DNA of 54,155 bases from Candidatus Frankia nodulisporulans (GTDB taxonomy: Bacteria > Actinomycetota > Actinomycetes > Frankiales > Frankiaceae): positions 1 to 54,155 of the forward strand of contig NZ_CADCWS010000006.1 in NCBI RefSeq assembly GCF_902806475.1, given 5' to 3'. Below, piece by piece: positions 1 through 54,155 of the stretch. Numbering within the stretch: the first letter of the stretch is position 1; each line of letters begins with the position of its first letter. The position numbers and the translations under genes were made by a program. Below the pieces are notes generated by a model. It had not been told where the DNA came from. It saw only the letters and a list, made by a program, of their open reading frames with translations, and did not search any database.

Positions 1-77
1 TTTGTCTCTCGTAGGTGACTGTCGGCATTGCTGTCGGCAGCGTGACGGGACGTCGTGCCGGCCCGGCGCCGGATGTA

Positions 78-100
78 CCGGACCGGTGTCCGGCATTTTT
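78..100 (+). terminator. possible intrinsic terminator
   Basis: A 6-bp stem CCGGAC/GTCCGG with a 4-nt loop is followed on the + strand by CATTTTT. The T tract is on the + strand, so it would stop rightward transcription from a gene left of the window, converging on glnA. The stem is short. The rest of 1-154 shows no convincing gene. Confidence 0.35.
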
Positions 101-154
101 CGGAACCTGGTCGGCACGGCCCGCCCGAAACATTCCGCCGACGGACTGCCCGGC

Positions 155-1579
155 TCAGATGTCGTAGTAGAGCGTGAACTCGTAAGGATGCGGACGAAGC
201 CTGATCGCGTCAACCTCGTTACGTCGCTTGTAGTCCAGCCAGGTCTCGATCAGGTCGGGTGTGAAGACGTCGCCCTCACGCAGGAACTCGTTGTCCGCCT
301 CGAGGGCGTCGAGCACCTTCTCCAGGGACCCGGGTACCTGGGGAACGGCGGCCAGTTCGTCCGGGGGAAGCTCGTAGAGGTCCTTGTCGATCGGGTCCGG
401 CGGGTCGATCTTGTTGCGGATTCCGTCGAGGCCGGCCATGAGCATCGCGGCGAAGGCGAGATACGGATTGCAGCTCGGGTCCGGCACGCGGAACTCGACC
501 CGCTTCGCCTTCGGCGAGTCACCGCCCAGCGGAATGCGGCAACAGGCGGAGCGGTTACGCGCGGAGTAGACGAGGTTCACCGGGGCCTCGTAGCCGGGCA
601 CCAGTCGCCGGTAGGAGTTCGTCGTCGGGTTGGTGAAGGCGAGCAGTGCCGGGGCGTGGTGCAGCAGTCCGCCGATGTAGTAGCGGGCGGTGTCCGACAG
701 GCCGCCGTAGCCGTTGGCGCTGTAGAACAGCGGCTCGCCGTCCTTCCAGAGGCTGGAGTGCACGTGCATGCCGGAACCGTTGTCCTCGAACAGCGGCTTG
801 GGCATGAACGTGACGGTCTTGCCCCGGCTACGGGCCACGTTGCGGATGACGTACTTGTAGAGCATCAGGTTGTCAGCGGTCTTCAGCAACGTGTCGAACC
901 GGATGTCGATCTCGGCCTGGCCCGCGGTGCCGACCTCGTGGTGCTGCATCTCGACGGTGATACCGGTCTCGTAGAGCACCCGGGTCATCTCGGAACGCAG
1001 GTCGGTGAAGTGGTCGGTGGGTGGGACGGGGAAGTAGCCGCCCTTGAAGCGGGGCTTGTAACCGAGGTTGCCCCCCTCCTCCTTGCGGGCGGTGTTCCAC
1101 GCCGCCTCGACCGAGTCGACCTGGTGCATGGAGCCATACGGGTTGTAGTCGTACCGGACGTCGTCGAAGATGTAGAACTCCGCCTCCGGGCCGAAGTACG
1201 CGGTGTCGGCGATGCCGGTGCCGCGCAGGTAGGTCTCGGCCTTCTTGGCGATGTTGCGCGGGTCGCGCGAGTACTGCTCCTTCGTGATCGGGTCGTGGAT
1301 GAAGAACGTCATGGCGAGTGTCTTGTGTTCACGGAACGGGTCGACAAAAGCCGTCTGCGGGTCCGGGAGCAGCAGCATGTCGGACTCGTGGATGGCCTGG
1401 AAGCCCCGAATGGACGAGCCGTCGAACATGAGCCCGTCGGTGAACACCGACTCCTCGAATACCTGGGTCGGGATCGTGAAGTGCTGCATGATCCCGGGTA
1501 GGTCGCAGAATCGGACGTCGATGAACTGAACCTTCTCGTCGCGGATATAGCGGAGCACGTCCTCGGCCTTGGTGAACAT
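155..1579 (-). CDS. glnA: glutamine synthetase type I (GlnA1)
   Basis: Catalyses ATP-dependent condensation of glutamate and ammonia to glutamine, in the cytoplasm, as a dodecamer. The 474-residue protein has the usual GSI length. An N-terminal beta-grasp domain is followed by the catalytic core: the EAEF metal-binding segment is near residue 132, [16 protein letters not shown] near 213, the NGSGMHVH block near 267 and the NRSACCRIP block near 342. The DKDLYELPP segment near residue 399 carries Tyr402 in the position adenylylated in GSI-beta enzymes, so GlnE-type control is expected. The ATG is preceded by GGAGGA. A GlnR-type operator lies about 90-115 bp upstream. Its position next to RDD, DUF4191 and lip genes is the common actinobacterial order and marks it as the principal glnA1 rather than a paralogue. 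Confidence 0.97.
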
Positions 1580-1666
1580 TCGTCCTCCAGCCTCCTGTCA
1601 CGCTTCCCGGTCCGTGGACCACGGCATGTCGAGATGTCTTTGGTCATGTCCCGGTAGACGGATGAC

Positions 1667-1693
1667 ATCACAAAGTCGTTTCGATTACGTTAC
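1667..1693 (-). promoter_or_regulatory. GlnR-type binding site upstream of glnA
   Basis: On the minus strand 1693-1678 reads GTAAC-GTAATC-GAAAC, an exact match to the actinobacterial GlnR a/b box pattern gTnAC-n6-GaAAC. After a further 6 nt there is GTGAT (1671-1667), a partial third box. The fourth expected box is not recognisable. The location upstream of glnA fits nitrogen-responsive control by GlnR; that is inference from the known regulon. Confidence 0.75.
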
Positions 1694-1748
1694 GGCAACC
1701 GACTTTATCACTCTTGGTGATCTCCTGGGCGCAGCTTGGTGTGACAGA

Positions 1749-1754
1749 TAAGCT
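1749..1754 (+). promoter_or_regulatory. -10 hexamer TAAGCT, leaderless start of RDD gene
   Basis: TAAGCT ends 6 nt before the GTG at 1761, which places the expected transcription start at or next to the start codon. No ribosome-binding site precedes the GTG. Confidence 0.5.
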
Positions 1755-1760
1755 TGCGTC

Positions 1761-2240
1761 GTGGGACGAGCGCTTGGAGGCTGGCTCGAGGGGCCAGGCC
1801 TGCCGCATGACGAGCCGCTTGGCGTGCGGTTGGGGCTGCCGGAGCACGGCCGCGGCTCGGTGGTGGGTTTCGGCCCACGCCTGGCCGCCTACCTCATCGA
1901 CGCCGTCGTCGCGAACCTCATGGTCGGGGTGCTGTTCCTGCTCGGCGTGCGGTACTCGACCAACGTCCGCGGCCTGGCGATCTATCTGATCTTCCTGCTG
2001 GAGGAGCTCATCCTGATCAGCGCCTCCGGGCAGACGATCGGGATGCGCCTGATGGGCATCCGGGTGATCCGGCTGCGGGACCGCGGGCTGCAGTCCTGGC
2101 CGTGGATCGCCCTGCGCACCCTGCTGCTCGCGCTGCTGGTCCCGGTCTTCATCTGGGACCGTGACCAGCGCGGCACGCACGACCGGGCCGCCGGCACCGC
2201 GGTGGTGCGCGATCCGGCCCGGCCCGACGCCACCACCTGA
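1761..2240 (+). CDS. RDD family membrane protein
   Basis: A 159-residue integral membrane protein of the RDD family, function unknown. The family signature is visible: FGPRLAAYLIDAVV near residue 37 (Arg, then Asp in the first membrane segment) and ASGQTIGMRLMGIRVI near residue 88, where the GQTxGxRLxxxRV motif is typical. Three hydrophobic stretches are seen at about 39-62, 68-88 and 112-131, followed by the WDRDQRGTHDRAAGT tail common in RDD proteins. The GTG start is supported by a -10-like hexamer 6 nt upstream (leaderless). It is divergent from glnA and convergent with the DUF4191 gene, the same neighbourhood as in Streptomyces and Mycobacterium. Confidence 0.85.
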   Translation: MGRALGGWLEGPGLPHDEPLGVRLGLPEHGRGSVVGFGPRLAAYLIDAVVANLMVGVLFLLGVRYSTNVRGLAIYLIFLLEELILISASGQTIGMRLMGIRVIRLRDRGLQSWPWIALRTLLLALLVPVFIWDRDQRGTHDRAAGTAVVRDPARPDATT

Positions 2241-2603
2241 GCCCCGTTCGCCGGCTCGTCTGGTTCGCCGCTGGAGGGTGGCGGCCGGTGCGCGGGCGCG
2301 TCTCGCCCTCTCCGCACGTACCTGGAGATCTGGATCCAGCTGTCCGCGCCGCGGGGCCGCGCCTGCGGTGCGCCCCCGCGGCGGACTCCGCCGGTCAGGT
2401 CGGACTCTGACCGGTCAGGTCGGTGGTGACACGGCAGCGGCATGATCCCGCTGCCGTGAGCCCGGTCTACCCGCGCGCACGGCGACCCGGCCCGCGCCAC
2501 CGCCACCGCATGCGATCACCCCTGAAGCAGGATCCGCCGACGCGGGTCACGATGACGCCTGCCGGATGCCGGGACGCGCACCGACCGGTGGGGACTGCCG
2601 TGA
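2241..2603. other. intergenic region between convergent genes
   Basis: No supported gene lies here. It holds a 13-bp direct repeat CCGGTCAGGTCGG at 2391-2403 and 2411-2423, and the hairpin at 2430-2458. Short open frames in the stretch have the arginine/proline-rich look of GC-rich shadow frames. Confidence 0.6.
2430..2458. terminator. bidirectional hairpin terminator
   Basis: A perfect 11-bp stem CACGGCAGCGG/CCGCTGCCGTG with a 7-nt loop sits between the convergent RDD and DUF4191 genes. There is no U tract, which is usual for actinobacterial hairpins. Confidence 0.6.
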
Positions 2604-3431
2604 TCAGCGGGGGCGGCCACCGCGAGGGATGTTGCGGGGGATGGGACCCTTGGGGATCGGTAGCGCCGCGCCCCCCAACGCCCGAAGGCGACGGTCGAGG
2701 GTGTCGACCTCGCCGCGGGGGAGCGTGCGGCGCATCCGCATGAGGGTGCTCTGTAGCTTCGGAAGAGGTACTTCGCCCTCACCGCTGCCGATGATGATGT
2801 CGGTGACGGGGGTGTCTCCCACGGCCTTGCGGATGCGGCGCTTCTCGGCGACCAGCAGTTCGCGGGGACCGCGGCCTCGACCCTCGGCGATGATGATCAC
2901 GCCGGCCCGGGAGACGACGCGGTGCACCACGTCCTGGTTGCGGTTGATGCCGACGGCGGGAGTGATTCGCCAGTCACCGCGCATGCGCTCGATGACGCCG
3001 GCCGCGGCACCGGGTTTGCCTTCCATCTCGGCATAGGCGGTGCGCTGGACCCGCCGGCTGAACAGGTTCAGGGCGAGCACCGCACCGAGCAGGATGCCGA
3101 TCGGGAGCCAGATGTAAAGCGGGCCGACGAACAGACCGAGGAGGATGCCGAGAGCGAGGGGACCGAGGAGCCCGGCGAGGGTGATCCAGAGGACCTGCGG
3201 GTCTCGCTCCCGGGTCAGCTTGAAGACAAGGCGCAGCTGGGCGAAGCGGGCCCGGAAACCCTTGCCCTGAGCCGCCGCGGCTCCCGCCGGCCCGCCACGG
3301 CCGTTCGCGCTGGCGGCCCCGCGCCCCGCCGTGCCGGCGCTGCCGCCCCGCCCGGTGGCACCGCCCCGGCTGGATCCGTTCTTCTGCGGTGCCGCGGGGG
3401 CGGTGTCCCGTGGCTGCTTCCTCAGTGCCAT
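2604..3431 (-). CDS. DUF4191 family membrane protein
   Basis: A 275-residue protein of the actinobacterial DUF4191 family (from memory, the Rv2219 relative); no biochemical role is known. Residues 1-60 are a low-complexity basic Gly/Ala/Arg tail. Two membrane segments follow at roughly 81-99 and 103-127, then a soluble domain with the family blocks RTAYAEMEGKPGAA, MRGDWRITPAVGINRNQDVVHRVV and VAEKRRIRKAVGDTPV. It is cytoplasmic-membrane anchored. The ATG is preceded by TAGGCT 7 nt upstream, so the transcript is probably leaderless. It lies downstream of lipA and the small unknown gene on the same strand, and this adjacency is widely conserved. The lipoate link is only contextual. Confidence 0.88.
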   Translation of the reverse strand: MALRKQPRDTAPAAPQKNGSSRGGATGRGGSAGTAGRGAASANGRGGPAGAAAAQGKGFRARFAQLRLVFKLTRERDPQVLWITLAGLLGPLALGILLGLFVGPLYIWLPIGILLGAVLALNLFSRRVQRTAYAEMEGKPGAAAGVIERMRGDWRITPAVGINRNQDVVHRVVSRAGVIIIAEGRGRGPRELLVAEKRRIRKAVGDTPVTDIIIGSGEGEVPLPKLQSTLMRMRRTLPRGEVDTLDRRLRALGGAALPIPKGPIPRNIPRGGRPR

Positions 3432-3438
3432 GTCCGCG

Positions 3439-3444
3439 AGCCTA
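3439..3444 (-). promoter_or_regulatory. -10 hexamer TAGGCT, leaderless start of DUF4191 gene
   Basis: On the minus strand TAGGCT ends 7 nt before the ATG at 3431, with no Shine-Dalgarno sequence in between. Confidence 0.55.
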
Positions 3445-3529
3445 CGGCCTACGGCCGCGTCACAGCAGGCCCGCTGCCACGACGGCGATCACGCGGCGGT
3501 GCTGATGACGCGGGGGAGGGGTTGGACGG

Positions 3530-3979
3530 TCAGCTGGGTGCGGCCGCGGCCGACGGCAGCAACCGCATGCCGGCACGACGAGAGCGGTCGTGTCGAGGAA
3601 GGTCGGCCCGCGGGAGATCGGCGAGCCCGAGCGCCGGCTCGGGTCGGCGCAGGTCGGCGAGGAGGGGGCCTGGCGCGGGGCGCACCGGGGTGATGGGGAC
3701 GGGTTCGAGCCAGCTGCTGCCTCGGGAACCCTGCAGATCAGCGGCGGCCCGCCAGGCATTACGCCGGGCGGTCTTCTGGCCACCTTGGGGCAGGACGAGC
3801 AGAGTGGCCTCTTCGAGAACACTGAGTAGTGAACGGATCACGATGGGAACGACCTCCCGGGCGCGATCATAGGCACGGGTGGAGAAGGGATGTGCGCGCG
3901 AAGCGTTCAGCCGCGACGAAAGCCCCATCGCGACCTGGAGCGAGCTCGGTGGTGACCTGCGGTGAAGCTGTAGCGCCAC
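3530..3979 (-). CDS. small unknown protein between DUF4191 and lipA
   Basis: An open frame of up to 149 residues starts at a GTG at 3979; an ATG at 3928 would give 132. The best-looking part is residues 18-80, with segments YDRAREVVPIVIRSLLSVLE and KTARRNAWRAAADLQ. The C-terminal half is Pro/Arg/Ala-rich and may not be conserved. Its slot between lipA and DUF4191 is where Streptomyces carries a short protein that I remember as the SCO2195 family, described as GlnR-regulated. The resemblance is from position and a short basic motif only. It may be a real gene with a degenerate tail; no function is assigned. Confidence 0.5.
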   Translation of the reverse strand: MALQLHRRSPPSSLQVAMGLSSRLNASRAHPFSTRAYDRAREVVPIVIRSLLSVLEEATLLVLPQGGQKTARRNAWRAAADLQGSRGSSWLEPVPITPVRPAPGPLLADLRRPEPALGLADLPRADLPRHDRSRRAGMRLLPSAAAAPS

Positions 3980-4016
3980 CCTAACGCCCCGGCGTGGGTG
4001 CCCACCAGGCTCACCG

Positions 4017-5000
4017 TCACTGCGTGTGAGAAGTCACGGGTGCGCTTGGGGAAAATCCGGGCAAGAGCGTGTGATCTTCGCCACGTGCGGTGATGGCCTG
4101 CTGGTAGAGCCGGCCCGCCCGGTAGGACGAGCGGACCAGCGGGCCGGACATCACCCCGGCGAAGCCCAGCTCGGTGCCAACCCGCTCCCAGTCGAGGAAC
4201 TCCTCGGGGCGCACCCAGCGCTCCACCGGATGATGGCGCGGGGTGGGCCGCAGATACTGGGTGACGGTGAGCAGCTCGCAGCCGGCGGCGTGCAGGTCGC
4301 TCATCGCCTCGTGGACCTCGTCCGGGGTCTCGCCGAGGCCCAGGATGAGGTTCGACTTGGTCACCAGGCCGGCGGACCGGGCCTGCCGCAGCACGTCGAG
4401 CGAGCGTTCGTAGCGGAAGGCGGGGCGGATGCGCCGGAAGATCCGCGGCACGGTCTCGAGGTTGTGTGCGAGCACTTCGGGCGCGGCGGCGAAGACCTCG
4501 CCGAGCTGGTCGGGCTGGGCGCCGAAGTCGGGGATCAGCACTTCGACCCCGGTGCCGGGCGACAGCGCGTGGATCTGGCGAACCGTCTCGGCGTACAGCC
4601 AGGAGCCGCCGTCGGCCAGATCGTCGCGGGCGACGCCGGTGACGGTCGCGTACCGCAGGCCCATGGTGCGCACGGACTCCGCGACCCGCCGCGGCTCGTC
4701 CCGGTCGAGCGCGGTGGGACGGCCCGAGTCGATCTGGCAGAAGTCACACCGGCGGGTGCAGACGTCCCCACCCACGAGGAAGGTGGCCTCCCGGTCCTCC
4801 CAGCACTCGTAGATGTTCGGGCAGCCGGCCTCCTCGCACACGGTGTGCAGCCCGGCGCCGCGCACGAGGCCTTTGAGGTCCTGGTACTCGGGGCCGGTGC
4901 GCAGCCGGGTGCGAATCCACGGTGGCTTGCGTTCGATGGGGGTCTGCGCGTTGCGGGCCTCCAGGCGCAGCAGCGGGCGGCCCTCCGGGGCGACGGTCAT
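4017..5000 (-). CDS. lipA: lipoyl synthase (radical SAM)
   Basis: Inserts two sulfur atoms into protein-bound octanoyl groups to form lipoyl cofactor, using a radical-SAM [4Fe-4S] cluster and a sacrificial auxiliary cluster. The 327-residue protein has the auxiliary-cluster cysteines in [13 protein letters not shown] near residue 55 and the radical-SAM motif [10 protein letters not shown] near 81. The SSYRAG segment near 292 contains the C-terminal serine that ligates the auxiliary cluster. The ATG overlaps the stop of lipB by 4 bp (ATGA), so the two are co-transcribed and translationally coupled. The lipoylated E2 encoded at 9732-11129 is a likely client. It also depends on Fe-S supply, plausibly from the genes at 29.8 and 31.7 kb. 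Confidence 0.97.
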
Positions 5001-5767
5001 CCCACCAGCTCCTCGCGACGAACGGCGGCCTGCGGCTCACGGCCGGCGGCCTCGGACGGTGATATCTCGGACGGTGCTGCGGTGGATGGCGCCGGGGTGG
5101 ACGTGGCCACGGGTTCGACGCGGGCGGTGATCCGGTCGCCTAGGTGGCGGCCACCGAGATAGCGGGCGAGGACGGCCAGGGTGTGCCGTTCGACGACCGG
5201 GCGGGCATCGGAGACGGTCACCGGCCGGCCGAGCTCCGCGGACAGGCTCGTCACCCCGGCATCGGAGATGCCGCACGGCACGATCTGACCGAAGTCGCTC
5301 GGATCGGTCAGACAGTTCAACGCGAAGCCATGGGTCGTGACGGCCCGGCGCACCCGCACGCCGATCGCGGCGATCTTGCGCTGGCCGTCCGCCGTCCAGA
5401 CGCCGGTGCGGCCCTCGACCAGGCGGGTCTCGAGGCCGAACTCGGCGCAGCTGTCGATCAGGGCCTGCTCCAGGGCCCGGACGTAGGCCACCACGTCGAG
5501 CGGACGGGGCAGCTTCAGCACCGGATAGCCGACGAGCTGCCCGGGACCGTGCCAGGTGATGCGCCCGCCGCGGTCGACGTCGATCACCTCGGTACCGTTC
5601 AGGGGGCGCTCGAAGGGCTGGGTGCGCCGGCCCGCGGTGTAGACGCTGGGGTGTTCGACCAGGATGAGGGTGTCGTCCGCCGCATCGGCCACCCGGGCCT
5701 CGGCGAGCGATCGCTGCAGGTCCCACGCCTCGCGGTAGGGGACGACGGCAAGCCTGAGAACGTCCAC
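4997..5767 (-). CDS. lipB: octanoyltransferase LipB
   Basis: Transfers octanoyl from acyl carrier protein to lipoyl domains, the first step of lipoate synthesis. The 256-residue protein shows [11 protein letters not shown] near residue 40, [16 protein letters not shown] near 66, the catalytic-lysine region [10 protein letters not shown] near 132 and the catalytic-cysteine region IVPCGISD near 160. The open frame continues upstream to 6034 but that extension looks non-coding. GTG 5767 is chosen because the protein then starts right at the conserved core and a TACGCT -10 hexamer lies 6 nt before it. The last 40 residues are Ala/Pro/Ser-rich and probably disordered. It overlaps lipA by 4 bp. Confidence 0.94.
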
Positions 5768-5773
5768 TCCGAA

Positions 5774-5779
5774 AGCGTA
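5774..5779 (-). promoter_or_regulatory. -10 hexamer TACGCT, leaderless start of lipBA
   Basis: Minus-strand TACGCT ends 6 nt before the GTG at 5767. This supports that start over longer upstream options. Confidence 0.5.
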
Positions 5780-5870
5780 CGCCGGAGCACCGACAGCCCC
5801 GGCCGGTACGAACCAGCCGTGACCGTCAGCGGTACGGCGGGGACGGCGCGCGGCGGGTACGGGGTGACCG

Positions 5871-6614
5871 TCAGCGGGTGGCATCGGGAAGGGCGCCGGG
5901 GAGCAGTCTGGGCTCGACCGGGGTCTCCACCGCGGTGCCGTTCGGTCCGGGTTCGACCCGCCAGGCGCGGGCGCCCGGGCGGTCGGCGACGGCCTCCACC
6001 AGGGCCGTGCCCCGAAAGTGCAGGCCGACCCCATCGTCGGTGGCCCAGCCGGCGGGGAGGGTGCCGTTGGCCACGAGACGCTGGTAGAGGGGACGGCGTC
6101 CGGGCTCGGAATCGTAGTGCGGGGTGTTGCTGAACGGCAGCAGGGCCAGGCCGTTCGTCACCGGGCGCAGCTGCGGCCCGAACGAGTCGGTGGTGCCGCC
6201 GACATGCCAGCACAGTGACCCGGCGGACACCCCGCCCAGGACGACACCGGCCTCCCACGCCGCCCGGAGGATCTCACCGAGCCCGTGCGTCGCCCACACC
6301 GCGAGCAGGTTCGCCACGCTGCCACCGCCGACCCAGATGACGTCCTGGGCCAGCAGGGGGGCCCGGATGTCGACGATGTTGGGCATCGGGAACAACGCCA
6401 GGTGGGACAGCACCACGTCCGGCCGATCCCGGTTGAAGGCCGCGTAACCACGGGCGTAGGCGCTCTGGTCGTCGCCGAGGGCGGTCTGCAACAGGCACAG
6501 CCGCGGCCGTGGGCCGGCGTCGGCGAGTTCCAGGGCATGGTGCAGGACGGGACCGACCCGCGCTCCGTAGCGGCCGTCGGGGAGGAAACCGGCGCTGGTG
6601 GCGAGGATCTGCAC
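5871..6614 (-). CDS. peptidase E-like protein (S51 / class I amidotransferase-like fold)
   Basis: A cytoplasmic peptidase-E-like hydrolase; family members cleave N-terminal Asp dipeptides, but the substrate here is unknown. From GTG 6614 the protein is 247 residues. [14 protein letters not shown] near residue 94 resembles the strand-loop before the nucleophile elbow, and [10 protein letters not shown] near 128 supplies the candidate nucleophile Ser130. [12 protein letters not shown] and [11 protein letters not shown] further on are typical of this family. An alternative start at 6665 would add 17 unconserved residues. It lies about 100 bp upstream of lipB on the same strand and is not part of the lip operon by overlap. 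In M. tuberculosis this slot is, as I recall, empty. Confidence 0.85.
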
Positions 6615-6657
6615 GGCACATCGCTTTCTGCTGGACGGACCTGGGCGTCGGAAAAAG

Positions 6658-6666
6658 TTATCCACA
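6658..6666 (+). promoter_or_regulatory. isolated DnaA-box match
   Basis: TTATCCACA matches the consensus DnaA box exactly. No second box was seen nearby, so it is not an origin. It could be a titration or regulatory site, or chance. Confidence 0.3.
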
Positions 6667-6788
6667 GCTGGCCAAGAACTCTGCTGTATCGCCGGTTTTG
6701 AGCCTAGCGTCGCTACTTGTGACCTTCTCGGACGATCCCCCCCGGCCGGCCGGCCCGGCGGGCTGGTGGCGCACCCGACGTGCCGGGC

Positions 6789-6804
6789 GTGAGCGTACGC
6801 TCAC
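6789..6804. promoter_or_regulatory. 16-bp perfect palindrome, operator-like
   Basis: GTGAGCGTACGCTCAC is a perfect dyad without spacer. It directly abuts the 7-bp repeat array at the 5' end of the pseudokinase gene. A dimeric regulator site is the simplest reading; no factor can be named. Confidence 0.5.
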
Positions 6805-6846
6805 GGCTGCGGGCTGCGGGCTGCGGGCTGCGGGCTGCGGGCTGCG
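6805..6846. repeat. 7-bp tandem repeat (GGCTGCG)x6
   Basis: Six perfect copies of GGCTGCG. The unit is not a multiple of three, so copy number decides which upstream start is in frame with the pseudokinase. With six copies the frame is open back only to a stop at 6790. With five or eight copies the GTG codons at 6780 and 6789 would be in frame. Confidence 0.9.
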
Positions 6847-6897
6847 GGCGCTGGCGAGCTGTGGGCCGGGCAGATCGAGCAGTCCGGCGCGGAGTGC

Positions 6898-8559
6898 GTG
6901 GTGCGGCGGGTGCGCCTGGCACCCGATCCGGTGCTGCGTTCCGCCGCGCTGGCCGCGGCGGAGCTGAGCGCCGAGCTCAGCCATCCCCATCTGGTGCCCG
7001 TGATCGCGGTGCTGCCGACCTCCGACGGCCTGGCGCTGATCACCGAACCGGTCGGTGGGGCGATCAGTCTCGCCCGGCTGCTGTCGGCTCGCGGCACGCT
7101 CGATCCCGGTGAGGTCGTCACCGTGGGCCTGCCGATCGCGCAGGCCCTGGGGGCCGCGCACGCCCTCGGCATCGTCCATGGCCGGCTCGGGCCGGAGGAC
7201 GTCCTGCTGGAGCCGACCGGTCGACCGGTCCTGGTCGGCCTGGGCGTGGCCGCCCTGGCCGACGCGACCCGGGTGGCGGAGAAGTTCCCCATGGCGGCCG
7301 CTGGTGACGTCCACGATCTGGCCACCATCCTGTTGGAGTCGATGCGGGAGGCGACCGGGCCGGAGGCGGCCGCGGTGGCGGTCGCGGTGGCCACGGCGAT
7401 GGTCGACGACGCGCAGCGCCGGCCGAGCGCGGATGATCTGGCCGCGGTGCTCGCCCGCAGCGCGACACCGCTACCCGTGCGCCTTGACCTGCCCGAACCC
7501 GAGGGCTCCGGAGCCGGTTTCGGCGCGGGCGGCGCCACGGTGCACGACCTGCCCGGCCGTCCACCGCAGGGGGACGCGCGGCCCCGGCTGCTCTCCGGTG
7601 CCCGTCTCGACCCGCCGGTCGGCGGCGCCGGTCAGGGCGGCGGGGGTGATGTCGACAGCGATGCGGGGGACAGCGAGCGCAGGTCCCGGCCGACCACCGG
7701 CGCCACCGCGCCCCTGGCCGGTGAGCTGCTCGATTCGCTGCCGGCGCTGCCCCGGCGGTCGACCTCGTCGCGGCGGGGCTCCCGCCAGTCCGGGCGTGGC
7801 CAGCCGGCGGCCAGCGCGGCCGGGGCGGCGGCGACCATCGATCGTGAACGACCGGGCGGCGACACCCGGGACGCGCAGACGCGGCCGGCGCCACCCGCGG
7901 CCGGCCCGGCCAGACGTGAGGGCCGTTCGGGCGGGAACCGGCGGTCGCACCACGACGGTGGCCGTCGTGGTGGATGGCTGCTGCCGACCACCGCCGGTGT
8001 CGGGTTGTTCGTGGCGGTGGTGGCCGCGGTGCTGCTGCTGACCAACCCGTCCGACGACGGTGGCCCGGAGCGGGGCGCGCCGTCGGGATCCGCCGCGACC
8101 AGTCCCGCCGCGTCCGGCGGGGCGGGGGCGGCCTCGGGCGCCGCTCGGCAGCCGACGGCCGGGCGCTCGGCGGAGCAGGTCTGGCGTGGTGTGCTCGGTG
8201 AGCTCAACACCGCCCGCAGCCGGGCGTTCGAACGGGGTGAGGAGGCGCTGCTGACCGGTTCGGACGCGCCTGGCAGCCAGGCGCACAACGACGACCTCGC
8301 CCTGATCCGCGCGATCGTCAGCCGGGGTGCGCATTCGTCGCCGCTGCGTACCGAGATCCTCGCCTTGCAGGTGCGTTCCAGCTCCTCCGAGCAGACCGTC
8401 CTGCGGGTCACCGATCGGCTGGAGGCCTACGACTTCCTCGACGCCGGGGGTGCGGTCGTCAGCCATCAGAACGCCAAGAACCCCACCGAGCGAGATCTCG
8501 TGCTCGTGCGTCTGGCGGCGGGCTGGCGGGTGTCGCAGTCGTTCACCGTCACCGGCTGA
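6898..8559 (+). CDS. membrane-anchored pseudokinase (Ser/Thr kinase-like)
   Basis: A 553-residue protein with a degenerate protein-kinase-like domain (about 1-190), a long Pro/Arg/Gly-rich linker, one membrane segment near 361-381 (GVGLFVAVVAAVLLL) and an extracytoplasmic domain of about 150 residues. Residues LSHPHLVPVIAV resemble kinase helix C and strand 4. The catalytic loop reads HGRLGPEDVLLE instead of HRDLKPxN, and the DFG position reads VGLGVAALAD, so the catalytic Asp and metal-binding Asp are absent. No Gly-rich loop is present from this start. The frame stays open upstream to 6793 and encodes a kinase-like GELWAGQIEQSGAECVVRRV from about 6850, so the true N-terminus is probably longer. 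It is cut off by the 7-bp repeat at 6805-6846. A regulatory or scaffold role is inferred. Confidence 0.75.
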   Translation: MVRRVRLAPDPVLRSAALAAAELSAELSHPHLVPVIAVLPTSDGLALITEPVGGAISLARLLSARGTLDPGEVVTVGLPIAQALGAAHALGIVHGRLGPEDVLLEPTGRPVLVGLGVAALADATRVAEKFPMAAAGDVHDLATILLESMREATGPEAAAVAVAVATAMVDDAQRRPSADDLAAVLARSATPLPVRLDLPEPEGSGAGFGAGGATVHDLPGRPPQGDARPRLLSGARLDPPVGGAGQGGGGDVDSDAGDSERRSRPTTGATAPLAGELLDSLPALPRRSTSSRRGSRQSGRGQPAASAAGAAATIDRERPGGDTRDAQTRPAPPAAGPARREGRSGGNRRSHHDGGRRGGWLLPTTAGVGLFVAVVAAVLLLTNPSDDGGPERGAPSGSAATSPAASGGAGAASGAARQPTAGRSAEQVWRGVLGELNTARSRAFERGEEALLTGSDAPGSQAHNDDLALIRAIVSRGAHSSPLRTEILALQVRSSSSEQTVLRVTDRLEAYDFLDAGGAVVSHQNAKNPTERDLVLVRLAAGWRVSQSFTVTG

Positions 8560-8660
8560 CCGTCGTCCACCAGCCGTCGTCCACCGGGCTGCCGGCTGGC
8601 GGGGAGGAGGCGGCGGCGGTAGCGGTAGCGGCCGTGGCGGAACGCGGCGGTGGGCGCGGG

Positions 8661-9590
8661 TCAGGGCTCGCGGGTCAGCACCGAGCGCAGGGCGTTGTCG
8701 ATGGCGGGCTGGGTGAAGTGGAAGCCCGCGTCGGTCAGCGCGGCCGGCGCCAGGCGTTGGGAGGCGAGCACGCCCTCCTCGGCGAATCCGCCGAGGGCGA
8801 GGCGCAGCGCGACGCGGGGCACGACGGCGAACGCCGGGCGGTGCAGCGCCCCGGCGAGCGCCGCGGTGAAGCGGGCGTTGGTCACCGGTTCGGGCGCGAC
8901 CAGGTTCACCGGGCCGGCCACGGTCGCGCCGGGGGCGTCGGGGGTGTCGTCCAGCAGGAAGCGCAGCGCGCGGACATGATCGTTCAGAGTGATCCAGCTC
9001 AGCCACTGGCGGCCGGAGCCGAGCCGGCCACCGAGGCCGAACCGGAACAGCGGCAACTGCCGGGCCAGCGCTCCGCCGTCCGCGGCGAGCACGACCCCGG
9101 TGCGCAGGGTGCAGACGCGAATGCCGGCGTCCCGGGCTGGCTGGGCCGCGGCCTCCCAGTCCTCGACCAGCCCGGCGAGGAATCCGTCGCCGGGCGGCGC
9201 CGACTCGTCGAGCGGGCCGGCATCGCCACCCGCGTCGGTGCCGTACCACCCGATGGCGCTGCCGGACAGCAGCACCCTCGGTCGCGGGCTGAGGCCGGCG
9301 AGGGTACGGGCGAGCAGCCTGGTGGTGTCGATGCGGCTGGTGCGCAGCGTCCGGCGGTAGGACGTGGTCCAGCGATGGTCGCCGATGCCGGCGCCGGCGA
9401 GGTGAATCGCGGCGTCGACGCCGACGAGTGCCGCCGGGTCCAGCCGGCCGGCGACCGGATCCCAGCTGATCTCGCCGGGGGCGCGGGGTGGACGCCGGAC
9501 GAGGACCTGCACCTCGTGCCCGTCGTCACGCAGGGCAGGCACGAGCGCCGAGCCGATCAGACCGGACGCCCCGGTCACCACGATGCGCAT
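8661..9590 (-). CDS. TIGR01777 family epimerase-like protein
   Basis: A 309-residue short-chain-dehydrogenase-like protein of the TIGR01777/SulA-YfcH family. The N-terminal Rossmann motif is VTGASGLIGSAL at residues 5-16. The family block GSAIGWYGTDAGGD near 117 and the WLSWITLNDHVRALRFLL block near 208 are clear, and the C-terminal FTAALAGALHRPAFAVVPRVALRL region is the DUF1731 part. No substrate is established for the family. The ATG start is at the conserved N-terminus. Its position near the E2 gene and lipB matches the mycobacterial order as I recall it (Rv2216). Confidence 0.92.
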   Translation of the reverse strand: MRIVVTGASGLIGSALVPALRDDGHEVQVLVRRPPRAPGEISWDPVAGRLDPAALVGVDAAIHLAGAGIGDHRWTTSYRRTLRTSRIDTTRLLARTLAGLSPRPRVLLSGSAIGWYGTDAGGDAGPLDESAPPGDGFLAGLVEDWEAAAQPARDAGIRVCTLRTGVVLAADGGALARQLPLFRFGLGGRLGSGRQWLSWITLNDHVRALRFLLDDTPDAPGATVAGPVNLVAPEPVTNARFTAALAGALHRPAFAVVPRVALRLALGGFAEEGVLASQRLAPAALTDAGFHFTQPAIDNALRSVLTREP

Positions 9591-9664
9591 GGCTGCTCAT
9601 CGTGGTCGGTCGCGGTGCGCGAGGCGAGCCGACCGGCCACGATGTGCCAGATATGACTACAGGG

Positions 9665-9710
9665 GCAGGCGTGGGGGACCTGGGCGGGTCGCCAGGTCCC
9701 CCACGCCTGC
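9665..9710. terminator. strong hairpin terminator after the E2 gene
   Basis: A perfect 19-bp stem GCAGGCGTGGGGGACCTGG and its complement, with an 8-nt loop, ends 21 bp past the E2 stop codon. It separates the E2 gene from the TIGR01777 gene on the same strand. Confidence 0.85.
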
Positions 9711-9731
9711 CGGCGAGCTACCTGCGGCGGG

Positions 9732-11129
9732 CTAGAGGCCGAGGTCGGCCTCGAAAGCACCTTCCTCGAGCCGCCGCTTGATGAAGGTGAGGAAGCGGGC
9801 GGCGTCCGCGCCGTCGACGATCCGGTGGTCGTAGGTCAGCGACAGGTAGACGCTGGAGCGCACGGCGATGATCTCGCCGAGGTCCGGGTCGTCGATGACC
9901 GCCGGCTTCTTGGTGACGATCCCGGTGCCGAGGATGCCGACCTGCGGCTGATTGAGGATCGGCGTGTCGAACAGGGCGCCCCGGCTGCCGGTGTTGGTGA
10001 GGGTGAACGTTCCCCCACCGAGCTCGTCCGGGGAGATCTTGTTCGCGCGGGTGCGGCTGGCCAGGTCGTCGATCTTGCGGGCCAGGCCGGTCAGGTTCAG
10101 GTTGCCCGCGCTGTGGATGACCGGCACGACCAGGCCGCGCTCGGAGTCCACGGCGATGCCGAGGTTCTCGTCACCGTGGTAGGTGACGGTCCCGGCGTCC
10201 ACGTCGATGCTGGCGTTGAGCTGCGGGAACTCGCGCAGCGCCTCGCAGGTGGCGAGCGCGAAGAACGGCAGGAACGACAGCTTGAGGCCTTCGCGGGTGG
10301 CGAAGCCCGCCTTGGCCCGGTCCCGCAGCTTCGCGATGCGCGTCACATCCGCCTCGACGACGGTGGTCAGCTGGGCGCTGATCTGCAGCGACTCCACCAT
10401 CCGCCGGGCCACCAGGGCCCGCAGCCGGGACAGCTTCTCCGTGCGCCCACGCACCGGCGCGGCGGGTGCCGTCGACGGTGCGGCGGGTGCCGCGGGAGCG
10501 GGTGCCGCCGTGGCGGGAGCGGGAGCGGCCGCGGTGGGGGCGGCGGGAGCGGTGGGGGCGGCCGGAGCGCCGCCGGAGCGGGCCGCGTCCTGGATGTCCT
10601 GCTTGGTGATCCGACCTCCGGGGCCTGTCCCGGCGACGTCGGCCAGGTCAACGCCGAACTCGGCCGCCATCTTGCGCACGAGCGGGGTGACGTAACGGCC
10701 GATGCCGCCGTCGCCGTTGGCCGAGGCCGCGGGTGCGGGCGCCGGCGGCGCGGCGGGTGCGGGAGCCGGAGCGGGCGGCGGCGGAGCCGCGGCCGCGGGC
10801 TTGGCCGGCTCCGGGGTCGGTGTGGGTTCGGGCTCGGGCGCCGCGGGGGGCTCGGCCGCGGCGGCGGCCGGGGCCGCCTCGCCGCCGCCGGACCCGTCGT
10901 CGATGACCGCGAGCTCGACACCGACCTCGACGGTCTCGTCCTCGGCGACCTTGATCGAGCTGATGACGCCGGAGGCCGGGGCGGGGATCTCGGTGTCAAC
11001 CTTGTCCGTGCTGACCTCAAGAAGCGGCTCGTCGGCTTCGACGCGCTCGCCTTCCTGCTTCAGCCATCGGGTGACGGTTCCCTCGGAGACACTCTCCCCG
11101 AGCCGGGGCATCGTGACAGATACAGACAT
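9732..11129 (-). CDS. sucB: dihydrolipoamide acyltransferase (E2) of a 2-oxoacid dehydrogenase complex
   Basis: The E2 core enzyme moves acyl groups from lipoyl-lysine to CoA. The 465-residue protein has one lipoyl domain with the [14 protein letters not shown] lipoyl-lysine motif near residue 43, and an Ala/Pro/Glu hinge. A peripheral-subunit-binding domain follows near 140-178 ([17 protein letters not shown]...[11 protein letters not shown]), then a second Ala/Pro hinge and the catalytic domain ending in [14 protein letters not shown] with the active-site His and Asp. The start ATG 11129 follows AAGGAG. The ortholog in M. tuberculosis is DlaT, which serves pyruvate dehydrogenase and peroxynitrite reductase, so the sucB label should be read as E2 of uncertain 2-oxoacid specificity. 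It lies directly downstream of the E3 gene. Confidence 0.93.
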
Positions 11130-11281
11130 GCTGGAACGACTCCTTCGTCGCAACCGGCATGCACCGCGAGAGCGGCCGGCCGGAGCGTTTGACGCCGTGT
11201 CTTTGCGTGCTGGGGGTCTGGACCCGCTGGCGGTGGTGCGTACCAGCGGTGGTACGTACGTGGGTTGCCGGCGACCCGCGG

Positions 11282-12664
11282 CTAGCCGTGGACGTGCAGC
11301 GGCTTGCCGGCCAGCGCCAGATGCGCCTCGCCGAGGGCCTCCGACAGGGTGGGATGCGGGTGGATGAGCTGGGCGACCTCGGCCGGTTCGGCCTCCCAGT
11401 TCGTGATGAGCTCCGCCTCGGCGATCAGTTCGCCGACCCGGTCGCCGACCATGTGGACGCCGACCACGGGGCCGTCGGGCAGCGCCACCAGGGTCACCGC
11501 GCCGGCGGTCCGCAGGATCTGGGCCTTGCCGTTGCCGGCCAGGTTGTAGGTGAAGGTGCGGATCTCGCCGTGCCGTTCCCGGGCCGCTGCCACCGTGAGC
11601 CCCACGGAGGCGACCTCGGGATGGGAGTAGGTGACCCGGGGGATGTTGTCGTGATCGACGGGCACCGGGTTGCCGCCGGCGAGCCGTTCGGCGAGGTAGA
11701 TGCCCTCGGCGAAGCCGACGTGGGCGAGCTGCGGACCGGGGCGCAGGTCACCGAGCGCGGAGATGGTCGGGATGTTCGTGCGCAGTTCACGGTCGACCAG
11801 GACGTGGCCGCGGTCCATGGCCACCCCGACCTCCTCGAAGCCCAGGCCCGCCGAGACCGGCCCGCGGCCCACCGCGACGAGCAGCAGCTCCGCGTCGATG
11901 GTCGTGCCGTTTTCCAACGACACCGTCACGCCGTGGTCGGTGGTCTTCACCCCGGCGAACCGGGCGCCGAGCTCCAGCGTGATGCCACGCTTGCGGAACG
12001 CGCGTTCCAACAGGCGGGAGCTGGACTCGTCCTCGAGTGGGACGAGGTGCGCCAACGCCTCGACGATCGTCACCTCGGCGCCGTACGAGCGCCACACCGA
12101 GGCGAACTCGCAGCCGATCGCCCCGGCGCCGAGCACGACGACGGAGGCGGGTACCCGGTCGAGCGTCAGCGCGTCATCGCTGGTGAGGACCCGCTCGTGG
12201 TCGATCTCGAGGCCGGGTAGCGATCTGGGTCGCGAGCCGGTGGCGAGCACCACGTGCCGGCCGGTGACCACCCTGTCCCCGACGGAGACGGCGGTCGGGG
12301 ACACCAGACGCCCGACACCCTCGATGACCTCGATGCCGCGCGAGCGGATCAGCCCGCTCAGCCCCTTGAACAGGCCGGCGACGACCGAGTCCTTGTAGGC
12401 GTGGACCCGCGCCATGTCGATGCCGTCGAGGGTCGCGCGGATCCCGAAGGCCTCGCTGTCGTTGATGGAGTCGACGATCTCCGCCGAGTGCAGCAGCGCC
12501 TTGGTCGGGATGCATCCTCGGTGCAGGCAGGTGCCGCCGAGCCTGTCCTTCTCGATCAGGGCGACGCTGCGGCCGAGTTCGGCGGCGCGTAGCGCGGCAG
12601 CGTACCCACCGCTACCGCCGCCGAGAACGACCAGGTCGACGGGACCGGCCGCTGAGTCCGCCAC
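11282..12664 (-). CDS. lpdA: dihydrolipoyl dehydrogenase (E3)
   Basis: A flavoprotein disulfide reductase that reoxidises dihydrolipoyl groups with NAD+. The 460-residue protein has an N-terminal FAD fold ([20 protein letters not shown] at 11-30) and the redox-active disulfide in [13 protein letters not shown] near 42. An NAD-binding fold follows ([20 protein letters not shown] near 176). It ends with the dimerisation domain whose [14 protein letters not shown] block holds the catalytic His-Glu pair. The GTG start is preceded by AAGGGA. It is immediately upstream of the E2 gene on the same strand with a gap of about 150 bp, so the two are plausibly coexpressed. Confidence 0.96.
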
Positions 12665-12895
12665 GCCTTGGGTCCCTTCTCGTTGACGTCACGAAACCCC
12701 GCCAGACTGGCCCGCCTCGCGCGGTTTCGTTGTGCGTTGCCTGGTGGGCCGGCGTTCTGGGGCCACGACTGTCACATCACGTCGGTCCGAAGCCAGTCTT
12801 TCACGCCGCTAGCCGCCCGCCGCTCGGATGGGGGAGTGCAATGCGTCGCGTGCGCCGGCCGTGGGCGCGAGCGGATGCGGGTGCAGATGTGATAG

Positions 12896-12917
12896 CGGGT
12901 GCGGATGCCCGCACCCG
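12896..12917. terminator. hairpin terminator after pepA
   Basis: A 9-bp stem CGGGTGCGG/CCGCACCCG with a 4-nt loop lies 8 bp beyond the pepA stop. It isolates pepA from the downstream lpdA. Confidence 0.6.
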
Positions 12918-12924
12918 TACCTGT

Positions 12925-14457
12925 TCAGTCGGTGCGGACCGCCTGGTTCTCGGCGAGTCGCACGAGGGTGCGGACAATCACGCCGGTGCCGCCTTTGGGC
13001 GTGTGTCCGTAGGGCTCCCCGCTGTTCCAGGAGGGCCCGGCGATGTCGAGGTGCGCCCATGGGAGGTCCTCGGCGACGAACGCACCCAGGAAGTGGGCGG
13101 CCACCAGCATTCCGCCTTCGCGGCTGCCGCCCGGCGCGACGTTGGCGAGGTCGGCGACGGTCGAGTCGAGGCCCTTGCGCAGCTCCGGCGGCAGCGGCAT
13201 CGGCCAGACGCTCTCCCCGGCGTCCGCCGCCGCGGTCGCGACCGTGTCCAGCGCGTCGCCCCGACCCATCAGCCCGCTGGTGCGCTGGCCGAGCGCGACG
13301 ATCTGGGCGCCGGTGAGCGTCGCGACGTCGACGATCATCGCCGGTGACTCCTCGGCCGCGCGCACGAGCGCGTCGGCGAGCACGAGCCGCCCCTCGGCGT
13401 CGGTGTTGAGCACCTCGACCCGCTTCCCACCGCGCATCGTCAGCACGTCGGACGGTCGGATGGCCTCCCCGGAGGGCATGTTCTCCGCGCACGGAAGCCA
13501 GCCGACCACGGTGATCGGCAGGCGCAGCCGCGCGATCGCGATCAGCGCGGCGAGCACCGAGGCGGCGCCCGCCATGTCGGCCTTCATCCATTCCATCGCC
13601 GTGGACGGCTTGAGCGACAGACCGCCGGAGTCGAAGGTGATGCCCTTGCCGACCAGCGCGATCGCCGGATGCACGGCGTCGTCACCGCGCCACTCGAGGC
13701 GGATCAGTCGGGGTGGGTTCACCGATCCCTGCCCGACCCCGAGAATCCCGCCGTAGCCACCTTCGGCCAGGGCGGCCTCGTCCAGCACCTCGACCCCGAT
13801 CCCGGCGGCGCCGGCCTGCTCGCGGGCGAGGTCGGCGAGCAGCGCCGGGGACAGGTGGCTTGGCGGTGTGTTCACCAGGTCCCGCACCAGCCGGACCGCC
13901 GCCGTGGTGATCACGGCCCGGTCGACCTCGGCGGCGGCCAGCGGCAGGCTCGACTCGTCGACGACGAGGGTGAGTTCCCGCACGGGAGCCGGCCGCCCCG
14001 CCGCCGAGACCGTCCGCAACTGGTCGAAGGTGTAGGCGCCGAGCAGCGCGCCCTCGGCGACCGCCCGCACCGACTCGGTCGAGACCGCCCCCGGTGCGGC
14101 GGCCAGGGCGAGTGCCACACTCGAGCGCCCGGCGCTCGCCCGCACCGCTGTTCCGGCCGCGCGGCGCAGAACCTCGGAGTCCAGGGGCGCGTCCTCGGTC
14201 GGGCTCGGCCCCAGGCCCACCGCGACGACGGTCGCCGCCCGCACCGCCCCGAGCGTCGCGAACCGCACCACCTCCCCGGCCCGTCCCGTCGTGCCCAGCG
14301 AGGTGAGCACGTCCACGAGCCGCCCGTCGAGGGCCTCGTCCAGCCCGCCGGCGCCGGTGGTGACCTCGAGCCCGTCCGCTCCGGTCGTGGTCGCGATCAC
14401 CACCGCGTCCACCGCGAGATCGACAAGGGCTGTGGCGCTGGGCGCGAGGCTGGTCAT
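12925..14457 (-). CDS. pepA: leucyl aminopeptidase (M17)
   Basis: A cytoplasmic two-metal aminopeptidase. The 510-residue protein has an N-terminal regulatory macrodomain-like region and a C-terminal catalytic domain. The metal and active-site motifs are GKGITFDSGGLSLKP near residue 270, MKADMAGAASVL near 294 and the M17 signature NTDAEGRLVLADAL near 357. The frame extends to 14508, but ATG 14457 is chosen because the protein then begins just before the conserved part and a TACGCT hexamer lies 6 nt upstream (leaderless). It is divergently transcribed from gcvT, with 145 bp between. The same pair occurs in other actinobacteria. Confidence 0.95.
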   Translation of the reverse strand: MTSLAPSATALVDLAVDAVVIATTTGADGLEVTTGAGGLDEALDGRLVDVLTSLGTTGRAGEVVRFATLGAVRAATVVAVGLGPSPTEDAPLDSEVLRRAAGTAVRASAGRSSVALALAAAPGAVSTESVRAVAEGALLGAYTFDQLRTVSAAGRPAPVRELTLVVDESSLPLAAAEVDRAVITTAAVRLVRDLVNTPPSHLSPALLADLAREQAGAAGIGVEVLDEAALAEGGYGGILGVGQGSVNPPRLIRLEWRGDDAVHPAIALVGKGITFDSGGLSLKPSTAMEWMKADMAGAASVLAALIAIARLRLPITVVGWLPCAENMPSGEAIRPSDVLTMRGGKRVEVLNTDAEGRLVLADALVRAAEESPAMIVDVATLTGAQIVALGQRTSGLMGRGDALDTVATAAADAGESVWPMPLPPELRKGLDSTVADLANVAPGGSREGGMLVAAHFLGAFVAEDLPWAHLDIAGPSWNSGEPYGHTPKGGTGVIVRTLVRLAENQAVRTD

Positions 14458-14463
14458 ACGGTG

Positions 14464-14469
14464 AGCGTA
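14464..14469 (-). promoter_or_regulatory. -10 hexamer TACGCT, leaderless start of pepA
   Basis: Minus-strand TACGCT ends 6 nt before the ATG at 14457. Confidence 0.5.
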
Positions 14470-14589
14470 TTGAACGAGACGATGCTCTCGTGGCCGCGGT
14501 GCCGACATCGGTGTCGACAGCGGCGCTGGCCGTTATGGGGGGTCGCTCCGGGTTGGCCGCCGACCGGGTCGGGATCGCGATGGCTCCTT

Positions 14590-14595
14590 TAGGCT
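14590..14595 (+). promoter_or_regulatory. -10 hexamer TAGGCT, leaderless start of gcvT
   Basis: TAGGCT ends 7 nt before the ATG at 14603. No Shine-Dalgarno and no room for a glycine riboswitch between promoter and start. Confidence 0.55.
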
Positions 14596-14602
14596 GGGCG
14601 CC

Positions 14603-15700
14603 ATGGCAGAGCTGCGGCGATCTCCGCTGTACGACCGGCATGTGGCGCTCGGCGCGAAGCTCGCGGAGTTCGGCGGATGGGAGATGCCGATCGAGTACGC
14701 GGGGCGCGGCGTCCTCGCCGAGCACCAGGCGGTGCGCACCGCGGTCGGTGTCTTCGACGTCAGTCATCTCGGCAAGGCGGAGGTCACCGGTCCCGGTGCG
14801 GCCGCGTTCGTCAACGCCTGCCTGACCAACGACCTCGCCCGCGTCCAGCCCGGTCAGGCCCAGTACACCCTGTGCTGCACCGAGGACGGCGGGGTCGTCG
14901 ACGACCTGATCGCCTATCTGATCTCGGACGAGCACGTGCTGCTCGTCCCGAACGCGGCGAACAACGCCGAGGTCGTCGCCCGGCTGGCCGCCGCCGCACC
15001 GCCCGCGGTGACGGTCACCAACCGGCACGCCGACCTGGCGGTCCTCGCCGTGCAGGGACCCGCCGCACCCCGGCTCGTCGCCGCGCTCGAACTGCCGACC
15101 GACGGCGCGTACATGAGTTTCGTCGAGGCATCGTGGAAGGGTCTGCCGGTCATCGTCTGCCGCTCCGGTTACACCGGTGAACGGGGCTTCGAGCTGCTGC
15201 CCCGCTGGGCGGACGCGCCCGCCCTGTGGGACGCCCTGTTCGCCGCCGGCGCGGCGTTCGACGTGTCACCCGTCGGCCTCGGCGCCCGGGACACCCTGCG
15301 TACCGAGATGGGCTACCCGCTGCACGGTCAGGATCTCTCCCGGTCGATCACCCCGGTGCAGGCACGGTCGGGCTGGGCGGTCGGCTGGGACAAGCCGTCC
15401 TTCTGGGGGCGCGACGCGCTGCTCGCCGAGCGTGCGGCCGGCGCCGGTCGGCTCCTGTGGGGCCTGCGGGCGACCGGACGGGCGATCCCGCGCGCCCACA
15501 TGGCCGTGACCTCGCCCGCCGGCGAGCCGATCGGCGAGGTCACCAGCGGAACCTTCTCCCCCTCCCGGCGGGAGGGCATCGGCCTCGCCCTGCTCGACCG
15601 TGGGATCACCGAGGGCGCCACCGTCCACGTCGACGTCCGTGGCCGCCCGAGTCCGATGACCGTCGTGCGGCCGCCTTTCGTCGACTCCTCGCCGCGGTAG
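14603..15700 (+). CDS. gcvT: glycine cleavage system aminomethyltransferase (T protein)
   Basis: Releases ammonia from the aminomethyl-lipoyl H protein and passes the one-carbon unit to tetrahydrofolate. At 365 residues it matches the family. It opens with the usual [20 protein letters not shown] and [26 protein letters not shown], which carries the catalytic-Asp region. It continues with [28 protein letters not shown] and the C-terminal [21 protein letters not shown]. It stands alone: gcvH and gcvP are not in the window, as in mycobacteria. The start is set by the -10 hexamer 7 nt upstream. Confidence 0.96.
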
Positions 15701-15835
15701 GTCGCCTCTCGCGGATCTTCGACCCCTGACCGCCGCTGGCCCCTGGAGCCGCGGGAAACCGTCTGGTCGGCCCGGCCGGGGCCGGGGTCGCCGCTTCCGG
15801 GGTGGGGGCGTGGCGGAGTTGTCGTAGGAATCGGG

Positions 15836-15841
15836 TAGTAA
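15836..15841 (+). promoter_or_regulatory. -10-like hexamer TAGTAA before cobT
   Basis: TAGTAA ends 7 nt before GTG 15849, preceded by a second TAGGAAT. The sequence also holds AAGGGAG just before the GTG, too close to act as a normal ribosome-binding site. No cobalamin riboswitch core was recognised in 15701-15848. Confidence 0.4.
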
Positions 15842-15848
15842 GGGAGTC

Positions 15849-17087
15849 GTGGATTCCCAAGCCGCGAACAGCGGAGTCTCCGGCGACGTGGCCAGCACCG
15901 CTGATGGTGAGAGGGGCGGCGAACCCGGTGGTGGCCTCGCCGGCCCGGGCGCCACGGGGCGCGGGCCGGGGGGCGTGCCGGCCGTCCCGGTGCTGGATGG
16001 GGTGGCGATGGCGGCCGCCGTCGCCCGGCAGGGGCAGCTGACCAAGCCGCCGGGGGCGTTGGGGCGCCTCGAGGAGCTGTCGGTCTGGATCGCCGGGGTG
16101 CAGGGGGTGTGCCCGCCGCGGGCGTTCGCGCGGGTGCGGGCCGTGATCGTCGCGGCCGATCACGGTATCGCCAGTGTGGGTGTGTCGGCGTTTCCCAGCG
16201 ATGTGACCGCCCAGATGGTGGCGAACTTCGCCGCGGGCGGGGCGGCGGTCAACGTGCTCGCCCGGCAGGTCGGTGCCGAGGTGCGGGTGGTGGATGTCGC
16301 GGTCGACACCCCGGAGCCGGCCACCCCGGGCGGGGTCGACGGCAGCGCGCCGCCGGGGCGTTACCGGGTCCGGCGGGCGAGTGACCGGATCGACCGGGCG
16401 GACGCGCTCAGCGTCGAGGAGGGGGAGCGGGCCTTCGACATCGGGCGCATGATCGCCGACGAGGAGGTCGATGCCGGCGCCGATCTGCTGGTGCCCGGCG
16501 AGATGGGGATCGGGAACACGACGCCGGCGGCCGCGGTCGTCGCACTGCTGACGGGGCGGGAGCCGATCGAGGTCGTCGGGCGCGGCACCGGTATCGATGA
16601 CGCGCGGTGGATGGTGAAGACCGCGGCGATCCGGGATGCGATGCGCCGTGGCCGGCCGTTCGCCGACGACGCGCACACGGTGCTGCGCGTCGCCGGCGGT
16701 GCGGATCTGATGGCGCTCGCCGGCCTGCTGGTGCAGGCGGCGGTGCGGCGCACCCCGGTGGTGCTCGACGGGGTGATCGTCTGCGCGGCGGCGCTGGCGG
16801 CCGAGCACATCGCGCCGGGGGCGAAGAACTGGTGGGTCGCCGGCACCCGCTCGCCGGAACCAGCCCAGGCCCACGCGCTGGGCGCGCTCGGGCTCACCCC
16901 GCTGCTCGACGTCGGGCTGCGCCTAGGCGAGGGCACCGGCGCGCTGCTGGCCGTCCCGCTGGTGCGGGCGGCGCAGGCGACGCTCGCCGAGATGGCCACC
17001 TTCGATCAGGCGGGGGTGAGCGGGAAGGCCGGGTCGGATGGGGCGGCTGGCTCCGGCGAGCACCCGCGGGAGCTCGACGCCACGTGA
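15849..17087 (+). CDS. cobT: nicotinate-nucleotide--dimethylbenzimidazole phosphoribosyltransferase
   Basis: Makes alpha-ribazole 5'-phosphate for the lower ligand of cobalamin. It is 412 residues; the first 45 are a Gly/Ala-rich extension and the family core begins at about [31 protein letters not shown]. The [19 protein letters not shown] block and the [13 protein letters not shown] segment with the catalytic Glu are intact. The [23 protein letters not shown] and the late [15 protein letters not shown] blocks follow. It overlaps cobS by 4 bp (GTGA), so the two form an operon. Confidence 0.95.
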
Positions 17088-17962
17088 CGGTCGCCCTGCG
17101 GACGGCCTTCTCGCTGCTGACCGTCGCACCGGTGCGCGGGCCGGCGCGGCTCGACCGGCGCGTCGCCGGCCGGGCGATGGCCCTGGCTCCGCTGGTGGGG
17201 CTCGTGCTGGGAGTGGTCGCCGCGCTGGTGGTCTTCGGCCTGCGGGTCTCGACGGGCATGCCGGGCAGTCGCACGCAGACGCTGCTGCCCGCCGTGGCGG
17301 GTGTCGCGGCGCTGGCGCTGGCCACCCGCGGCCTGCACCTGGACGGTCTGGCCGATCTGGCGGACGGGCTCGGGGCCCGGCACGCCGGCGGTCGGGAGCG
17401 GGCGCTGGCGGTGATGCGTGAGCCGACCATCGGCGCCTTCGGCGTGGTGGCCGTGCTGTTCGTGGTGCTGTTGCAGGTCACCGCGCTCGGCGCGGCGATC
17501 ACGGTGCACCGGGGCACCGTGTCGATGCTGGTCGCGGTGATGACCGGGCGGCTCGCGGTGACCCTCGCCTGCGCCAGTTCCGCACCCGCCGCGCATCCGA
17601 ACGGTCTCGGCGCGTTCGTGGCCGGTTCGGTCCGGACCCGCGACGCGCTGGTGGCTTTTGTCGGGGTGTGCGCGGTGGCGGCCCTCGCCGGGCGGTTCGA
17701 CTACGACGGTGGTGATCTCGAGCGGGCCGCCCGCGCGGTGATCGCGGTGTGTGTCGGGGCCGCGGTCTCGGTGGCGCTGCGGTACTACTTCGTCCGCCGG
17801 CTCGGCGGGCTGACCGGGGATGTCCTGGGCGGCCTCGTCGAACTCACCACCGTGGTGACGCTGCTGTTCATGGCGATGACCTATCCGGACTGGCTGCTGC
17901 ACCTGGTAGGCTCCGACGCGGGTTCGTCCGGGCCACCGGGCTGGCCAGGCCGCCCACGGTGA
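17084..17962 (+). CDS. cobS: adenosylcobinamide-GDP ribazoletransferase (cobalamin synthase)
   Basis: A polytopic membrane enzyme joining AdoCbi-GDP with alpha-ribazole(-P) to give cobalamin(-P). The 292-residue protein starts at the GTG overlapping the cobT stop. The hallmark [17 protein letters not shown] with its Asp cluster is near residue 82. Hydrophobic segments are spread over the length, for example [20 protein letters not shown] and [20 protein letters not shown]. The C-terminal [18 protein letters not shown] block is typical of CobS. In other actinobacteria cobU is usually contiguous; here a 4.2-kb STAND gene intervenes. Confidence 0.95.
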
Positions 17963-18044
17963 TCATGGCGCTCCGAGGTGTGGTGCTCGGAGCGGACGCT
18001 CGCCGGATGTGCGCGCGATGGTGACGGTGACGGTGGGAATCGGA

Positions 18045-18050
18045 TACGTT
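18045..18050 (+). promoter_or_regulatory. -10 hexamer TACGTT, leaderless start of the STAND gene
   Basis: TACGTT ends 7 nt before GTG 18058. This favours that start over the ATG at 18145 and gives the STAND gene its own promoter, separate from cobTS. Confidence 0.5.
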
Positions 18051-18057
18051 TCGGGTT

Positions 18058-21000
18058 GTGTCGGTATCGGCTGATGCGTCGCCTGGTCGCAGGTCGGGCT
18101 CGCGGTCACCGGCCGGGCCGGCGCGGCGGCCGATCGGTGCGACGATGGGTGGGCCGGGCGAGGGGATCGCCCGGCGGGTGTTCCTGAGCCACACCGCCGA
18201 GCTGCGGGGCTTTCCGCGGGAGCGGTCGTTCGTCGCGGCGGCCGAGCGGGCGGTGGCGCTCGCCGGAGACCAGGTCATCGACATGGAGTACTTCGGTGCC
18301 CGCGACGCCGACCCGGCCGAGTTCTGCGTGCGGGCGGTGCGGTCGTCCGATGTCTACCTGGGGCTTATCGCCTTTCGGTACGGCACCACCGTCCCGGGGC
18401 AGGCGCAGGTGTCGTACACCGAGCTCGAGTTCGACACCGCGACCGCGGCGGGGATACCGCGGCTGGTGTTCCTGCTGGACTACCACGCCGAGGTTCCCTT
18501 CGGTGACTTCGTCGACGAGGCTCACGCCGAACGGCAACGGGCCTTCCGCGCGCGGCTGCGGGAGTCCGGCATCATCACCGCCGGTTTCCGTGACGCCGGG
18601 GAGCTGGAGACCGCCGTCCTGGACGCGCTGGTCAAGCTGCGCGAGGCCGAACGGCGAGCCGCGGTGGCCGTGACCGCCGACATCGCCGCCACGACCAGCA
18701 CCGGGGCGTCCACGGAGGCGATGGTCGCCGCACGTCCACCGGCGCCCTGGATGGTGCCGGTCCTGCCGGACGGGTTCGTTCCCCGTCCGGCCCTGGCCGC
18801 GGCCGTGCTCGCCGAACTGCGGCCGGGCGCCGGGCCGGTCGTGCTGCACGGCACCGGCGGGATCGGCAAGACGACCCTGGCCCGGGAGGTCTGCCAGCGG
18901 GTGGAGATCGCGCCCCGGTTTCCCGGTGGGCTGCTGTGGGTGACGGTGGGTGAGTCGCTGCGCGGGGCGCAGCTCGCCGACCGGATCAACGATCTCAGCG
19001 AGGCCCTGGCCGGTGTGCGCCCGACCCTGTCCGATCCCGAACAGGCCGGCTTCCACCTGGGCACCCTGCTCGCCGGCGACGCCCGCCTGCTCGTCATCGA
19101 CGACGTGTGGAGCCGCGACCAGGTGGAGCCGTTCCTCCAGGGCGGCCCGAACACGATGCGGCTGGTCACCACCCGGCTTCGTGACGTTCTGCCCCGCTGC
19201 CGCATGATCGAGATCCCGGCGATGCGCAGGGCCGAGGCCATGGCGCTGCTGCTGCGTGACCTGCCCCCCGGGTCGCTGCCCACCGGCACGTCCACCGGCG
19301 GCGCTGTGGTGCTGGACGGCCCGGTGGTGGTGGACAGCGCTCTGGCCGAGGGAGCCGAACGGCTGCTGGCGCACACCGGACGCTGGCCGGTGCTGCTCAG
19401 CCTCGTCAACCGGGCCCTCGTGCGCTATGTGCGCGACGGCATGAGCCCGGCCCGCGCCGTCGAACGGGTGCGCCGTCGGATGGAACGCCGCGGCCCCACC
19501 GGCCTGGACGTCACCCGGGCGGGGCAGCGCGCCGAAGCCGTCGAGGTGACCCTGGCGGCGAGCCTTGACCTGCTCACCGGCCATCGCCTACAGCGCTACC
19601 TGGAGCTCGCGGTCTTCCCCGAGGACGTCGAGGTGCCCCGCGCGATCCTGGACGTCTACTGGGGACGCACCGGAGACCTTGATCCGGACGAGGTCGACGA
19701 TCTGTGCCAGGAACTCGCCGATCTGTCCCTGGTCGTCACCTACCGGCGGGCCCCCGCCGCGTTGCTGCTCCAGGATGTGCTGCGCAGCTACCTGCGGGTT
19801 CGGGTCGGCGTGCCCCGGCTCGCCGAACTCGAGGCCGTTCTGTGCGACGCGTTGCGCGACGCGCACCTCCCGTCGGCGCGTGAGAGCGGCGATCCGTGGT
19901 GGTTGCTGCCGGCCTCCGCCAGCTACGCCTGGACGTACCTGGTGGGGCATCTCCTCGGCGCGGGACGGGTCGACGCGGCGGGTGGCGCTGCTGGGGGATC
20001 TGCGTTGGACGCTGGCCAAACTGGAACGCCCGCAGCTGGGACCGGTGGCACTCGAGGCCGACCTCGCCCTCGCCGCGGCCGCCCGCCCGGGCGATCCCCG
20101 GCTCGAGGCACTGCACCGGGTGATCCGGCAGAACGCCCATCTGCTCTCACCCACCGACCCACCGGCGTTCCTCGGCGCGATCCTGCTCAGCCGCCTGGAC
20201 GGAAGCCCCGAGCTCGCCGCCGCCCGCCGCGCCCTGGCCCGCCATGTGCCCCCCCCCGGCTGACCGGCCGCTGGCCCCGACCCGACCAGCCGCATCCCGC
20301 GTTGCGGCGCACCCTGGTCGGCCATCGGCGCACGATCGGGGGACTCGCGGCCGCCGCGGGCAGCGGCCTGCTCGCCTCCGCCGGTACCGATGGCACCGTG
20401 CGGCTCTGGCAGGTCCCCGATGGTCCGGGCCGCCGGGTGCTGCGCGGTCACACCGGGGCGGTTCACGCCTGCGCCCTGTCCCCGGACGGCACCCTGGTCG
20501 CCTCCGCCGGCGCCGACGGCACCGTCCGGCTGTGGCCGGTTCCCCCCACCTGGGACGACGCGCCACCCCTGGCCACCGACGTCGCCGAGGAGAGCGACGC
20601 CGCTGGGGAGACCGAGGCCGCTGGCGCCGACGGTTCGTCCGCTGGGCTGCGGGTGCTGCGGGGCCCGGCCGGGGCGGTCACCGACTGCGCGTTCACACCC
20701 GACGGGCAGCGGATTCTCGCGGTGGGTGTGGACGGGGTGCTGCGCTGCTGGCAGGTGCGCGACGGCGCGGTCGTGTTCACCGTGGCGGTCACCGACGCGC
20801 CGCTGCGGTGCTGCCTGGCGGCCGAACACGGCCGCTGGATCGCGGTCGCGGGTGACGACGGTATCGTGCGGATCTGCGACCCGAGGACCGGCCGTCCGAA
20901 CGCGCGGCTGGTCGGCCACACCGGCACGGTGTTGTCGCTGACCGCGCCCCCGGACGGCACCTGGGTCGGCTCGTCCGGCGCCGACGGCACCTTCCGCCGC

Positions 21001-22251
21001 TGGACGAACGACCCGGACCCCACGCGGACCGCGTCCGGCGACCGGTCGCCGTCCAGGGGCTGGCGGGAGGTGTGGATGATCCGTGAGCAGGCCGGGGCGA
21101 TCCGCGCCGCCGCGGTCGGACGGGACGGGAACCTGCTGGTCACGACGAGCTGGGAGGGCGCGGTCCGCCTGTGGGATGTCCGCGGCGGAGCACACCGCGT
21201 GGATCTGACCGGGGCGATCGGCAGCCGCCACTGCGTCCTGTCCCCGGACGGAAGCTGGGTGGCGGCCTCGGGTCGCTACGGGACGATCCGGCTGTGGTCC
21301 ACCGAGGTCGACCTGCCCCGGCCGTCCGCCACCGGGCGTGAGCACCAGATGCGTGGCGCCGCTGTCGTGCGTATCCGCCCCACCCCGACCTCCGACCTCT
21401 CGGACGACCCCGCCTCCACCGGGGAACGGGGCCGGCCGGGGGTCGTGACCTACACCGATGGTGGCAACACCGCTGTCTGGGATCTGGAGACCGGCGAGCC
21501 GACCGGGGTGACGTTGGCCGGTCACGTCGACATGATCCGTGGTGCCGGGGCCGCGCCGAACGGATCCTGGGTGGTCGTGCCGGGCAGCCTCGCCGCCCTG
21601 CGCCGCGTCGACCCGGCCACCGGAGCCGTGCTTTCCACGATGACCGCGACCACCGAGATCAAGGCGTTCGCCGTTGCTCCCAGCGGCACCTGGATCGCCG
21701 CCAGCTGCGCTGATGGCACCCTGCAACGCTGGGACGCGATCAGTGTACGGCCACTGTCGGCGGCCCTGCCCGCGCATGTGGGAATGGCGGTGGCCTGCGC
21801 GGTGAGCCCGGACGGCCGCTGGATCGCCACCGGCGGCGAGGACCGCCTCGTCCGGCTGTGGACCACCGCCCTGGTCTGCCACCGGACGCTCTCGGGCCAC
21901 CTGGACACCGTGCTCGGCGCGGACTTCGCCCCCGACAGCCGGCTGCTCGCGACCGCCGGCGCCGACCACACGGTGCGCATCTGGCGGCTGGACGACGGCG
22001 ATCCCGTCGCGACGCTGACCGGCCACAACCACACCGTGCGCGACGCCCGGTTCTCCCCGGACGGCTCCCTGCTGGCCACCGCCGGCGGCGACGGCGCGTT
22101 GTGGATCTGGGACGCGGCCAGCTGGCGGCCGGTGACCATGATGCGCTTCGACGGCGCCGCCCGCTCCTGCGCCTGGCTGCCCGCCGACCTCGGCCACGGC
22201 ATCATCGTCGCGAGCTCCGCCGGCCTGTTCCGCTACGACTACGAGCCCTGA
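18058..22251 (+). CDS. DUF4062-NB-ARC-WD40 STAND ATPase, with two apparent compensating frameshifts
   Basis: A 1397-codon frame. Residues 40-195 form a DUF4062 (TIR-like) domain: VFLSHTAELRG, SSDVYLGLIAFRYGT and VSYTELEFDTATAAG. Residues 240-500 form an NB-ARC ATPase with P-loop HGTGGIGKTTLA at 264-275, Walker B LLVIDDVW at 344-351, sensor-like MRLVTTRLRD and GRWPVLLSLV. A helical region follows, then about 14 WD40 blades (from 20310) with repeated GHT..V and DGTVRLW motifs, enough for two propellers. Between about 19980 and 20257 the conserved-looking coding sequence is in the +2 frame (GDLRWTLAKLE ... AARRALARHV). The annotated frame there is a Pro/Arg-rich shadow that happens to stay open. 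An extra G in GGG 19980-19982 and a missing C in C9 20249-20257 would explain this. STAND proteins sense ligands and oligomerise to fire an effector, so an anti-phage or cell-suicide role is plausible but unproven. Confidence 0.85.
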   Translation: MSVSADASPGRRSGSRSPAGPARRPIGATMGGPGEGIARRVFLSHTAELRGFPRERSFVAAAERAVALAGDQVIDMEYFGARDADPAEFCVRAVRSSDVYLGLIAFRYGTTVPGQAQVSYTELEFDTATAAGIPRLVFLLDYHAEVPFGDFVDEAHAERQRAFRARLRESGIITAGFRDAGELETAVLDALVKLREAERRAAVAVTADIAATTSTGASTEAMVAARPPAPWMVPVLPDGFVPRPALAAAVLAELRPGAGPVVLHGTGGIGKTTLAREVCQRVEIAPRFPGGLLWVTVGESLRGAQLADRINDLSEALAGVRPTLSDPEQAGFHLGTLLAGDARLLVIDDVWSRDQVEPFLQGGPNTMRLVTTRLRDVLPRCRMIEIPAMRRAEAMALLLRDLPPGSLPTGTSTGGAVVLDGPVVVDSALAEGAERLLAHTGRWPVLLSLVNRALVRYVRDGMSPARAVERVRRRMERRGPTGLDVTRAGQRAEAVEVTLAASLDLLTGHRLQRYLELAVFPEDVEVPRAILDVYWGRTGDLDPDEVDDLCQELADLSLVVTYRRAPAALLLQDVLRSYLRVRVGVPRLAELEAVLCDALRDAHLPSARESGDPWWLLPASASYAWTYLVGHLLGAGRVDAAGGAAGGSALDAGQTGTPAAGTGGTRGRPRPRRGRPPGRSPARGTAPGDPAERPSALTHRPTGVPRRDPAQPPGRKPRARRRPPRPGPPCAPPRLTGRWPRPDQPHPALRRTLVGHRRTIGGLAAAAGSGLLASAGTDGTVRLWQVPDGPGRRVLRGHTGAVHACALSPDGTLVASAGADGTVRLWPVPPTWDDAPPLATDVAEESDAAGETEAAGADGSSAGLRVLRGPAGAVTDCAFTPDGQRILAVGVDGVLRCWQVRDGAVVFTVAVTDAPLRCCLAAEHGRWIAVAGDDGIVRICDPRTGRPNARLVGHTGTVLSLTAPPDGTWVGSSGADGTFRRWTNDPDPTRTASGDRSPSRGWREVWMIREQAGAIRAAAVGRDGNLLVTTSWEGAVRLWDVRGGAHRVDLTGAIGSRHCVLSPDGSWVAASGRYGTIRLWSTEVDLPRPSATGREHQMRGAAVVRIRPTPTSDLSDDPASTGERGRPGVVTYTDGGNTAVWDLETGEPTGVTLAGHVDMIRGAGAAPNGSWVVVPGSLAALRRVDPATGAVLSTMTATTEIKAFAVAPSGTWIAASCADGTLQRWDAISVRPLSAALPAHVGMAVACAVSPDGRWIATGGEDRLVRLWTTALVCHRTLSGHLDTVLGADFAPDSRLLATAGADHTVRIWRLDDGDPVATLTGHNHTVRDARFSPDGSLLATAGGDGALWIWDAASWRPVTMMRFDGAARSCAWLPADLGHGIIVASSAGLFRYDYEP

Positions 22252-22254
22252 GCC

Positions 22255-22281
22255 GTCCCACCCGTCCCACCCGTCCCACCC
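22255..22281. repeat. 9-bp tandem repeat, three copies
   Basis: GTCCCACCC occurs three times in a row just after the STAND stop codon, in the short gap between convergent genes. Confidence 0.7.
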
Positions 22282-22345
22282 GGGTCACCCATCCCAAGCC
22301 GGGTCTCCCGGGACACCGACCTGTCCGCCGGGGAGGTCGACCTGG

Positions 22346-23800
22346 CTAGGGCCGCAGGGGGACGGCGATGCCGGCGATGACCTGGCACACCTCGTCGGAG
22401 GCGGCGGCGAGTGCGGCGTTGGCCCGTCCGAGGGCATCGCGGAAACGCCGTCCGGCGGGCGTCGCCGGGACGACGCCGGAGCCGACCTCGTCCGAGACCG
22501 CCACCACCCGCCTCGCGGTGTTGCGCCACGCCTCGACCAGCTCCGCCGTGCGTGCCTCGAGCCCATCGCCGTCCGGCGAGGCCGGTGTGTCCGGCGGATC
22601 CAGATGGGCGGCGATCCACAGGCCGATACCGTCGATGAGCAGCGGGGGACCATCCGTGCTCAGCAGGCCGACCAGATCGAGGGACTCCACCGTGGTCCAG
22701 GCCGCGGGCCGGCGGGCCTGGTGCGCCGCGATCCGGGCCGACCACTCGGCGTCGGAGGCGTCCGCCGGTGCGGAGGTCGCGACGTACACCACCGCCGGTT
22801 CGCCCAGCAGCCGCCGCTCGGCCTCGGCCGACTTCCCCGACCGGGCGCCACCGAGCACCAGCGTCCGCCTCGGCACCACCGCCGCGGTGGGGCGGGGGCC
22901 GGGGGTGATGTCGAGGGATTCGCCGTCGTGGGGGGCGCGGGCGCCGACATGGGCGAGGCGGCGGGCCAGTTCGTCGCCGGGCGGATTGCGGTGACTCAGG
23001 TGGACGGCGAGGATCTCGGTGCCCTGGTGGATCGCGCCCCGGCGACGCAGTTCGCCGACGAGCTCGCCGAAGGTGTCCAGGCCGAGGTGTTCGCCGAAGC
23101 CAGGCCGGTCGCCGTTGTTCTCCTCGAGCGCCACCACGTCGTACGCCCGGTCCACGACCGCGTCCAGGGTGCTGGCGGGCAGGGGCACGGCGGTGTCGCA
23201 GCCGTAGAGCAACCGGGTGCCATCCGGTGCGGTGATGTCGTAGAGGACGGCGGGGCCGATACTGGCGTCGCCATGGTGGGCGGCGAGCGGGCGCACCTCG
23301 TACCGCGCCCCGGCCTCACCCAGCCACAGCGTCCCGCCGGCCGTGCCAGTCCCGCCGGCCTCACCCGTCCGGTCGGGTTCGGCCGGTCCGGCTGGCACGG
23401 CCTCGAGGAAACGCAGCGGGTTGCCCTCGCGGTCGGGGTCGCTGCCCTCCCAGCGGGCCAGGAAGGCGCGGCACACCTCGAGCGCCGCCGGCGGCGCGAC
23501 GACGTCCAGGGGTCGTCCGGCCGCCGTCGACCAGGAGCGCCACATCAGGCTCTCGGGGCCGAGATGGTCCGGATGGGCGTGGCCGACCAGCAGGTGGCGC
23601 AGCCCGGACAGGCGTACCCCGAACCGGGCCGCGGCCCGGGGCACGTCCGGCCCGCAGTCGACGAGCAGCACGTCGTCGACGAGGATCGCGGTCTGACCGC
23701 GGACCACGCCGCCACCGCGCGCCCAGGTGCAGGACGCGCAGTCACACCACGGGTTCGGCCAGCCGTCCGCGGAGCCGGTGCCGAGCAGCCTCAGCCGCAT
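22346..23800 (-). CDS. cobU: metallo-beta-lactamase-fold / CobU fusion (adenosylcobinamide kinase-guanylyltransferase)
   Basis: A 484-residue two-domain protein. Residues 1-300 are an MBL-fold hydrolase of the PhnP-like kind: GTGSADGWPNPWCDCASC near 7, with a zinc-binding Cys cluster, and the metal motif HAHPDH near 74. Further candidate ligands are AHHGD, GCDTAVPL and VHLSHRN. After a short linker, residues 315-484 are CobU: P-loop LGGARSGKS, RIAAHQARRP with the GMP-accepting His, LLIDGIGLWIAAHL and DEVGSGVVPATPAGRRFRDALG. CobU phosphorylates and guanylylates adenosylcobinamide. The MBL part may be a phosphatase or phosphodiesterase of the same pathway, for example on alpha-ribazole phosphate; that is inference. 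It is convergent with the STAND gene. Confidence 0.9.
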   Translation of the reverse strand: MRLRLLGTGSADGWPNPWCDCASCTWARGGGVVRGQTAILVDDVLLVDCGPDVPRAAARFGVRLSGLRHLLVGHAHPDHLGPESLMWRSWSTAAGRPLDVVAPPAALEVCRAFLARWEGSDPDREGNPLRFLEAVPAGPAEPDRTGEAGGTGTAGGTLWLGEAGARYEVRPLAAHHGDASIGPAVLYDITAPDGTRLLYGCDTAVPLPASTLDAVVDRAYDVVALEENNGDRPGFGEHLGLDTFGELVGELRRRGAIHQGTEILAVHLSHRNPPGDELARRLAHVGARAPHDGESLDITPGPRPTAAVVPRRTLVLGGARSGKSAEAERRLLGEPAVVYVATSAPADASDAEWSARIAAHQARRPAAWTTVESLDLVGLLSTDGPPLLIDGIGLWIAAHLDPPDTPASPDGDGLEARTAELVEAWRNTARRVVAVSDEVGSGVVPATPAGRRFRDALGRANAALAAASDEVCQVIAGIAVPLRP

Positions 23801-23806
23801 CGGCGC

Positions 23807-23983
23807 TCAGCTGTGGCTGTGCGGGTTGCGCTTACGCTCCCAGCGCGTCATCAGCGCGAGCACGGCGGCCAGGACGAGGATCGCCACGAAGGTGACGATC
23901 GTCGCGGCCCACCAGGACAGCGGCGGCTCGTGCTCGGCGGTTTCGGCGGCCAGGACGGCGGCGTTGATGGTGGTGGTGCCCAC
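23807..23983 (-). CDS. small single-pass membrane protein
   Basis: A 58-residue protein with one membrane segment (WWAATIVTFVAILVLAAVLAL) and a basic His-containing tail ERKRNPHSHS, so the C-terminus is probably cytoplasmic. GTG 23983 is preceded by GGGAGG at good spacing. It lies 6 bp before the MBL-CobU start on the same strand, which suggests one operon. Function is not recognised. A membrane tether or partner for cobalamin assembly, where CobS is membrane-bound, is conceivable but unsupported. Confidence 0.7.
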   Translation of the reverse strand: MGTTTINAAVLAAETAEHEPPLSWWAATIVTFVAILVLAAVLALMTRWERKRNPHSHS

Positions 23984-24262
23984 TCGGGTCGTTCCTCCCA
24001 AAGCTGACGGACGGGGTGGCCGGCCCGACGTTACCGGCGTCGCAAACATCCTGACCTGCCGGGCCCCGTCCGCGCCAGTAGCGGGTGGGACCCGGCGTCC
24101 GGTCGCAGTGACCGGCCCGCGGGTGGCGTTCGGCACTGGTACACCGTCGGTCGGTGCGTCCGGCGGCTCGGGGCGCGGTTGGATGAGTACATCGGCCGAT
24201 CGGTCGATGGTCGAGGGCGACCCGCCTTACGGGCGTCCACAGCAGTGGGGAGGGGCCGGCGG

Positions 24263-24475
24263 ATGACCTGGACCTGGCGCTATGAGGGTGACGACGGCGC
24301 GACGGCAACGGTCGGTGGCGCGGCCGGCTCCGAGTCGTTCACCAGTCAGGGGGACGCCGAGACCTGGCTCGGCGAGACCTGCCGGGAACTGTTCGAGGCC
24401 GGGGTCATCCAGGTGACGCTGCTCGACGCCGGCCGCCGCATCTACGGCCCGATGTCCCTGCGCCCCGTGACCTGA
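24263..24475 (+). CDS. small conserved-type hypothetical protein, 70 aa
   Basis: A 70-residue soluble protein beginning MTWTWRYEG with SQGDAETWLGETCRELFEAGV in the middle and YGPMSLRP at the end. The ATG follows GGGGAGGGG at 24247-24255. Composition and codon use look genuine and I recall similar short proteins across actinobacteria, with no known role. It is divergent from the small membrane gene. The 280 bp between them include a plausible divergent promoter zone but no sharp motif. Confidence 0.7.
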   Translation: MTWTWRYEGDDGATATVGGAAGSESFTSQGDAETWLGETCRELFEAGVIQVTLLDAGRRIYGPMSLRPVT

Positions 24476-24507
24476 TCGCACGATGCCGCGCTGGTCGCGG
24501 GACGAAG

Positions 24508-24537
24508 TTGACAACCCGGCGGCTAACGCTGTTAGCT
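24508..24537 (+). promoter_or_regulatory. promoter of the oxidoreductase-tetR operon
   Basis: TTGACA at 24508-24513 is a perfect -35. About 17-18 bp later lies TTAGCT (24532-24537) as the likely -10. The first operator overlaps this -10, a standard repressor arrangement. Confidence 0.6.
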
Positions 24538-24561
24538 GAAGGCGTGGCTAACGGCATTAGC
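24522..24561. promoter_or_regulatory. twin operator GCTAAY-N3-RTTAGC
   Basis: Two matching dyads: GCTAAC-GCT-GTTAGC (24522-24536) and GCTAAC-GGC-ATTAGC (24547-24561). Their centres are 25 bp apart, roughly two and a half helical turns. The encoded TetR protein at 25043 is the obvious candidate binder. Confidence 0.75.
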
Positions 24562-24596
24562 CGTGGCTTGGGCTTCGCTTCGGAGGTGTTGCGATC

Positions 24597-25046
24597 ATGG
24601 CTGATCACTACCGTGCGCCGGGATGGTTCACCCGTAACGTCGCCAACCGGGCGGTCGCGGGTCTGACCCGGGCCGGGGTGAGCGTGCTGGGCAGCCGGGT
24701 GCTGGAGGTGCGCGGGCGCTCCAGTGGCGAGCCGCGGCGCACGCCGGTGAACCTGCTGACCCTGGACGGGCGGCAGTACCTGGTCTCGGCCCGCGGGCAC
24801 GGGCAGTGGGTGCGCAACGTGCGGGCCGCCGGTGGGGATCTCACCCTGCTGCGCGGCCGTGGCCGCACCCGCTACCTGGCCAGCGAGGTCGCCCCCGACG
24901 ACAGCGTCGACGTGCTGCGCGCCTATCTGGCCCGCTGGAAGGCCGAGGTCGGCGTGTTCTTCGAGGGCGTCGGTCCGACCTCGTCCGACGAGCAGATCCG
25001 CCGGATCGCTCCCCGCCACCCCGTCTTCGCCCTCACCCCGCGATGA
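24597..25046 (+). CDS. nitroreductase/deazaflavin-dependent (DDN-like) oxidoreductase
   Basis: A 149-residue protein of the DDN/Rv1155-like split beta-barrel family, whose members use F420 (some use other flavins) to reduce small molecules. Typical blocks are VLEVRGRSSGEPRRTPVNLL near residue 36, GRQYLVSARGHGQWVRNVRA near 59 and DLTLLRGRGRTRYLASEV near 81. The C-terminus HPVFALTP is also standard. The ATG follows GGAGGT. Its stop overlaps the start of the TetR gene by 4 bp (ATGA), so both are one operon under the twin operator. The substrate is unknown; detoxification of a hydrophobic or quinone-like compound sensed by the repressor is the likely logic. Confidence 0.88.
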   Translation: MADHYRAPGWFTRNVANRAVAGLTRAGVSVLGSRVLEVRGRSSGEPRRTPVNLLTLDGRQYLVSARGHGQWVRNVRAAGGDLTLLRGRGRTRYLASEVAPDDSVDVLRAYLARWKAEVGVFFEGVGPTSSDEQIRRIAPRHPVFALTPR

Positions 25047-25663
25047 CGTCGACCCCGCCGCCGCTGTCGAGCCCTCCGCTGACGTCGACCCTGCCACTGA
25101 CGTCGACCCTGCCACTGACGCGGATCGCGGTGCGGCCGGAGCCGGCGCGTCCCCCGGCGCGGGTCGCGGAGATCCTCGCGGCGGCCCGCGACATCCTGGA
25201 GCGAGAGGGCGCGGACGCGCTCACGATGCGCCGGATCGGCGAGGTGCTCGGCATCCGGGCACCGTCGCTCTACAAGCATCTGGCCAGCAAGGACGCGCTG
25301 GCGACGGGGCTCGCCGAGGTCGCCCTCGCCGAGGTCGGCGAGTATCTGCACAGGGCGGTGGACGAGGCTGACGCCGGCGCGGTGGTGGCGGCGCTGATCG
25401 GCGCCTACCGCGGCTACGCCCTGGCCCATCCGAACCTCTATCGGATGTTCACCGCCGGCAGGCTGCCCCGCGCCGCACTGTCGAGCGGACTCGAACAGTG
25501 GGCGGGGGAGCCGTTCTACCGGGCGACCGGTGACCCGTACCGGGCGCAGGCCCTGTGGGCGGCCACCCATGGGGCCGTCCTGCTGGAACTCGAGGAGCGT
25601 TACCTGCCGGGTTCCGATCTCGACCGGACCTATGCGGCGCTCGCCGAGGCGTTCGCCGCATAG
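25043..25663 (+). CDS. TetR family transcriptional regulator
   Basis: A 206-residue repressor. After a 30-residue N-terminal tail there is the helix-turn-helix: ILAAARDILEREGADALTMRRIGEVLGIRAPSLYKHLASKDALATGL, about residues 43-90. The ligand-binding domain has the TetR_C-type YRGYALAHPNLYRMFTAGRLPR and GAVLLELEERYLPGSDLD. The tail holds a TSTLPL peptide repeat coded by an 18-bp tandem duplication near 25081-25117. The start overlaps the oxidoreductase stop. It probably binds the paired GCTAAY dyads upstream and represses its own operon. Confidence 0.9.
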   Translation: MTSTPPPLSSPPLTSTLPLTSTLPLTRIAVRPEPARPPARVAEILAAARDILEREGADALTMRRIGEVLGIRAPSLYKHLASKDALATGLAEVALAEVGEYLHRAVDEADAGAVVAALIGAYRGYALAHPNLYRMFTAGRLPRAALSSGLEQWAGEPFYRATGDPYRAQALWAATHGAVLLELEERYLPGSDLDRTYAALAEAFAA

Positions 25664-25669
25664 CTGGTC

Positions 25670-25729
25670 AGAGGGTGCGGCCGGTCAGCGGGTGCGGCCG
25701 GTCAGGGAAGTGCGGACGGTCAGGGGTGG
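25670..25729. repeat. imperfect 16-18 bp tandem repeat
   Basis: The gap between convergent tetR and the aldo/keto reductase consists of three to four copies of GGGTGCGGCCGGTCAG with drift in the later ones. No other feature is seen here. Confidence 0.7.
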
Positions 25730-25736
25730 GCGCGGC

Positions 25737-26702
25737 TCAGGAACGGGTGATGACGTCGGCGAGGACGTCGTCGATGCGCTTGAGGATCGCCGGGTCCAGC
25801 GTGACGCCCGAGGCCTTCACGTTCTCGGTGACCTGCTCCGGGCGGGACGCGCCGATGATCGCCGAGGCGACGTTGTCGTTCTGCAGCACCCAGGCGACGG
25901 CGAGCTGGGCCATCGACAGGCCCGCGTCCTGCGCGATCGGCCGCAGGTTCTGCACCGCGGCCAGGACCTCGTCGGCGATCAGCCGGGAGATCATCTGGGC
26001 GCCGGACTTGTCGGTGGCGCGGCTGCCGCTCGGCGGGGGCTGACCGGGCAGGTACTTGCCGGTGAGCACACCCTGGGCGATCGGCGACCAGACGATCTGC
26101 GAGATGCCGGCCTGCTCGCAGGTGGGCACGATGTCGGACTCGATCACCCGCCACAGCATCGAGTACTGCGGCTGGTTGGAGATGATCCGGTCCAGGCCGA
26201 GTTCGCCGGCGATCCGCACGGCGTCGCTGATCTGCTCGGCGGTCCACTCGGACACCCCGATGTAGAGCACCTTGCCGGCGCGGACCAGGTCGTCGAACGC
26301 CCGCAGCGTCTCCTCCAGCGGCACCGTCTCGTCGTAGCAGTGTGCCTGGTAGAGATCGATGTGGTCGGTGCGCAGCCGGCGCAGTGAGGCGTTCGCCGAC
26401 TCGATGATGTGCTTGCGGCCCAGGCCCTTGTCGTTCTCGCCGGGGCCGGTCGGCCAGAAGACCTTGGTGAACAGCTCGTACGACTCACGCCGGACGCCGT
26501 CCAGAGCCTCGCCGAGCACACTCTCGGCCTTGGTGCCGGCGTACACGTCAGCGGTGTCGAAGGTGGTGATGCCCTCGTCGAAGGCGGCGCGCACGCAGGC
26601 GGTCGCCGCCTCGGCCTCGATCTTGTCCCCGTGGGTGAGCCAGTTCCCGTAGGAGATCTCGCTTACCGACAGGCCAGTACGTCCCAGACGTCGATGTCTC
26701 AC
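25737..26702 (-). CDS. aldo/keto reductase
   Basis: A 321-residue NADPH-dependent oxidoreductase with a TIM barrel, closest in style to the potassium-channel beta-subunit/YghZ group. Catalytic tetrad positions are visible: Asp and Tyr in FDTADVYAGTKAE near residue 51, Lys in ELFTKVFWPT near 76, and His in DHIDLYQAHCYD near 115. The cofactor part includes GVSEWTAEQI, SPIAQGVLTGKY and AIIGASRPEQVTEN. The GTG start is backed by TAGGTT 6 nt upstream. The substrate is not predictable. It is convergent with tetR. Confidence 0.93.
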   Translation of the reverse strand: MRHRRLGRTGLSVSEISYGNWLTHGDKIEAEAATACVRAAFDEGITTFDTADVYAGTKAESVLGEALDGVRRESYELFTKVFWPTGPGENDKGLGRKHIIESANASLRRLRTDHIDLYQAHCYDETVPLEETLRAFDDLVRAGKVLYIGVSEWTAEQISDAVRIAGELGLDRIISNQPQYSMLWRVIESDIVPTCEQAGISQIVWSPIAQGVLTGKYLPGQPPPSGSRATDKSGAQMISRLIADEVLAAVQNLRPIAQDAGLSMAQLAVAWVLQNDNVASAIIGASRPEQVTENVKASGVTLDPAILKRIDDVLADVITRS

Positions 26703-26708
26703 CCGAAC

Positions 26709-26714
26709 AACCTA
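26709..26714 (-). promoter_or_regulatory. -10 hexamer TAGGTT, leaderless start of the aldo/keto reductase
   Basis: Minus-strand TAGGTT ends 6 nt before GTG 26702. Confidence 0.5.
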
Positions 26715-26788
26715 TGACCAACTGGCTGATCCGGCCACGGTATGTCTCCCGCGCCGAGCATCGCGGCGAGCGTCCGCGGGCGAACCGT

Positions 26789-27130
26789 TCAGGTCCACCA
26801 GGTGACGGCGGACGGGTCGGGAACCAGGCCGTCCGCCCAGTCGACGTCGAGACGCTCGCCAGGTCCACTCGGGTCAGTGATCTCGTCGACAAAGATGATG
26901 TGCGCGAGCCCCTCCGTGGTCGTCTCCGGATCGAACATCGAAGCGAATGCGGAGAGCTGGTAGTGCTGGCCGATGACCGGACCGCCGGCTCCCTCTCGGT
27001 ACAGCATCACCACGTGGTCGGAGTCGAGCACACGGCCGCCGACCCAGGTCATTCTCTCTCCGAGCCTGCGTCCTGGATTCTGGAGCCGTTCTCGAACCAG
27101 CCTCAGTAGAAGATCCGGATCATGGGACAT
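26789..27130 (-). CDS. hypothetical protein, 113 aa
   Basis: A 113-residue acidic soluble protein, unrecognised. Its N-terminus is DPDLLLRLVRERLQNPGRRL, and a strand-rich middle runs VGGRVLDSDHVVMLYREGAGGPVIG. It ends in a Trp-Trp-Thr. ATG 27130 is chosen for AGGAGC at proper spacing; an open frame continues to 27325 without conservation signs. The lower-GC, less biased composition around 26900-27200 differs from the neighbours and could mark a recently acquired gene. It stands between the aldo/keto reductase and the DUF3043 gene, all on the minus strand. Confidence 0.65.
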   Translation of the reverse strand: MSHDPDLLLRLVRERLQNPGRRLGERMTWVGGRVLDSDHVVMLYREGAGGPVIGQHYQLSAFASMFDPETTTEGLAHIIFVDEITDPSGPGERLDVDWADGLVPDPSAVTWWT

Positions 27131-27213
27131 TGTCGGCTCCTGCCCGTGTGGTAGCCGTTCCTGGGCGGACCGAATGGTATGGGGTTGCATATCCGAATGC
27201 CTCCGGATACGGA

Positions 27214-27267
27214 CCCGGGTCGTGGTGGGGAGCGAACCGCACACGACCACTCCCACGACGACCCGGG
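27214..27267. terminator. hairpin terminator after the DUF3043 gene
   Basis: CCCGGGTCGT pairs with ACGACCCGGG, extended past one mismatch by GTGGG/CCCAC, with a 22-nt apical part. It lies 10 bp beyond the DUF3043 stop on the minus strand. Confidence 0.65.
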
Positions 27268-27276
27268 CAGGCGGGG

Positions 27277-27885
27277 CTACGGCGTGGGGTTGGCGCGGGA
27301 GACGCGCGGGCGGGGCAGGCGCCAACGGCGCGGCAGCAGGGCGCGCTGGGCGGCGTAGGCGCGCACCCGCACCCGGGAGTCGGGGTAGCGGGCGGTGACC
27401 CGCCTGCTGGCCTGCCAGGACAGCAGGACCGAGTCGACCACCACCGCGACGATGCCGACCAGCATCAGCAGCGTCGCGGCCAGCCGGATGGCCCCGACGG
27501 GGATCAGCCCACCGACGAAGTAGATGACCGCGGCGATCAGGAAGAACGGGCCGACGTTGATCCGGGTGTCGACGTAGTCGCGGGCCAGCACCCGCTCGGG
27601 GGCGCGCTCACGCGGTGGCAGCCGGCTGACGTCCCCGGACATCATCGCCGAGCGGTAGTCCTGGCTCTGCTTGCGCCGGGCGGCCCGGGCCTCCTGCTTG
27701 TTCGCCGGCTTCTTCGCGGTCGAGACCGTCTGCGTGCGGGCGGCCCGGGCGGCCGAGCGCTTGGGCGTCGGACGGCCCTTGCCGCCCGAGCGGCGCGGGT
27801 CGTCGTCGGCCAGCTGCTCGTCGAGGACCGCCGGGGCGTCGGACAGGTCGGGATCGGCGCCCCCACGGCGCTTGAGCAGGGCCAT
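27277..27885 (-). CDS. DUF3043 membrane protein
   Basis: A 202-residue actinobacterial DUF3043 protein, function unknown. The first 90 residues are basic and charged (KRSAARAARTQTVSTAKKPANKQEARAARRKQ is the family-like stretch, at about 42-73), with MMSGDVSRLPPRERAPERVLARDYVD after it. Two membrane segments follow at about 112-130 and 134-154, and then a basic C-terminal tail. ATG 27885 shares one base with the nadA stop (TGATG), so translation is coupled to nadA. The operon link gives no firm functional clue. Confidence 0.85.
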   Translation of the reverse strand: MALLKRRGGADPDLSDAPAVLDEQLADDDPRRSGGKGRPTPKRSAARAARTQTVSTAKKPANKQEARAARRKQSQDYRSAMMSGDVSRLPPRERAPERVLARDYVDTRINVGPFFLIAAVIYFVGGLIPVGAIRLAATLLMLVGIVAVVVDSVLLSWQASRRVTARYPDSRVRVRAYAAQRALLPRRWRLPRPRVSRANPTP

Positions 27886-29192
27886 CAGGGCAGAGCCAAC
27901 ATCTGATCGAGTGCCTTCCGAGCAGGGGTGGCCACGTCCGGGTCGACCGTGATCTGGTTCGGCGTCTCCCCGCGGACGAGGGACTCCAGCGCCCAGACGA
28001 GATGCGGCATGTCGATCCGGTTCATGGTGGAGCAGAAACACACCGTACGGTCCAGGAACACAATCGTCTTGTCGGGGTGGCGGGTGGAAAGCCGCCGCAC
28101 GAGGTTCAGCTCGGTGCCGATGGCGAACGCGCTGCCGGGGGGCGCGGCGTCGACGGCGGCGATGATGTACTCGGTCGAGCCGACCAGATCCGCCGCGGTC
28201 ACCACCTCACGGCGGCACTCCGGGTGCACCAGCACGGTGACACCGGGCACCCGGGCGCGTACCTCGTCCACGCTCTGCCTGGTGAAGCGCCCGTGCACCG
28301 AGCAGTGGCCGCGCCACAGGATCATCTTCGCGTCGCGCAGCTGGGCCTGGCTGAGCCCGCCGCGGGGGCGCCGCGGGTCGTAGACGACGCAGTCGGCCTC
28401 GGTCATCCCGAGTTCGGCGATCGCGGTGTTGCGCCCGAGGTGCTGGTCGGGCAGGAACAGCACCCGCTCGCCGCCGCGTGCGCCGAAGGCCCACTCCAGT
28501 GCCCGTCGTGCGTTCGAGGACGTGCAGATGGTGCCGTCGTGACGGCCGGTGAACGCCTTGATCGCGGCCGAGGAGTTCATGTAGCTCACCGGCACGGTGG
28601 TGGCCTCGACTCCGGCGTCGGCCAGGTCGTCCCAGGCCTGTTCGACCTGCTCGGCGGTGGCCATGTCGGCCATCGAGCAGCCCGCGGCCAGGTCCGGCAG
28701 GATCACCTTCTGGTGCGGACCGGTGAGGATGTCGGCGCTTTCGGCCATGAAGTGCACACCGCAGAAGATGATCGCCCCGGCCTCGGGGCGGGCCGCGGCG
28801 AGCTGGGCGAGTTTGAACGAGTCGCCGGTGACGTCGGCGAACGCGATCACCTCGTCGCGCTGGTAGTGGTGCCCGAGGATGAACACCCTCTCCCCGAGGG
28901 TGGCCTTCGCGGCGGCGGCCCGGGCGGCGAGGCCCGGGTCCGCGGCCGGCGGCAGGTCACCCGGGCAGTCGACACCGCGCTCGCTGGCCGGATCCGCGCC
29001 GCGCCCCAGCAGCAGCAGTGCCAGGGGTGACGGGGCGGTACCCACCGCCGCGAGACCAGGATCCGGGCTCGGGTTCGGCCCTGGGCTCGGCGCCTGGTTC
29101 GGGTTCGGCCCCGGCCCCGGCCCCGGGTTCGGGTGGACGAGGGCGGACGGCGTGCGGGACGGGTTGTGCTCGAGGGCCGGGTTGATGGTCAT
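27885..29192 (-). CDS. nadA: quinolinate synthase A
   Basis: A [4Fe-4S] enzyme that condenses iminoaspartate with dihydroxyacetone phosphate to quinolinate for NAD synthesis. The 435-residue protein begins with about 45 residues of a PNPGPGPGPNP-type low-complexity tail, then the catalytic part: GHHYQRDEVIAFADVTGDS near 107. Cluster cysteines are in IIFCGVHFMAES, VHPECRREVV and VCFCSTMNRID. The SYMNSSAAIKAF and FLPDQHLGRNTA blocks bind substrate. ATG 29192 follows GGAGGA. No nadB or nadC is adjacent. The Pro-Gly tail is coded by an imperfect tandem repeat at about 29060-29140. Confidence 0.95.
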   Translation of the reverse strand: MTINPALEHNPSRTPSALVHPNPGPGPGPNPNQAPSPGPNPSPDPGLAAVGTAPSPLALLLLGRGADPASERGVDCPGDLPPAADPGLAARAAAAKATLGERVFILGHHYQRDEVIAFADVTGDSFKLAQLAAARPEAGAIIFCGVHFMAESADILTGPHQKVILPDLAAGCSMADMATAEQVEQAWDDLADAGVEATTVPVSYMNSSAAIKAFTGRHDGTICTSSNARRALEWAFGARGGERVLFLPDQHLGRNTAIAELGMTEADCVVYDPRRPRGGLSQAQLRDAKMILWRGHCSVHGRFTRQSVDEVRARVPGVTVLVHPECRREVVTAADLVGSTEYIIAAVDAAPPGSAFAIGTELNLVRRLSTRHPDKTIVFLDRTVCFCSTMNRIDMPHLVWALESLVRGETPNQITVDPDVATPARKALDQMLALP

Positions 29193-29826
29193 GACACTCC
29201 TCCGGTCGGCCGGTCCGTGAGCCTGGCCGCCTGTCATGTGTGCCGGCCGGCCAGCGCACCCGCCGGGGCCGTCCGCGAATGGTCGATGAGACTCTAACTC
29301 CCCTGGGCGTCATCGTATGCGCGGATGTGGTGTCTCGGGGGCGACTCGTCGTGGGGGTCACCGAGCGGCGGTCGCGGCTCGGCGGGGCCCCGCCCGCGCG
29401 GGTGCCAGCCGGTCTCCCGGGGCGGTGTTCGCCCCCCTGTGGCGCGTGATGTCCCACGTCGCAGGGGTCAAGGCGCCGGTCTGCCCCCGCTGGTGGGCCA
29501 GGTGTCCCGCGGCCATGGGCCGGGTGGGTAACCACCGAGGACATAACCCAAGGTGACGGGGGTCTCGTGGTGGACCGGATCGTGCCGTGGTCGGTCCTGC
29601 TCGGTCTCGCTACCATGGGAAGCGGATCCCGTCCGATGGTGTTGGGCATGGATGTCGGCGCACTGGCTGTGCCGTGTCCGGGGCGTCTGCCGGGAGTGGA
29701 GGCGTCGCGGGCAGTACCGCAAGCGACACCTGACCGGAAAGCGACCGACCGGAAACGCACTACCCGACCGGAACCAGTGGCCCGGCCCCGCCAGGCCACA
29801 TCACAGCATGGGCAGGAGAAGTCTCT
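29193..29826. other. 634-bp intergenic region upstream of erpA and nadA
   Basis: A divergent control region with no supported gene. Short frames inside it have atypical composition. Visible elements are a small palindrome GGTTACC-like dyad near 29526 and three copies of GACCGGAA (29732, 29747, 29766). The erpA ribosome-binding site AGGAG lies just before 29827. Confidence 0.5.
29732..29773. repeat. three direct GACCGGAA repeats upstream of erpA
   Basis: GACCGGAAA at 29732-29740 and 29747-29755, then GACCGGAAC at 29766-29774, spaced 15 and 19 bp. They may be regulator half-sites for the iron-sulfur gene downstream; this is speculative. Confidence 0.4.
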
Positions 29827-30189
29827 ATGACCGTTCAGGACACGACGGAGACCGCGACGCAGTCCTCGGCCGTCACCCTCACCGAGATGGCCGCTGGCAA
29901 GGTGAAGACCCTGCTGGAGCAGGAGGGCCGGGATGACCTCAAGCTGCGCATCGCGGTGCAGCCGGGTGGTTGCTCGGGCATGCGTTACCAGCTGTTCTTC
30001 GACGAGCGGTCCCTGGACGGCGACACCGTCTTGGACTTCGCCGGCGTCAAGGTCGCCGTTGACCGGATGAGCGCCCCGTACCTCGGTGGCGCGACGATCG
30101 ACTTCGTCGACACGATCGAGAAGCAGGGCTTCACGATCGACAACCCCAACGCGCAGGGTTCCTGCGCCTGCGGCGACTCGTTCAACTAG
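29827..30189 (+). CDS. erpA: iron-sulfur cluster insertion protein (ErpA/HesB/IscA type)
   Basis: A 120-residue A-type carrier that binds and hands over Fe-S clusters. The three cluster cysteines are present: one in QPGGCSGMRY near residue 49 and two in the C-terminal GSCACGDSF near 113. The LTEMAAGKVKTLL and VDRMSAPYLGGATIDFVD blocks are typical. The ATG follows AGGAG. A strong terminator after the stop makes it monocistronic. Possible clients nearby are NadA, LipA and the Rieske protein; that link is inference from position. Confidence 0.95.
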   Translation: MTVQDTTETATQSSAVTLTEMAAGKVKTLLEQEGRDDLKLRIAVQPGGCSGMRYQLFFDERSLDGDTVLDFAGVKVAVDRMSAPYLGGATIDFVDTIEKQGFTIDNPNAQGSCACGDSFN

Positions 30190-30234
30190 CACCAACCGGT
30201 GGCCCCTCGCGGGCCGCCGCACCCCGCATCGCCT

Positions 30235-30274
30235 CGAAGCCCGCCGTGACCAACCCTGGTCACGGCGGGCTTCG
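30235..30274 (+). terminator. strong hairpin terminator of erpA
   Basis: A perfect 18-bp stem CGAAGCCCGCCGTGACCA and complement with a 4-nt loop, 46 bp past the erpA stop. Its 3' arm abuts the kinase promoter. Confidence 0.9.
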
Positions 30275-30283
30275 TCGTACCGG

Positions 30284-30289
30284 TAGGCT
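30284..30289 (+). promoter_or_regulatory. -10 hexamer TAGGCT, leaderless start of the PfkB kinase
   Basis: TAGGCT ends 8 nt before GTG 30298 and lies immediately after the erpA terminator. Confidence 0.55.
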
Positions 30290-30297
30290 GCACGATC

Positions 30298-31278
30298 GTG
30301 GATATCGCCCTTACCGGTTCGATCGCTACCGACCACCTGATGCGCTTTCCGGGACGGTTCGCCGAGCAGCTGCTCGCCGACCAGCTCGAGAAGGTCTCGC
30401 TGTCGTTCCTGGTGGACGAACTCGTGGTGCGACGCGGCGGCGTCGCCGCCAACATCGCGATCGGCCTGGGCCGCCTCGGCCTTCGCCCGATCCTCGTCGG
30501 AGCGGTCGGGTCCGACTTCGGCGACTACCGCGCCTGGCTGGACAGCCACGGGGTGGACACCAGCGTGCTGCGGGTGAGCTCGAGCGCGCACACCGCCCGG
30601 TTCGTCTGCACCACCGACCTCGATCTCAACCAGATCGCCTCCTTCTACCCGGGCGCGATGGACGAGTCCGCCGACATCGATCTGGCGCCGATCGCCGAGC
30701 GGTTCGGCGGGCTGGACCTGGTCGTCGTCAGCCCCAACAACCCCGTCGCGATGCTGCGCCACGCGCAGGAGGCCCGCGAGCGCGGCTACGCGTTCGCCGC
30801 CGACCCGTCCCAGCAGCTCGCCCTGCTCGACGGCCCGCAGATCCGGGAGCTCATCACCGGCGCGGCCTACCTGTTCTGCAACGAGTACGAGAAGGCGCTG
30901 CTGGCCAGCAAGACCGGCTGGTCGGACGAGGACATCCGCGGCGTGGTCGGTGTACGGGTCACCACCCACGGCAAGGACGGTGTGGTGATCGAGGCGCCGG
31001 GTCAGGACCTGATCCGGGTGCCCGTCGTCCCCGCCCGCGACACCCCGGACCCGACCGGTGTCGGCGACGGTTTCCGCGCCGGTTTCCTCGCCGGCCTGTC
31101 CTGGGGTCTCCCGCTCGAGCGGTCCGCCCAGGTGGGCGCGCTCATCGCCACCCTGGTGCTCGAGACCGTCGGCCCGCAGGAGTACGAGGTCGACCCGGCC
31201 GAGGCGGTCAAGCGCCTCGCCGAGGCCTACGGCGAGTCCGCCGCCGCCGAGATCGCCGAGCACCTGCCCACCGCCTGA
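30298..31278 (+). CDS. PfkB family kinase (AdoK/CbhK-like)
   Basis: A 326-residue sugar/nucleoside kinase. N-terminal VDIALTGSIATDHLMRFPGRF is the family start. The RRGGVAANIAIGLGRLGLRPILVGAVGSDFG block holds the PfkB signature 1 glycine-rich part. The C-terminal DTPDPTGVGDGFRAGFLAG holds signature 2 with the catalytic Asp, with GVGD where GAGD is more usual. The M. tuberculosis gene at the equivalent place encodes adenosine kinase AdoK, so adenosine is the best guess, but ribose-type sugars cannot be excluded. Transcribed alone from a leaderless promoter. Confidence 0.88.
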   Translation: MDIALTGSIATDHLMRFPGRFAEQLLADQLEKVSLSFLVDELVVRRGGVAANIAIGLGRLGLRPILVGAVGSDFGDYRAWLDSHGVDTSVLRVSSSAHTARFVCTTDLDLNQIASFYPGAMDESADIDLAPIAERFGGLDLVVVSPNNPVAMLRHAQEARERGYAFAADPSQQLALLDGPQIRELITGAAYLFCNEYEKALLASKTGWSDEDIRGVVGVRVTTHGKDGVVIEAPGQDLIRVPVVPARDTPDPTGVGDGFRAGFLAGLSWGLPLERSAQVGALIATLVLETVGPQEYEVDPAEAVKRLAEAYGESAAAEIAEHLPTA

Positions 31279-31289
31279 TCACACGCCCG

Positions 31290-31337
31290 GCCTGCCCGGC
31301 CAGGCGTGCCCGGTCTGGCCTGCCCGGCCAGGCGTGC
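31290..31337. repeat. 20-bp direct repeat with 28-bp period
   Basis: GCCTGCCCGGCCAGGCGTGC occurs at 31290-31309 and 31318-31337, between the kinase and the convergent TusA gene. Confidence 0.7.
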
Positions 31338-31372
31338 GGCCCGGCCAGGGGCCATGCCCGGTGCGGGGCCCG

Positions 31373-31418
31373 TCGTCGTCCGCCGTCGGGGCCGCTCAGC
31401 TCCGACGGCGGACGACGA
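31373..31418. terminator. bidirectional hairpin overlapping the TusA 3' end
   Basis: A perfect 17-bp stem TCGTCGTCCGCCGTCGG and complement with a 12-nt loop. The right arm encodes the last residues (VVRRR) of the TusA-like protein, so the hairpin serves both convergent genes. Confidence 0.8.
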
Positions 31419-31665
31419 ACTCCTCGCCGCCGGTGGGCAGGGGGCGTGAGGACACCAGCTCCTGGCGCCGCAGCCGGCACCAGGCGGCGACGTCCGGGCC
31501 GGCGGCGGGATCATCCGCCCACAGCGTGATCGTGTCGCCGTCGGCGAGGGTGACGATGGCCCGGGCGAGATCGATGATCGGCAGCGGGCAGCGCCGACCA
31601 CGCGCGTCCACCATGGTCGTGCCGTCGGGGCCCGTGGCGTCCGTGGTCGTGCCGTCGGGGGTCAT
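31396..31665 (-). CDS. TusA/SirA-like sulfurtransferase domain protein
   Basis: An 89-residue protein of the TusA fold. The hallmark DARGRRCPLPIIDLARAI has the persulfide-carrying Cys in CPLP near residue 26, followed by DGDTITLWADDPAAGPDV. TusA proteins relay sulfur from cysteine desulfurases to thiolation or cofactor enzymes. ATG 31665 lies 11 bp after the desulfurase stop; an internal ATG at 31614 would start just before the domain. The 17 residues between them are a short repeated TPDGTT-type tract. The operon order strongly suggests it accepts sulfur from the upstream desulfurase. Confidence 0.82.
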   Translation of the reverse strand: MTPDGTTTDATGPDGTTMVDARGRRCPLPIIDLARAIVTLADGDTITLWADDPAAGPDVAAWCRLRRQELVSSRPLPTGGEEFVVRRRS

Positions 31666-31675
31666 GCCGTCGGGG

Positions 31676-32836
31676 TCATAGCGTCGGGTCCAGGTCCGCG
31701 GCGCCGAAACGGGCGCGGACCTCACGCACGACGCCCGGCAGGACGGCGAGCAGCGCGTCGACGTCGGCGCGGGTGGAGTCCCGGCCGAAGGAGACCCGTA
31801 GGTTGCCGTGGGTGAGGGCGCCCATCGCCACCAGCACATGGCTCGGCGTGAGGGCGTCCGAGGTGCAGCTGGAGCCGGAACTGACCGCGATCCCGGCCCG
31901 GTCCAGCCCGTCGAGCAGGGCCTCTCCCGCCACGTACAGGCAGGAGAAGGCACAGATGTGGCGGACGGACCCGGCGGGCGAGGGATCGCCGAGCAGTTCG
32001 ACCCCGTCGATCAGCGTGGGGAGCCGGCCGCGTAGTTCGGCGCCGAGCGCGGCCAGCCGTGGACCCTCCGCGTCGAGTTCGCTACCGCGGGCCGCCAGCG
32101 CCGCGGCGGTGGCGACGATCGACGGGACGTCCGGGAAGCCGGGGACCCGGCCGCCCTCCCGTTCGTCCGTCGGGCCGGGGGAGCGCCAGCGGGTGCCGGT
32201 GCGCACCGCCAGCAGGCCCACCCCGGCCGGACCGCCGAACTTGTGCGCGCTCGCGGTCAGCAGGTCCGCCCCGAGGGCACGCAGGTCCACCGGGATATGC
32301 CCGACCGTCACGGCCGCGTCGGTGTGCAGCGGGACGCCGGCCGCGTGCAGCCGCTCGGCCACCTCGGCGACCGGCTGCAGCACGCCGACCTCGTGGTTGG
32401 CGTGCTGCAGGCTCGCCACCGCGGTGCCTGGCGGGGCGGTGAAGGCGGCGGGGTCGACCCGGCCGAACGCGTCCACGCCGACCTGGACGACCCGTCCGCC
32501 GGCCTGTTCGTGGTGGGCGGCGGCGTGCAGGACGCTCGAGTGCTCGACCGCGCTGACCACCACCACATCACCGGCGCGGCGGCGGGCGGCGGCCGTGCCC
32601 AGCAGTGCGGCGCTGGCCGCGGCGGTGCCACTGGAGGTGAAACTGATCTCGTCTGGACGGGCCCCGAGATCCGACGCCACGGACTCACGGGCCGCGTCCA
32701 GCAGCATCCGCGCGCGGCGGCCCTCCCGATAGAGCCGAGCCGGATCAGCCCAGCCCTCATCCAGTGCTACCAGCAGAGCCTGTCGAGCGGCGGGGTGCAG
32801 TGGCGTGGTCGACGCATGGTCGAGATAGGCCGGCAC
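31676..32836 (-). CDS. cysteine desulfurase (NifS/IscS-like)
   Basis: A PLP enzyme producing persulfide sulfur from cysteine. The 386-residue protein starts with YLDHASTTPLHPAARQA. The Schiff-base lysine is in LLTASAHKFGGPAGVG near residue 195. The catalytic Cys is in the loop SSGSSCTSDALTPSHVL near 322, of the IscS/NifS long-loop group I style. EHSSVLHAA and HTDAAVTVGHIPVDL hold the PLP-contacting His and Asp. GTG 32836 is supported by TAGCGT 7 nt upstream. It is followed by the TusA-like gene and divergent from ctaC. Confidence 0.93.
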   Translation of the reverse strand: MPAYLDHASTTPLHPAARQALLVALDEGWADPARLYREGRRARMLLDAARESVASDLGARPDEISFTSSGTAAASAALLGTAAARRRAGDVVVVSAVEHSSVLHAAAHHEQAGGRVVQVGVDAFGRVDPAAFTAPPGTAVASLQHANHEVGVLQPVAEVAERLHAAGVPLHTDAAVTVGHIPVDLRALGADLLTASAHKFGGPAGVGLLAVRTGTRWRSPGPTDEREGGRVPGFPDVPSIVATAAALAARGSELDAEGPRLAALGAELRGRLPTLIDGVELLGDPSPAGSVRHICAFSCLYVAGEALLDGLDRAGIAVSSGSSCTSDALTPSHVLVAMGALTHGNLRVSFGRDSTRADVDALLAVLPGVVREVRARFGAADLDPTL

Positions 32837-33084
32837 GGCGCTGACGCTACCGCCCTGACGTGCCGGGCGGGGCGTGCATCACAGCCCCTTGATGGGGCCT
32901 GAGGCGAGAAGCTGTCGGGCCGCTGAGATACGCTGCTGCCGCACCATCTACAGCGTGTCGAAGACAGCATGTCGTCCGGAGGGATCGACCGGGGTGACAT
33001 GGCGTTTGCAGGGGTTTCGCGGGATGGCGGAGGACAGCGTTCGCGCCGTCGCCGCGTGCCGCTAGTCGTGGGAGGCAGGACCTG
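32837..33084. other. divergent promoter region, desulfurase / ctaC
   Basis: It holds TAGCGT (32844-32849, minus), 7 nt before the desulfurase GTG, and a small dyad GCCCC-TTGAT-GGGGC at 32884-32898. Upstream of ctaC is GGGAGG at about 33070. A 63-codon frame here is not credible as a gene. Confidence 0.5.
32844..32849 (-). promoter_or_regulatory. -10 hexamer TAGCGT, leaderless start of the cysteine desulfurase
   Basis: Minus-strand TAGCGT ends 7 nt before GTG 32836, with no ribosome-binding site in the gap. It drives the desulfurase-tusA pair, divergent from ctaC. Confidence 0.5.
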
Positions 33085-34089
33085 GTGAGCAGATCCTTCG
33101 GTCGGACCCGGCCGTCGGTCGCGGATGTTCCGGTCGCGGAGGTCCCGGCCGCGCAGCTCGGAGGCACGCCGACAATGCCGGCTGAATCCGGCGGGGCGCC
33201 CGGCGCGCACGGCGGCGGGCAGCGTGCGCACCAGCGCTCGCGTGGCCGCCGGACCCTGCGTATGGTCGGGCCGCTTGCGCTCGTGGGCGTCGCGGCGACC
33301 GCCTGCGAGCGACCCAACTTCGGTTATCCCGATGGTGTGACGAACTACTCGCCGCGCCTGCTCAATCTTTGGCAGGGGTCGGCGATCGCGGCGCTCGCCG
33401 TCGGCGTCATCGTCTGGGGCATGATCTTTTACGCCGTCGTCGCGTTCCGTAAGCGCAGCGACGTGCTTCCCCGGCAGATTCGTTACAACCTGCCGGTCGA
33501 AATTCTGTACACGGTCGTGCCGGTGGTCATCGTGGTCGGCATGTTCTACTACACGGCCCGGGACGAGTCGGAGGTCACCAAGCTCCCCGCCAACCCGGAC
33601 GTGACGGTCAATGTCATCGGCTTCCGGTGGAACTGGCAGTTCAAGTACCTCGACCCCGGCGTCGGCCCGAAGACCCCGAACCAGAACCAGATCGAGGTCA
33701 CCGGCCGTCCGGGCGAGCCCGCCGTGCTGGTGCTGCCGCAGAACCGCTCGATCCGGTTCGTGGAGACGTCCCCGGACGTCATCCACTCCTTCTGGGTCCC
33801 CGAGTTCCTCTTCAAGCGGGACGTCATACCTGGTCGGATCAACCAGTTCGAGCTGACGGTCACCAAGACCGGCACGTTCATCGGCCGCTGCGCCGAGCTC
33901 TGCGGCACCGACCATGACCGGATGAACTTCTACGTCAAGGTCGTGCCCGAGGCCGAGTACGACAAGTTCATCACGGAGCGACTGAACGCTCCCGTCTCGT
34001 CGTCGTCCGCGTCGTCGTCGAGCACGCAGACGCAGGCCGCGGGAGCGCCCACCGCGGTCACCGCCACCACCTCCGGGAGCGGACAGTGA
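33085..34089 (+). CDS. ctaC: cytochrome c oxidase subunit II
   Basis: Subunit II of the aa3 oxidase; accepts electrons at the CuA centre on the outer face of the membrane. The 334-residue precursor has a long basic N-terminus and a signal with lipobox-like VGVAATAC (Cys74), so it is probably a lipoprotein as in other actinobacteria. Two membrane segments follow at about 95-118 and 137-153. The CuA site is intact: His in [10 protein letters not shown], then [14 protein letters not shown] with both Cys, His and Met. The C-terminus is a Ser/Thr/Ala tail. GTG 33085 follows GGGAGG. It overlaps ctaD by 4 bp. Confidence 0.95.
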
Positions 34090-35768
34090 CCCTGGTGCAC
34101 GAAACGGGCGTCGGCCACGCCGAGCCCGACCTACCCCACCTACCCAAGCGGACGAACCTGCTTGGCTACCTGCGCACGACGTCACACAAGGACATCGCAG
34201 TGATGTACTTCGTGACGTCGCTCGGGTTCTTCCTGTTCGCCGGCGTGCTCGCGGTCCTGATGCGGGCCGAGCTCGCCCGGCCGGGGCTGCAGTACTTCGG
34301 CAACGAGCAGTACAACCAGCTGTTCACCATGCACGGCACGCTGATGCTGCTGATGTTCGCGACACCGATCGCGTTCGCCTACGCGAACCTGTTGGTGCCG
34401 CTGCAGATCGGCTCGCCGGACGTCGCCTTCCCGCGGCTGAACGCGCTGTCGTACTGGCTGTTCCTGTTCGGCAGCCTCACGGTGGTCGCGGGCTTCCTGA
34501 CCCCGAACGGCGCCGCGTCGTTCGGCTGGTTCGCCTACGCGCCACTGAGCAACGACGTCTACTCCCCGGGCGCCGGATCCGACCTGTGGATCATGGGCCT
34601 GGTGGTGTCGGGTCTGGGCACCATCCTCGGTGGTGTCAACATGATCACCACGATCCTGTGCCTGCGCGCCCCCGGCATGACGATGTTCCGGCTGCCGATC
34701 TTCTGCTGGAACTTCCTGGTCACGTCGATCCTCGTGCTGATCGCCTTCCCGGTGCTCGCCGCGGCGCTGCTCGCGCTCGAGGCCGATCGCCGCTTCGGTG
34801 CGCACGTGTTCGACGCGGCCAACGGCGGGGCGCTGCTCTGGCAGCACCTGTTCTGGTTCTTCGGGCATCCCGAGGTGTACATCCTGGCGCTGCCGTTCTT
34901 CGGCATCGTCAGTGAGATCCTGCCGGTGTTCTCCCGCAAGCCGCTGTTCGGCTACAAGGGCCTCGTCTACGCCACCATCGGCATCGGCGCCCTGTCGGTC
35001 GCGGTGTGGGCGCACCACATGTTCGTCACCGGTGCGGTGCTCCTGCCGTTCTTCGCCTTCCTGTCGTTCCTCATCGCGGTGCCGACCGGGATGAAGTTCT
35101 TCAACTGGATCGGCACGATGTGGCGGGGTCAGCTCACCTTCGAGACACCGATGTTGTTCTGCATCGGCTTCCTGGTGACGTTCCTGTTCGGTGGTCTGAC
35201 CGGTGTGCTGCTGGCCAGCCCGCCGATCGACTTCCACGTGAGCGACAGCTACTTCGTCGTCGCCCACTTCCACTACGTCGTGTTCGGCACGGTGGTGTTC
35301 GCGGCGTACGCCGGGACCTACTTCTGGTTCCCGAAGGTCACCGGCCGGATGATGAACGACCGCCTCGGAAAGATCCACTTCTGGACGGTGTTCATCGGCT
35401 TCCACGCCACCTTCCTCGTCCAGCACTGGCTGGGCCTGAAGGGCATGCCGCGCCGGTACGCCGACTACAGTGCGTCCGACGGGTTCACCACACTGAACAC
35501 GTTCTCCAGCGCCGGATCGTTCCTGCTGGCGCTGTCGACATTGCCGTTCCTGTACAACCTCTGGCATTCGTACCGCAAGGGCCAGCTGGCCATCGTGGAC
35601 GATCCCTGGGGCTACGGCAACTCGCTGGAGTGGGCGACCTCCTGCCCACCGCCGCGGCACAACTTCACCTCACTGCCCCGGATCCGCTCCGAGCGGCCAG
35701 CGTTCGACCTGCACTTCCCGGCCGCGGTCGGCCGGGTCGACTACCATGCGACACCCGAGATCAGCTAG
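34086..35768 (+). CDS. ctaD: cytochrome c oxidase subunit I
   Basis: The catalytic haem-copper subunit; reduces oxygen and pumps protons. It has 560 residues and about twelve membrane segments. Metal ligands are visible: low-spin haem His in [12 protein letters not shown], the CuB His with the cross-linked Tyr in [19 protein letters not shown] in [10 protein letters not shown], and both haem His in [12 protein letters not shown]. The glutamate-bearing HPEVYI type places it with A-type oxidases. GTG 34086 overlaps the ctaC stop, so the two are coupled. Confidence 0.97.
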
Positions 35769-35783
35769 GAGAGCGGCGATCGT

Positions 35784-36185
35784 ATGAAGGTGGAAGGCAT
35801 CATCTTCAGCTTCTTCGGCCTGTTTGCCGGAGCGGCGGCGCTGGTCTACTGGTTCTGGTCCAAGGACCCGACCGGCACCGCGGCCCTGACCCTCACCACG
35901 GGTCTGGGTTTCCTCGTCGGTGGCTACCTGATATTCACCGGCCGCCGCATCGGCATGCGTCCGCAGGACCTGCCCGATGCCGAGATCGCCGATGGCGCCG
36001 GCGAACTCGGTCACTTCACCCCCGGCAGCTACTGCCCGTTCTTCATCGGCGCCAGCGCGGTCACCGCCGCGATGGGCTTCGTGTTCGGGGTGTGGCTGAT
36101 CGTGCTCGGCGCCGTTCTGGTGGTCTCTTTCGTGACCTGCCTGGTGTTCGAGAACTTCTGGCACCCCCCCGTGCCCGAGGACTGA
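35784..36185 (+). CDS. ctaF: cytochrome c oxidase subunit IV (actinobacterial CtaF)
   Basis: A 133-residue small oxidase subunit with four membrane segments, for example IIFSFFGLFAGAAALVYWFW and TTGLGFLVGGYLIF. A mid-loop FTPGSYCPFFIGASA and a last helix ending NFWHPPVPED complete it. It is specific to actinobacterial aa3 oxidases. The ATG follows AGGAG and the gene starts 15 bp after ctaD; a very stable terminator follows, ending the ctaCDF operon. Confidence 0.95.
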   Translation: MKVEGIIFSFFGLFAGAAALVYWFWSKDPTGTAALTLTTGLGFLVGGYLIFTGRRIGMRPQDLPDAEIADGAGELGHFTPGSYCPFFIGASAVTAAMGFVFGVWLIVLGAVLVVSFVTCLVFENFWHPPVPED

Positions 36186-36202
36186 GCCGAACCCTTTCGA
36201 CG

Positions 36203-36243
36203 GTTGGGGCCGGCATCCACCACTGGTGGATGCCGGCCCCAAC
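36203..36243. terminator. near-perfect 41-nt palindromic terminator after ctaF
   Basis: GTTGGGGCCGGCATCCACCA and its exact complement are separated by a single base. In practice this is an 18-bp stem with a 5-nt loop, 18 bp past the ctaF stop. Confidence 0.9.
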
Positions 36244-36244
36244 C

Positions 36245-36306
36245 CGTTTCCGCTCGTTTCCGCTTTCTGCCCCCTTCCGCTTGTTTCCGCTTGTTCCCAC
36301 TCGTTT
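36245..36306. repeat. T-rich tandem repeat, unit about CGTTTCCGCTT
   Basis: Five to six drifting copies of a 10-11 bp unit follow the ctaF terminator. It stands out as a pyrimidine-biased tract in a GC-rich background. Confidence 0.65.
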
Positions 36307-36590
36307 CGACGGCCTGTTGCGGCGCTCCGTCTCCGCGTTCGGGCCATCGACAGTGGTCGAATCGCTGCCAGGTCACGGCCGTGATCATGGGATGCTGAGG
36401 CTTGTTCGGGATTCGGGCTGTTCCAGGCCGAAGAGTCCTCGGCATGAGGTCGAGGATTCCTCGGCGTGTGGCCTGGGCGGTGGGCTGGCCGCCGCGGGCG
36501 GTGGGGGAAGTGCGGGTCTGGGTGGCGGTGCGGCCTGCTGCCGGGCCGGGGGCTTCCCCACGTCCCCGAATGGTTACCCGTGTGGGTGTC

Positions 36591-37970
36591 TCAGGCGGGT
36601 CGTGGGGCGTGGTCGTGCGCGGCTGCCTGGCTGGCGCTGATCCAGCGGTCCAGCACGGTGCGGGCGGCGCCGGAGTCGATGGCGGTGGCTGCGCGGGTGA
36701 GGGCCGCGGCGATCTGCTCGACGACCGGTGCCCGGGTGGGGCCGTCCGCGGCGACCAGGGCGGCGGCAGCGGCCAGCAACACCGTGTCGCGGACCGGGCC
36801 CGGCTCACCGGCCAGCACCGCGTGCGCGACCCTGGCGTTGTGGGGGGCGTCCGCACCCCGCAGGGCTGCGATGTCGGGGACGTGGATGCCGACCTCACGT
36901 GGATCGAAGCGCTCGCGTCGGGGCGGCGCCTGCTCCGCCGAGCCCGCCGAGGCCGCGGGGCCCGCGGGGCCCGCTGAGCCCGCTGAGGCCGCCGAGGCCG
37001 CTGAGCCCGCCGAGCCCGAAGAGGCCAACGGGTTGCCGGGGATGACCCAGACGGTGGAGGTGGTCACGGGGCTGAGCTCGTCCAGCCCGTCGTCGCCGCG
37101 AAAGACCAGGGCGCGGGTGCCGCGGTCGGCCAGCACCTGGGCGATGACCGGCGCGAGTCGAGCGTCGGCGACCCCGATGGACTGTGCCCCGGGGCGGCCG
37201 GGGTTCGTCAGCGGGCCGAGGATGTTGAACGCGGTCGGCACGCCGAGATCGGCCCGGATCGGGCCGACGTGGCGCATGGCCGGGTGGAAGGTCCGGGCGA
37301 AGCAGAACGCGATGTTCGCCGCCGGCAGGCAGGTGGCGACACCGGCGGGCGGCAGGTCCACGACCACACCGAGTTCGGCGAGCAGATCCGCGGACCCGCA
37401 GGACGACGACGCCGCCCGGTTGCCGTGTTTGATCACCGGGACGCCGGCGCCGGCCACCACGAGAGCGGCCATCGTGGAGATGTTGACCGTGTTGGAGCGG
37501 TCCCCACCGGTGCCGCAGGTGTCGACGGCGCGTACGCGCAGCTCGGCGGCGACGTCCAGGGGAGCGGCGTGGGCGAGCATCCCCTCGACCAGACCGTCGA
37601 TCTCCGCCGGGGTCTCACCCTTGGCCCGCAGTGCCACCACGAAGCCGGCTATCTGCGCGGGTGAGGCCGCCCCGGCCATGATCTGGTCCATCGCCCAGGC
37701 GGTGCCCGTCCGGTCCAGCGGGGTGCCCGCCAGCAGGGTGCCGATCAGGTCGGGCCAGGTGGGCGCGGCAGCCGCCCTCATGCCGCCGGGAGCGCCCGCG
37801 ACGCCTGAAGCCGAGGCGGTCGTATCGGTCGAGATGGCCGGGGTGGCTGAGGTGGCCGGAGCGGAGGTGGCGGAGGTGGCCGGGGTGGCCGGAGCGGCCG
37901 GAGCGGAGGCGGCCGGGGTCGCGGAGGGGGCCGCAGCGGTGGTGGGGGAGACGGTGGTCTCGAGGGTCAT
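36591..37970 (-). CDS. trpD: anthranilate phosphoribosyltransferase, enlarged
   Basis: Transfers the phosphoribosyl group of PRPP to anthranilate in tryptophan synthesis. At 459 residues it is about 110 longer than usual. The extra length is an N-terminal Ala/Thr/Ser tail of about 62 residues and a Ser-Gly-Ala low-complexity insertion of about 36 residues after WVIPGNPLA. The catalytic core is intact: CGTGGDRSNTVNIST near 152, KHGNRAASSSCGSADLLAELG near 177, FARTFHPAMRHVGPIRADLG near 225 and NILGPLTNPGRPGAQSIGV near 250. ATG 37970 lies 11 bp after the receiver-protein stop. The insertion is coded by degenerate 9-bp-type repeats at about 36940-37030. Confidence 0.92.
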   Translation of the reverse strand: MTLETTVSPTTAAAPSATPAASAPAAPATPATSATSAPATSATPAISTDTTASASGVAGAPGGMRAAAAPTWPDLIGTLLAGTPLDRTGTAWAMDQIMAGAASPAQIAGFVVALRAKGETPAEIDGLVEGMLAHAAPLDVAAELRVRAVDTCGTGGDRSNTVNISTMAALVVAGAGVPVIKHGNRAASSSCGSADLLAELGVVVDLPPAGVATCLPAANIAFCFARTFHPAMRHVGPIRADLGVPTAFNILGPLTNPGRPGAQSIGVADARLAPVIAQVLADRGTRALVFRGDDGLDELSPVTTSTVWVIPGNPLASSGSAGSAASAASAGSAGPAGPAASAGSAEQAPPRRERFDPREVGIHVPDIAALRGADAPHNARVAHAVLAGEPGPVRDTVLLAAAAALVAADGPTRAPVVEQIAAALTRAATAIDSGAARTVLDRWISASQAAAHDHAPRPA

Positions 37971-37981
37971 GGTGGGGCCGC

Positions 37982-38440
37982 TCAGTCGGCGAGCTGGGCG
38001 CCGGTGAGCGGTCGGCGCGCCGCCGCACCGCCGGCGCGGGCACGCAGCAGCGTCACGACCGCCTCGGTGAGCCGGGCGGGGTCCACGGGATGGGCGACGA
38101 CGGCGTCGGCCTGGGACCAGGTCGCGAGCCACCGGTCGTCCGGGCGGGCGACGAGCAGGACGGCCGGCGGGCAGTCGGTGACCTCGTTCTTGAGCTGCCG
38201 GCACAGGCCCATGCCGCCGCTCGGGGTGGCCTCGGCGTCGAAGACACACAGGTCGGCCTCGTGGTGGTCGACCACGCCGATCGCCTCCGCGGCGGTGGCG
38301 GCCTCGACGAACTCGAGGGGGGCCAGATCCCGCGCCGGACGACTGCCGAGGGCGGCGATGACGCGGGCCCGTACCTCGGCGCGGTCGGCGTACACCAGGA
38401 TGGTCTTCGGGGTGGTGTCGTGCCCAGCTTCCACCTGCAT
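37982..38440 (-). CDS. orphan receiver-like (response regulator) protein
   Basis: A 152-residue protein resembling a lone receiver domain: ILVYADRAEVRARVIAAL at the first strand, ADLCVFDAEATPSGGMGLCRQLK with the candidate phosphoacceptor Asp in CVFD, and PAVLLVARPDD. The DAVVAHPVDPARLTEAV end looks like strand 5, with His where Lys is usual. The acidic pair after strand 1 is reduced to a single Asp. No output domain is present and no kinase is nearby. ATG 38440 follows GGGAGGG. It is 11 bp upstream of trpD on the same strand, so it is co-transcribed. A phosphorylation-independent switch or partner is likely; the link to tryptophan synthesis is unexplained. Confidence 0.75.
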   Translation of the reverse strand: MQVEAGHDTTPKTILVYADRAEVRARVIAALGSRPARDLAPLEFVEAATAAEAIGVVDHHEADLCVFDAEATPSGGMGLCRQLKNEVTDCPPAVLLVARPDDRWLATWSQADAVVAHPVDPARLTEAVVTLLRARAGGAAARRPLTGAQLAD

Positions 38441-38565
38441 GGCGTGCTGCCCTCCCGTGCGGCTGACCGGCGCGATCCGTCCGAAGATTACTCGTTCACG
38501 CCCGCCGTGGCCGTGGAGCCGGCCCATCGACGCGAGATTGCCAGCGCTGGCCGGCTGAGTGATAC

Positions 38566-38580
38566 TGAGATTCGTTCTCA
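38566..38580. promoter_or_regulatory. Fur-family 7-1-7-like box
   Basis: TGAGATTCGTTCTCA, with TGAGA/TCTCA arms, matches TGATAATnATTATCA at 10 of 14 defined positions. It lies 17 bp before the fur ATG, in the promoter, consistent with autoregulation. Confidence 0.6.
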
Positions 38581-38597
38581 AATGACGGGCGTGATCC

Positions 38598-39038
38598 ATG
38601 ACCGACCAGACCGATCTTCGACTGACCCCCCAGCGGATGGCCGTCCTCGAGGTGCTGCGCGCCGCGCATGACCATCCGACCGCGGCCGAGGTCTACGAGC
38701 AGGTGCGGCGCACCTCGCCGCGGATCGGCAGCGCTACGGTGTACCGCACCCTGGCGCTGCTGGTGTCGACCGGTCAGGCGCTGGAACTCAGCCTCGGTGG
38801 CGGTGCGGCGGCACGGTACGACGCCAACACCTGCCGCCACGATCATGCGGTCTGCGAAGGCTGTGGCCGCGCGGTCGATCTCGACCATCCGGTTCCCGAC
38901 GGGATGATGGCGGAGATCGCGCGGCGCTCGGGTTTCGCCATCACCGGGTACGACCTGCAGTTCCGGGGAATCTGTCCGGACTGTCAGGCCCAGGGCGCGG
39001 GCTCGATCCGAGTCGGGGGTCCGGCCAGCCCACAGTGA
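38598..39038 (+). CDS. Fur family regulator (PerR-like)
   Basis: A 146-residue metal-dependent repressor. The winged helix is residues 1-75 (RLTPQRMAVLEVLRAAHDHPTA ... IGSATVYRTLALLVSTG). The dimerisation part has the regulatory His region YDANTCRHDHAVCEGCG near 75 and the structural-zinc cysteine pairs CEGC and CPDC. The rubrerythrin gene 54 bp downstream argues for a peroxide-sensing role rather than iron homeostasis. A Fur-type box overlaps its own promoter. Which metal it uses cannot be read from the sequence. Confidence 0.9.
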   Translation: MTDQTDLRLTPQRMAVLEVLRAAHDHPTAAEVYEQVRRTSPRIGSATVYRTLALLVSTGQALELSLGGGAAARYDANTCRHDHAVCEGCGRAVDLDHPVPDGMMAEIARRSGFAITGYDLQFRGICPDCQAQGAGSIRVGGPASPQ

Positions 39039-39092
39039 TCATCCCAGCTGGGAAGACCTCAGCGGGGAACACTCATCGCAAAGGAGCGTGAC

Positions 39093-39533
39093 ATGCCCAA
39101 GCTTGACGGCACCAAGACGCATGAGAACCTCAAGGAGGCGTTCGCCGGGGAGAGCCAGGCCAACCGGCGTTACCTCTACTTCGCCCGTCGCGCCGACATC
39201 GAGGGCCTGACCGACGCGTCCTCGCTGTTCCGTGACACCGCCGAGGGGGAGACCGGGCACGCCTTCGGGCACCTGGACTTCCTGGCCGAGGTCGGCGACC
39301 CGGCCACCGGCGAGCCGCTCGGCACCACGACGAAGAACCTGGCCAGCGCCGTCGCCGGTGAGACCTACGAGTTCACCGCCATGTACCCCGGCTTCGCGAA
39401 GACCGCTCGTGACGAGGGCTTCGAGGAGATCGCGGACTGGTTCTCCACCCTGGCCCGGGCGGAGAAGACCCACGCCGGTCGGTTCAAGCGTGCCCTCGAC
39501 GCGCTCAAGGCCGAGGAGACCGCCGACGCCTGA
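39093..39533 (+). CDS. rubrerythrin-like diiron protein, no rubredoxin domain
   Basis: A 146-residue ferritin-like four-helix protein that reduces peroxide with electrons from a partner. Diiron ligand motifs are [18 protein letters not shown] near residue 14, [14 protein letters not shown] near 46, [12 protein letters not shown] near 89 and [15 protein letters not shown] near 121. The C-terminal rubredoxin domain of classical rubrerythrins is absent. AAGGAG lies 6 nt before the ATG. Its adjacency to the Fur-family gene suggests co-regulation, and the following DUF3501 gene is a frequent companion. Confidence 0.93.
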
Positions 39534-39698
39534 TCGGCCCTAGGCCGACGGCCGCACCACCCCTGGCGACACTCCGGCGACCGGTCCCGCGCCCCGCGCG
39601 TCCCGACCGGTCGCCGGTCTCGTCCGCCGTCCCGTTGCCCGTCTGTCGCCCGTACCACCGCCCGGACCAGACCGTTACCGATACCCGGAGGCCGCGCC

Positions 39699-40295
39699 AT
39701 GGCGCTGACCGTCGCCGACATCATCACCGACCATCAGGCGTACGCGCAGCGGCGGCCCGACCTGCGCCGACAGATGCTCCCGGTGCGGGCCGAACGGCGC
39801 GTCCGAGTCGGGGACATCGTGGTCGCCGAGTTCGAGAACGAGCAGACGCTGCGCTACCAGGTGCAGGAGATGGTCTACACCGAGCGACTGACGGCGCCCG
39901 CCGACGTCGCCCACGAGATCGACGCCTACTCGCGTCTGTTGCCAGGTAGTCATGCCCTGACGGCGACGCTGTTCCTCGAGCTCGACGTGCTCGCCACGGT
40001 GCGTGACGAACTGCGCCGGCTTGCCGGCCTGCAACACAGCGTCCTCCTGGAGATCGGCGGGACGCGGGTGGCCGGGCAGGAGATCCCCGGCCCGGACGAG
40101 GACCCGGAGGTCCCCAGCGAGACCGTCTCGGTGCACATGGTGCGTTTCGCGCTCGGGGAGCAGATTCGTGATCTCTTCCGCGACCCGGACGTCCCCGCCG
40201 AACTGGTCATCGACCATCCCGCCTACAACGACGGAACACCGCTGACCGGCGCCACCCGCCGTGCCCTCATCGCCGATCTGGCCCTGCGCGGCTGA
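39699..40295 (+). CDS. DUF3501 family protein
   Basis: A 198-residue soluble protein of the DUF3501 family; its role is unknown, but members are often beside rubrerythrin and heterodisulfide-reductase-like genes. Recognisable blocks are [21 protein letters not shown] near residue 13 and [22 protein letters not shown] near 34. These are followed by [15 protein letters not shown] near 84 and [16 protein letters not shown] near 144. GGAGG precedes the ATG. It lies 165 bp after rubrerythrin on the same strand, without an obvious terminator between, so it probably belongs to the same stress unit. Confidence 0.87.
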
Positions 40296-40329
40296 GCGCC
40301 GATCCGCCGATCCGCTCCACCGCTGCACC

Positions 40330-40450
40330 GGTCCCTGCGGGACGACGGGACGACAGGACGACCGAGCGGCCGGACGACAGGACGACCGAGGGGCAGTGCG
40401 GCCGAGACGCCGGACGCCGCGATGCCGGGTGCCGAGACGCCGGACACATT
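40330..40450. repeat. short imperfect repeats downstream of the DUF3501 gene
   Basis: Units like GGACGACAGGACGACCGAG recur at about 40339-40393, followed by two copies of GCCGAGACGCCGGAC at about 40402 and 40431. The 252-bp gap holds no gene. Confidence 0.6.
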
Positions 40451-40547
40451 GTCCGGGGGCATCCGTTCGGCGTGACCGTGGCGGGGTACGCGAAAGACCT
40501 ACGGCACGACACGTCAGCACGCTCGTCCACGTCAAGGGAGTCAACCC

Positions 40548-41069
40548 ATGACCGATGACCAGCTACGTCCCGCGCACGACGCATTCACCGGGCCGGACGC
40601 GACCGCCGAGCCGGATGGCCACACCGGAGCAGACACCCTTACGGGGGCGGACAGCATGAGCGGGCCCGACGGTCCGCAGGCCGAACGGGGCACGGCCGCC
40701 CGGGCCGCGCTGTGCCGACTGGCCGACGGGGAGAACGAGCGCTCCGCGCTCGGCGATCTGGCGCTGGCCGACGTCCTGCTGCCCGACCTCGGCGACGACG
40801 TCACCGACCTGTCCGACGCCGACAGCGACGTCCTGCAGCTTCCGGTCGCGCAGCGCCAGGACGGCACCCAGTTCGTCCCGACGTTCACCTCCGAGCAGCG
40901 GCTGGCCGCGGCCCTGCCCGAGGTCGATCGCTACCGGACGGTCCAGATCGCGACGCTCGGTCGGATCTGGCCGTCCGACGAGCTCCTGCTCGCCGTCGAC
41001 CCGGGCTCCGAGGCGGGTATCGCACTGCCGGCGGAGGGGTTGCGCGCCCTGGCCGCCATGTCCGGCTGA
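40548..41069 (+). CDS. SseB family protein
   Basis: A 173-residue acidic soluble protein. The first 60 residues are Asp/Gly/Thr-rich and probably disordered. The rest matches the SseB N-terminal-type domain seen in many actinobacterial proteins: LQLPVAQRQDGTQFVPTFTS near 100, VDRYRTVQIATLGRIWP near 128 and LLAVDPGSEAGIALPAEGLRAL near 147. No reaction is known for these proteins. AAGGGAG precedes the ATG. A strong hairpin terminator follows. Confidence 0.8.
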   Translation: MTDDQLRPAHDAFTGPDATAEPDGHTGADTLTGADSMSGPDGPQAERGTAARAALCRLADGENERSALGDLALADVLLPDLGDDVTDLSDADSDVLQLPVAQRQDGTQFVPTFTSEQRLAAALPEVDRYRTVQIATLGRIWPSDELLLAVDPGSEAGIALPAEGLRALAAMSG

Positions 41070-41518
41070 ACCGCCATGTCCGGATGAGACCGTCATATCC
41101 AGCTGGAACCGTCAGGTTCGGCTGACAGGGTTCTGGTCGCCAGCCGGCGGCGTGGGTGGGGACGCGACGTCCCACCCACGCCGCCGGCTTCGCTTCGCGG
41201 GCAGCCACACCTGGTAGTGGACGAGTGTGGCTCGCGGGGGTGGTGTGCCAACCGGCCCAGGGCTGCCGTGCCGCCCGACCCGGCTCCTGAGGAGGACCCG
41301 CGGTGGGTGAGGCACGCAACATCCGCCAGGACGCTCCCACGCGGCCCAAGGGTGCGGGCGGCTTCGCGGGCAGCCTCCCGAGCTGCGGTTTTCCCTGCGG
41401 CACAGGAATTTGCACCCAGCGCACACCGGTTGCGTCGGCGTCGGGCGCCGGTCATCGACGAGTCGTAGTCCTACCGAACGTCGAACCTACGGTGGCGCCT
41501 GGGGCGGCGCGTGTCAGA
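41070..41518. other. 449-bp region upstream of ctaE
   Basis: It contains the terminator at 41142-41189 and about 330 bp before ctaE with no supported gene. The ctaE frame stays open back to 41303, but the extra 72 codons have no membrane-protein character. No riboswitch was recognised. Confidence 0.5.
41142..41189 (+). terminator. strong hairpin terminator after the SseB gene
   Basis: A perfect 19-bp stem AGCCGGCGGCGTGGGTGGG and complement, 10-nt loop, 72 bp beyond the SseB stop. Confidence 0.85.
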
Positions 41519-42157
41519 ATGACCGACGTGGCCTCAGCCCCCGTCCTCGAGAAGGCTCCACCACCACACCCGACGGCCAACCGTCCCTCGATGGTCTCGG
41601 TCGGCACGGTCGTGTGGTTGTCGTCGGAGCTGATGTTCTTCGCGTCCCTGTTTGCGATGTACTTCACGATCCGTTCGGTCAACAGCGGCAACTGGCCGCC
41701 GACGACCGGGGACCCCATCGGGTCCGAACACGGACCCGTGGAGTTGCACGTCGGGTACGCGCTGTTCTTCACCGTGATCCTGGTGCTGTCCAGCGTCACC
41801 TGTCAGCTCGGCGTGTTCGCCGCCGAGCGGGGTGATGTGTTCGGCCTGCGACGCTGGTACCTGATCTCGCTGATCATGGGCGCTGTCTTCGTCGGCGGCC
41901 AGGCGAACGAGTACTTCGGCGAGAACAAGTTCACGATGGCGTCGCACGCCTACGGTTCGGTCTACTACCTGACCACCGGTTTCCACGGGCTGCACGTGAT
42001 CGGTGGACTGGTCGCCTTCGTCATGGTGCTGGGCCGGTCGACGTATGGGCGCTTCACGCCGGAGAAGGCGACATCGGCAATCGTCGTGTCGTACTACTGG
42101 CACTTCGTCGACGTCGTCTGGATCGCCCTCTTCGCGACCATCTACCTCCTCCAGTGA
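41519..42157 (+). CDS. ctaE: cytochrome c oxidase subunit III
   Basis: A 212-residue membrane subunit of the aa3 oxidase with five membrane segments: [40 protein letters not shown] and so on, to [20 protein letters not shown]. The Glu of SSELMFF and the final WHFVDVVW are subunit III hallmarks. ATG 41519 gives the normal length. It overlaps qcrC by 4 bp (GTGA), starting the ctaE-qcrCAB operon and tying oxidase and bc1 genes together, as in other actinobacteria. Confidence 0.94.
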
Positions 42158-43299
42158 GCGACATGACTGAATCTTCAGGCACATCGTCGGACACGCCGCC
42201 GGAAACCACCCCGGTCATCCCGGCGAGTCCCGCGGCCACCCCGCCGCGGGACGCCGCCGCCTCGCCGGAGTCGACCGGGACGTCGACCCGGGTCAGGGCG
42301 GCCGCGAGTTCCGACGCCGACGCAGATGCCGATGTGGCCGACGTCGAACCCGGTGACGTCGAACCCGTCGACGCCGACGTCGTTGCCGCCGATGTGGCGA
42401 CCGACGCCGACGTGACAGCCGACGCCGATGAAGAGGCCGACACGGAGACGGCGGGCTCGGGGGCGAAGCCGGTCGCCGGCCGTCCCGGCCTGCTCGGCCG
42501 CCGCCGTGCGCGCCGTCGGGTGTCCACCTCGCAGCGGCGCCGTCGCTCGTCCGCCCTGGTCCTCGCCCTTGGCCTGCTCGCCACCGGCGTGCTGTGGACG
42601 CTGCTGGCGCCTGGCGGCAACGCCGCGTCCGCGTCCGACTCCAACGAGGCGGTCCGCCAGGGCCGTGCCCTGTACCTCCAGGGCTGCTCCACCTGCCACG
42701 GGCTCGGCGCCCAGGGCTCCAGCACCGGGCCGAGCCTGATCGGGGTCGGCGCCGCCGCCGTGGACTTCCAGGTCTCCACCGGTCGGATGCCGCTGGCCGC
42801 CCCGGCCGCGCAGGCCGACCGCAAGGCGCCGATCTACTCGGACACGCAGATCGCCCAGCTGGCCGCGTACATCGACAGCCTCGGTGGCGGTCCGGAAGTC
42901 CCCAAGGTCGACGACACCGCACTGGATGACGCGGCGCTCTCCAAGGGTGGCGAGCTCTACCGGGCCAACTGCGCGCAGTGCCATCAGGCGGTAGCCCAGG
43001 GTGCCCCACTGACCTACGGCAAGTTCGCGCCCTCGCTGGACGAGTCGACCGCGACTCAGATCATCGAGGCGATGCGGACCGGACCGGAGTCGATGCCCGT
43101 CTTCGGTGACCGTCAGATCAACGAAGAGGACGCGGTCGCGGTCGCGGCCTACGTCCGCCACCTGACCGACGCGCCCAGCCCCGGTGGCTTCAGCCTCGGC
43201 AAGTACGGTCCGGTGCCCGAGGGTCTGCTGGCGATTCTGGTCGGCATCGGAGGTCTGCTGGCCGTGTGCCTGTGGATCGGAGCGAGGCAGAAGCGATGA
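42154..43299 (+). CDS. qcrC: dihaem cytochrome c subunit of the bcc complex
   Basis: Cytochrome cc that passes electrons from the Rieske protein directly to CuA of the oxidase. Of its 381 residues, the first 130 are a long N-terminal extension. Residues 50-97 are extremely Asp/Ala/Val-rich, then a basic stretch [17 protein letters not shown] and a membrane anchor ([18 protein letters not shown]). Two cytochrome c domains follow with CSTCH near residue 176 and CAQCH near 272, then a C-terminal membrane helix. The acidic extension should be cytoplasmic and is not in the mycobacterial protein as I recall. It overlaps both ctaE and qcrA by 4 bp. Confidence 0.94.
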
Positions 43300-44591
43300 G
43301 CGACCAGACGGGCCCGGGCAGGCCGGGACCGGGCGGATCGGGCGAGCCCGACGGCCCGGGGGACTCCGCATCCGAGCGCATGCACTACGCCGGCTACCAG
43401 GGTGAGCCGGCGGACAAGGCTGATCAGGACTCGATGAGCAGCATCTTCCACCGGGCCAAGCACCCGGTCGACACCTCCGGTGCGCCGGCCAAGGGGTCGG
43501 ACATCTCCGCCGGGGGACCGGACGTCTCCGCCGGCACCCATGACGGTCCGGAGGCGCTGGGCACCCCGCCGCACCAGACCGACTCCACCCGCGACCCGCA
43601 GCACACGGTGATGCGGGGCGGGGCCGGCGACGGCGGGGTCACTCCCCGTCGCCCGCGGGCCGAGGACCATGACCGCCGCGCCGAGCGGCGAGCCGAGCGT
43701 GTGATCGCGCTGTGGTTCATGGTCTCGGTGGTCGGCACGGTCGGCTTCGTCATCACCAACTTCGTCGGTGACAAGCACAAGGAGTACTACACCCCGTGCC
43801 TGGGCTCCGCCCTGGGCATCGCGGTCGGCGGACTCGGCATCGGCCTGATCCTGTGGGCCAAGCGGCTCATGCCGCACGACCACGCCGTCCAGGAGCGCCA
43901 CGAGTTCACCTCCAGCAAGGAGGAGATCGCGGTCACCGAGGCGGAGGTCGCCGACGGCTTCGCCGACACCGGCCTGACCCGCTTCCCGCTGCTGCGCCGC
44001 ACCCTGCTCGGGGCGAGCACGGTGCTCGGTGGACTGGTCGTGGTGCCGCTGCTGAACCTCACCAACGCCAAGCCCGGCAAGAAGCTTGACCACACGTCCT
44101 GGGTCAAGGGCGCCCGGCTGGTGACGGAAGAGGGCCGGTACGTCAAACTGGGCGATGTGTCCATCGGTGGAATCGAGACGGTCTTCCCGGCCGTTCCGGT
44201 CACCGGTGCCAGCGGTCAGGTGTCCTACGACGCGAAGACCGACGTCCAGACCAAGGCGGACAGCACCACCATTCTCATCCGGCTGCCACCGGGGGTCGAC
44301 CGGCCGCGCAAGGGTCGGGAGAACTGGTCGGTCGACGGCCACGTCGCCTACTCGAAGATCTGCTCGCACGCCGGTTGCCCGGTGAGCCTCTACGAGCAGC
44401 AGACCCACCACCTGCTCTGCCCGTGCCACCAGTCGGTCTTCGATGTGCTGGACGGCTGCCGGGCGATCTTCGGCCCGGCGAGCCGGTCGCTGCCGCAGCT
44501 GGCCATCGCCGCGGACGCGGAGGGGTACCTGTACGCCCGCAACGGTGACTATGACGAGCCTGTCGGTGCCGCCTTCTGGGAGCGCTCATGA
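43296..44591 (+). CDS. qcrA: Rieske iron-sulfur subunit of the bcc complex
   Basis: The 2Fe-2S subunit that oxidises quinol and feeds cytochrome cc. The 431-residue protein has a hydrophilic N-terminus of about 140 residues and three predicted membrane segments ([55 protein letters not shown]). The Rieske cluster motifs are [11 protein letters not shown] near 363 and CPCHQSVFD near 382. The three-helix layout is specific to actinobacterial QcrA. The ATG overlaps the qcrC stop and the stop overlaps qcrB, so expression is tightly coupled. Confidence 0.96.
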
Positions 44592-46183
44592 CAACCGCAG
44601 CCCCACCGGACTTCGTCAAGCGGCCCGGTCCGGTCCGCAAACTCAACCGGGCGGCCGACGAACGGTTCGGCACGCAGGCCGGGCTGCGGCGCAACCTGAA
44701 CAAGGTCTTCCCCGACCACTGGTCGTTCATGATCGGGGAGATCGCGCTCTACAGCTTCGTCATCCTGCTGCTCACCGGCATCTACCTCACGCTGTTCTTC
44801 GACCCGTCGAACACCGAGGTCATCTACAACGGCTCGTACGTCCCGCTCAAGGGCGTGGAGATGAGCCGGGCCTACGCGTCGACCCTCGACATCAGCTTCG
44901 ACACCCGGGCGGGCCTGGTCTTCCGCCAGATCCACCACTGGGCCGCGCTGATCTTCGTCGCGTCGATCATCGTGCACCTGATGCGGGTGTTCTTCACCGG
45001 CGCCTACCGCAAGCCGCGTGAGGTCAACTGGCTGATCGGTGTCGGCCTGCTCATCCTCGGCATCCTCGAGGGCTTCGCCGGCTACTCCCTGCCGGACGAC
45101 CTGCTCTCCGGTACCGGTCTGCGGATCGCGGCGTCGATCGCCCAGTCCATCCCGATCATCGGGACGTGGGCGTCGTTCATGCTGTTCAACGGCGAGTTCC
45201 CGGGCGCGAACTTCCTGCCCCGGCTCTACGTGGTGCACATCCTGCTGGTGCCGGGGGTGCTGCTCGCCCTGATCGGCGCCCACCTGGCCATCCTGTGGCA
45301 GCAGAAGCACACGGACTTCCCCGGGCCGGGCAAGACCGAGCACAACGTCGTCGGCCACCGGGTCTTCCCGATCTTCGCGGTGAAGTCCGGCGGGTTCTTC
45401 ATGATGACCTTCTCCATGATCGCGCTGCTGGGCGGTCTGGCGCAGATCAACCCGATCTGGATGTTCGGTCCGTACGACCCGTCCAAGGTGTCCTCGGCGT
45501 CCCAGCCCGACTGGTACATCGGCTTCCTGGACGGATCGACCCGACTGATGCCGCCGTGGGAGTTCCGCGGCCTCGGCCACACCGTTCCGGCGGTGTTCTG
45601 GCCGACGGCGGTACTGCCCGGCATCCTGTTCACGCTGCTGGCGATCTGGCCGTTCCTCGAGGCCCGGTTCACCGGTGACACGAAGTCGCACAACCTTCTG
45701 CAGCGGCCCCGTGAGGCGCCGACCAGGACGGCGCTGGGCGCCATGGCGATCAGCTTCTACCTGGTGCTGTGGATCTCCGGCGGTAACGACGTCATCGCCA
45801 AGACCTTCAGCATCTCGCTGAACGCGATGACCTGGGCGGGCCGGATCGGCCTGCTGATCGTCCCGCCGATCGCCTACGCGGTGACGAAGAAGCTCTGCCT
45901 GAACCTGCAGGACAAGGACACCGAGATCGAGCACCACGGCATCGAGACCGGCATCATCCGGCAGCTGCCCAACGGCGAGTTCGTCGAGGACCACCGGCCC
46001 AAGCCGGCCCCCGTCTCCGACTACCCGCATGTGCCGAACGACCGGTACGCGCTGCCGGCGGCGAACGGCCACGGCGACAGCCACGGCACCGGGCTGGCCC
46101 GACGGGCCGGCAAGGCCGTCAGCGGGTTCTTCGTCGAGGAGAAGGAAAAGGACGCCGAGCCGGACAGCACCACCAAGCACTGA
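44588..46183 (+). CDS. qcrB: cytochrome b subunit of the bcc complex
   Basis: The 531-residue dihaem cytochrome b, with quinol-binding sites on both sides of the membrane. Haem-ligand segments are visible: [24 protein letters not shown] near residue 115 (first His pair) and [25 protein letters not shown] near 212 (second pair). The Qo loop region holds a PPWEF motif, as PEWY-like in other groups. A C-terminal soluble tail of about 110 residues follows, typical of actinobacteria. It ends the ctaE-qcrCAB operon before a strong terminator. Confidence 0.97.
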
Positions 46184-46207
46184 GCTTCACCGCACGACTG
46201 GCTGTAC

Positions 46208-46251
46208 CCGGGCCGGTGCCGACCGCGAACCACGCGTCGGCACCGGCCCGG
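46208..46251 (+). terminator. strong hairpin terminator of ctaE-qcrCAB
   Basis: A 16-bp perfect stem CCGGGCCGGTGCCGAC and complement with a 12-nt loop, followed by GCCCTTTCCCC, 24 bp past the qcrB stop. Confidence 0.85.
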
Positions 46252-46273
46252 CCCTTTCCCCGGACGGCCTGAC

Positions 46274-46313
46274 ATCAGCCCAGCCCAGCCCAGTTCAGCC
46301 CAGCTCAGCTCAG
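46274..46313. repeat. 5-bp tandem repeat (CAGCC/CAGCT)n
   Basis: About eight drifting pentamers CAGCC, CAGTT and CAGCT run up to the stop codon of the DEDD nuclease gene. Confidence 0.8.
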
Positions 46314-48133
46314 CGAGAGCCGGTGGTGGTGGTGGCGGCGGTCGCCGCGCGGGTGAGGGCCGCGAATCGGCCGGCGGCCCGCTCGGCGCCGATGACCGGC
46401 CAGCTCCAGGTCCCCTCGAGGCGCACGAGCCGCACCCCCGGCCCGGCCAGCCAGCGGGCGAGCCGCTCGGTCTCGGCGACCGACGCGCACGGCGCGGGAC
46501 CGGGTCGGGGCAGCACCGTCTCGGCGCTGGCGACCGCCGCGTCCACCCAGGGCCGTGGGTCGATGCCGGGGGCGACCGTCACCGCCGACACCAGCCGGCC
46601 GCGGCGGATGACCGTGAGATCCCAGCCCGCGTCCGCGGTCGGGGCGGCGGCGACGAGTTCGGTGATCGCGGTCAGCGCGGCCAGTCGTTGACCGCGGGCA
46701 GCGGCGCGCACGAAGCTCACCATCCGATCGCGTTCGTGGGCGGCCTCCTCATAGCGGCCCTGGTCGGCCAGCCGGTCCATCCGCCGGGTCGCGGCGTCGA
46801 TGACCGGGGTCGGGTCACCGGTGATGGCGGCCCGCGCGGCCGTGACATGACCGGCGTAGGTGGCGACGTCCTCCCGACCGTCGCACGGTGCTCCGCAGTG
46901 GCCGAGGTCCGCCAGCGCGCAGGCGGGCCGTTGCACGCGGGGGCTCAGCCGCCCGGTGCACTGGCGCAGCGGCACCGCGGCGTGCAGGGCGTCGGCGGCG
47001 TCCTGGGCGTCGCGCACGCTGGTGAACGGCCCGAGCGCCACCGCGTCGTCCCGCAGGTCGCGCACCCGGGACAGCCGCGGGAACGGCTCGTCGGTCAGGC
47101 GTAGGTAGATCGCCCGTTCGGGATGGCGCGAGCGCCGGTTGTACGGGGGCTTGTGCTCGGCGATCAGGCGCAGCTCCCGGACCTCGGCCTCCAACGCGTG
47201 CGCGCAGCTGATCGCGTCCACCCGGTCGGCGAGTGCGATCATCTCGGCCATCCGGGTGCGGGGTTCACTGGCGGTGAAGTAGTTGCGTACCCGGGTGCGC
47301 ACGGAGCGGGACGTCCCGACGTAGAGCGCCCGCCCCTGGGGGTCGCGGAAGACGTACACCCCGGGCCCGGTCGGCAGCCCGTCGGCGAGGTGGCGTTTGC
47401 GCCGCTGCGCCGGGGACACCCGGGCGCTGAAGTCGTGCAGCTCCTCGATCGTGTGGACGCCGAGGTTACCGAGCCGCTCGAACAGCCCGTGCAGCACGTC
47501 CACCGTGGCCCGGGCGTCGGCGAGCGCCCGGTGGGACGGCTCGGTGGTGCTGCGGAACAACCGCGCCAGCGAGCCGAGCCGGCAGTCCGGCGACTCGTCC
47601 CGGCTGATGACCCGCCGCGCGATGCGCAGGGTGTCCAGATGCTCCCAGGTCGGCGGCGGGTACCCGCAGCGTTCGAGTGCGGCCCGCAGAAAGCCCAGAT
47701 CGAACGGAGCGTTGTGGGCGACGAGCACCGCGCCCCGAGCGAACTCCAGGAACGTCGGCATGACCTCGGCCTCGCCGGGCGCCTCGACGACCATCGCGTC
47801 GGTGATGCCGGTCAGCACCGAGACCAGCGCCGGGATCGGCCCGCTCGGGCGGACCAGCGTCGACATCTCCGCCAGCACCTCACCACCGCGCACCCGCACC
47901 GCGCCGATCTCGGTGATCTCCGAGGTGGCCGCGGCGGTACCGGTCGTCTCCAGGTCCACCACGACGAAGGTGAGGTCCGACAGCGGCCGCCCCAGCTCCT
48001 CCAGACTCGCCTGCCTGGGCGCCCCGCCCGCTTCCGTGCGCCGGCCCGCGCGCGCATCCTTCGCGGACGCCGTCACGCCGGTGGGCGTGGTGGCGGGGGT
48101 GGTGCCGGCGGCGGGAACGGGGTCTCGGTGCAC
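46310..48133 (-). CDS. DnaQ-like DEDD exonuclease fused to a UvrC-type GIY-YIG nuclease
   Basis: A 607-residue two-nuclease protein. A 3'-5' exonuclease domain lies at about 50-225, with motif I FVVVDLETTG, AHNAPFDLGFL and the DEDDh motif HRALADARATVD. A GIY-YIG domain lies at about 255-340 (GPGVYVFRDPQGRALYVGTS, with the catalytic Arg and Glu expected in RTRVRNYF and EAEVRELRLI). A UVR-like helix follows (DQGRYEEAAHERDRM) and a C-terminal region of unknown role. It lacks the UvrC RNase-H endonuclease half. A DNA-repair role (Rv2191-type) is expected but not proven. Start GTG 48133 has TAGCGT 6 nt upstream. Confidence 0.92.
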   Translation of the reverse strand: MHRDPVPAAGTTPATTPTGVTASAKDARAGRRTEAGGAPRQASLEELGRPLSDLTFVVVDLETTGTAAATSEITEIGAVRVRGGEVLAEMSTLVRPSGPIPALVSVLTGITDAMVVEAPGEAEVMPTFLEFARGAVLVAHNAPFDLGFLRAALERCGYPPPTWEHLDTLRIARRVISRDESPDCRLGSLARLFRSTTEPSHRALADARATVDVLHGLFERLGNLGVHTIEELHDFSARVSPAQRRKRHLADGLPTGPGVYVFRDPQGRALYVGTSRSVRTRVRNYFTASEPRTRMAEMIALADRVDAISCAHALEAEVRELRLIAEHKPPYNRRSRHPERAIYLRLTDEPFPRLSRVRDLRDDAVALGPFTSVRDAQDAADALHAAVPLRQCTGRLSPRVQRPACALADLGHCGAPCDGREDVATYAGHVTAARAAITGDPTPVIDAATRRMDRLADQGRYEEAAHERDRMVSFVRAAARGQRLAALTAITELVAAAPTADAGWDLTVIRRGRLVSAVTVAPGIDPRPWVDAAVASAETVLPRPGPAPCASVAETERLARWLAGPGVRLVRLEGTWSWPVIGAERAAGRFAALTRAATAATTTTGSR

Positions 48134-48139
48134 GCGGTC

Positions 48140-48145
48140 ACGCTA
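48140..48145 (-). promoter_or_regulatory. -10 hexamer TAGCGT, leaderless start of the DEDD nuclease
   Basis: Minus-strand TAGCGT ends 6 nt before GTG 48133. Confidence 0.5.
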
Positions 48146-48269
48146 TGACCAGCCACCGACAGAATCGCCCGTCCGCTGTCCGTTGATGGTCCCTGGTGTG
48201 TCCATGGAAGCGCCGAGGAGGCCGCGACACGGACCTCTGCGGCCCACTCGGCGAGCCAACCCGCCGGGA

Positions 48270-48683
48270 ATGCGGAATCATGCCCGGGTGGCGTGGTTTG
48301 AGACCAACGGGATCCGGGTGGGGCGCGTGGCAGTGGACTGTGCGGATGTGGATCTTATGGTGCGATTCTGGTCCGCCGCGTTGGGCTATGAGGTCCTCTG
48401 GCGGGACGGGGACGCGGCGGTGCTGCGTCACCCCGCGGGCGCCGGCCCGAAGCTGCTGCTGCGCCCGGGCGCCCGCGACGGTGGCGGGCCGAGCCGGCTG
48501 CACCTCGACCTCTACGCCGTCGACGCCGAGCGGGTGCTGGGCTGGCTGTTCACCCTCGGCGCGCGTCGGGTCGGTCGCTATGACGACGACGGCGAGCGGG
48601 GCTACGTCCTGGCCGACCCCGAGGGCAACGAGTTCCGCGTCATGACCGCGGGCCAGGCCGGCTTCTCCCGTCCGTTCGTCTGA
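48270..48683 (+). CDS. VOC family (glyoxalase-like) protein
   Basis: A 137-residue protein with the paired beta-alpha-beta-beta-beta modules of the VOC fold: VGRVAVDCADVDLMVRFWSAALGYEVLWRDG and later LHLDLYAVDAERVLGWLFTLGARRVGRYDDDGERGYVLADPEGNEFRV (both given here as landmarks only). The metal-site His/Glu positions are partly filled. It could be an enzyme or a binding protein. ATG 48270 is the most plausible start; GTG 48288 is an alternative and no clear ribosome-binding site decides it. It is divergent from the DEDD nuclease. Confidence 0.82.
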   Translation: MRNHARVAWFETNGIRVGRVAVDCADVDLMVRFWSAALGYEVLWRDGDAAVLRHPAGAGPKLLLRPGARDGGGPSRLHLDLYAVDAERVLGWLFTLGARRVGRYDDDGERGYVLADPEGNEFRVMTAGQAGFSRPFV

Positions 48684-48782
48684 GTCGCCGCCCGTGGATC
48701 ACGGGTGTCGGATGGGCGGCAGGGGCTGTGACGCCCCGTCGCCGTCCTGGCCCGGCGCGGACGGCGTCGGGGACAGGGTCGA

Positions 48783-48788
48783 TAGGGT
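48783..48788 (+). promoter_or_regulatory. -10 hexamer TAGGGT, leaderless start of the HIT gene
   Basis: TAGGGT ends 8 nt before ATG 48797. Confidence 0.5.
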
Positions 48789-48796
48789 CATGGGTC

Positions 48797-49192
48797 ATGG
48801 CGAGCGTCTTCACCCGGATCATCAAGGGCGAACTGCCGGGGCGGATCGTGTACTCCGACGAGCACACGGTGGCCCTCCTCACGATCGCGCCGATCCGTCC
48901 GGGGCACACCCTGGTGGTTCCGCGGGTCGAGATCGACCGATGGACGGACCTGCCCGATGACGTCCAGGCCGGCGTCTGGGCGACCGCGGCGACGGTGGGC
49001 CGGGCCATCGCCCGGGCCTACCAGCCGCAGCGGGTGGCAGTGATGGTCGCGGGGCTGGAGGTGCCGCACGCCCACGTCCACCTGTTGCCGATCGAGAACG
49101 AGTCGCAGCTGGACTTCGCGCTGGCCGACCCCAGCCCGGACCCCGCCGACCTCGACGCCGCCGCCGCCCGGATCCGCGCCGCACTGTCGTGA
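48797..49192 (+). CDS. HIT family protein
   Basis: A 131-residue histidine-triad nucleotide-binding protein; members hydrolyse or transfer nucleotidyl groups from AMP-linked substrates. It begins SVFTRIIKGELPGRIVYSDE, typical of the HinT-like branch. The active-site triad is HAHVHLLP near residue 96, with the catalytic middle His. The C-terminal region is Asp/Ala-rich. ATG 48797 is supported by the leaderless -10 upstream. Substrate unknown. Confidence 0.92.
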   Translation: MASVFTRIIKGELPGRIVYSDEHTVALLTIAPIRPGHTLVVPRVEIDRWTDLPDDVQAGVWATAATVGRAIARAYQPQRVAVMVAGLEVPHAHVHLLPIENESQLDFALADPSPDPADLDAAAARIRAALS

Positions 49193-49214
49193 GGCGGCCG
49201 CACTGTCTGACGGT

Positions 49215-49246
49215 TCCCGGTGCCGGGCGTCCCACCGGCACCGGGA
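49215..49246. terminator. bidirectional hairpin between the HIT and DUF4352 genes
   Basis: A 12-bp perfect stem TCCCGGTGCCGG and complement with an 8-nt loop, placed between the convergent stops. Confidence 0.75.
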
Positions 49247-49268
49247 GCGGATCACAGTCGGGGATGGA

Positions 49269-50530
49269 TCAGAGCTGGAACTTCGCCGGGGTTACGGCGA
49301 ACAGCGGCTCCCAGTTCAGGACCCCGTGACCGGGCGGTGCGTCGATCACGACATTGCCGCGGACACGCTGGCCGGCCTTGACCGTCGAGGCGGACAGGCG
49401 CGGCTCGACGTTGTCGTAGCTGCCGTCGTAGCGCGTGCCGTCCGGAGTCTGGATGTAGAAGTCCGATGGTGAGGCGGAGGTGTCGCCCCGGCTCACCTCG
49501 ACGGTCACGTTGAGGATGTAGTAGGCACCCTGGTTCGGCGGGTCGCCGTAGCTGGTCACCGTGCCGGTGGTCGAGCAGACGCTGTTGAGCGTCACCTTGG
49601 CCTCGAAGTCACTGACCGAGGAGTTGGCCTCGCCGACGACGGTGCCGGCGCCACCGATGCCCGCGGTTCCCGCGGCGGGGGCCTGCGGGTTCAGCGGCAC
49701 GCAGTTGGACACCCCGGCCGGGACGGTCGGCACGGCCGGCGCGGTGAGCGAGGGGCCGGGGATCGGGGAGGTGACGTCGTCCTTCTTGTCGTCGCCACCG
49801 CCCACCGCGAGGATGATCACCACGCCGAGCAGGATCGCGGCGACCACGACGATCGGCACGATGATGAGCAGCGGATTGCGCTTGGGCGGCTGGTGCGGTG
49901 GCTGCCCGGGCTGCTGCCAGCCACCGGGCGGTGGGTAGGCGCCCGGCTGCTGGTACTGGCCCGGCGGATACTGGTTCTGCTGCTGGTAGTAGTCCGTTCC
50001 CGCCGGGTAGCCGCCGGGCTGCTGGTAGCCCGTACCGGCCTGGTAGGGGGACCGCTGCCGCCCGCCGGGTAGCCGCTGGTCTGCGGCCAACCGCCGGCCT
50101 GGCCCGGACCGCCCCAGTTCTGCTGGTCGGCATGGGGCTGACCCCAACCCTGCTGGTCGGCGTTGGGCTGGCCCCAGTTCTGCTGCTCGGCGCCGGGCTG
50201 GGGCCAGTTCTGCTGGGCCGCACCTGGTTGGCTCGCCGCGCCGGGCTGGCCCCAGCCGGGGCCGCTCGCCGCCTGCGGTGGCCAGCCCGGCGCTGGGCCG
50301 GACTGCGGACCGGTGCCCCACTGGCCGGGGGTGGGCTGGCCGCCGGCGTTCGGCTGGCCGCCGGGGTTCGGTGGTGGCGCCTGCGGGCCACTGGGCGTCT
50401 GCTGCGGCGGGGGTGCGGAGCCCGACCAGGCGAGCCGGGTCTGCTCATCCGACTGGTCGGGCCCACCGGCCCACGGCTCCCGGCTCCCGTCCCCGCTGGG
50501 GGGCTGGTGAGGGGGGTTCTGGTCGGTCAC
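49269..50530 (-). CDS. DUF4352 membrane protein, interrupted by a frameshift
   Basis: The intended product appears to start at GTG 50530 (GGAAAGGA upstream) with a Gln/Pro/Gly/Trp-rich cytoplasmic tail built on a 10-residue repeat (WGQPNADQQG type). It then has a membrane helix PLLIIVPIVVVAAILLGVVI and an extracytoplasmic DUF4352-like beta-sandwich ending at 49269. The reading frame breaks at a C5 run (minus strand of 50046-50050). Upstream, the natural frame reads QTSGYPAGGSGPP; downstream, YQAGTGYQQPGGYPAG is in another frame. One extra C restores continuity. Either the gene is inactivated or switched, or the assembly has a homopolymer error. Without the shift, only a 350-codon frame from 50321 covers the membrane and DUF4352 parts. 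Function unknown. Confidence 0.75.
50114..50233. repeat. 30-bp coding tandem repeat, about four copies
   Basis: Units beginning CCAGTTCTGCTG or CCAACCCTGCTG at 50114, 50144, 50174 and 50204 encode the repeated WGQP.ADQQN peptide of the DUF4352 protein tail. Confidence 0.8.
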
Positions 50531-51112
50531 GGTGGTCCTTTCCAGCGCAGCCGGAGCTGCGTATTTCGGAATAATGCCGCGTAGGGTGCGCGCCACGTCA
50601 GGCTACATAAGTCGACTATCACATGAGACAATGCCCGCCCAGCTGCGGGTGGCCGGTCGTGATCCGCGCCCACGACCCCCGCAGACCTTGTCCGACGAGG
50701 CCGATAGGCTGGGCCGTCCTCGTTGTTCCCGCTGGCTCCGGAGTCCCCACGTGCCCTGCTGCCTGGCCGGTCGGGCGAGCCGCCGGAAGCGCGGTTCGTC
50801 CTCATACCGTTGTGCTCCGGAAGCGGTGGGGTATCGCGGTGCGAACGGCCGGTCGGCCGCGGTCGCGGTCGGATCGGGGCATACCGGGGCAGGGGCGCAT
50901 GTTCGGATCCACCCTGGCCCGCCGGGTCCGATCCGGGTACGTATGGTCGCATTTCTGACGCGTTCCCGCAGGTTGACCGCATACGGATCGACGTCGGCAC
51001 CGACTCGAACATCAGCACCGACCCGAACACCGGCGCCGATGCCAACGCGCGCGTCGGATTCGACGGTGGTCACGGTCTGGGCCGGGGTTCGGTACCGGGC
51101 GGCGGTCGCGTG
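50531..51112. other. 582-bp divergent intergenic region
   Basis: It lies between the DUF4352 gene and the NYN gene. It includes the lower-GC stretch 50560-50630 (CGGAATAATG, TAAGTCGACTATCACATG), likely the DUF4352 promoter. The NYN frame remains open back to 50723, but that part lacks coding character. A short AC-rich direct repeat (CACCGACnCGAACA) is at about 50998-51031. Confidence 0.45.
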
Positions 51113-52423
51113 ATGAGCGAGCCGTTGCCCGCCCCGGTGCGTCAGCATGTCGTGGAGCTCGCCGCGCACACCCTCGCCGATCTGTCCGAGGCGGAGGTGC
51201 CCTCGTCGCTGATCGCCGTGCGGCGGTTCACTCCGTCCAAGCGGGTCAGGCTGGGGGCGCTGCCGCTGGCCGCCGCGGTGGACGGCGACACGTTCCGGGC
51301 CCGCGTCGCCGAGTGGATCCGGCGGCATCAGCCGGAGCTGGCGGAGGCCGTCGAGTCGGCGCAGGGGCCGCCGCCGGCAGCGCCACCGGAGAAGGTCGCC
51401 GCGGTCGCCTACCTGTTGCGGGTGTCGGGCTGGCGGGAGCTGGTCGAGGCGGCGGCCGCCTCGACCGCCGAGGACGAGGCGCGCCACCGGGCCGACGAGG
51501 CCGACCGCACCATCCTCCGGCTCACCGAGCAGCTCGCCACCAGCGCCCGCGTCGCCGCCGCCGAGGGCGAACGGCTGCGCGCCCAGGTGGCCTCCGCGCG
51601 TGCCGACGCCGACGAGGTCAGGCGCCGACTCCGCGCGTCCGGTGATCGGATTCGGCGGGCGCAGGAGACAGCCGACGCCTCGGTGAGCGCCGCGCGGACC
51701 GAGCGGGACGAGGCCCTCGCCGCCGCCCGCGAGGCGGAAGCGGAAACGCGCCGGCTGCGCACCCGGATCGGGGAGCTGGAGTCGGCGCTGACGGGGGCTC
51801 GCCGCGACACCCGCGAGTCCCGCAGCGTCGGCGACGCTCGGCTGCGGGTCCTGCTCGACACGCTGATGGGCGCGGCGAACGGAGTGCGCCGGGAGCTCGA
51901 CCTGCCCCCCACCGCCGGCCGCCCGGCGGACCTGCACGCGCGGGCGCATGACGGGCCAAGCCATGGTCCGCATGCGTTCGTCGGCGCCCGGGGCCGACCC
52001 GACGACGACCCGACCCTGCTGGACGAGGTACTGGCCGTCCCCGGCGTCCATCTGATCATCGATGGCTACAACGTGACCAAGCGCGGCTATGGCCAACTTC
52101 CCCTGCATTCGCAGCGGGAACGCCTGCTGTCCGGGGTCGGTGCCCTGGTCGGACGGCACCCCGACAGCGAGGTCACCGTCGTGTTCGACGCGACGGCGGT
52201 GGTGGCCCGCCCGGTCGGGGTGGCGATGCCCCGCGGGGTGCGCGTGCTGTTCAGCCGGCCCGGGCGGCTGGCCGACGAGGAGATCGTCCGGCTGGTGAAG
52301 CTGGAACCGCAGGGGCGGCCGGTGGTCGTCGTCACCTCCGACCGTGAGGTGGTCGACAACTGCGCGGCCGCCGGGGCGCGCGCGGTCCCCTCCGCCGCCC
52401 TGCTGGCCCGCCTCGACCGCTAG
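51113..52423 (+). CDS. NYN/PIN-domain protein with coiled coil (YacP-like)
   Basis: A 436-residue protein. The N-terminal 120 residues are an unnamed helical domain (AVRRFTPSKRVRLGALPLAAAV, VAAVAYLLRVSGWRELV). About 140-255 is a charged coiled coil. The C-terminal 160 residues are an NYN/PIN-like nuclease: HLIIDGYNVTKRGYG, VTVVFDATA and VVVTSDREVVDNC carry the acidic metal-binding residues. Relatives act on RNA. ATG 51113 is taken as start; the preceding GTG at 51110 is possible, and no clear ribosome-binding site is present. The isolated promoter region suggests independent transcription. Confidence 0.85.
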   Translation: MSEPLPAPVRQHVVELAAHTLADLSEAEVPSSLIAVRRFTPSKRVRLGALPLAAAVDGDTFRARVAEWIRRHQPELAEAVESAQGPPPAAPPEKVAAVAYLLRVSGWRELVEAAAASTAEDEARHRADEADRTILRLTEQLATSARVAAAEGERLRAQVASARADADEVRRRLRASGDRIRRAQETADASVSAARTERDEALAAAREAEAETRRLRTRIGELESALTGARRDTRESRSVGDARLRVLLDTLMGAANGVRRELDLPPTAGRPADLHARAHDGPSHGPHAFVGARGRPDDDPTLLDEVLAVPGVHLIIDGYNVTKRGYGQLPLHSQRERLLSGVGALVGRHPDSEVTVVFDATAVVARPVGVAMPRGVRVLFSRPGRLADEEIVRLVKLEPQGRPVVVVTSDREVVDNCAAAGARAVPSAALLARLDR

Positions 52424-52589
52424 CCCGTTTCGCCCGCTGGCCCGCTCGCCCGCCTCGACTGCTCGCCCGCCGGTCGGTGGGCAAAAAAACTGTCAGACCC
52501 GGGTCCTACCGTCGGTGACGTCGGGATGTCGGCGCGCAAGGCCTGCCGTCGGCGGCCGTGCTCGTCCGGAGCTCGGGAAGGTGAAAGCG

Positions 52590-52898
52590 ATGTTGATCGA
52601 CTGCGATTCCTGCGCCGCTCGTGGCGTGCGCTGCGCCGACTGCGTCATCACCGTCATGCTCGCCGACACGGGTGACGTGCCGCCGCCCGCCGGCGGCGAT
52701 CGGCGGCACGGCCCGGTTCCCGCCGGTGGGATGCCGGGCCGCGCGGCTCCCGCCGTGAGCGGGGGGTGGGACGAGCAGGAGCGGCGGGCACTGCGGCTGC
52801 TCGGCGCCGCGGGTCTGCTGCCGCCGCTGGAGGAACTCGCGGGGTCGATCCTGGAACGCGGGTCCCGGCATGCCCCGCCGCCACGCCGCGCGGGCTGA
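52590..52898 (+). CDS. small CxxC protein upstream of pimB'
   Basis: A 102-residue protein. LIDCDSCAARGVRCADCVIT near the N-terminus has two CxxC pairs, suggesting a zinc or iron site. A Pro/Gly-rich middle leads to a helix-rich end WDEQERRALRLLGAAGLLPPLEELA. ATG 52590 follows GGGAAGG. Similar short proteins occur in the same place in other actinobacteria as I recall (Rv2189c region), with no known function. It precedes the mannosyltransferase by about 90 bp on the same strand. Confidence 0.75.
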   Translation: MLIDCDSCAARGVRCADCVITVMLADTGDVPPPAGGDRRHGPVPAGGMPGRAAPAVSGGWDEQERRALRLLGAAGLLPPLEELAGSILERGSRHAPPPRRAG

Positions 52899-52991
52899 GC
52901 CGGCGTGAGCGCCTGGGGAGGCTGACCCGGCGTGCGCGCCGCGGCGGCCCCGGCGCGGCGGGTGCGGAGGTGGATGCGGCAGCATGGGCGC

Positions 52992-54152
52992 ATGCGGGTA
53001 CTGGTCGTGACCAACGACTTTCCGCCGCGGCCGGGGGGCATCCAGGCGTATGTGCACTCCTTCGCCTCCCGGCTCCCGGCGGGCGAGGTCGTCGTGTACG
53101 CGTCGAGCTGGCGGGGCGCGGCCGAGTTCGATGCGGCGCAGCCGTTCCCGGTGGTGCGTCATCCCACGTCGCTGCTGCTGCCGACCCCGGCTGTCGCCCG
53201 CCGGGTCCGCGATCTCGCGCGGGCCGAGGGCTGCGACACGGTGTGGTTCGGGGCGGCCGCGCCGCTGGGCCTGCTGGGGGCGGCCCTGCGCCGTGGCACG
53301 GAGGTCGAGCGGGTGGTGGCCAGCACCCACGGTCATGAGGTCGGCTGGGCGGCGCTGCCCGCGGCCCGCCAGGCTCTGCGGCGTGTCGGGGCCACGAGCG
53401 ACGTCATCACCTACCTCACCGACTACACCCGGGCCCGGATCGCGCCGGCGATCGGTGACGGGCCGGTGCTCGCCCGGCTGCCCAGCGGGGTGGACGCGAC
53501 GGTGTTCCGACCGGGTGTGGGGCGTGAGCAGATCCGCCGCCGGTACGGGCTCACCGGGCGTCGGGTGGTGGTCTGCGTGAGCCGGCTGGTGCCCCGCAAG
53601 GGTCAGGACATGCTGATCAGGGCCCTGCCGGCGCTGCGCCGGCGGGTACCGCAGGCGGCGCTGCTGGTGGTCGGCGGTGGGCCGCACCGGGCGGAGCTCG
53701 CGCGGCTGGCCCGTGCGGTCGGCGTCGAGGCCGACGTGACGTTCACCGGGTCCGTGCCCTGGGAGGAACTGCCCGCCCACCACGCGGCCGGCGACGTGTT
53801 CGCCATGCCGTGTCGGACGAGGCTGCGTGGCCTCGAGGTCGAGGGGCTCGGCATCGTCTACCTGGAGGCGTCGGCGGCCGGGCTGCCGGTGGTGGCCGGG
53901 CGTAGCGGTGGCGCGCCCGACGCGGTGCGTGACGGGCATACCGGCACCGTCATCGACGGGACGGATCTGGCCGCGGTCACCACCGCGGTCGGTGACCTGC
54001 TCGCCGACCCGGACCGCGCCGCCACGATGGGCGCCGCCGGCCGGGCCTGGGTGGAACAGCACTGGCGCTGGGACGTCCTCGCCGCCCGCCTACGCCACCT
54101 GCTCGCCACCGGAACGAACCCGGACGACGCCCCGCCACCCGCGGCTGCCTAG
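52992..54152 (+). CDS. pimB: GT4 glycosyltransferase, PimB'-like mannosyltransferase
   Basis: A 386-residue GT-B glycosyltransferase. N-terminal MRVLVVTNDFPPRPGGIQAYV is the acceptor-side fold with the Gly-rich loop. The donor-binding C-terminal domain has VSRLVPRKGQDMLIRALPALRR near 196, with the Arg/Lys pair for GDP-mannose phosphates. The E-x7-E type motif is in GLEVEGLGIVYLEASAAGLPVVAG near 280. By position and motifs it is the actinobacterial PimB', which adds the second mannose to phosphatidylinositol mannoside at the inner membrane face. ATG 52992 is chosen by conservation; ATG 52974 with GGAGG just before it is an alternative. The gene is complete, ending 3 bp before the window edge. 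Confidence 0.9.
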   Translation: MRVLVVTNDFPPRPGGIQAYVHSFASRLPAGEVVVYASSWRGAAEFDAAQPFPVVRHPTSLLLPTPAVARRVRDLARAEGCDTVWFGAAAPLGLLGAALRRGTEVERVVASTHGHEVGWAALPAARQALRRVGATSDVITYLTDYTRARIAPAIGDGPVLARLPSGVDATVFRPGVGREQIRRRYGLTGRRVVVCVSRLVPRKGQDMLIRALPALRRRVPQAALLVVGGGPHRAELARLARAVGVEADVTFTGSVPWEELPAHHAAGDVFAMPCRTRLRGLEVEGLGIVYLEASAAGLPVVAGRSGGAPDAVRDGHTGTVIDGTDLAAVTTAVGDLLADPDRAATMGAAGRAWVEQHWRWDVLAARLRHLLATGTNPDDAPPPAAA

Positions 54153-54155
54153 CCC

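Follow-up and report, generated by a model that had tools for sequence, protein, structure and literature searches.

A DUF4062, NB-ARC and WD40 protein with the anatomy of an NLR-type receptor, encoded beside cobT in Frankiaceae

Gene and domain architecture

The window, by which we mean the whole 54,155-nucleotide stretch of DNA analysed, belongs to a draft genome (86% complete, 609 contigs) of the soil bacterium Frankia. Between the cobT and cobS genes on one side and a cobU fusion on the other, it carries a gene for a large STAND protein, and the neighbours named in the initial annotation were recovered with Pfam (Table 1). The architecture proposed there was likewise recovered: a DUF4062 domain at residues 40-128 (E 9.5e-14, 51.8 bits vs a Pfam cut-off of 24.7), an NB-ARC domain at residues 256-380 (E 1.2e-13, 52.7 bits vs 23.5) and C-terminal WD40 repeats, in which 14 blades were counted by eye on the aligned C-terminal part. 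The P-loop (GTGGIGKTT) and Walker B (LLVIDDVW) motifs are both present, as annotated, and the ATPase is of the NB-ARC rather than the NACHT type, the latter scoring 18.1 bits against a cut-off of 26.7. PF21296 gives a weak match to an APAF-1-like winged helix at residues 514-561 (E 4.2e-5, 24.1 bits vs a cut-off of 27), and this region is also the second of the stretches matched to APAF-1 by phmmer.

Table 1. Features of the STAND gene and its neighbours, in window coordinates
Feature	Position	Strand	Basis or detail
cobT, neighbour	15849..17087	+	PF02277
cobS, neighbour	17087..17962	+	PF02654
Leaderless-type promoter element ATCGGATACGTT	18039..18050	+	-10-like TACGTT ending 7 bases 5' of the GTG
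DUF4062/NB-ARC/WD40 STAND gene as read	18058..22251	+	One open frame, 1397 aa, GTG start
TIR/nucleoside-glycosidase-type head (predicted)	18169..18690	+	Pfam DUF4062 core 18175-18441; AlphaFold2 model; structure matches listed
Glu122 codon, putatively catalytic	18421..18423	+	Alignment to KpSwz SFTEKAF motif; conservation at cob site; position checked
NB-ARC ATPase	18823..19197	+	P-loop 18850-18876, Walker B 19087-19110
APAF-1-like winged-helix region	19597..19740	+	PF21296, sub-cut-off; second stretch of APAF-1 phmmer match
Stretch containing the out-of-frame part; segment continuous in relatives	19957..20259	+	GC frame plot and relatives' proteins
14 WD40 blades, presumed sensor	20260..22248	+	Pfam WD40; blades counted by eye
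MBL-CobU fusion, neighbour	22346..23800	-	PF02283 plus N-terminal metallo-beta-lactamase match

Of the features of STAND AP-ATPases of the APAF-1/NLR class, the protein has P-loop, Walker B, NB-ARC fold, winged helix (sub-cut-off in Pfam) and a C-terminal repeat sensor, here of WD40 repeats. Pfam, phmmer and structure matches support the STAND anatomy suggested in the initial annotation, here of NLR type: a bacterial receptor with the layout of the cell-death receptors of animals and the immune receptors of plants. A structure model of residues 38-633 reached a mean pLDDT of 66.2 and a pTM of 0.42, and its part past about model residue 442, where pLDDT falls below 50, was excluded from interpretation. 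NCBIfam returned for the window protein only two weak matches to TPR proteins, far below cut-off, and none for the R82 orthologue. At E <=0.01, the sole PADLOC match of the protein was HEAT-ARM_XIII; it falls on the WD40 part and is uninformative as to the identity of the system.

The DUF4062 head and its conserved glutamate

Modelled alone with AlphaFold2, the head gave a mean pLDDT of 80.2 and a pTM of 0.82, and among the structure matches listed for the model were proteins of the TIR, NDT, DNPH1 and MilB types, which agrees with the TIR-like fold first proposed and points to a TIR/NDT-type fold. KpSwz and TEP1 are absent from these lists; the library ends in April 2026, so their absence is uninformative. 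Among the matches listed, nucleotide glycosidases fit the head at least as well as TIRs do, an observation against a suicide mechanism based on NAD+ hydrolysis.

The sequence match to KpSwz, a bacterial DUF4062 protein, stops inside the TIR-like head. Within it, Glu122 aligns to the only Glu of the KpSwz SFTEKAF motif, which, judging from the chain numbering, should be the catalytic E97. The initial annotation had proposed a check for a catalytic Glu; this position is Glu in 22 of the 23 cob-site copies, as expected of a DUF4062/TIR-like NADase, and the alignment suggests that Glu122 is the catalytic residue of the head. The remaining copy (G024) has Gln at the putative catalytic position, a point against the suicide receptor preferred below.

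A 2026 preprint describes other DUF4062 proteins as TIR-like NADases, the bacterial ones protecting against phages, and reports that KpSwz and TEP1 convert NAD+ to ADP-ribose and nicotinamide (PMC13174449). The NADase-like effector that had been guessed for the window protein gains strength from this work on its relatives, and the head is probably an NADase, with NAD+ as its likely substrate. The purified human proteins NWD1, NWD2 and NPHP3 contain DUF4062 and showed no NADase activity (PMC13174449); these silent proteins weigh against suicide by NAD+ hydrolysis.

Start signal

The proposal that the gene has its own leaderless promoter is supported. Across the 10 Frankia loci aligned, the 12-mer ATCGGATACGTT does not vary, and the pattern TCGGATACGTT-N4-9-RTG, in which the start codon (RTG) lies 4-9 bases 3' of the element, occurs at the STAND gene in all 11 genomes having the gene among the 13 Frankia genomes searched. 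A reversed control pattern gave one match over the 13 genomes. Two extra matches of the TCGGATACGTT pattern, one in G010 and one in G007, are followed by frames that, counted from the chosen GTG, run for just 19 and 13 codons. A scan of 17850-18200 for sigma-70 -35/-10 elements and terminators found none. Rfam had no match at gathering score over the window, and hence no cobalamin riboswitch was found there.

Distribution, descent and selection

Of 35 Frankiaceae genomes, 24 have the STAND gene at the cob site, next to cobT, cobS or a CobT homologue in every case; it is divergent from cobT in 21 and follows cobS in three. The neighbour in seven of the Pseudofrankia is a homologue of CobT whose motifs are altered. 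The gene is missing from the site in the other 11 genomes, three of which keep relics, so it is dispensable. The position proves to be shared by many relatives but not by all, which falls short of the refutation set in the initial annotation, namely the gene at the same cob position in every relative, with a housekeeping phenotype. One such relic, of the 3' end (62 aa, E 1.6e-9), lies in the near-empty-looking cobU-cobT site of G010. In G027, which retains the CobT homologue, the adjoining sequence shows no remnant of the STAND gene.

The STAND gene tree and the housekeeping tree have 11 of 18 splits in common, against a maximum of three in 1000 label shuffles. The gene follows the genus tree, in agreement with vertical descent at one site. 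The initial annotation had seen an accessory insertion into a core cluster; a recent insertion is rejected, since the G010 relic and the trees are in line with vertical descent and the gene occupies the site in most genomes. The patchy distribution of prokaryotic DUF4062 (PMC13174449) contrasts with this vertical pattern, which counts against the receptor reading given below.

Purifying selection on the head is as strong as that on cobT. The WD40 part changes more rapidly than the head; its dN/dS is well below 1 and thus gives no hint of an intense arms race, which speaks against that same reading. PADLOC gave no matches for 10 window ORFs, and the Pfam-annotated neighbours are mostly housekeeping in look; the lack of a recognisable defence island around the gene is a point against an anti-phage role.

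A disturbed frame in the middle of the gene

Although the gene can be read as one open frame, as first described, the protein so read is not intact. Third-position GC, at 0.85-0.92 in the preceding windows, drops to 0.66 in the 300-base window that begins at 19858 and to 0.61 in the one that begins at 20008. When the proteins of two close relatives are aligned to the DNA, the match runs in one frame as far as 19956, switches to another that starts at 19931 or 19982 and ends at 20248, and returns to the first at 20260, so that about 90-100 residues within 19957-20259 are out of frame. In relatives, the segment is continuous, conserved and helical-looking. The disturbance may reflect either real damage or an error of sequencing or assembly, and it counts against the preferred reading as far as the window's own copy is concerned. 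It is possible, if rather unlikely, that both frame changes are real and this strain's copy is already broken: the GC frame plot and the relatives locate the change, and the relics elsewhere show that the gene does decay. Against this, the second change restores the frame that the first disrupts, the domains on either side share one frame, and an error is plausible in a draft of this completeness and fragmentation.

Discussion

On balance, we consider it probable that the gene encodes a long-resident bacterial NLR-type receptor beside cobT, with a WD40 sensor, NB-ARC assembly and NAD+ hydrolysis, probably for anti-phage suicide; the window strain's copy may be damaged in the middle or wrongly sequenced or assembled. 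The 14-blade WD40 part would keep the protein closed and sense an invader or damage signal. By analogy with APAF-1, ligand binding would lead to nucleotide exchange at the NB-ARC domain and oligomerisation, bringing the TIR-like DUF4062 domains together for NAD+ hydrolysis via Glu122. Loss of NAD+ would kill or stall the cell, most likely stopping the spread of phage along the filament.

The same receptor logic could hold with a head that cleaves another nucleotide, as a MilB/DNPH1-like N-glycosidase, or that makes a signal from NAD+ rather than draining it. This is unlikely, because the head matches an NAD+ hydrolase in sequence and retains its motif, and the products of KpSwz and TEP1 are ADP-ribose and nicotinamide (PMC13174449). 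With much the same low probability, the gene might serve filamentous Frankiaceae as a resident regulator of development or stress death rather than as a phage defence. Its prevalence at one site, the concordant trees and the strong purifying selection on the head fit such a regulator, and NLR-like control of gene-transfer-agent lysis is known in Caulobacter (PMC13236601). Against it stand the absence of the gene from the site in 11 genomes, with relics in three, which marks it as dispensable, and the faster evolution of the WD40 part relative to the head. Quite improbable is a cobalamin-linked sensor acting with the neighbouring cob genes, despite the constant adjacency of cobT, cobS or a CobT homologue and the altered homologue in the seven Pseudofrankia: the gene is mostly divergent from cobT, has its own start signal and no riboswitch in the window, and G027 has the CobT homologue without it.

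Among known systems, the APAF-1, CED-4 and Dark apoptosome proteins carry a CARD head that recruits caspases, whereas the window protein has a TIR-like enzyme in its place. Plant TIR-NLRs (RPP1, RUN1, Roq1) use an LRR sensor, not WD40, and a classic TIR, not DUF4062. Avs/AVAST proteins combine a STAND ATPase, C-terminal repeats and an N-terminal effector, with heads and sensors other than those seen here; PADLOC presumably includes models of Avs proteins, and none matched the window protein at E <=0.01. Bacterial conflict systems are predicted to include TIR-AP-ATPase proteins, partly actinobacterial, which resemble the window protein in joining an NAD+-processing TIR effector to an AP-ATPase; the passages describing them give classic TIR and TPR repeats and do not name DUF4062 (PMC7159879, PMC8195603).

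The effector itself is best known from KpSwz (Swarozyc; PDB 10wc, 11cq, 11cv), an antiphage NADase that has in common with the window protein the TIR-like head with its S-[FY]-T-E motif (PMC13174449). KpSwz senses the phage portal through a winged-helix auxiliary domain, whereas the Frankiaceae protein has NB-ARC, a winged helix and 14 WD40 blades instead, and its gene, unlike KpSwz, is passed down at a core locus. The preprint places in defence islands the five proteins that it tested and about 20% of bacterial homologues (PMC13174449); no such island is recognisable around the window gene. The suggestion of an undescribed system is only partly right now that the effector domain has been characterised; the variant here, on the preferred reading, is its union with NB-ARC, winged helix and 14 WD40 blades in a bacterial NLR-type receptor. 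Against the picture of DUF4062 genes as patchy and horizontally spread in bacteria, this one stands as an exception, seemingly handed down vertically and maintained by selection.

Human NWD1, NWD2 and TEP1 also place DUF4062 beside a STAND ATPase, with WD40 in several, although theirs is a NACHT ATPase, and TEP1 has additional domains and resides in the vault particle (PMC13174449). A bolder and rather doubtful extension is that Frankiaceae possess a resident 'apoptosome', a counterpart of the NWD1/TEP1 layout with a DUF4062 NADase receptor, an APAF-1-like ATPase and a 14-blade WD40 part, inherited vertically since before the split of Frankia, Parafrankia and Pseudofrankia. It would act as a fixed switch for self-death or containment in filaments, not as an exchangeable phage defence, possibly working in Pseudofrankia with a CobT-like partner from which typical CobT motifs have been lost. 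Only in 2026 was DUF4062 established as a TIR-like NADase, from work on a small bacterial protein and on human TEP1, about whose activation the authors speculate (PMC13174449). With a layout close to that of the human proteins, a putative active-site Glu that is strongly conserved and more than 20 natural variants, the bacterial protein could provide a tractable model of large DUF4062-STAND-WD40 receptors.

Architecture and reading frame of the STAND protein

The STAND protein is real and well conserved, and it is a variant within the NLR/TIR-NADase kind rather than a new kind of system; the initial annotation had made it a candidate for an undescribed one. Its anatomy, its predicted fold and the active-site residue of the DUF4062 head (Glu122, putatively catalytic) are firm features, as is the selection acting on it. 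Among ATPases of solved structure, APAF-1 is the closest to it in sequence (E 2.3e-12), and alignment of the C-terminal part gives 14 WD40 blades by eye.

In the window, which belongs to a Frankia draft (86% complete, 609 contigs), all 1397 codons of the STAND ORF are open. Third-position GC falls to 0.66 and 0.61 inside the ORF (intervals from 19858 and 20008, respectively). Aligned to the window, the proteins of its two closest relatives (G001 and G005) run in one frame as far as 19956, continue in a second frame until 20248 and return to the first at 20260. This switch indicates that about 90–100 residues of the window protein are not natural sequence. In both relatives the disturbed stretch is continuous in a single frame. 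Because there are intact copies, conclusions on the family are independent of the window copy.

Features of the window, of the STAND protein and of compared Frankiaceae stretches
Feature	Location	Strand	Remark
cobT	15849-17087	+	
cobS	17087-17962	+	
Inverted cobT-cobS block	15849-17962; L061 (G001); L065 (G005)		
STAND ORF	18058-22251		
DUF4062	residues 40-128		Pfam, above cut-off
NB-ARC	residues 256-380		Pfam, above cut-off
APAF-1-like winged helix	residues 514-561		weak match
WD40 repeats	C-terminal to NB-ARC		Pfam
MBL-CobU fusion	22346-23800	-	
nadA	27885-29237	-	
STAND 3' relic, G010	L087:8440-8840		
STAND remnant, G013	L088:7103-9412		open
STAND remnant, G028	L096:7084-9689		frame-shifted
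Other sequence between cobU and cobT, g3	L089:5570-10879; L092:3811-17015; L093:7739-18538		
CobT homologue, Pseudofrankia	L072, L075, L077, L079, L081, L082, L083, L095		open frames
Second element copy	G010:C1:939180-939200 and G007:C381:2878-2898 (L107, L110)		

Occurrence and descent at the cob site

Gene order was compared in stretches from 35 Frankiaceae genomes, including that of the window. In 24 of them, the STAND gene has cobT, cobS or a CobT homologue as its neighbour: 11/13 Frankia, 4/6 Parafrankia (g2), 7/8 Pseudofrankia (g6), 1/5 in genus g3 and the single g5 genome, with 0/1 in both g4 and g7. It is split across two contigs in G007, and in some drafts a contig border precedes cobU. 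In 21 of these 24 genomes, the gene and cobT are divergently oriented; the window, G001 and G005 carry the cobT-cobS block in inverted orientation relative to the other Frankia examined, which places the gene downstream of cobS there. DUF4062 as such was found in 30 of the 35 Frankiaceae genomes and in only 20 of 269 other genomes of the class (survey of 296 genomes, 27 + 269 as counted from the listing; two of the 20 matches lie under the cut-off). In three g3 genomes, 5–13 kb of other sequence replaces the gene between cobU and cobT. In the window, nadA, which encodes the quinolinate synthase of NAD biosynthesis, is found 5.6 kb past the putative NADase gene.

In a tree of 23 cob-site copies (G007 not included) and 10 paralogue rows, the cob-site copies form a group separate from the paralogues, on a branch supported at 0.997. 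For 21 of these copies, STAND and housekeeping phylogenies from IQ-TREE were compared, G001 and G004 being dropped for too little housekeeping sequence. Frankia, g2 and g6 were each recovered at 100% in both trees, with the pair G016-G020 supported at only 52 and 78. Of 18 splits, 11 occur in both trees and 7 do not; 1000 label shuffles gave 0.23 shared splits on average and 3 at most. The distance matrices are correlated (Mantel r 0.66, 198 pairs, a value reached by 0 of 5000 permutations). The housekeeping row of G002 holds a poor AKR match (37% identity), which probably lengthens its branch.

The 11 genomes without the gene at the cob site were checked for relics. G010, a small Frankia genome, keeps a 62-residue relic of the 3' end between cobU and cobT, and two Parafrankia-group genomes (G013 and G028) have lost DUF4062 and NB-ARC but retain a winged-helix piece together with helical and WD40 parts. 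No relic was detected at E 1e-3 in the stretches of the remaining eight, some of which stop at contig borders.

In eight Pseudofrankia genomes, the CobT homologue at the cob site no longer has certain CobT-typical motifs. In place of LGEGTG, whose Glu is the catalytic base of CobT, seven have DDGTG or a close variant of it and G032 has EDGTG; MGIGNTT is replaced by LGVGADT in every one of the eight. The seven genomes whose main cluster was examined encode a normal CobT elsewhere. The homologue, whose PDB matches include the CobT relatives ArsA and ArsB, is under purifying selection (dN/dS 0.17–0.36 in five pairs, 0.54 for G027 versus G032), and G027 has kept it while lacking the STAND gene at this site.

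Selection and putative function

Across seven Frankia pairs, dN/dS was 0.06–0.14 for the DUF4062 region, 0.09–0.36 for NB-ARC and 0.33–0.52 for the WD40 halves (in one pair the second half comprises just 79 codons). Six of the same pairs gave 0.06–0.14 for cobT, 0.11–0.22 for gcvT and 0.18–0.29 for cobS; constraint on the head is as tight as on core enzymes. The WD40 sensor part is looser yet constrained, so that a fierce arms race is not apparent. In one Pseudofrankia cob-site copy (G024, L077), Gln replaces the putatively catalytic Glu of the head; this copy is possibly a naturally inactive receptor.

DUF4062 has been described as a TIR-like NADase family, in which bacterial KpSwz, activated by phage portal, depletes NAD+ and brings about abortive infection, and human TEP1 is an NADase, purified NWD1, NWD2 and NPHP3 being inactive (Osinski et al., bioRxiv May 2026, PMC13174449). 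The five bacterial proteins tested there were picked for similar auxiliary domains, and their genes lie in defence islands. The portions of that text available describe no bacterial DUF4062-NB-ARC-WD40 protein, while its supplementary figure of co-occurring domains may show such. Earlier computational work linked classic TIR effectors with AP-ATPases within bacterial conflict systems, some actinobacterial (PMC7159879, PMC8195603). Among the papers listed by literature searches, none was on this protein in Frankia, and PMC7159879 mentions Frankia once.

By analogy with APAF-1 and KpSwz, the most likely function is that the WD40 part would sense a trigger, NB-ARC would then assemble and cluster the DUF4062 heads, and the clustered heads would cause loss of NAD+ and cell death or arrest; NAD+ as substrate, the assembly, the trigger and the benefit are what we infer. 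Vertical descent and a mostly housekeeping neighbourhood argue most strongly against an ordinary phage-defence gene.

A conserved element before the start codon

Upstream of the STAND gene, ATCGGATACGTT is invariant in 10 aligned loci, most other upstream DNA being dissimilar, and in the window the GTG start lies 7 bases after it. Such spacing between element and start would point to a leaderless transcript; the initial annotation had proposed a leaderless promoter. Each of the 11 Frankia genomes with the STAND gene has the pattern TCGGATACGTT-N4-9-RTG at this gene; elsewhere in the 13 Frankia genomes there is one further match each in G007 and G010 and none in the rest, and a backwards control pattern gave one match in the 13. 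Five Parafrankia/Pseudofrankia loci carry TANNTT 6–7 bases upstream of a GTG, in frame in all except L030. The second copies in G010 and G007 have alike flanks and precede very short reading frames.
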